From the IMG/VR virus record IMGVR_UViG_3300014060_000012, positions 1 through 27,303 of that record: a stretch of 27,303 nt of DNA. One strand, given 5' to 3'. A model generated the notes under the pieces. That model did no database searches and was not told the origin of the DNA. It saw nothing but the letters and a program-made list of their open reading frames with translations. This document shows positions 1 through 27,303 of this stretch, one piece after another. Positions within the stretch are counted from its first letter, which is position 1, and every line of letters starts with the position of its first letter. The translations under genes were made by a program, and so were the position numbers. The stretch comes from a virus.

Positions 1-846
1 TTCCATTAACGCGATCGTTCGACGTAATACGGCCAGATTGGTATCGTTATAGGGAGATATTTTTCCTTCAAATATTTTTCCAGTCTTTCCGAAGCCTAAA
101 AATTTTTGAATTCGAGTGCTAACCGGAATGCTCGCGAGCGAGTTCATTTTCCCCACAAGCGTTATTCTACCGTCTCTAATTGCTTCCCAGGTCAAATGAT
201 AAGCCTCATTATAACGGAGGCCAGCGTAAGCCATGAGAGACCACAAAAAGGCGTAATGCTCATCTGGTGCTGCACTGATGATCGCATCGCATTGTTCTGT
301 GGTCCAGAAACATGTGACCTTCCGGATTATCTTAGGCCGTTTAATTCCACGGAATGGGTCCTTTCCCGGATTGTCCAGCAGAGTATCCCAGAAGCTCCAG
401 AAGGCATGCGCCACTTTAATTACTTCGCCAGCAGTCTTCCCTGAAAATTGACTGGAGAGACCACCCACAAAATCCCCGACCAAAGATGGGGTAATACCCT
501 GGAAGTTGTTTATTTTCCTATTCTGTAAAAAGTCTGCGAACTTCCGGAGACGCGATTCGTAGGCAAGGAAGGTCAGAGAGCCCGCGCCTTTCGATGCCTC
601 CACCGACACAAGCCATTTGCGCGCCGCCACAGATAATTCTACAGGGGCGTCTGTAGGAGTGTCGCTGAGGCCGGTATTTTTCCTGAGCCATTGTGTTTCC
701 AGCCAGGCGTGGGCTTTGAATTTACTCGACGTTTTTAGAGAAACATAGTGAACAGAACGACCGTCGTTGATGCGGCCGTACCATGTCGGATTACCTCTAT
801 TTTTGTTTCGCTGAGCGATAGAAAATGTTATTTTTACACTATTCAT
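1..846 (-). CDS. int: Tyrosine recombinase / phage integrase, C-terminus cut by the window edge
   Basis: Site-specific recombinase that would catalyse integration and excision at the adjacent att site. An ATG at 846-844 opens a frame that stays open for 282 codons to the left edge with no stop. Residues about 70-170 look like the helical core-binding (SAM-like) domain. The catalytic domain begins near 182. Box I reads AYAGLRYNEAYHLTW, giving catalytic Arg211, and a beta-hairpin lysine follows at Lys233 (VGKMNS). The remaining active-site residues (His-x-x-Arg, His/Trp and the Tyr nucleophile) would lie outside the window, so activity cannot be judged. It is transcribed away from the att region and separated from the late operon by a terminator at 989-1018. 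The family call is sure; the subfamily is not known. Confidence 0.93.
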   Translation of the reverse strand, partial: MNSVKITFSIAQRNKNRGNPTWYGRINDGRSVHYVSLKTSSKFKAHAWLETQWLRKNTGLSDTPTDAPVELSVAARKWLVSVEASKGAGSLTFLAYESRLRKFADFLQNRKINNFQGITPSLVGDFVGGLSSQFSGKTAGEVIKVAHAFWSFWDTLLDNPGKDPFRGIKRPKIIRKVTCFWTTEQCDAIISAAPDEHYAFLWSLMAYAGLRYNEAYHLTWEAIRDGRITLVGKMNSLASIPVSTRIQKFLGFGKTGKIFEGKISPYNDTNLAVLRRTIALME

Positions 847-855
847 GTTTCGCAA

Positions 856-875
856 TTTAAAGCATTTTTAAAGCA
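856..875. repeat. Two direct copies of TTTAAAGCA, candidate integrase arm-type sites
   Basis: TTTAAAGCA occurs at 856-864 and again at 867-875, 11 bp apart, which is about one helical turn. A third copy lies at 1120-1128 on the other side of the tRNA-derived core. Direct repeats on both sides of a core, close to the int gene, are the known layout of arm-type integrase sites. The motif is short and AT-rich, so chance is possible. Confidence 0.4.
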
Positions 876-910
876 TAGGTTACCCGCAACTTTTGGCTTT
901 TGATGACATT

Positions 911-928
911 TGACAATATTTTGTAACA
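911..928. promoter_or_regulatory. Degenerate palindrome upstream of integrase, possible relative of the late operator
   Basis: TGACAATATTTTGTAACA is an imperfect inverted repeat resembling the TGACAAAWTTTGTCA palindrome of the late operon. It sits about 65 bp upstream of the integrase start codon. The match is weak and AT-rich, so it is listed only as a candidate. Confidence 0.2.
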
Positions 929-988
929 CTTTATTTATTCAAAAATCACATTGAGGGAAAGTCGCGGAACCCTTGCCCTGCAAAGGAA

Positions 989-1018
989 AACCCCGCCAGT
1001 GGTTGTACTGACGGGGTT
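989..1018 (-). terminator. Rho-independent terminator after the att site (end of late operon)
   Basis: On the minus strand, AACCCCGTCAGT pairs with ACTGGCGGGGTT: a 12-bp stem with one G-U wobble and a 6-base loop, followed by TTTTCCTTT. It lies 3' of the tRNA fragment and upstream of the integrase, so it would stop late-operon transcription before int. If the tRNA is restored on integration, it could also end the tRNA transcript. The stem closely resembles the terminator at 22668-22695. Confidence 0.85.
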
Positions 1019-1022
1019 TAAG

Positions 1023-1069
1023 TGGGCCCTTCCGGACTTGAACCGGAAACCGACGGGTTATGAGTCCGT
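1023..1069 (-). other. attP: attP core: 3' half of a tRNA-Met(CAT) gene
   Basis: Read on the minus strand, 1069-1023 forms the anticodon arm (loop CTCATAA, anticodon CAT at 1062-1060), a 5-base variable loop, a perfect T-arm (TCCGG, loop TTCAAGT, CCGGA), the acceptor 3' strand AGGGCCC and discriminator A. No 3' CCA is encoded. Upstream there is no D-arm and no 5' acceptor strand able to pair with AGGGCCC, so this is a half gene. The anticodon stem has an A-C mismatch at its last pair (A1065 with C1057), which suggests identity with the host gene begins in the anticodon loop. Phages that integrate in tRNA genes carry exactly such a 3' half to restore the gene. Confidence 0.85.
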
Positions 1070-1119
1070 GGCTATTTTAACGTCCTTAAAAATCAATGAG
1101 TTACAGGATTTGAGGTGTT

Positions 1120-1128
1120 TTTAAAGCA
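1120..1128. repeat. Third TTTAAAGCA copy, candidate arm-type site on the other side of the att core
   Basis: Same 9-mer and same orientation as the pair at 856-875. It lies 51 bp beyond the tRNA-derived core, on the side facing the late genes. Assignment as an arm-type site is inference. Confidence 0.35.
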
Positions 1129-1166
1129 CTAGATCATTTCAGATACATTTTTTTACAAAAAATTAC

Positions 1167-1823
1167 TCAAAATCGAACTATAACCCCGCCGCGCACCTCA
1201 AAATCAAACCCATTTCCAGAAATACCTTCGTTTTTGACTAGTCCACTGACAGAAATAATAGACCAATCCATCCCGACACCCCCGCCAAGTTCAAGATTTC
1301 TCGCTGTGATTTCCGAGTCCTGGTAATCAGCATAGCCATTCACCGAAAAAAATTCCCCAACAGGCACCTTCACGGCGGCCGTAAATCCAGGGTCCAGACT
1401 TTTATCTGTGTATGTCTCGAGTAATAAATATCCTCGTTTCACATGGCCGGATGAATTGGACCGCACAATTTGCAATGTATCACGGACATGGACATAGGTC
1501 GTATCCCTATGCACTTTGGTCAAGTAAAGAGTGTCCGATTGAGCGGCCATGCTGTCCAGCGTCGTTGTTAAATTTCCGAGGGTATCATGTACAGTCACCC
1601 TCCGAATTTTCACGCTTATTTGACTCCTACGCATTAAAGCCAGAGAATCGCGGAGCTGACGGATAGCCACACTGTCCGTTACCGAAACTATTTTTTCAGT
1701 CGTCACCACTCGTGGCTGGGTATCCGCTGGCCAGAAGACCCACGCAACCACCGTGGCCACGGCAATTCCGACAAGTAAAAAAAGCCACCGGAAGTTTCCA
1801 ATGATTTTAATTAACAAGCTCAT
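1167..1823 (-). CDS. Spanin-like envelope protein (N-terminal TM, C-terminal beta region ending in Phe)
   Basis: 218 residues, last gene of the late operon, directly after the endolysin, where lysis cassettes usually carry spanins. Residues about 11-31 form one transmembrane helix (FRWLFLLVGIAVATVVAWVF). About 35-130 are charged and polar with repeated DT/DTL motifs and could span the periplasm. The last ~75 residues alternate polar and hydrophobic positions, with glycines, and end in VIVRF. A terminal Phe in a beta-rich end is the classic outer-membrane beta-signal. The start at 1823 has an AGGAGA ribosome site. The topology (inner-membrane helix plus outer-membrane beta domain) would do a spanin's job in one chain, but there is no lipobox and no recognised homology. 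Function is inferred from place and architecture. Confidence 0.5.
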   Translation of the reverse strand: MSLLIKIIGNFRWLFLLVGIAVATVVAWVFWPADTQPRVVTTEKIVSVTDSVAIRQLRDSLALMRRSQISVKIRRVTVHDTLGNLTTTLDSMAAQSDTLYLTKVHRDTTYVHVRDTLQIVRSNSSGHVKRGYLLLETYTDKSLDPGFTAAVKVPVGEFFSVNGYADYQDSEITARNLELGGGVGMDWSIISVSGLVKNEGISGNGFDFEVRGGVIVRF

Positions 1824-1831
1824 TTTTTCTC

Positions 1832-2308
1832 CTAGGCGGCCATTGAATTAGCGTTTTCAAGATATAGTTCCATTTCCATAGTCCGTCGTTTTACAAGCCC
1901 GCGGAGCACTCGCCCGCGAGATTTATTCCATTTTGGAAACTCAGCGGCTGCTTCATCCATAAGACCAGCATTTATTTTTTTCAGCAGTCGGCTACCCGCA
2001 AATGCCGAAATTCCAACGTTGTAGACGAATGAAACAAGCGCGTCGAATTGATTTTGTGTCAAGATTACATCCACCAAGCCGTATATCTGATTCCCCATTT
2101 CTGTGGCCACGCGTTCCATCAGTGCTTCTGCGGTTTCTTGTGTTATCGATTTGTCCGATAGTTTAACGAGTGTTCCATCCAAATAATAAGTGCTTCCATA
2201 TCCTATCGTCGGTACACCGGCAGGACATAGATAAGGGTAAGTTCTAAGAGTCTCCCAAAAGCGAATAATGCTAAAAGCACCTTCAGATGGAACCATAAAA
2301 TTAGGCAT
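1832..2308 (-). CDS. Endolysin, GH24 (T4/P22/R21-type) lysozyme
   Basis: Muramidase that cleaves the peptidoglycan glycan backbone at lysis. From the ATG at 2308 it has 158 residues. The family core reads FWETLRTYPYLCPAGVPTIG: Glu19 is the general acid, Thr33 the conserved Thr, and Cys28 stands where T4 lysozyme has Asp20. Cys at this place is known in R21/P22-type members. Further family marks are LTQNQFDALVSFVYNVG and GLVKRR near the C-terminus. No signal peptide or SAR helix is obvious, so export would need a holin. The ATG overlaps the stop of the holin-like gene (ATGCCTAA). GTG at 2323 and ATG at 2296 are alternative starts; 2296 would fit family length equally well. Confidence 0.92.
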   Translation of the reverse strand: MPNFMVPSEGAFSIIRFWETLRTYPYLCPAGVPTIGYGSTYYLDGTLVKLSDKSITQETAEALMERVATEMGNQIYGLVDVILTQNQFDALVSFVYNVGISAFAGSRLLKKINAGLMDEAAAEFPKWNKSRGRVLRGLVKRRTMEMELYLENANSMAA

Positions 2309-2591
2309 CGGGGCTATCCACACTCGCTGTTTTCTGTGACTGTTGCGCCGTCTTCGCTTTTTCCACTACAGTTCGGGCAACGCCCACAATTTTAGTGCCC
2401 CCATTAAAACCTAATAGCCCGTAAAATGCGTCCAACATTGAGTCCGGAACAACTACTGTAGGTTTAAAAAATCCAATAGTCCATATCACAATCATGAGTA
2501 TAAAAATGGTGAGCAGCATCAAACAGCCCTTTGAGAGCTTATTATTTTCATACAACAGAGCATATTTTATTTGTCTTAAATTTTCGAGCAT
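2301..2591 (-). CDS. Holin-like small membrane protein
   Basis: 96 residues. One clear transmembrane helix at about 24-42 (LMLLTIFILMIVIWTIGFF), a second weakly hydrophobic stretch at about 50-72, and a basic/polar tail. It lies immediately upstream of, and overlaps, the endolysin, the standard place for a holin, which would form the membrane lesion that releases the endolysin. The start at 2591 is preceded by AAGG. I recognise no specific holin family; the 156-residue membrane protein next door is the competing candidate. Confidence 0.55.
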   Translation of the reverse strand: MLENLRQIKYALLYENNKLSKGCLMLLTIFILMIVIWTIGFFKPTVVVPDSMLDAFYGLLGFNGGTKIVGVARTVVEKAKTAQQSQKTASVDSPDA

Positions 2592-2599
2592 ATTATTCC

Positions 2600-3070
2600 T
2601 TAAGTCATTGCGCCTTTTAATCGAGAAGAAACGAATAGTCCACTGGAGTGATTCTCTAAATGCTCGTCAATACGTCCATGACATTCACGGACGCCTTTAG
2701 CGAAAGTTTCGTTGACATTTTTGAATTGCTGTTCCTGCCTCTCAAAATTGTCATCGACTCGTTTTGTTAGGTCTTTCAACTGATGGTTCATAACAGAGAT
2801 ATTAGCATTGATCGGAGATATCACCTCGATTAAATCGGCCTTAGTTATCATCTTTCCAGGGCCGCCGCCATTTGGACTTTTTTCATCATTTTCTTTTTTC
2901 AGCTTGAGAATTTTATAAAGAAGGAAAACAACAGTTGCTGTAGTAAGCAAAATAACCACAACTAAAATCACAAGCAGAAACGCATAATATTCAGTCCCAC
3001 TTTTTTCCATGCCGCTTTGAGCGATAACACTGGCAGTTGTCTTGGCATTTTCCGCTATCATTGAATTCAT
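2600..3070 (-). CDS. Single-pass membrane protein with coiled-coil-like tail, lysis region
   Basis: 156 residues from the ATG at 3070, which has a strong GGAGG site 7 bases upstream; an upstream in-frame TTG at 3088 is unlikely. A hydrophobic helix at about residues 30-53 (AFLLVILVVVILLTTATVVF) is followed by a lysine-rich segment (YKILKLKKENDEK). A helical region after about 75 has heptad-like spacing (VMNHQLKDLTKRVDDNFERQEQ). It sits between the tail fibre and the holin-like gene. It could be a second holin, an antiholin or the helical inner-membrane part of a spanin pair. No family recognised. Confidence 0.5.
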   Translation of the reverse strand: MNSMIAENAKTTASVIAQSGMEKSGTEYYAFLLVILVVVILLTTATVVFLLYKILKLKKENDEKSPNGGGPGKMITKADLIEVISPINANISVMNHQLKDLTKRVDDNFERQEQQFKNVNETFAKGVRECHGRIDEHLENHSSGLFVSSRLKGAMT

Positions 3071-3084
3071 TTTTATTCCTCCAA

Positions 3085-4242
3085 TCAATCGACTTTAAAA
3101 ACCGCGTGCGCGCCAGCTGAAGATGGATAAGCAATAAATTCTGCAACACAACCCCAATCAAGACTGAATGATTTATTTACTTCTGATCCGCCAGTGCTCA
3201 GACATTTTGCGTTTAAAGTAATTGCGCTGCCGCCAACGTTTCCAACAAGGAATCGTTCACCATACGGCAAGCCTAAACTACTCACTACCGTTGTGAGATC
3301 GATAGGCGATGAATCAGCCGTATAAATGACAGGAGTCTTTAATCCGCATGACGCGACATTTGCTGGAGCAGATGCCGTTTTGGTTGCGACACCAGACGAA
3401 AAATTTCCGCTATCACCAGCTACAGCACCCACAGCCGTAAGGCTTGCAGCGCTTGCAGCTCCCGTCACTGTTAGCGTTCCACCAACAGTCGCATTTCCGA
3501 CGACCAACAACTGCCACAAAATCCACAAACCAGTGGAGTGATTAAAAGATCCCATATTTGTTGTTAACGCGTCGTCACTAAAAAATAAAAAATCCGAAGA
3601 CACACTCACATCTTTTTGGACATAAAGATGTTTTAGCAAGGTGATTCCGGAAGAAAGTGCTGTTAAGATTCCAGTCACTTCAAGATCTGTAGTGTTTAAT
3701 TTGGTTGCAATTAATGATTTTAAAATTGAAATCGAGTCATCTGAAGAAGATGGGATGCTGTAAGATTTTGCAACAAGTCCATCAGAATCAAATACAACAA
3801 ATAAAAGGTTTCCCCGGTAGATGGGGACACTTGTATCCTCAGCATGTGTGAATGTGCATGACGTGACGGATTCCCCAGCGACTTCCCATTTTGGGCAAAC
3901 AACCATAATAGAGTTCTTGATCGTTTGACCGGTGTAAAGCATTGTGTCGTACCATCCACCAGCGATCACAACGGCGTTTCGCGTCCAGGAAGAAACCTCA
4001 ATCGCAGCAGAAGACATCAAAAATGTTTTCCAAACGATTTCCGATTTCAAAGCCAAAACTTTTGAAAGTTGGTCATCAATTGAAATTGATGGAGTCACGC
4101 CGGCTGCCGTCAAAATTGCAAGCAGCTCTCGCTGGATTGTGTTGAACCAGCTAGCATTTAATTCTGTTGCTTTTTGGCCTGTAGCTGGATTTCCATCGGC
4201 GAATTCGCCGCCAACAGCCGTGCTCGTATTTATTTTGTGCAT
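3085..4242 (-). CDS. Tail fibre protein
   Basis: 385 residues. The N-terminus has the familiar fibre opening in which a G/E-F-x-D-G-NPATGQKATELNASWFN stretch is followed by an IQREL helix. It is seen at the baseplate-proximal end of many Mu/P2-type fibres. The middle (about 240-290) is low-complexity, rich in T, V, G, S and A, as expected for a trimeric fibre shaft (GNATVGGTLTVTGAASAA). The C-terminal ~90 residues form a compact beta-rich tip, probably the receptor-binding part. It lies downstream of the baseplate genes and upstream of lysis. No separate fibre-assembly chaperone gene was seen. An AAGGA site precedes the ATG. Confidence 0.8.
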   Translation of the reverse strand: MHKINTSTAVGGEFADGNPATGQKATELNASWFNTIQRELLAILTAAGVTPSISIDDQLSKVLALKSEIVWKTFLMSSAAIEVSSWTRNAVVIAGGWYDTMLYTGQTIKNSIMVVCPKWEVAGESVTSCTFTHAEDTSVPIYRGNLLFVVFDSDGLVAKSYSIPSSSDDSISILKSLIATKLNTTDLEVTGILTALSSGITLLKHLYVQKDVSVSSDFLFFSDDALTTNMGSFNHSTGLWILWQLLVVGNATVGGTLTVTGAASAASLTAVGAVAGDSGNFSSGVATKTASAPANVASCGLKTPVIYTADSSPIDLTTVVSSLGLPYGERFLVGNVGGSAITLNAKCLSTGGSEVNKSFSLDWGCVAEFIAYPSSAGAHAVFKVD

Positions 4243-4279
4243 TTGTCAATTTCCTTTAGTTTGAGAAACACGTTTTTTC

Positions 4280-4807
4280 TCATGATTCCACCGATAAAAA
4301 AACTTTATTTGAATTTGCAGGACAAACAGCAGTAGGATTATTTCCTAGACTCCAATCTGGACAAGCCCTGCAAACGCTTGTACCATTAAGAAACTTAGCT
4401 GAGGCGTAGCGTTCGCCGATGCTGAAAAAGTATGTCACGCCAGCGGTTAAAACGGGAAGTGTGGTGTAGGTCTTTTTATGAGTGTATTTTGTGTATGAGC
4501 TTAAAACGGATCCCGCCGTGACGGTTATTCCAGTGGTGGTTTGCCCAACGGAATTAGCCACTGGTACACCAACGAAATCAGACCCGCTTGCTGTTTTTAC
4601 ATAAATGCCATACGAATAATTGGTGTCTTTCGTACTACTATTCAGAACCATTGAAAATGATTTCACAGACATATTTGTGGATGGAGTAAACTCCACCATA
4701 AATCCCGAATCACTCGCAGGTTTTTCGGTCCACGATTCTTGAGCCACAGGGGTAGAGCCCTGTGTACTTTTTAGCATTATAGATCTTCTGGTGTTTCTTC
4801 TTACCAT
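4280..4807 (-). CDS. Small beta-rich, probably surface or adhesin-like tail protein
   Basis: 175 residues from the ATG at 4807, which lies just past the stop of the GH8 gene; an in-frame ATG at 4777 is equally possible and neither has a strong ribosome site. After a short basic N-terminus, the protein alternates beta-type segments (VEFTPSTNMSVKSFSMVL, YGIYVKTASG, GVTYFFSIG). It ends with a loop holding three cysteines (SVCRACPDWSLGNNPTAVCP). The pattern suggests a jelly-roll or lectin-like domain. Flanked by the glycanase and the tail fibre, so a virion surface role is inferred. I do not recognise the family. Confidence 0.6.
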   Translation of the reverse strand: MVRRNTRRSIMLKSTQGSTPVAQESWTEKPASDSGFMVEFTPSTNMSVKSFSMVLNSSTKDTNYSYGIYVKTASGSDFVGVPVANSVGQTTTGITVTAGSVLSSYTKYTHKKTYTTLPVLTAGVTYFFSIGERYASAKFLNGTSVCRACPDWSLGNNPTAVCPANSNKVFLSVES

Positions 4808-4808
4808 T

Positions 4809-7151
4809 TTAAACCGGCACAACAAGGCCCCAAACACAAACACCATTACGAATAGAGAACTCATAAGTTGAGCCAGCCACAAGCGTTGGGGAACTCGTTA
4901 TCCAGCCTGTAACACCCGTGAAAACGAAATTGGAAACTGTTGCACCAGACGCTATCGAAAGAGAAAATTCAAAACAATCTGATTTTGACGCATCCGAAGG
5001 TAGAGCCAAATTGAAAGCAGTCAAAGCCGTTCCGATATAGTAGACGTCTTTTTCTACAGATAAAGTACTAGTCGAAGAGTCCCATGCGCTAATTCCAGCG
5101 GATGTCTGCATGAACTCCACTAGGTCGCTTTCTTCTTCTGGATTCAATTTAAGATCATTATCGGAATCATTAACCAACAGCCGAACTCTTTTTGCCCCAG
5201 AAGCACTTTCTGGAGGCTCAAAATCAATCACATAACCATGCTTTGCAACTGCTCCCAAGTCCGTCGCGTAACGATTGCATTTATTTGTCATCACAGAAAG
5301 AATAACGCATTTGTAGGCCTGCTTGTAGTAATCAGTGCGCTCATCAGTCAAAGCAAAGCAGGTGTCAATTAATGTCTGGAGTTCTTCCTGTGAAATTGTA
5401 GAACACAACTCAAATGCTGGTAAAATACTCATTAAACCGAGACTATTATTCTCAGTGCCCCAAACCGTAGAAGTAATTCTAAGACTTAGATCGGCTATAG
5501 GAGCAGTTCCTAAGGCACGAACCAATAGCGTGGTATTAGATGCGATAGTTTGAAGATATGATAATAGAGCTGGCTCATAATAAATATTGTATCCTGAAGC
5601 CATATTATCAATTACCCGACACGCCTCATAGCCAAACGCAACAATAGTGCCTGAGCCAATTACTGGTGTGCCATCCTCCGAACACCAGTCACTAGGCAGC
5701 CCATAGCAAGCATGCGCTGTTTGATTAGCCAGCAATAAGGCTAAATTGTCCGTGTATACAGTAGTCCAATCATGAGCCGTGTCGTAAATTTCAAACGTAA
5801 GAAGCGCGGCGGGAATGAAATAGGATGGGTTAAAATAGTCGTGCCAAGCGTCACCTGGGGCAAGCAATACTTTACCACCTGAAGTGGTGTACAAGTCATG
5901 TGCCCAAATTTTGTTTATGACTACTCTTGCAGAAGTCAAATATTTGGGGTCACAGAATTTTTCATAGGCACAAACCAAAGCAAAAGCCATCGCTAGATCA
6001 GCATCTGTTGCACTTCCAGAACCAACGACCGTATGCCCGAAGCCAGAAACTTGCCAGTCCATAAGACCATTAGCGTCTAGATTGTTATTCCAGAAGGCAA
6101 GAAGCCTATCAACTCTTTTTTGATACTTTTCTGAGTCGCCTAAACCCGAAGCAATGACTGCCAATTTGATTCCATACCCCATACCTTCGGAAACAGTAAG
6201 TAGCGGGTCACTATGATTATCGTCAAGCCATTTAATGCGCCCGTATCGAGAGTCTGAACTTTCTACATAATAGGCATCGAACCAGGCGTCAATTTCTTCC
6301 AGGCAGGTATCTTCGTATGTGCTGTCAAGAGTAATGCCTTGAGTCAAAAAGGCGCCAGTACCTTTTAGATATATGCTACTCATTCCAAACGTGATTGTGC
6401 TTTGTTCTGTGTCATATTGGAACGTAACATTTGTTATTCTGTCAGTAGGTATAGTCCTGATTTGCGTTCCTGCGGCCCACGTGGGCTGGGCAAACTGAGA
6501 CCAAAGTACCGTGACTGTGGAATGAGCCCCAGAAGTCGAAGGAAGCGAATAAAACCAATCAGCGCCATCACCACTTTCTTGCGATTGCAAACAAAGTTTT
6601 AATATTTGAGAGCTTGAATAGGTAAGTGTTATTCCTGTGTACGTGGAAATATCTAAAGCGTTTTTAACTGATTGAGCAATTCCATCGTCGTTATAAGTAA
6701 AGTCGAAGCCGACACCAGAATAAGGATATTCACCGGCTGTTGAGTCACCTTGTAATACGCTAGTAACGGATAGACTTTTGTTTACCGTTATATGCTGACT
6801 TATTCCATCATTATCTGGTGTTATTGACGAACCGTATAAATCACAAAAAGCGTACCATCTACCAGGTTGTTTTCCAATTAGACAAGACATCAATTTGTTG
6901 GAAGTAAAATTGGAAAGTAAAGGATCGGTCGATGTTACAGATAGACTTTTTGCAGTATTTAGAGCAGTGCGAAAAGAACCGCTTCTAGCGATAGCACTCA
7001 ACGAAGATGCAAGACTAGTTCTTATTGGGCTGTAAGGTTTCCAACTCTTTTCATTTAAGTTATAGCGATAACGATCACATCCAACACAAGCAAGTTCCCC
7101 GTCTTTTCCGACGTATTTGTTGAGCAGTGTAGTATCATCAAAAGAAATCAT
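4809..7151 (-). CDS. Tail-associated glycanase: CBM11-like carbohydrate-binding domain plus GH8 domain plus fibre-type C-terminus
   Basis: 780 residues. About 90-265 resemble a CBM11/CIA30-like jelly roll (GRWYAFCDLYG, YPYSGVGFDF, DISTYTGITLTY, VTVLWSQFAQPTWA). About 275-630 resemble glycoside hydrolase family 8 (endoglucanase, lichenase, xylanase, chitosanase). The acid motif SEGMGYGIKLAV places the general acid at Glu322; further marks are GLMDWQV (362-368), SATDADLAMAFALV (380-393) and HDYFNPSYFIPAAL (437-450). Where GH8a enzymes read R-x-P-W-R-x-x-x-D-Y, this has RVIDNMASGY (512-521), so the usual base Asp seems absent. It may belong to another GH8 subfamily or be a binding-only protein. 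The last ~80 residues look like a tail-fibre C-terminal domain (LVAGSTYEFSIRNGVCVW). The start overlaps the previous stop (ATGA). No signal peptide, consistent with a virion part. Confidence 0.85.
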   Translation of the reverse strand: MISFDDTTLLNKYVGKDGELACVGCDRYRYNLNEKSWKPYSPIRTSLASSLSAIARSGSFRTALNTAKSLSVTSTDPLLSNFTSNKLMSCLIGKQPGRWYAFCDLYGSSITPDNDGISQHITVNKSLSVTSVLQGDSTAGEYPYSGVGFDFTYNDDGIAQSVKNALDISTYTGITLTYSSSQILKLCLQSQESGDGADWFYSLPSTSGAHSTVTVLWSQFAQPTWAAGTQIRTIPTDRITNVTFQYDTEQSTITFGMSSIYLKGTGAFLTQGITLDSTYEDTCLEEIDAWFDAYYVESSDSRYGRIKWLDDNHSDPLLTVSEGMGYGIKLAVIASGLGDSEKYQKRVDRLLAFWNNNLDANGLMDWQVSGFGHTVVGSGSATDADLAMAFALVCAYEKFCDPKYLTSARVVINKIWAHDLYTTSGGKVLLAPGDAWHDYFNPSYFIPAALLTFEIYDTAHDWTTVYTDNLALLLANQTAHACYGLPSDWCSEDGTPVIGSGTIVAFGYEACRVIDNMASGYNIYYEPALLSYLQTIASNTTLLVRALGTAPIADLSLRITSTVWGTENNSLGLMSILPAFELCSTISQEELQTLIDTCFALTDERTDYYKQAYKCVILSVMTNKCNRYATDLGAVAKHGYVIDFEPPESASGAKRVRLLVNDSDNDLKLNPEEESDLVEFMQTSAGISAWDSSTSTLSVEKDVYYIGTALTAFNLALPSDASKSDCFEFSLSIASGATVSNFVFTGVTGWITSSPTLVAGSTYEFSIRNGVCVWGLVVPV

Positions 7152-8296
7152 TTTGTCACCCTCACGAAGATATTGTTTCCTGTTTCGCCCTCAAAAGTAA
7201 AAGACGCAGGGGCTTCTGTGAGCACACCTAAATTATTGACTATCCCCGAAGTATAAGGGAGAAAATTCATATTGCTCCCAGCAACACCGCGAACTGCACA
7301 GCCATTTGAGTCCGTGAAAACGCAGGCATAATATTTTTCATCCATACTGAAAACATTACTCACGACATGACTCAGAACACCAGTAATATCAGAGCTTGCG
7401 GTCGGCATCGTAATGATGGGAGACGACATTTTCAACGTATTTAAACGCGTTGTTTCGTTGTGAGAAAAGAGTCCAAAAATTAATGATCCGCCACTTACCA
7501 CTTGTGGCATCGAAATTTTCATTATCGATGTTGCAAGCATTTCCATTGCAGACAAAGGATTAATTCGAGTTCCTTGCCCAGCCCATTGAGTTGCCGAGCC
7601 AGCGTTAAGCGATACAGAAGCATTCGCAGACCCAATTAGCATTGTCTCCATCGTTAAAATACCGGAGCTTGCAGCTCCAGAATTATCATTGGTGTTGTCC
7701 CAAAACTCTTGAGTAATATAAGATTCTTCACCAACAGTTCCGTTTGTTTCGAGCGTCAATCCAGATTCCAGACGTTCGTATAAAACGGTGCCGGTATCGC
7801 AAATTATTTTTCCATCAAATGCGTTTCTTAACCATTTTACTCTGATAGAAGACGTGCCGTTTTGTTGGCTATTTAATTTCCACGACCATCCAGCTTCTGA
7901 ATGAGCGCCTCCATAGAAATCACCATATACCGTCAAAGAGCACCCAGCAGGCGCTACAATAGTGCAATTAGTGCCCAGCAAATGCCGATGCATATAAATG
8001 ATTTTTTCACATCCCAAAGTTACGCTCATTTCGTCTAAAAGTGTCGCATCAGATCCGGTCCACAAAATGACACTTTGTGTGTTGCTCGTTAGCGCAGCAG
8101 ATAATTCTACCTGAGTTTTGCAAAAAACATCGACCATTTTAGAAATGATATAATCCACGAGTGTCTTCCCGAGGATATTTCCGGTGCCGGCCGCAGCGGA
8201 ATCTCCGAGAATGTAGGCATCAAGGAATTGCGCAATGGAGAACGTAATGGGGGCATCTTTGATGCGTTTTTTTATGAGCTCTTCAGTATCAGCCAT
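7148..8296 (-). CDS. Putative tail fibre / baseplate appendage protein
   Basis: 382 residues from the ATG at 8296, which has a GGAGG site 9 bases upstream; the longer frame from 8356 lacks this. The start overlaps the gp48-like stop. The N-terminus is helical (MADTEELIKKRIKDAP) and may dock on the baseplate. Residues about 60-150 read like a short parallel beta structure (TIVAPAGCSLTVYGDFYGGA), and the rest is beta-rich with many S, T, G and N residues. Its place right after the gp48-like protein is where Mu-type phages carry the fibre gene. No enzymatic motif was seen and no specific family recognised. Confidence 0.65.
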   Translation of the reverse strand: MADTEELIKKRIKDAPITFSIAQFLDAYILGDSAAAGTGNILGKTLVDYIISKMVDVFCKTQVELSAALTSNTQSVILWTGSDATLLDEMSVTLGCEKIIYMHRHLLGTNCTIVAPAGCSLTVYGDFYGGAHSEAGWSWKLNSQQNGTSSIRVKWLRNAFDGKIICDTGTVLYERLESGLTLETNGTVGEESYITQEFWDNTNDNSGAASSGILTMETMLIGSANASVSLNAGSATQWAGQGTRINPLSAMEMLATSIMKISMPQVVSGGSLIFGLFSHNETTRLNTLKMSSPIITMPTASSDITGVLSHVVSNVFSMDEKYYACVFTDSNGCAVRGVAGSNMNFLPYTSGIVNNLGVLTEAPASFTFEGETGNNIFVRVTK

Positions 8297-9224
8297 AGAT
8301 ATACACCTCCCCGGAATCACCGGCGACAACAGAACCGTCCGAAGACGCAACCACATTGTAAACGTTATTGACCAGATTGTAAATGAAAATCATCATTGTG
8401 TGCGACGGCTTAATCGCCAGCAGAGCGCTTTCCAGCGGCTCGTTCCACCAATAACGTAGATAGTCGTCGCATTCGGAATTGCAATTAAAAACAGTCATTT
8501 CGCTGGCGGGAACCGTAAGCATCACAGACCAGTACATCAATGCGTCCGTTCCGAGAGCCGCCACCCATGCAGGAAATGAGTCAGGATCTTTCCAGTACTC
8601 ATATACCTTTGATTCGACACCAAAAAGAGTGGCTATTGATTCCAGATATGGGATAGTCGCTCCACCTTTTCGACATTCTACCCTGTAAATTTCAGAGCGT
8701 CTATCCGCGGCAGAGGTGAAGGTCAGGCCATTCCTAGGAAGGCCTAGTTCTTGTTCCCACAAATCAAACGACGAGGTGTGAGAAGCGGAACCTTCACGAA
8801 ATAATGAAAGGAATAGTTCGTAGATGTAAAGAAAAACGACAGCAAAACCAGAAAAGAGTTTAGCCCAATTTCCCAAGATGCCCTTAAACCACCCGAAACC
8901 GCGAGGCATAAGCCCTAGGAGCATATCGCGAAATGTCTCCTTATTTTTTTCCTGTGGGATGTAAATAGGTATTTCCGTGAGATCCACAACAAATAGTTTT
9001 AGCACAGCGGAAGATTCGCCACCACAATTAATAGTGAACGTATAATCGCCGATATCCGCAGGAGCCATAAATACAAGTTCTGTGTCCGAGTAGTCCAAAG
9101 GGATAATCGTTTTTCCCCCGATAGAGACAGAACAATCCGGACAGAAACCAGCCCCGTTCACAGTTACAGAGCCGCCAGGCGGAACTCTTCTTGAAGAAAC
9201 GGATAGGACAGTCGGCGCGGCCAT
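8289..9224 (-). CDS. Mu gp48-like (DUF2313) baseplate protein with N-terminal IPT/TIG domain
   Basis: 311 residues. Residues about 1-82 look like an immunoglobulin-fold IPT/TIG domain (PTVLSVSSRRVPPGGSVTVNGAGF, with the family's G-x-G-F turn). After a linker, the rest matches the Mu gp48/YmfQ pattern. The LMPRGFGWF motif corresponds to the usual L-P-x-G-x-x-W, and DLWEQELGLPRN corresponds to D-x-W-E-x-x-L-G-L-P. A Cys-containing stretch SECDDYLRYWWNEPLE follows. In Mu-type tails this protein joins the baseplate to the fibres. The added Ig-like domain is not part of the Mu protein and could bind carbohydrate or a fibre. Confidence 0.85.
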   Translation of the reverse strand: MAAPTVLSVSSRRVPPGGSVTVNGAGFCPDCSVSIGGKTIIPLDYSDTELVFMAPADIGDYTFTINCGGESSAVLKLFVVDLTEIPIYIPQEKNKETFRDMLLGLMPRGFGWFKGILGNWAKLFSGFAVVFLYIYELFLSLFREGSASHTSSFDLWEQELGLPRNGLTFTSAADRRSEIYRVECRKGGATIPYLESIATLFGVESKVYEYWKDPDSFPAWVAALGTDALMYWSVMLTVPASEMTVFNCNSECDDYLRYWWNEPLESALLAIKPSHTMMIFIYNLVNNVYNVVASSDGSVVAGDSGEVYIYG

Positions 9225-9227
9225 GAT

Positions 9228-10400
9228 TTACCCACTGATAAAGGATATGCCGTTGTCAGCGACATAAGCGATTTGTCCCACCGGGGTGTCCGTGGAATTC
9301 GGATCCGAGGGGACGGCGAGTTGCAAAGTAATCTGGTCCACAGAGGAGCTACCTTGTATCAAACTGGTGATCACGACATTTGACGCCGTCGATGAGGCGC
9401 GCGCCGCGATAACAATATCGTCTTTGACGATAGTGGATTTTGGACCGAAGGACCGAAGGTACTGACGAATAGCGGCGTCCACAGATGATTTTACCGACTC
9501 AGTGAAAGGCAGAATCTGCACGACCATAGATATTCCGGATGGCGATACAGAAAATACGCGCACATCCGCAGTCACCACGCGGCGCTGGGCGGAGGTCATA
9601 TATTTTTTGACGGTCGAGATCTCACTGGAATTCAGAACAGGAGGATCCGTATTATAATTTGCCAGAGCCACGGATACAGAGTTTACATTCGGGTTATTTG
9701 CGAATACGAACGCGTCCGTAACGCTTGAGAAGCGGGTAGCCCAGCCTTTATAATCTGAGTCACAACCACCCATGGGTGGATTCTGTCGACGGTACAGGAG
9801 TCGTGTGCGGTAATCCTCCGCAGTCTCACCCCAGTATTGGGTGACTCCATCGATCTCGACGTCACAAACAATGCCTCCAGAGAGCCCCTCCGAATCGACG
9901 GTGACAGCAATTGCAGTATCAATGCCTGTGGGAGCATCATCGCGAAACACAAGTTCCGCATCCGCATCCAAATTGGAATCGGCACCGTATTCCGAAGCAA
10001 TGACAGGGACGGAATTGGTGCCGGAAATAAGGGCAATTGTGGATACAGTTTGATATTCTTTGTTTGTCGTCTCATCGATAAATGCAGTGCCCTGAGAGAG
10101 AGAAACTGCTTGTGTCGCCGTGACGATCGCATTGCCAAGCGCATAACCAGGAGCCTTGTGTGGCAAGCCATAATCAGTTCCAAAACCATCCAGCGCGTCA
10201 ATGTCACAGGTGGTTATAAAACGATTTTTCCAAATGTGCGCGGCAAATAGGCAGAACAGATACATCGATCCACCCAACACTTTTGCCAAAACTTTAAGAA
10301 CCGTTTTTCGGAGTGTTGTTCCTGCACCATAAAATTCTACACTGAGGCCATTCTCAGCGCGTCGTATTAAATCTTTGAGCGTGGGAGTTTCAAATGCCAT
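9228..10400 (-). CDS. Baseplate wedge protein, Mu gp47 / baseplate J-like
   Basis: 390 residues from the ATG at 10400, which overlaps the preceding stop as TAATG; the longer frame uses a TTG at 10421 and is unlikely. The N-terminus MAFETPTLKDLIRRAENGL is the typical gp47/J opening. The middle carries the DIDALDGFGTDYGLPHKAPGYA region and GETAEDYRTRLLYRRQNPPMGG, both hallmarks of this family. It builds the wedge ring that surrounds the hub in contractile tails. The order gp45, gp46, gp47, gp48 is that of Mu. Confidence 0.93.
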   Translation of the reverse strand: MAFETPTLKDLIRRAENGLSVEFYGAGTTLRKTVLKVLAKVLGGSMYLFCLFAAHIWKNRFITTCDIDALDGFGTDYGLPHKAPGYALGNAIVTATQAVSLSQGTAFIDETTNKEYQTVSTIALISGTNSVPVIASEYGADSNLDADAELVFRDDAPTGIDTAIAVTVDSEGLSGGIVCDVEIDGVTQYWGETAEDYRTRLLYRRQNPPMGGCDSDYKGWATRFSSVTDAFVFANNPNVNSVSVALANYNTDPPVLNSSEISTVKKYMTSAQRRVVTADVRVFSVSPSGISMVVQILPFTESVKSSVDAAIRQYLRSFGPKSTIVKDDIVIAARASSTASNVVITSLIQGSSSVDQITLQLAVPSDPNSTDTPVGQIAYVADNGISFISG

Positions 10401-10849
10401 TATGCGAGCGTTGCCTCCCAATTAAATTCATAGGTGTATGTTTCTGAACTTCCGGAGGGTTTTGTGATCGCAGTTGTCATGGTAATCATTTCCTCGCCAG
10501 AGATGCTAGCAGAACAAGACGTCGATTTTGCAATCCCGTCATTGACCATCCATTTTAATGCGTCGTTGACAAAGCCTTCAATATCGCGACACGTTGCAGC
10601 TGTCAGCTTACCGTGAAAGGCCTTGTGGAGATAACCGCCGAGCTTGATGAGATTATCTTCAACGGCATCGCCCCACCATCCACCAATGTCTGGTTCCGTG
10701 TTTGCCGTTTCGCCCGTCGCCGCACGCGCATAAGTTCCGATGGATATAATAACTGCTTTTTCAAGAGTGTCCGTCAATAGTAAATCTGTGCCGTCGAAGT
10801 CGAGATCGAAGCATCCATCAGACAATCGTTTTAGCGCTAAATCACTCAC
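10400..10849 (-). CDS. Baseplate wedge protein, Mu gp46-like (gp25/W family)
   Basis: 149 residues with a GTG start at 10849. Family marks are FDLDFDGTDLLLTDTLEKAV and the conserved GGWWGDAVED motif of Mu gp46. It would form the inner wedge clamp together with gp47. It is the first gene after the perfect 27-bp palindrome at 10875-10901, so its expression, and that of the genes downstream, may be controlled separately from the upstream tail genes. The ribosome site is weak. Confidence 0.92.
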   Translation of the reverse strand: MSDLALKRLSDGCFDLDFDGTDLLLTDTLEKAVIISIGTYARAATGETANTEPDIGGWWGDAVEDNLIKLGGYLHKAFHGKLTAATCRDIEGFVNDALKWMVNDGIAKSTSCSASISGEEMITMTTAITKPSGSSETYTYEFNWEATLA

Positions 10850-10874
10850 GCTTTAAATATACGTTTTATGATTT

Positions 10875-10901
10875 TAGTAGTGACAAAATTTGTCACTACT
10901 A
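10875..10901. promoter_or_regulatory. Perfect 27-bp palindrome, operator-like copy 1
   Basis: TAGTAGTGACAAA, a central A, then TTTGTCACTACTA: a perfect inverted repeat with 13-bp arms. It fills the gap between the 86-residue protein gene and the gp46-like gene, starting 4 bp after the stop. The same core recurs at 22637-22651 and 24511-24529. On the late strand CATAAT lies 8 bp upstream and GTATATTT lies between it and the next GTG. There is no T-tract on the late strand, so a terminator is unlikely. A dimeric repressor or activator site is inferred. Confidence 0.75.
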
Positions 10902-10904
10902 TGA

Positions 10905-11165
10905 TTATGAAACAGTCCCTTCAATTGTTATTGGGACTACATTGCTCTGTGCTGTCGGGGATCCCTGAACAGCAATTTGTCCGGTGATTGCCGTGACCGA
11001 TACCGTTGCAGTGCGCACATAGGCATCCATCGCTTCGGAAATAGCTTCTGCAAGCGTTGTAGCTACGCTGTCGGCAACAGCAGCACTTGGGGCTCCATTT
11101 GAGACCAATGCTGTTTTTAGACGTGCTTTCAAATCCGCACTCAATACTGATTTATTTAATGGCAT
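10905..11165 (-). CDS. Small tail-region protein of unknown function
   Basis: 86 residues between the gp45-like spike and gp46-like wedge genes. The N-terminal 55 residues are predicted helical and alanine-rich (ADLKARLKTALVSNGAPS, VATTLAEAISEAMDAYVRTA). The remainder is beta-like (TVSVTAITGQIAVQGS, VVPITIEGTVS). Genes of this size and composition recur in contractile-tail clusters near the baseplate, but I know of no assigned role. It is the last gene before the palindrome, so it ends that transcription segment if the palindrome marks a new promoter. Confidence 0.65.
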   Translation of the reverse strand: MPLNKSVLSADLKARLKTALVSNGAPSAAVADSVATTLAEAISEAMDAYVRTATVSVTAITGQIAVQGSPTAQSNVVPITIEGTVS

Positions 11166-11174
11166 AACACCCCA

Positions 11175-11702
11175 CTACGTGCCTGGATTCGGCGAATCAG
11201 TTAGTCCAGCACCAGATTTGTGAGTGTGTCCGGAAAGCGTAACCGAGCCCGTTTTCATAGATGTCACTTCCTTTTGCACAATCAAATTCTCTGAAATTTC
11301 CACTTCCGATTTTATCAGAATTTTTTTTCCAGCGGCGGCTTTCATTTCAATATTTCCATCGTTCTTGAAAAGGATTTTTTGACCGAACGGGGAATGCATC
11401 ATAGTTTCCCCTTCTTCCAGTTTGTAATCGGTCATTTCGGGACCGTCTCCACGGGAAGCGATGACTATCCCATTATCGCGCGAGCCCCCTATAAAAAGGG
11501 CGACGGTGCTCACATCACCCTTGGGTCTGCTCGTGAATCCAAACTGTTGCATGAGTTCAATGCCCCGGCGTTTTTCACCAGCAAGTAACTCCAAATCCAG
11601 CATAATCTTTCCGTCTGCATTTTTTGAGGCCGCTATAACAGCCCGGCCAATGAGCAGTCTAATGCGAGCTCGAATTGGCTCCAACATTTCTTCGAGGCCC
11701 AT
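11175..11702 (-). CDS. Baseplate spike, Mu gp45 / P2 gpV-like
   Basis: 175 residues. The N-terminal half has the OB-fold pattern of Mu gp45 (EMLEPIRARIRLLIGRAVIAA then EKRRGIELMQQFGFTSRPKGD, VALFIGGSRDNGIVIASRGD). The C-terminal half is a repetitive beta-prism region (NIEMKAAAGKKILIKSEVEI). It ends with SGHTHKSGAG, whose His-x-His matches the metal-binding tip motif of phage spikes. It would form the membrane-piercing trimer. The start overlaps the gpP-like stop (TAATG). Confidence 0.93.
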   Translation of the reverse strand: MGLEEMLEPIRARIRLLIGRAVIAASKNADGKIMLDLELLAGEKRRGIELMQQFGFTSRPKGDVSTVALFIGGSRDNGIVIASRGDGPEMTDYKLEEGETMMHSPFGQKILFKNDGNIEMKAAAGKKILIKSEVEISENLIVQKEVTSMKTGSVTLSGHTHKSGAGLTDSPNPGT

Positions 11703-12763
11703 TAACTTTTACTCCTGATTTCTTTTCTAATCCGAGCGAATTTATCCGTTTTTACTTTTGTTTTTTTCTTCTTTTCTATTTCTGGTTGCGGCTCGAATAC
11801 CTCTGGAGGGATCAAAGTCAATTCCGATATCTCGCCGCCACTTCCCCAACCGAACGAGACAGAGTTCACTAAAAAATCTGTGCGGGTCACCATGCCCGCA
11901 GCGGGAGCCTCGAAAGGACAAAGTAACCCCGGTTCCCACAATCCATGGGAATCTTTCCAACCACTTACACTGACATTAAATGATAGCGATTTGGCGGCGC
12001 GTATTTTGGCTTCCCAGGCGGCGCGCGCCTGTACTTGTTCCTGAGTGGTCGCACTCGAATCCACGATAATGAGAGGGCGATAGCGCTCCACAGTTTCGTC
12101 GGTGACGACCGCCTGTATTTTCTTTTTGGGGTCACCTGTTCCAAGGACAATGTATTTTGAGTAGCGGTTGGAATCATTAATTTTCCCAGACGCGGAGAGT
12201 ATATTTTTGCCTTGAATAAGTGCGTCACCATGCTTGCAGGAATCCGTACTGAAAAGGCTAACATTACCACAGCCGTCTGAAATAGGAATAATACCACGAC
12301 CTTTACAAAGCTTCTGTATAGTCTCAAAAGCCTTAGCCCCAGGTTCCACACTGAAAGTTTTTAATGGGGCCCCCACAGCAACGTTCCTAGGATTGGAAAA
12401 GGCTATCCCGAAAGTGGCGCATATTACTCGGATGATTTCGTCCGCCTTTTTATTCTGAAATTCGCTAGGCGATTCCAGCGGGCAATCCACAATATCCGCC
12501 GTAATTTCCCGGCCGGCAATTGATGCCGTGTGACCTCCAGGAGTAAACGAAGGAGAGGTATCATTATTATACCCTTTAAAAACCAACGTTTCATCTAGAT
12601 ATATTTCTACAAGATCACCGGCGAGAATACCGATAGGAAAGTAAACATAATCCTGTGGGGTAATGCCCAAAGAAAAGTCAGCGGCAAATTTATCCAATGA
12701 TTTAGTTATCCTGGGATTTTCCCAGCCACTATATTTTTTTCCATTGGCGCGGACTTCGATCAT
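11702..12763 (-). CDS. Baseplate hub, Mu gpP-like (gp44)
   Basis: 353 residues. The opening IEVRANGKKYSGWENPRITKS is typical of Mu gpP and the gp27-like hub, followed by FSLGITPQD, AGDLVEIYLDETLVFKGYN and GREITADIVDCPLE. The hub links tail tube and tape measure to the spike encoded next. The C-terminus is strongly basic (EKKKKTKVKTDKFARIRKEIRSKS), longer and more charged than I expect for the family. ATGA overlap with the gpN-like gene. Confidence 0.93.
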   Translation of the reverse strand: MIEVRANGKKYSGWENPRITKSLDKFAADFSLGITPQDYVYFPIGILAGDLVEIYLDETLVFKGYNNDTSPSFTPGGHTASIAGREITADIVDCPLESPSEFQNKKADEIIRVICATFGIAFSNPRNVAVGAPLKTFSVEPGAKAFETIQKLCKGRGIIPISDGCGNVSLFSTDSCKHGDALIQGKNILSASGKINDSNRYSKYIVLGTGDPKKKIQAVVTDETVERYRPLIIVDSSATTQEQVQARAAWEAKIRAAKSLSFNVSVSGWKDSHGLWEPGLLCPFEAPAAGMVTRTDFLVNSVSFGWGSGGEISELTLIPPEVFEPQPEIEKKKKTKVKTDKFARIRKEIRSKS

Positions 12764-13998
12764 TTGCTCAGTACCTTCAAAGACCGGCGGGTGATAATTC
12801 CCGGATTGGAGAGCCTGTTACGAGCGATCACGTCGTCCAACTTGTCGAGATCACCATAACAGTCGAAACAAACCGCGAGTACATTCGTAGTCGCGGGCAA
12901 AGAATATTCAATGACGACCGGAAGACTGGACATAGAATCCCGCAGGTATTTGAGCGCGGAGGCTTCCAGATCTTGGAGATTTTGATAATCGCTAACATCG
13001 GTTGCGTTTTCAATAGCCGCTTCAAAAGCAGCATGGACTTTATCCTGATATTCGCTGGCTTCAGAGGCGCTATCGAATTTGCAATTGACCAAATTTTTTA
13101 CCACAGTTGCGGCCGCACTGACCAAAACTAGCGATTGAATAGAGGCTAGGAGATCATCTGCAACAGGGCTCGATGTCCTGGAAGAAGAGCCCGAACCATT
13201 ATCCATCATGGTCAGGCTTTCGTTCACGTAATCCACTGGATCACCGTCGTCAATCCCCAGCGTTTCCAGCGTCATAGTAAGAAGGTTTTGCAGCCGCGAT
13301 GCAAAATCGCCAGGAGTCTGGAGGATAATGGAGACGTTCGCGCGGATTTTTGAAACTTCCATCATAAACTCAGACACAGACCGCATCGATGCGCGTGCCT
13401 CGTTGATGTCGTTTATTAGGTCGTCCGTAAAATCGGAGACCGCATCCACAATAGTTTTGGCTTTTGATGCGATTGAGAATGTTGTACTAAATTTATTTTT
13501 TGCGCTATCCAGTGAATTTTGCGCTTTGTCCTTGGTAACGGCTTTGATGTCTTCTTGTGTGCGATTGTTGCCATTCGTATCAGATTCAGGGACGAATGTG
13601 ACAGAACCAGAAACATATTCTATTGCATCCTTTTTATAAGAAACATTGTATCCCTTGCACCGCGCTTGGAACTTTCCATAATAAGGGTGGACGAGTTCGC
13701 CGGCACCTTCTTCACAAAAAACTTTTTCAAGATCCTCGCGTTGAGAATCACAATCCGCCCCAACCAAATAAAAAGTCACGGGATATTCTGGAACAGACAA
13801 GCCCACATCCTCATTGATGTGGTCAGTGGAGAATGGAATTGGCTTACTTACAATCTGGCGGCCAGCATTGCTCTTGGATACTTCCTCAAAAAAAAACGAG
13901 ACGCCCTTGTACGAGCAACCCACAAGCTCCACGTTCTCACCGTCGATGGTCACAGTGACTTTCTGAAGTCCATCAGAGTATGAGAAATCATGAGTCAC
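12760..13998 (-). CDS. Mu gpN-like DNA circularisation / tail protein
   Basis: 412 residues with a GTG start at 13998, supported by a GGAGG site 7 bases upstream. The first ~130 residues match the DNA_circ_N pattern (VELVGCSYKGVSFFFEEVSKS, GRQIVSKPIPFSTDHINEDVG, YPVTFYLVGADCDSQREDLEK, GELVHPYYGKFQARC). The rest is helical. In Mu the protein is a baseplate/tail component; the circularisation name comes from SfV and is not a proven activity here. Placed between tape measure and gpP-like hub as in Mu. Confidence 0.9.
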   Translation of the reverse strand: MTHDFSYSDGLQKVTVTIDGENVELVGCSYKGVSFFFEEVSKSNAGRQIVSKPIPFSTDHINEDVGLSVPEYPVTFYLVGADCDSQREDLEKVFCEEGAGELVHPYYGKFQARCKGYNVSYKKDAIEYVSGSVTFVPESDTNGNNRTQEDIKAVTKDKAQNSLDSAKNKFSTTFSIASKAKTIVDAVSDFTDDLINDINEARASMRSVSEFMMEVSKIRANVSIILQTPGDFASRLQNLLTMTLETLGIDDGDPVDYVNESLTMMDNGSGSSSRTSSPVADDLLASIQSLVLVSAAATVVKNLVNCKFDSASEASEYQDKVHAAFEAAIENATDVSDYQNLQDLEASALKYLRDSMSSLPVVIEYSLPATTNVLAVCFDCYGDLDKLDDVIARNRLSNPGIITRRSLKVLSK

Positions 13999-15696
13999 TT
14001 AGACCCCTCCACCAAAGAGATATCCCGCTGAATAGTCAAAGTCCCCGCCTCTCTCTGGGGGTTTCACCACGACGCCACGCGGCATACCGGAGAAGTCCAC
14101 AGCAAATCTTTGAGTACTTGTATTATTTCTAGTCTCGGTGTAAGATTGAGTGATTTGTTGCATCGACTCCGAATTCTCTTGTCTTTGTGGATTCATAAAG
14201 TCCGAATCCATCATTGCATGAACGCCTATATTGACATCCTTGAATATATCTCCAACGCCAGGGAGATTCGACAGTGTCGATGTAATCTTGTCGGCCATGG
14301 AGAGATACTGATTGAGGACGGTGCGGATCACATCCAGTACAGTGTCCTTGACAGCAGTGAAAACGCTCTTGATTTTATTCCCGACCCATGTGAATCCAGA
14401 AGATATCTTATTAATAAAAGAATCTGCAGTTTTCATGATTCCACCCAAACAATCGTCGATTATGAAGGATTTCAGCATATCCCAGTTGTCTATTACTGAT
14501 GTAATCACTTCCTTCCACGCTATTATTCCGATGGCTATCATACCTATCGTCGGAAGAATAGGAAGTAGTGTCGCGGCAATGGCGCCTATTGCGGGTATTA
14601 GCAGACCAGTGACCACAGGAGCAATCGCCGCTATTGCAGCGCCAAAGGCTAACGTAGCTGTAAGAATAGCCCCTCCAATCACGACCCCCATTCCGAGAAT
14701 TAAACTTTTCCATGGGTCAACATAATTCACTACACTCGCGATTGTGGATACAATTTTTCCAATTGCGTTTAAAATAGATGGGACTTTTGTAGCAATAGTA
14801 TCCAACATTCCTGGGACTTTATCAGAAATCGTCGATATCATTTTGTCTATTGTCGGACCATTATTTTTTACATAATCAGTGATTTTGTCGAACAACCGTG
14901 TAAACGCGGGAAGAATAGGACCTAGAATTTTAATCTTAATCGAATCCAGTATTGTATTCATACGAAACAGAGAATCGTCAAATTCTTCTGCATTTTTCGT
15001 ATCAAATTCACTCATACCACCACCCAATGCGTCGAATTCAGTGATTACCGCTTCAAGACCTTTTTTTCCGCCAGAAAACAACTCAGACATCTGCAGACCC
15101 GATTTTCCAAATAGTGTCTGCGATATCAAGTTTTTATCTTGAACCGATGTCAATTTTGTATATGCGTCAGCGACATCGAGAATAATGTCTTTATTGGATC
15201 GAATAGAATCATCTGAATTTCTTGTTTTAACCCCCAAAGCTTCAAATGCATTATTAAGAGCCTTGTTTCCATTGACAGCGTTTCCAGTATTTATCGTAAA
15301 TTTTTTAAGTGCTGTATCCAAAGTTTCAATTTCAATACCACTTAAGGACGCCGCATACTGCATAGACTGGTATTCTTTTACCGACAACCCAACTAGTCTG
15401 GATGTTTTGGCGATTGTATCCCCTTTAGTCTCATATTCTTTGATCGCGTTAAATACTGTGTCGTATGCTCCTTTTATAATACCCACAGTATCCATGATAA
15501 CGGATTTTGCCGCGCCAACAGCTTGGATAGATGCAGTAATTCCAGCGACATTAGTGAGTCGCTGGATAGAAGAATGGAGTTTGTCAACAGAATTCGTGAC
15601 ATTTTTGGTGGGGGATTGAATGCTTTTAATTTTGTTTTGAACGCCGTCTACACCCGTGGCAACAAAACTAATAATGCTTTCTATTTTGTTAGCCAT
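13999..15696 (-). CDS. Tail tape-measure protein
   Basis: 565 residues. Length sets tail length and predicts a fairly short tail, by the usual rule that each residue spans about 0.15 nm (inference). The N-terminal 300 residues are mainly helical, with an opening resembling other tape measures (IISFVATGVDGVQNKIKSIQ). Residues about 325-400 are strongly hydrophobic, with several potential membrane segments (LILGMGVVIGGAILTATLAF). The C-terminus is polar with SESMQQITQSYTETRNNT. It follows the frameshifted tail chaperone, as usual. Confidence 0.92.
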   Translation of the reverse strand: MANKIESIISFVATGVDGVQNKIKSIQSPTKNVTNSVDKLHSSIQRLTNVAGITASIQAVGAAKSVIMDTVGIIKGAYDTVFNAIKEYETKGDTIAKTSRLVGLSVKEYQSMQYAASLSGIEIETLDTALKKFTINTGNAVNGNKALNNAFEALGVKTRNSDDSIRSNKDIILDVADAYTKLTSVQDKNLISQTLFGKSGLQMSELFSGGKKGLEAVITEFDALGGGMSEFDTKNAEEFDDSLFRMNTILDSIKIKILGPILPAFTRLFDKITDYVKNNGPTIDKMISTISDKVPGMLDTIATKVPSILNAIGKIVSTIASVVNYVDPWKSLILGMGVVIGGAILTATLAFGAAIAAIAPVVTGLLIPAIGAIAATLLPILPTIGMIAIGIIAWKEVITSVIDNWDMLKSFIIDDCLGGIMKTADSFINKISSGFTWVGNKIKSVFTAVKDTVLDVIRTVLNQYLSMADKITSTLSNLPGVGDIFKDVNIGVHAMMDSDFMNPQRQENSESMQQITQSYTETRNNTSTQRFAVDFSGMPRGVVVKPPERGGDFDYSAGYLFGGGV

Positions 15697-15705
15697 AAAA
15701 ATATC

Positions 15706-16100
15706 TCACAATTTTCCGTTTTTTAATTTAAGGAAATAAATGCACTGGTCAAACCAGTAGCTCATACTTTCTACATTCATGCATAGAATTGATTCTGGGG
15801 AAAAATGCATTACGCCAGCGATAATTCCAGGCGCATGAATGTAATCTATTCTTCCCCACCGATTAAAAAAGGCTGAGCTAAATTGTTAATACGAATAATA
15901 TCTTGTGAAGACATTTTAGCGAGGATACCAATGTCCCAACCAGTGGCCGCGGTAACTACTGCAGCCATTACTTCACCTTCACCCTTACTTTTTGCGTTCT
16001 GGATTCGGATTACATCTGCACCATCATAATCTTCTTTAATATTTATTTCGTCAACAGATTTCCCATTCACAACTACAGTTTTTTTTAATTTAACAATCAT
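15706..16100 (-). CDS. Tail assembly chaperone -1 frameshift product (P2 E+E'-type, 131 residues)
   Basis: The 84-residue chaperone frame shifts -1 at the slippery heptamer T-TTT-TTA (15870-15864) and continues for 52 codons to TGA at 15708-15706, giving NRWGRIDYIHAPGI..., then HFSPESILCMNVESMSYWFD. That segment matches the P2 gpE' pattern (F-x-x-P-x-S-x-L-x-x-M, then a W a dozen residues later). The -1 frame is open back to a TAA upstream of the heptamer, as required. In P2, E is shifted at T-TTT-TTG. The long form bridges tube and tape measure during assembly and is absent from virions. Confidence 0.85.
15846..16100 (-). CDS. Tail assembly chaperone, short form (Mu gp41 / P2 gpE-like)
   Basis: 84 residues, the zero-frame product. 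It opens MIVKLKKTVVVNGKSVDEI, with a motif typical of Phage_TAC proteins of the gp41 type, then LAKMSSQDIIRINNLAQPFL, matching the M-x-x-x-D close of that family. It lies between tail tube and tape measure. AGGAGA lies 5 bases before the ATG. A 15-bp hairpin upstream (16126-16160) separates it from the tube gene. Confidence 0.9.
   Translation of the reverse strand: MIVKLKKTVVVNGKSVDEINIKEDYDGADVIRIQNAKSKGEGEVMAAVVTAATGWDIGILAKMSSQDIIRINNLAQPFLIGGEE
15864..15870 (-). promoter_or_regulatory. Programmed -1 frameshift slippery site T-TTT-TTA
   Basis: On the minus strand TTTTTTA is in the correct X-XXY-YYZ phase relative to the gpE-like frame (CCT TTT TTA). It is followed 15 bases later by the zero-frame TAG. 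Slippage to -1 opens the E' extension. No strong downstream pseudoknot was recognised by eye. Confidence 0.85.
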
Positions 16101-16125
16101 TATATTCTCCTATTAATTGGCATGG

Positions 16126-16160
16126 AAACTGCATGAAATAATTTTTATTTCGTGCAGTTT
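16126..16160. other. Long hairpin between tail-tube and chaperone genes
   Basis: AAACTGCATGAAATA at 16126-16140 pairs with TATTTCGTGCAGTTT at 16146-16160: 15 bp with one mismatch and a 5-base loop. On the late-gene strand it is not followed by a T-tract, so it looks more like an mRNA-stabilising or partly terminating stem than a full terminator. Its place directly after the abundant tube gene suggests it sets the level of tube versus chaperone mRNA. Confidence 0.7.
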
Positions 16161-16173
16161 ATTTCATCGTTTT

Positions 16174-16545
16174 TTACGGCGCAAGTTCTTCACCTGGAGG
16201 CCCTGAAAATTCACATGAGATTTCACCTTCCGCACCCGAGACACTCGGATCTCCACTGAAAGCGCCGCCCATCATAACGAAAGTTTTTCCGTTTGGTTCT
16301 TCCAGCTTTATCGTGGCATTATTGAGCTGACGAAGCTCAATAATATCCAGTTCTGATGTGTTCGTAATGGTGCATGTCAACTTAGACATGACGGTCTCTT
16401 TCTTATAACCGTGCATGCGTCCGTCAACCCCCATTATTGGAGTCCGTTTGGTACCGCCGACATCATAGGTGGGATCACCTTTGAGATTGTATTGCACTCC
16501 ATTTACAAATAGTTTGCAAGTTCCACCAACATCTTCATACGACAT
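16174..16545 (-). CDS. Tail tube protein (Mu gpM-like)
   Basis: 123 residues. Matches the Mu-type tube pattern: a VGGTCKLFVNGVQYNLKG opening, then GGTKRTPIMGVDGRMHGYK, and VMMGGAFSGDPSVSGAEGEISCEFSG near the end. Polymerises as hexameric rings inside the sheath. Follows the sheath gene by 8 bp, with a GAGGTGAT ribosome site, in keeping with high output. Family length is about 115-120. Confidence 0.93.
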   Translation of the reverse strand: MSYEDVGGTCKLFVNGVQYNLKGDPTYDVGGTKRTPIMGVDGRMHGYKKETVMSKLTCTITNTSELDIIELRQLNNATIKLEEPNGKTFVMMGGAFSGDPSVSGAEGEISCEFSGPPGEELAP

Positions 16546-16553
16546 AAATCACC

Positions 16554-18026
16554 TCACGAAAATTGAAATTTGGTTTTGCCGATAAGGAACTGATCCATGA
16601 GATCGGCGGGAACAAGCCATTGCATAGCCGTGTTATCGTCTGAATCGCGTTGAACAGTTACGGCGGCTTTGAACTGATCGTAATTCTGTACCAATCCCTT
16701 CGGTAGCCATACATCCCGGAATCGTCCGAGAATTTCCGCAAGGCCTAACTTCGGGGTCATAACCGTCTGACCCAGGCCATAATCATATCCATCATCTGCC
16801 AGCTTCGAATGCTGATATTTTCCAGCCAAATAGTTATTCCAATCCCAACGAAGATACGACAGTGTGAATACTTTTTCCAACTGCTGATAACTGGTGTCTG
16901 ACGCCCCGGCAGAATTCCGTTTGTATGTCGTGACCATTCTTTTGAGCCACACACTACCAGAATCATCAGCAACAAGCAAGGCAACGCCTTTCTTGAGCAA
17001 TTCATTGTTTTCTTCCAGCGTGAGCCGATCCGCAACTTTAGGAGCTACAATACCCTTGACAACCCAGTTAGTAAGAGGTACCGCCGGATCATTGAGCGCA
17101 ATCGGCGACACAGTACCAACGACCGCAGCGACCTGCTCACTGAATGGAGTAGGGCTTTTAACCATCGCGAAAAACAATTCCACTTGAGAATTCAGTGCAG
17201 CACCAGCCGTGGAATAAGAGGCAAAGGAACCGTTCAACGTATAAAATAATACACCTGTTTTTTGATCAGTGGCCTTCCAGCGTTCATCCAAAATATCTTT
17301 CATGTACGAAACATTTGCGCTATCATTTGAACACAAACCAATCGCATTAAACCATTGACCCGCAATGATTCCATTGATTCCAGCGTCTTCGTAGGATGGA
17401 TCTGCACCGCCGCCAGACATGGCAGTGATCGTCACAATAATACCCGTAGGAAGCGACTCGCCTTGGAAAAAACAGCTTTCAATGGCCAAAGAATTTCCGT
17501 AGCTGCCGGCATTTTTAGCTGTCAAAGTTGCGCCAGTTTCTGCGCCCGCGGCGGTCACAGGCAAATTTGCTTTTTCAGTGATTGCATCAGAAATTGCAGT
17601 ATGGATATCAGTAACCGAATCACCAGCCGTTACGTTAACGTTGAGCGATTGTCCAGCGATGTTCAACGGGATATATCCAGAAGTCGAGGCAACTGTTCCC
17701 GAAACAAAAGACACAACAATTTTGCCGGAAGCTTTTGCCGCGCCAGTGGCATCGGCGATTGGCAAAACCCACAATTCCACCGTCTTATTGTTTTTGCGAG
17801 CGGCGCGAATTGCGAGAGCCAACTGTGAACCCTGACCATATAAGGCATCGCCAGACTCGTCAGAGAGCATCTGAGAGAGTTTGATTTCAGCCGTGGTCGT
17901 TGGCTGACCAATAATCAAATTTTTCCACGGCATAGCCCCGGACTTAAAAGCACGAGTGTTGTCAAACTCGCTCATGAACATGGGGACAAGATTGTCCGCC
18001 GGAATTTCATTAAAAGTGATGCTCAT
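16554..18026 (-). CDS. Tail sheath protein (Mu gpL-like)
   Basis: 490 residues. The opening ITFNEIPADNLVPMFMSEFDN and C-terminal LQRDSDDNTAMQWLVPADLMDQFLIGKTKFQF fit the Mu gpL/FluMu sheath family. Residues about 100-205 form an inserted beta domain (KIVVSFVSG, GYIPLNIAGQSLNVNVTAGDS, PVTAAGAETGATLTAKNAGSYGN), the outer domain of the family. It contracts around the tube at injection. ATGA overlap with the DUF2635 gene. Confidence 0.95.
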   Translation of the reverse strand: MSITFNEIPADNLVPMFMSEFDNTRAFKSGAMPWKNLIIGQPTTTAEIKLSQMLSDESGDALYGQGSQLALAIRAARKNNKTVELWVLPIADATGAAKASGKIVVSFVSGTVASTSGYIPLNIAGQSLNVNVTAGDSVTDIHTAISDAITEKANLPVTAAGAETGATLTAKNAGSYGNSLAIESCFFQGESLPTGIIVTITAMSGGGADPSYEDAGINGIIAGQWFNAIGLCSNDSANVSYMKDILDERWKATDQKTGVLFYTLNGSFASYSTAGAALNSQVELFFAMVKSPTPFSEQVAAVVGTVSPIALNDPAVPLTNWVVKGIVAPKVADRLTLEENNELLKKGVALLVADDSGSVWLKRMVTTYKRNSAGASDTSYQQLEKVFTLSYLRWDWNNYLAGKYQHSKLADDGYDYGLGQTVMTPKLGLAEILGRFRDVWLPKGLVQNYDQFKAAVTVQRDSDDNTAMQWLVPADLMDQFLIGKTKFQFS

Positions 18027-18223
18027 GCGCTAGCCTCCGATTTTTTTGTTTTCACAGCTACCACAACCTCAACCAGTTCTCTTGCGGCTATGCGCCGCTC
18101 AATATATGGGGTGATTGTCAGCTCTTCGCCAGCGGCGGCTACATTTCGCCCTTTGCTAGGGAGAGGGATAATCATTGGCGTTCCATCAGTGAGAACACCC
18201 GGCCTTAAAATTTTTCTTGTCAT
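18023..18223 (-). CDS. DUF2635 small tail protein (Mu gp38-like)
   Basis: 66 residues. Fits the DUF2635 pattern: a RPGVLTDGTPMIIPLP segment followed by AAAGEELTITPYIERRIAARELVEV (P-x-G-x-x-V-x-D, then W/Y-x-R-R-x-x-x-x-E/D-V). It always sits just before the sheath gene in Mu-like tails; its role is not established. Overlaps both neighbours by ATGA. Confidence 0.88.
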   Translation of the reverse strand: MTRKILRPGVLTDGTPMIIPLPSKGRNVAAAGEELTITPYIERRIAARELVEVVVAVKTKKSEASA

Positions 18224-18780
18224 GTACCCACCTTTGTTTCAAATTCTTGCTTATTTCCTTCACCATCGCCCATAGCGATTGTCGTTTTTCCAGTGAGGAA
18301 ATTATCTGTCGGGCCACCATTTGTCACACAACATGTCCATTCCGCAGAGAACGTGATTCGCTGTGTACCCCGATCTATCTCGCCTTTACTGCTCAGATTG
18401 TTTGCAAAAGACTTCAAAACGAATCGCTTCACAGTCCCAACAAACGGCCCTTCCCTTTTTTCGACAGGCTGGAGAGCCAACACAACCGCTGCGGAGACAT
18501 TGTCCAGAAAATCATTTGTTGAGTCTTCTTCACCTTGAGAAATAACATCAATCTCGACCTTTGTATCAGAGAAATAGAATCGCGGACTGGTACGTTTATC
18601 ATCAAAATCTGTGATCGTTGTATAAACAACAAGCAGGCCGGTCTCTTCCGGCCAGGCATTTTTCATGCGCGCTTCGAATACATTATTTCCGATTCCGTCG
18701 ATATTAGCTGTCTTGAGAAGATCGACAACCGCATGACGAAATAAACGGATAGCATCAAGAGTACGAAGAGAGGTAGACAT
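18220..18780 (-). CDS. Tail terminator / tail completion protein (gpU-like)
   Basis: 186 residues. The order of elements resembles lambda gpU and Mu gp37-type terminators: an N-terminal helix IRLFRHAVVDLLKT, then VFEARMKNAWPEETGLLVVYTT, a strand with the PRFYFSDTKVEIDVIS pattern, a helix NDFLDNVSAAVVLAL, and a C-terminal strand (RITFSAEW). A C-terminal extension of ~40 residues (NFLTGKTTIAMGDGEG) is unusual. Caps the growing tail before head joining. TAATG overlap with the upstream gene. Confidence 0.72.
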   Translation of the reverse strand: MSTSLRTLDAIRLFRHAVVDLLKTANIDGIGNNVFEARMKNAWPEETGLLVVYTTITDFDDKRTSPRFYFSDTKVEIDVISQGEEDSTNDFLDNVSAAVVLALQPVEKREGPFVGTVKRFVLKSFANNLSSKGEIDRGTQRITFSAEWTCCVTNGGPTDNFLTGKTTIAMGDGEGNKQEFETKVGT

Positions 18781-19133
18781 TAGCCTTTCGCCTCCTGCAA
18801 TCTGTAGACCACAACGCCGTCCTTTTCAAAAACGAAATCGACTGCCTTAAAATTTCCAGCAGAATGAAATTCGGTAGATGCCAGCGCAAACAAATCGCCC
18901 TTTCGCGGGGCCCCATCAGGAAGAGCAGAAGCCCGTACGAAAAGACGCGGCCTGTGAGCAATTGCATCTACAGAGGAACCAATATCCAATCCGTCCAGAC
19001 TAGGCGCGTCATAGAGGGCCTGCATAGTATGGCTGCTACCGCCACGCGTGAGCGTGACGGATTCCCCAAACTCTTCGATACTGAAGAAATTTGAGTCCAG
19101 GTCATCCATGAGTGCTGTCCGAAAAGATTGCAT
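18780..19133 (-). CDS. Head-tail connector, lambda gpFII-like (phage_attach)
   Basis: 117 residues. The opening SFRTALMDDLDSNFFSIEEFGE matches the family's F-x-x-x-L-x-x-D-x-x-x-x-F-x-x-x-E-F-x-E. A later segment HRPRLFVRASALPDGAPRKGD matches the P-x-x-G-D turn. It attaches to the head-completion protein so that tails can bind. The position between capsid and tail genes agrees. No strong ribosome site at the ATG at 19133; an in-frame ATG at 19109 would lose the motif. Confidence 0.85.
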   Translation of the reverse strand: MQSFRTALMDDLDSNFFSIEEFGESVTLTRGGSSHTMQALYDAPSLDGLDIGSSVDAIAHRPRLFVRASALPDGAPRKGDLFALASTEFHSAGNFKAVDFVFEKDGVVVYRLQEAKG

Positions 19134-19142
19134 AATGATTTT

Positions 19143-20192
19143 TTAGACCACCTTACCCGAAAAAATACCACCACCCTGAACTAGGATCGGCATCGGAGCA
19201 GATTCGACACACATCCATTTGCCGCGTGGTCGACCCTGAGTGATCCAGTTGTAGGCATAATAAGCCGTTTTATTGATAGAGCCAAGAGCCGCATCATAGA
19301 TTGCCGCGTAGTGCATTTCCATACGACAATCTCGACCGATCAAAAGCACTCGATCCACAGGGACCATCGGCTTTTCGGTTTTGGATTCTTCGTCGAAATA
19401 GTATTCGTCGTAGGTGAATAGATCCATTCCAAGAATTGTGCCCTGATAATCAGCACCCGGATAGATTTGATCTTGACGAGGAGCAATGGAACCAAAATCA
19501 ATACGTTGGTTGTCGAGAAAAGCCTTCACTTTTGCATTTGCGATAAATGCATCAAATGCGTCAGACCCAAAAACAGCGGTGCTCGCAGACAAAGCGCCTT
19601 TCTTCGTGATCTTCCGGCGAGAGCTACGCAGAAAGGCGATAGGGTCGCATTCTGCCGCACTAAATAAGCTCTTGCCGCTGAGGCCGACAATGTGATCCAC
19701 TGGAATCGGCTGTTCCATCGTTTCGTCGTATCCCCCGCCTTTGACCACAATTTTTCCACTGAACAAAGATTCCGCGCACATTTCTTCTTCACGACGTTCA
19801 TTCGCGCTCTGAAGATCCAGCATATCGTTCATTCGGCTCGCAACTTCAATGGATTCTTGCGAATCAGTGTCCGCAGAAATCTCAACGATGTTTTGACCGG
19901 GAAGACGCTGCTCAAGATCTTTCTTTGTGATGTTGCGCGTTGGCGCCAAATGAGGAGGCGTGAAGGAAATGGTTTTATAGCCATCCCGATTCATCGGGGT
20001 TCCAGGAAGATCGTCACGAACATACGGAGAAATGTGACGAGTCTTTTCTTGAATATCAATCAAAACCGACGATGTCGCATGAGTGATAGCCTTGAAGCGG
20101 GACCGGAAAAACAATTGGGGCTTGTAATTTTGCACCAACTGGCGACTCATCTCTACCGGATTGTCGCAAGGAATTGTGTTTTCGTCTGCCAT
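19143..20192 (-). CDS. Major capsid protein, lambda gpE family
   Basis: 349 residues, close to lambda gpE (341). Family segments include QLFFRSRFKAITHATSSVLID, RDGYKTISFTPPHLAPTRNIT, IVVKGGGYDE and, at the C-terminus, NKTAYYAYNWITQGRPRGKWM with PMPILVQGGGI. It follows protease and decoration genes as in lambda (C, D, E). A near-perfect AAGGAGG site 5-6 bases upstream of the ATG fits the high output needed. Confidence 0.95.
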   Translation of the reverse strand: MADENTIPCDNPVEMSRQLVQNYKPQLFFRSRFKAITHATSSVLIDIQEKTRHISPYVRDDLPGTPMNRDGYKTISFTPPHLAPTRNITKKDLEQRLPGQNIVEISADTDSQESIEVASRMNDMLDLQSANERREEEMCAESLFSGKIVVKGGGYDETMEQPIPVDHIVGLSGKSLFSAAECDPIAFLRSSRRKITKKGALSASTAVFGSDAFDAFIANAKVKAFLDNQRIDFGSIAPRQDQIYPGADYQGTILGMDLFTYDEYYFDEESKTEKPMVPVDRVLLIGRDCRMEMHYAAIYDAALGSINKTAYYAYNWITQGRPRGKWMCVESAPMPILVQGGGIFSGKVV

Positions 20193-20202
20193 AGTTTCCT
20201 CC

Positions 20203-21270
20203 TTAGGCTCCGATTACCGGGATGTTGTTTTTAATGAACAGACAGTGATCACGCATGGTGTCAATGTGTGTGGCGATAGTGTCCGTGCCGCCGAAAGAAA
20301 GTTTTTCTGCACTCACATCGCCAGTGTAGGTGACGATTGCAAATTTTGTTTCTTCGGCACCAGTTTTCACACTCTCCAAAAGCATAGCGACAGGTTTTTC
20401 TGTGCCGTCGGTTTTCGTGGAATCCACGATAAAAAATTCACCCTTGGCAAAATCAACGCCAGCCACCACCACAGTTTTGACGCCAATGGTGAGAGTCACA
20501 TCAGACTTTGACATTGCAACAGAATAGTCATTGGGCCATGTGCCAACAGTATTGGCTTCCAGCTCCAATTTATCAGCGGTGGTATTGGCAGTCACTTCGA
20601 AAGGACACGCAGTGTCTGCATTGGCTTGTGCCGCGAGTGCCGCGAGGAGGCTATCCACAGTGCTGGCCGATGTGACTTCCGTCTCATAGCTCAGGTTAAT
20701 GGTTGAGGCATCAGAGATAGCAAGAGTCACACTTCCCGCAGGATCAGCAGCAGTCCCAGCCGTCACAACAGTTTTTGCGCCGATGGTGAGCACCACCGTT
20801 GTCGCAGTCAAAGTGATGGTGTAGTCATTGGCCTCTGTTCCAATAGCATTTGCTTCGAGTTCCAGTTTGTCATCCGTGGTATTTGCCAAAGCAGATAACG
20901 GACAAGCCGTATCCGCGTTTACAAGCGCCGTGATAGCCGTGAGGATACTGTCAATGGTGCTGGCCGAAGTTGTAGTCACCGGATAGCTCAAATCAATTTC
21001 AGCACCGTCAGCGATGGCAAGCGTCACGGTGCCATTACCAGGAGTGAGTGCCGAAAGCGCAAAAGAAAATTCGGCTTGCGTGCCGGCCGATGGAGCGGTA
21101 AAAGCCGACAGACCAAAAGACAACTTTTCTTTTACGCCTGCTGTTGCTGTTTTCTTCCCGAGGATTGCACCTTCGGGAAGATTTTGTCCGGCACCGATTT
21201 CAACGGAATCACGCGCCTGCGGAAAATCACCCGCAAAAAGATTTTGATACGACATAGTACGAACAGTCAT
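20203..21270 (-). CDS. Head decoration protein (lambda gpD-like) enlarged by two tandem beta domains
   Basis: 355 residues, about three times lambda gpD (110). The N-terminus (DSVEIGAGQNLPEGAILGKKT) and C-terminus (KPVAMLLESVKTGAEETKFAIVTYTGDV, then DHCLFIKNNIPVIGA) are the two halves of the HDPD family. Between them lie two tandem copies of a ~95-residue domain (residues about 79-172 and 179-271), each with SAST-V/I-DS, NADTACP and TT-x-DKLELEAN. These resemble the outer domain of the sheath in this same phage. The protein would stud and stabilise the capsid, with the extra domains pointing outward (inference). GGAGG precedes the ATG at 21270. Confidence 0.88.
   Translation of the reverse strand: MTVRTMSYQNLFAGDFPQARDSVEIGAGQNLPEGAILGKKTATAGVKEKLSFGLSAFTAPSAGTQAEFSFALSALTPGNGTVTLAIADGAEIDLSYPVTTTSASTIDSILTAITALVNADTACPLSALANTTDDKLELEANAIGTEANDYTITLTATTVVLTIGAKTVVTAGTAADPAGSVTLAISDASTINLSYETEVTSASTVDSLLAALAAQANADTACPFEVTANTTADKLELEANTVGTWPNDYSVAMSKSDVTLTIGVKTVVVAGVDFAKGEFFIVDSTKTDGTEKPVAMLLESVKTGAEETKFAIVTYTGDVSAEKLSFGGTDTIATHIDTMRDHCLFIKNNIPVIGA
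20458..20736 (-). repeat. Tandem domain copy B inside the decoration gene
   Basis: Codes for residues about 179-271: GSVTLAISDASTINLSYETE, TSASTVDSLLAAL, NADTACPFEVTANTTADKL, LTIGVKTVVVAG. Second copy of the domain at 20755-21036, joined to the C-terminal half of the HDPD fold. Confidence 0.85.
20755..21036 (-). repeat. Tandem domain copy A inside the decoration gene
   Basis: Codes for residues about 79-172: GTVTLAIADGAEIDLSYPVT, TSASTIDSILTAI, NADTACPLSALANTTDDKL, LTIGAKTVVTAG. Pairs with copy B at 20458-20736 with a period of about 99 codons. The copies agree at many positions in protein, less in DNA, so the duplication is not very recent. Confidence 0.85.
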
Positions 21271-22595
21271 CAGATCCTCCCATAGTGATTTTTAGCCGCT
21301 TTTGCTGCGAAACCGTCACGACGCGCCTGGTCGCTCATATTCTGCCCCATTCCGCCATGCACGCCGTTTTGTGCGGCACTTTCGGCAGCAAGACCTTTCT
21401 TTATCAGGTCTTTTTGAGTTTGAGAAAGCCCAGCGAGAGCAGCCTTTGCCGCGATTGCATCAGCGTCAGCATTAGCATCAGGAGCTTTTGGTTCAGCGGA
21501 AATTTTTTCTTTGCATTTTTCAAGTGCAAAAAAGCGTGCATCCTCAATGCTTTTTCCTTCGCTGATAAATTTTTCACAATCACCTTCAAGGCCCAAGCCT
21601 CTGAAAGCACCCTGAATGCCAGCAACACGCGTGCGTTCGCTCGCAATCGCTGTACTCGTTGCGGCGGCCAGCGCATCAGCAGTCGGCTGATTCGCCCCAT
21701 CCGCAGGTTCTTTTTTTTCTCCAGCCATAGAGGCCTCCGTTTGTGTATTCTGTGTTATCATTTGATTCATTAAAGCGTCCATAGACATAACGCCGTCAGC
21801 GAGCCCCGCTTTTACAGCGCCGTCGCCAACAAATATTCCACCCTGACCATAATTAAGCAAAACGTCTTGGTAATCTGTTCCACGGTTTCGAGCTACGCTT
21901 TGAATGAAAACGCTTGCCAATTCATTCAAAGTTTTTTTGATCAAAAAAAGACCTTCCGGATCATCAGGGGTCGGAGCCTTATTTGGAGATAAATCCGAAA
22001 CAATCAAAATTTCATTTTCGGATGAGCTTGGGTCGTACGCACAAAGTACACCTATGCTTCCGAGCACTCCCTGTTCGGAGGTATAAATTTTTTCACACGC
22101 ACTCGCGATCCAATAAGCGGCACTGCACATTTGACCGCCCGTGCGTGCCACAATTCCGTACGGTTTGGAGCCACGCGCTGCAAAAATTGCATTCACAAGA
22201 TCCGCGCATCCAGAGACTTCTCCACCGGGAGAATTAATATCCAAAATAATTCCAAGACAATCTGGATTTTTTATTAACAAATTAAACGTGTCAGTGATGG
22301 AATCATAAGTATCCAATCCCATCCAAGCTTTTGAAAGATCTGACCGATAAGTCAACGCGCCATCAATGTGGATAACAGAAATTTTATTTTCAATTTCATC
22401 CACAATATTCACATGATCGACAGAACCGTTTTCTTTGAAATACCAATCACCAAAAGTAGAAGTGGCAAGATGCTTTAAAGCACTTTTCTGAATTGCCCAA
22501 TGGCCGGGAATAAACATCCGACCGTGCGGCGTTTCGTTAGTTTCTTTATTTTTTGTTTTTTCTGCCATTTTATTTTCTGTGACATTTTTTGTCAT
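21270..22595 (-). CDS. Prohead protease (S49/SppA, lambda gpC-like) with C-terminal scaffold
   Basis: 441 residues from the ATG at 22595. Residues about 70-250 are the S49 fold: INSPGGEVSGCADLVNAI, then TGGQMCSAAYWIASA with Ser158 as nucleophile and Lys206 (SPNKAPTP) as the likely general base. From about 285 the chain is helical and rich in A, K, E and Q, as expected for a fused scaffold (gpC/Nu3-like). It matures the prohead around the portal. The start is uncertain: ATG at 22595 lies inside a palindrome and at the predicted transcription start, giving a leaderless message, while ATG at 22568 would have a ~26-base leader but no good ribosome site. TGATG overlap with the decoration gene. Confidence 0.92.
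   Translation of the reverse strand: MTKNVTENKMAEKTKNKETNETPHGRMFIPGHWAIQKSALKHLATSTFGDWYFKENGSVDHVNIVDEIENKISVIHIDGALTYRSDLSKAWMGLDTYDSITDTFNLLIKNPDCLGIILDINSPGGEVSGCADLVNAIFAARGSKPYGIVARTGGQMCSAAYWIASACEKIYTSEQGVLGSIGVLCAYDPSSSENEILIVSDLSPNKAPTPDDPEGLFLIKKTLNELASVFIQSVARNRGTDYQDVLLNYGQGGIFVGDGAVKAGLADGVMSMDALMNQMITQNTQTEASMAGEKKEPADGANQPTADALAAATSTAIASERTRVAGIQGAFRGLGLEGDCEKFISEGKSIEDARFFALEKCKEKISAEPKAPDANADADAIAAKAALAGLSQTQKDLIKKGLAAESAAQNGVHGGMGQNMSDQARRDGFAAKAAKNHYGRI
22580..22594. promoter_or_regulatory. Operator-like palindrome, degenerate copy over the protease start
   Basis: On the late strand TGACAAAAAATGTCA, two mismatches from the shared TGACAAAATTTGTCA. It overlaps the first codons of the protease frame. 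It lies 6 bp downstream of a TATATT hexamer (22606-22601), the same spacing as in the copies at 22637 and 24511. Confidence 0.5.
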
Positions 22596-22600
22596 AGATG

Positions 22601-22628
22601 AATATACATAAAATCAAAACAATCGCAA
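22601..22628 (-). promoter_or_regulatory. Candidate promoter for the protease-capsid-tail unit
   Basis: On the minus strand, a -35-like TTGCGA (22628-22623), 16-bp spacer, then a -10 TATATT (22606-22601). Predicted start is near 22594, at the protease ATG and inside the degenerate palindrome. It follows the terminator at 22668-22695, so a promoter is needed here. Predicted by eye only. Confidence 0.5.
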
Positions 22629-22636
22629 ATCAGCAT

Positions 22637-22651
22637 TGACAAATTTTGTCA
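22637..22651. promoter_or_regulatory. Operator-like palindrome, copy 2
   Basis: On the late strand TGACAAAATTTGTCA preceded by TAG: a perfect inverted repeat with 7-bp arms around one base. It lies between the portal terminator and the protease promoter. A -10-like TATCTT (22663-22658) is 6 bp upstream of it. Confidence 0.7.
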
Positions 22652-22667
22652 CTATTTAAGATAAACA

Positions 22668-22695
22668 AACCCCGCCAGATTTCTCCGACGGGGTT
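22668..22695 (-). terminator. Rho-independent terminator after the portal gene
   Basis: On the minus strand AACCCCGTCGGA, loop GAAA, TCTGGCGGGGTT: a 12-bp stem (two G-U wobbles) capped by a GNRA tetraloop, then TGTTTATCTT. It begins 13 bp after the portal stop and would end the packaging-portal transcript. It shares AACCCCGTC...GGCGGGGTT with the terminator at 989-1018. Confidence 0.88.
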
Positions 22696-22708
22696 CGTTT
22701 CACCACCA

Positions 22709-24268
22709 TCAAGGAGACTCTTCTTTCACATCCTCTGAATTTTGATTTTTACCATTCTCGGTCGATTGCGTTGCCGTAGACACACTCACGCTCTCGGATT
22801 TGTTTACACTACCAGGTTCTGGAAGCTCCAAATCCTTTCGTATACGGCTTTCCTCAGCAAGTTCCGCCGCCACACTGGCGTATTCTCCGCCGTTGATTTG
22901 CGCGCAAACCGTTCCACGCGTTGTGAGCTGCTCGTCGATCTGCATTTTAAATGCTTGTGTCTCTTTGAGCGGATCAAGCATCATAGCCGCATCACCAACC
23001 CATTTGACTTGGCGCCAAAGACTTCGCTTCATCGGATCTTCAAAGTAGCCAGGACACTCGACTATTCCGAGCAAAACGCTTTCATCCAACCACGATTCGT
23101 AAATCGGCTGACAAAAGTCCGAAACGTGATTTATGCGCGCACGGTCAAATGTTTTTTTGCTTTCGAGAATTGCGCCGCGGACAGCATTGTAGCTGCTGTC
23201 AAATTTTTTGAGAATAACTTCTCGTGCTATCCCAAGCCTCGCACCGATTTCGGTGAATATGGAATTCACAAAGGGGTCATAATTAATATTAGGGCGCTTA
23301 GGATCCGCAACTTCAATGCTTTCGCCCTGCCCCAGTTCCATAATGCCCCCCGGGGAAAGTTCAGCAGCGGCTTTAGGGGCTACTGGTTCAACGCGCGCAG
23401 GTTCTGGGACATTACCATACATTGGATTAGGGACGTCGGAATTAGTTGTTTTAATGAATACCGTGAACATAGAGGCAACGACAGCTGCAACAAGTTCAGC
23501 ATCTTGGTATCGCTCTTGTTGTTTTATTTGCATTATAACCGGAGCGAGCCAAGGAATTCCACGACGTTGATCCGGTCTTTCACTGGTAAAAACATGGATT
23601 ACATTTGGCGTTCCCGTCAATGAGATTGTTTCCACGCGAATCGTTTCGCACCAATCACTGTAATTGTCAATAGAATATGGAGGCTTTTTTGAGAAATGGT
23701 ATGCTATAGGTGCGCCGAAATCATCAACTTCCACACCCATTGCGAGTCGATCCGTATCTGAAACACCAATGGGGTTCATGCACCGATCCCCTTCGAGCAG
23801 CTTAATGCAACAACCCCAGGGACTCACCGGATTAGCCCTGTACTGACGCAGGGCAAAGCAATCTCCTGTAATAAGCTGTGTTTTAAGAGCTAAGTCTTGA
23901 AGTTGAGCAAAAGTGTTTTTGCGTTCGGCATCGCAGAACTTTGAGCCACCCCACAGCGCAAACTTTATTTGTACTTCCTTTTCCCAACGCTTAGATTCTT
24001 CTTGGGAAATTCCCAAGAGATTAGCATTGAGAGATGGATGGCATTTAAGTCCACTACCAACAACATTCGTGTTCATCGAATTGATGGCGGCGCCAGCGAA
24101 AAGAGCGTTCTGGTAGAGCGCACGGCTTCGCTTTTCAAGTGTTTCACGATCCGTGGATAGGTTGTAGTCTGCGGAACCGAGCGACGTAACGAAAGATTTG
24201 AGTGCATCAATCATATATGACGCGCCCTTCCAAGCGGTGCCACCACCGTAATGAATCCCGTTACCCAT
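22709..24268 (-). CDS. Portal protein, lambda gpB family
   Basis: 519 residues from the ATG at 24268, which overlaps the gpW-like stop (ATGGGTAA) and has GGAGA about 10 bases upstream; an in-frame start at 24304 would overlap much more. Family signs: SADYNLSTDRETLEKRSRAL, NTNVVGSGLKCHPS, LITGDCFALRQY, LEGDRCMNP, a VIHVFTSERPDQRRGIPWLA segment and REVILKKFDSSYNAVRGAIL. Forms the dodecameric DNA gate at one capsid vertex. The C-terminus is polar, E/S/Q-rich. Ends 13 bp before a strong terminator. Confidence 0.95.
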   Translation of the reverse strand: MGNGIHYGGGTAWKGASYMIDALKSFVTSLGSADYNLSTDRETLEKRSRALYQNALFAGAAINSMNTNVVGSGLKCHPSLNANLLGISQEESKRWEKEVQIKFALWGGSKFCDAERKNTFAQLQDLALKTQLITGDCFALRQYRANPVSPWGCCIKLLEGDRCMNPIGVSDTDRLAMGVEVDDFGAPIAYHFSKKPPYSIDNYSDWCETIRVETISLTGTPNVIHVFTSERPDQRRGIPWLAPVIMQIKQQERYQDAELVAAVVASMFTVFIKTTNSDVPNPMYGNVPEPARVEPVAPKAAAELSPGGIMELGQGESIEVADPKRPNINYDPFVNSIFTEIGARLGIAREVILKKFDSSYNAVRGAILESKKTFDRARINHVSDFCQPIYESWLDESVLLGIVECPGYFEDPMKRSLWRQVKWVGDAAMMLDPLKETQAFKMQIDEQLTTRGTVCAQINGGEYASVAAELAEESRIRKDLELPEPGSVNKSESVSVSTATQSTENGKNQNSEDVKEESP

Positions 24269-24494
24269 GGATAATTGTTCTCCGCATGAAAATACGACGG
24301 CCATTCGTCTCTACCGATTCCGCTGTCGTTAGCTGATCACTCAAGTATTCTAAACCATTACGGATATCTGCGAGGTTCGCACGAGTTAGAGACCGGCCGC
24401 CAATAGAATACGCCTGACCCGCAAGTACCTTCTCTTCGGCCGCGACATACTTGTCTCGTTGGGACTTGCAGAAAGCGACAGAGTAATGAGCCAA
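24261..24494 (-). CDS. Head-tail joining protein, gpW / DUF6148-like
   Basis: 77 residues with a TTG start at 24494, supported by GAGG 5 bases upstream. The core AYSIGGRSLTRANLADIRNG followed by LEYL resembles gpW-type connectors and DUF6148 (x-S-x-x-x-R-x-L-T-R-A-x-L-x-x-I). Place between terminase and portal as lambda gpW. First gene after the promoter/palindrome gap at 24495-24563. Confidence 0.85.
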   Translation of the reverse strand: MAHYSVAFCKSQRDKYVAAEEKVLAGQAYSIGGRSLTRANLADIRNGLEYLSDQLTTAESVETNGRRIFMRRTIIHG

Positions 24495-24510
24495 GGATAC
24501 CTCGTGTTAA

Positions 24511-24529
24511 AGTGACAAATTTTGTCACT
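24511..24529. promoter_or_regulatory. Operator-like palindrome, copy 3
   Basis: AGTGACAAA, central base, TTTGTCACT: a perfect inverted repeat with 9-bp arms in the 69-bp gap upstream of the gpW-like gene. On the late strand TATATT lies 6 bp upstream of the TGACAAA core, so the predicted transcription start is at the edge of the palindrome. Confidence 0.75.
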
Positions 24530-24533
24530 ACTG

Positions 24534-24562
24534 AATATAGGTTTTTGAGATTGGATCCACAA
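24534..24562 (-). promoter_or_regulatory. Candidate promoter upstream of gpW/portal
   Basis: On the minus strand TTGTGG (24562-24557), a 17-bp spacer and TATATT (24539-24534). Spacing is ideal for a housekeeping-type sigma factor. The palindrome at 24511-24529 begins just after the expected start point, the classic place for a repressor to block initiation. Predicted by eye. Confidence 0.55.
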
Positions 24563-24563
24563 A

Positions 24564-25244
24564 TCACTTGGGATGTTCAAGAGCCCACTTCAGCGCTTTA
24601 TCGAATTCTTTTTCTAAATGACGCTCCGCCGTAGTTCTTGAAATTTTAACAAAATCCCAACGGCCGGGGACATCACCCATATTCGGAAGAAAATACAAGA
24701 AGTCCATAACATTTCGACGATTTTTTTCACGCCTCGCCAAAAAATTACCCTTTTTACTATCTAAAATAAAAGCGTGTGGAGTAGCAGTCCCCGCACCTCT
24801 AACTTTTCCTTTATGCGCATTATAATGCTTTAGCAATTCCGCTGGCTTCATAGACTTTTTTATTGAGCCTTTCGGAGTACGTGCGGATTGAATTTGTCCG
24901 CTTTCCCAAGTAGTCCCCGCTCCTACAGACGTGGGGACGGCTAAAGATTTTCCACTCTGCGCCTTTTTATCCCCACCGACATCGTTAAGATAAAAGAAAT
25001 CATGAGGAAAACTGATCGTTGCCGCTGGATTTTCTTTTGTGGCTTTTGCCACTTTGACAGTTTTCGGAAACGTACTATTTCGGCAGTGGAATTTAGCCTT
25101 GTAGGCGGAAATAATATTAGTTCGCGCTTTAAACGCCACCTCATTCACCGCTTTCATTTGCGCGAAACGGATTTGCTTTTGAATATCTTCCATTTGTTTT
25201 TTAACCGCACTTCCTAAATCCTTGAAATTTATAACGGCGTTCAT
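24564..25244 (-). CDS. Unassigned phage structural-like protein (tail-completion / minor tail gpZ-like N-terminus)
   Basis: 226 residues. The opening VINFKDLGSAVKKQMEDIQK plus KAVNEVAFKARTNIISAYK resembles the helical start of gpZ/HK97-gp10-like tail completion proteins. A basic middle (GSIKKSMKPAELLKHYNAHK) and an aromatic C-terminal part follow. Such proteins normally lie near the connector and terminator genes, not between terminase and gpW, so placement is odd. GGAG lies 7 bases before the ATG; the start overlaps the terminase stop (ATGA). Function not established. Confidence 0.6.
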   Translation of the reverse strand: MNAVINFKDLGSAVKKQMEDIQKQIRFAQMKAVNEVAFKARTNIISAYKAKFHCRNSTFPKTVKVAKATKENPAATISFPHDFFYLNDVGGDKKAQSGKSLAVPTSVGAGTTWESGQIQSARTPKGSIKKSMKPAELLKHYNAHKGKVRGAGTATPHAFILDSKKGNFLARREKNRRNVMDFLYFLPNMGDVPGRWDFVKISRTTAERHLEKEFDKALKWALEHPK

Positions 25245-27112
25245 ATTCTCACTCCCTTCGAAATCATTTTTCTTTCGCGATGAACAGTCACGGAATTGGA
25301 CACATTGATTAAATAACGAATTCCAACCGCCGCCATTTTATCCAGATCCACACCGACCAAGTTTAAAGCTGCACGAGCGTAGATCCGGCAATCAAGAGCT
25401 TCATTTCGTTCTCTTGTTTTTTTATACGCCCAATGCATCGTTCCACGGGTCCACTTTTTGACACGCTTTTCCGATGTGAGCTGCGCAAAATATTCGTCGT
25501 CGTAGTCATCTTTCTCTGGAAAATGACAATAGCCTGGGCAAGGAGCTTCTTTGGAAAGCCAATCAAAGAGCTGATCTTTCGCGGTATCAGTGCCAACGAT
25601 TACCAACGAGGCATTTGCGGCCGCGCTTTTTTTTGTTTTGCCAGGTCTGCAAACGATCTGGCGTCCTATCCCATCGCGGCCGATACAAGCAAACACATTT
25701 CTCCATTCGCGCCCCGCTGTGAATCGATAAACTTCTGCCGTCTTATGACCCGCCGAATCGCACAGCGCGGCCGCAACATACATGGTTTGTCCGCTTGCAT
25801 TTGTATATCCAGCGGTGAGTACTCCGTCTAAAGCTTCCCACACAGCAGGCAGTGACGGGTCTCCCACAAGAATCTTGTGCTCGATACTCCACGATTCTAA
25901 TCCCTTTCCCCAGCCCACAATTTCAACTTCCAGACGGTTGTCCTGAGTGTCAACGCCTGCGGTGAGTATCAACGCATCATCTGGTACTTCGGATCCGTAT
26001 TCTTCTTTGCGGGCGATAAGGCCAAACTTATCTACCTGCATTCCACCATCAATATCCCACGCTTCGCCCAATACATTGTTAGTAAAGGCTTTCAAGCGGT
26101 TGACATCATTCTGGGCTTCTAAAAATTCGCACACAGCGGATGTCCATGAGAACCATCCAAGGGGTGAATAAAGAGCGTTGATGTGGAATGAGGGATAGGC
26201 ACCATTTTCATTCTCTGATATCCAGCAGCCGTGCGCCATCATTTCAGTCTTGTGATACTCGCCATATTCCTTTTCGCATGCAGGGCACCGCATGCGTACC
26301 GTTTCTGGAAGATGATTTCCGTTTTCGTCACGATCCCAGACCATGTTTTCCCATTTCAAGACATGTAAAGTTCCGCAGTGAGGACACGGAACATTGTAAT
26401 GTCTCTGATCGCCGAGTCTGAATTTTTCAGTGATGCGGCATTCACCCTCGATGCCAGGCGTTGAATTCCAGAAGCGCTTTTTGCGAGGAAAGTTTTCTGT
26501 ACGTTTTTTTATGAGTGTACATGGATCGCCCTGCCCGCCGCAATCCTTTGCCCATTCACTGATTTCATCATTCACGGCGATACGAATAGGCATCGATCTA
26601 AGATTCGATGGACTGTTGGACCATCCAGTAATCAGAGCGCCGCCGGGATATTCCTTCAAATAAATTTCGTCGCCTGAAAATAAACTATCCCAACCCATCG
26701 CCGAAAATGAAGGGGCCTCGCGCTGCTTAATAAAACGTTTCGCTGTGAGTTCGGTTGTTTGAAATTGACCTATCGGCGAAGGACAATGCTTGATGTAGTA
26801 CATCACCGTGTTGATCAGTACTTCAGTGCCGCCGATCTGAGAGCCCTTCATAAAAACAACATCTTCAGCGGATGACTGCGGAGAAAGCTCGTCCATAATT
26901 TCAACAAGATACGGAGTGCGATCATTCCGCCAGCGCCCAGGTTCGGAAGATGCAGCAGAAGTCAGAATTCGATTTTTCTCCGCCCACTGACTGATCGTCA
27001 TTTCTGGAGGAGGCAGAAGTCCCGACAGAAGCCCCGATGCTGCGTAATTCACATTCTCAGCTACGGTTTTTGGTGGCTTTCTAGGATCGAATCTTTCTGC
27101 CGCATTAATCAT
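25241..27112 (-). CDS. Terminase large subunit, lambda gpA family
   Basis: 623 residues from the ATG at 27112 (ATGA overlap with the small subunit); the frame runs upstream to 27166 only because it lies inside that gene. N-terminal ATPase: degenerate Walker A in VVFMKGSQIGGTEVLIN near residues 86-101, and an acidic pair in AVNDEISEW as Walker B. A zinc-ribbon follows with CPHC and CPAC knuckles. The nuclease domain opens with LTAGVDTQDNRLEVEIVGWG, Asp being the metal ligand. It packages DNA through the portal and makes cohesive-end type cuts in lambda-like relatives. No cos site is recognised within the window. Confidence 0.95.
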   Translation of the reverse strand: MINAAERFDPRKPPKTVAENVNYAASGLLSGLLPPPEMTISQWAEKNRILTSAASSEPGRWRNDRTPYLVEIMDELSPQSSAEDVVFMKGSQIGGTEVLINTVMYYIKHCPSPIGQFQTTELTAKRFIKQREAPSFSAMGWDSLFSGDEIYLKEYPGGALITGWSNSPSNLRSMPIRIAVNDEISEWAKDCGGQGDPCTLIKKRTENFPRKKRFWNSTPGIEGECRITEKFRLGDQRHYNVPCPHCGTLHVLKWENMVWDRDENGNHLPETVRMRCPACEKEYGEYHKTEMMAHGCWISENENGAYPSFHINALYSPLGWFSWTSAVCEFLEAQNDVNRLKAFTNNVLGEAWDIDGGMQVDKFGLIARKEEYGSEVPDDALILTAGVDTQDNRLEVEIVGWGKGLESWSIEHKILVGDPSLPAVWEALDGVLTAGYTNASGQTMYVAAALCDSAGHKTAEVYRFTAGREWRNVFACIGRDGIGRQIVCRPGKTKKSAAANASLVIVGTDTAKDQLFDWLSKEAPCPGYCHFPEKDDYDDEYFAQLTSEKRVKKWTRGTMHWAYKKTRERNEALDCRIYARAALNLVGVDLDKMAAVGIRYLINVSNSVTVHRERKMISKGVRI

Positions 27113-27303
27113 GCTAAAATGTCTTCCTCTTTTTTCTCCGACAATTCGCGCAGAGTTATAATACATGCTTTGCGGATCCGCTCACCGACAGCGTGCTCCA
27201 TTCCATCCATGATAAGCGTAATCTTATCGGTAGGCAAATCAGCTTTTGTCATGGCTTCGCGAAACTCCCCTGCTATCTCAGGAGCGATTCGAGAATAAAT
27301 TGT
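27109..27303 (-). CDS. Terminase small subunit, C-terminal part (cut by the window edge)
   Basis: 64 codons open from the right edge to TGA at 27111-27109. The visible piece (RIAPEIAGEFREAMTKADLP, GMEHAVGERIRKACIITLRE) is helical and charged and ends KKEEDILA. It overlaps the large-subunit start by ATGA, the usual place for the small subunit, which binds DNA and recruits the large subunit. The DNA-binding N-terminus lies outside, so the call rests mainly on position. Confidence 0.7.
   Translation of the reverse strand, partial: TIYSRIAPEIAGEFREAMTKADLPTDKITLIMDGMEHAVGERIRKACIITLRELSEKKEEDILA

Follow-up and report, generated by a model that had tools for sequence, protein, structure and literature searches.

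Phage cellulases are already known. In Erwinia phage S6, the GH5 protein gp095 digests carboxymethylcellulose, and cellulose is the first receptor and is needed for infection (PMC9544554). A check of the S6 domains identified GH48 and Calx-beta in gp094, and GH5 and an Ig-like domain in gp095. Rumen viral GH5 and GH9 enzymes are active (PMC10465536), and GH8 appears in a listing of viral metabolic genes from soil (PMC9948696); we found no description of GH8 in phage tail proteins in the open-licence literature.

The gene described here lies in the window, by which we mean the whole stretch of DNA analysed (IMG/VR record IMGVR_UViG_3300014060_000012, 27,303 bases). Its tail-encoded combination of GH8 with a CBM11-like domain is a variant on the S6 enzymes (GH5/GH48). 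Both phages encode cellulase-family proteins in their structural region, but S6 is a Schitoviridae podophage with neither GH8 nor CBM11, and no homology was detected between its genes and the window gene. As with classical tailspike depolymerases, the product would be a polysaccharide-active protein encoded in a variable tail slot; tailspikes are beta-helix trimers, whereas the window protein is predicted to be a GH8 alpha/alpha barrel. Our preferred reading, to which we assign a probability of roughly 0.68, is that a temperate Mu-tailed phage of the Fibrobacterota encodes a virion beta-glucanase adhesin in its tail.

The tail operon and its host

The clear phage genes of the window, judged from the open reading frame list and profile searches, are all on the minus strand and comprise terminase, portal, protease, capsid, sheath, tube, tape measure, Mu-like baseplate and gp48; downstream of gp48 follow the GH8 gene, a fibre-like protein, a lysozyme and a partial integrase. 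A sequence-only reading had placed a 780-residue GH8 gene between baseplate and tail-fibre genes, and this was borne out: Mu-like contractile tail genes surround it, with Baseplate_J and gp48 on one side and a tail-fibre-like protein on the other. The features are as follows.

9228..10421, minus strand: Baseplate_J protein
8289..9224, minus strand: Mu Gp48-like baseplate protein, end of the conserved genes, with the variable fibre block following
7148..8356, minus strand: 402-aa open reading frame directly upstream of the GH8 gene, no family match
4809..7151, minus strand: CBM11-like + GH8 tail gene, 780 aa, ATG at 7151, stop at 4809-4811
7026..7151, minus strand: N-terminal region, aa 1-42, presumed attachment part; precedes the BLASTP match to the viral copy L154, which begins at aa 43
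6360..6857, minus strand: CBM11-like domain, a putative beta-sandwich, aa ~99-264 (matched by profile at 102-251)
5238..6323, minus strand: GH8 catalytic domain, aa ~277-638
6186..6188, minus strand: Glu322, catalytic acid of the SEG motif, invariant in 98/98 homologues
6003..6005, minus strand: Asp383, active-site Asp, invariant in 98/98 homologues
5625..5627, minus strand: Glu509, at the catalytic-base position (Asp278 of CtCelA)
4812..5147, minus strand: C-terminal region, aa 669-780; collagen repeats instead in L154
4280..4807, minus strand: next gene, starting ~2 nt past the GH8 stop (listed ORF 4280-4882)
3085..4242, minus strand: tail-fibre-like protein (PHROG 1858, E=1.5e-12); N-terminus recurs in related Fibrobacterales prophages

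The gene is tightly packed: its start codon overlaps the stop codon of its upstream neighbour (ATGA), and ~2 nt separate its own stop from the start of the next gene. No hydrophobic signal peptide was found in residues 1-45. The C-terminus had been called fibre-type from the sequence, a description that was not confirmed: residues ~669-780 gave no match to a PHROG or an INPHARED phage and no convincing one in IMG/VR, where a 19-residue match to the C-terminus alone was judged spurious. The N-terminus weakly resembles the targets of diversity-generating retroelements in relatives, and we do not claim kinship. Elsewhere in the window, the gp48-like protein (8289-9224) has an N-terminal IPT/TIG domain above the Pfam cut-off, and a 355-aa protein beside the capsid gene (20203-21270) shows an apparent internal duplication of ~80-90 aa, its relatives being mostly shorter.

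A genome scan returned a 100% match in MNYL01000077.1, a contig of Fibrobacteres bacterium CG2_30_45_31 (Fibrobacterota), which is the reverse complement of the window across 26.3 kb with 8 differences. Beyond this point the contig has a 7-N gap followed by host-type genes, the first encoding a GH5 cellulase, where the window carries the integrase. The difference is as expected of a prophage end versus a free phage form, the phage-host junction being a scaffold link only because of the intervening gap. The GH5 cellulase gene and a lipoprotein-like gene directly past the prophage end (C256:30318-34288 of the host metagenome-assembled genome, MAG) mark a possible attachment site. Together with this GH5 gene, the host MAG contains four GH9 matches and no GH8 besides that of the phage; by gene content the host lineage appears cellulolytic. 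About ten further genomes from the order contain related prophages, with sheath proteins 47-60% identical; we call the order Fibrobacterales because named Fibrobacter sequences fall among its GH8s in our tree.

In seven Fibrobacterales prophages the gene order from tube to gp48 is the same as in the window, and the block past gp48 varies among them, with no GH8 or CBM found there. In one of the seven, as well as in IMG/VR relatives, this block contains a diversity-generating retroelement, comprising a reverse transcriptase, an Avd-like protein and a template-variable repeat pair whose mismatches fall at template adenines (18/18 in L148, 19/23 in L147). Such retroelements are typical of receptor-binding genes. 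Because gene order is conserved up to gp48, the following block varies and relatives carry a retroelement there, the GH8 gene occupies the host-recognition slot. The retroelements follow the fibre gene (L148:2588-5903, L147:3308-5416 and L179 at G096:C28), and one is in a Fibrobacterales genome.

The GH8 and CBM11-like domains

GH8 membership, which had been proposed from motifs, was confirmed by profile search and by structure prediction. The protein matched Pfam PF01270 at E=3.4e-27 (95.8 bits against a curated cut-off of 24) over residues 311-513, and the motifs SEGMGYG (aa 321-327), SATDADLA (aa 380-387) and NPSYF (aa 441-445) are all present. By sequence it matched 12 PDB chains, all GH8-type glucanases, the best being Clostridium thermocellum CelA (CtCelA or Cel8A, 1cem; E=2.9e-17). 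The Pfam match ends at residue 513; the family profile, the structural model and a second viral copy extend GH8 to about residue 638. Alignment-based AlphaFold2 gave a pLDDT of ~85-95 across most of residues 280-480, and the best 44 PDB matches of the model in Foldseek were all GH8 enzymes, xylanases and chitosanases included (1cem: E=4.3e-15, TM 0.77 by target). The input alignment, A4, contained GH8 relatives and is partly tuned: a combined two-domain alignment misplaced the CBM rows, so we used a subset of rows, chosen by trial and error, that gave the correct placement. A single-sequence prediction was of no use (pLDDT 35), and a BFVD structural search with the model yielded no GH8 match. 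BcsZ, the GH8 of cellulose synthase operons, shares the domain; identity as BcsZ was rejected (51 bits against an NCBIfam equivalog cut-off of 299). No cellulose synthase scored above cut-off in the genomes of the host's order.

Aligned with 98 relatives, Glu322, Asp383, Trp366, Tyr444 and Arg512 are invariant; by alignment, Asp383 falls at Asp152 of CtCelA. The window protein shares with CelA the GH8 fold, the SEG acid and the active-site Asp, Tyr, Trp and Arg; CelA differs in being secreted, in having no tail context and in its base, Asp278 as opposed to Glu509. At this column the 98 homologues have D in 50, N in 36, E in 11 and G in 1. The PWR motif after Arg512 is also lost in the window protein. 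Because of these two changes, rate or specificity may differ from those of CelA, or activity may be low.

Residues ~102-251 are homologous to a domain family represented in 87 of the 113 genomes from the order to which the host MAG belongs, often in open reading frames near GH8 genes when coordinates were compared. The earlier proposal of a CBM11-like domain, described there as a jelly-roll segment, was supported. A 28-row profile of the family had the C. thermocellum CBM11 (CtCBM11; 1v0a/2lro) as its sole significant PDB match (E=1.6e-5), which covers about half the domain, mainly its second half. Pfam CBM_11 had no match in the 780-aa protein, although in one of the scans the control matched nowhere, and a CIA30 match was sub-threshold (E=0.008). 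As Pfam CBM_11 does not reach it, we name the domain CBM11-like only. AlphaFold2 predicted strands at residues 127-264 (pLDDT ~45-88).

The domain assignments bear on the substrate. The enzyme might act on another beta-linked polymer, such as xylan, chitosan or a specific host exopolysaccharide, with the CBM fold taking a matching ligand; GH8 includes xylanases and chitosanases, and both were among the structural matches. We consider this unlikely, as the endoglucanase CtCelA is the best match in both sequence and structure, and the only significant PDB match of the CBM profile is a beta-glucan binder.

Related copies, selection and descent

Two further viral copies of the gene were found, L011 and L154. 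The L011 copy is ~88-89% identical across residues 246-780, and the gene after it shares its start with the window's next gene and then differs; a collagen-like gene follows. The contig (JAQVPE010000179.1) is a phage sequence binned into an Izemoplasmatales MAG, likely misbinned. The window and L011 genes are 20% apart in DNA, with a dN/dS of 0.036 in GH8 and 0.117 at residues 641-780, and their active sites are identical; the GH8 domain is under strong purifying selection. The L154 copy comes from a viral contig of 375 kb and shows 40% identity across 655 residues (aa 43-668, E=1e-146, BLASTP). It has a CBM-like domain, Asp at the base position and a collagen-repeat C-terminus, and collagen/fibre genes lie just upstream of it. 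The CBM-GH8 core is reused with a different C-terminus in another virus.

These comparisons also bear on whether the GH8 domain is catalytically weak or dead and itself serves for binding only, holding the virion on beta-glucan without cutting it. Glu509 replaces the catalytic base and the flanking motif has diverged, and substitutions of the base residue eliminate or severely reduce activity in the GH8 enzymes that have been studied. The other conserved active-site residues are kept, nearly all of the 11 homologues with Glu at this position are cellular, L154, the closest independent viral relative, has Asp, and strong purifying selection acts on the whole domain, all of which makes a weak or dead enzyme improbable.

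The closest cellular relatives of both window domains are the secreted GH8 cellulases and CBM11-like domains of Fibrobacterota, which differ in carrying a signal peptide and, in many cases, a sorting domain at the C-terminus. In two of these loci (L099 and L116) GH8 is followed by CBM11-like domains, the reverse of the window order. The GH8s of the window, L011 and L154 form one clade (100/100), which joins the Fibrobacterota GH8s with support of 100/99, the Fibrobacterota rows having been partly recruited by similarity to the phage. Capture from the host had been suggested, and at the phylum level this is supported: the phage GH8 lies beside those of Fibrobacterota, the CBM family is abundant there, and the phage resides in a Fibrobacteres MAG. 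The phage clade is sister to the cellular clade and not nested in it, so the tree leaves direction unproven; host-to-phage transfer is the likely direction. As the host MAG has no other GH8, the donor would be a different member of this lineage or an ancestor further back.

Proposed function and GH8 in other viruses

We propose that the CBM11-like domain would bind beta-glucan chains and that the GH8 domain would cut them, with Glu acting as the base. The particle would be held on, and eat through, the beta-1,4 or mixed-linkage glucan that surrounds the host, after which other fibres may engage the final receptor, a two-step adsorption suggested by analogy with phage S6. Presence in the virion, Glu-base catalysis and the substrate are all inferred. 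A virion adhesin-depolymerase is favoured over a secreted metabolic enzyme because of the S6 precedent and because the protein has no signal peptide, unlike the host GH8s examined, several of which also carry a secretion sorting domain. Alternatively, this could be a metabolic or lysogenic-conversion gene, a prophage cellulase that aids fibre digestion by the host, a role suggested for GH5 and GH9 genes of rumen viruses. Such a role would suit a lineage that appears cellulolytic, the reported viral cellulase genes active in E. coli (PMC10465536) and the soil listing of GH8 (PMC9948696), but it is very unlikely for a protein with neither signal peptide nor sorting domain, locked into a late tail operon and with related viral copies that have collagen ends or sit in baseplate fusions.

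An extension of the virion adhesin is more tentative, and we hold it as possible but doubtful: CBM11-GH8 may be a mobile virion cassette that lets phages infecting cellulolytic bacteria treat the insoluble substrate itself as their first receptor. Such a particle would bind and crawl along cellulose or mixed-linkage glucan and so find fibre-attached cells, instead of degrading a host capsule. Phages of Fibrobacterota are, to our knowledge, hardly known, and the question bears on the way phages get to cells that are fixed to insoluble fibre. If true, a virion bearing a cellulase and a binding domain of the type found in its hosts would allow direct tests of a host search guided by the substrate.

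GH8 was also sought in other viruses. Scans of IMG/VR with the single protein, a small GH8 alignment or the Baseplate_J protein gave no relatives; these came from a broader alignment, A6, only. Neither the window protein nor a Fibrobacterota GH8 had a tblastn match in INPHARED. CtCelA-type and BcsZ-type queries identified a stand-alone GH8 among metabolic genes in Microcystis phage MaAM05, a faecal record without annotation, and records that are short or bacterial and resemble host DNA. The MaAM05 region (MW495066.1, 169408-188154) has ordinary metabolic genes around GH8 and may be bacterial DNA.

On the tree, the viral GH8s require four changes, at least three of them forced by well-supported branches. 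The other viral groups include fusions of a baseplate-hub attachment domain with GH8 (L155, L157) and the long tail proteins of L156 and L162, which have tape-measure and baseplate genes as neighbours. Such repeated appearance of GH8 across unrelated tail architectures, some containing three glycoside-hydrolase domains, suggests a broader, under-annotated class of virion cellulases. The hub fusions (L155:5769-9095, L157:5658-8990; also L158 and L160) combine PF09931 with a C-terminal GH8, and the C-terminal part of L155 matches PHROG 1696, named 'major tail protein'. Two giant tail proteins (L156:7158-12845, L162:5508-9956) carry GH8, GH6 and GH16 right after Baseplate_J, and one of the two also has a Tail_P2_I domain.
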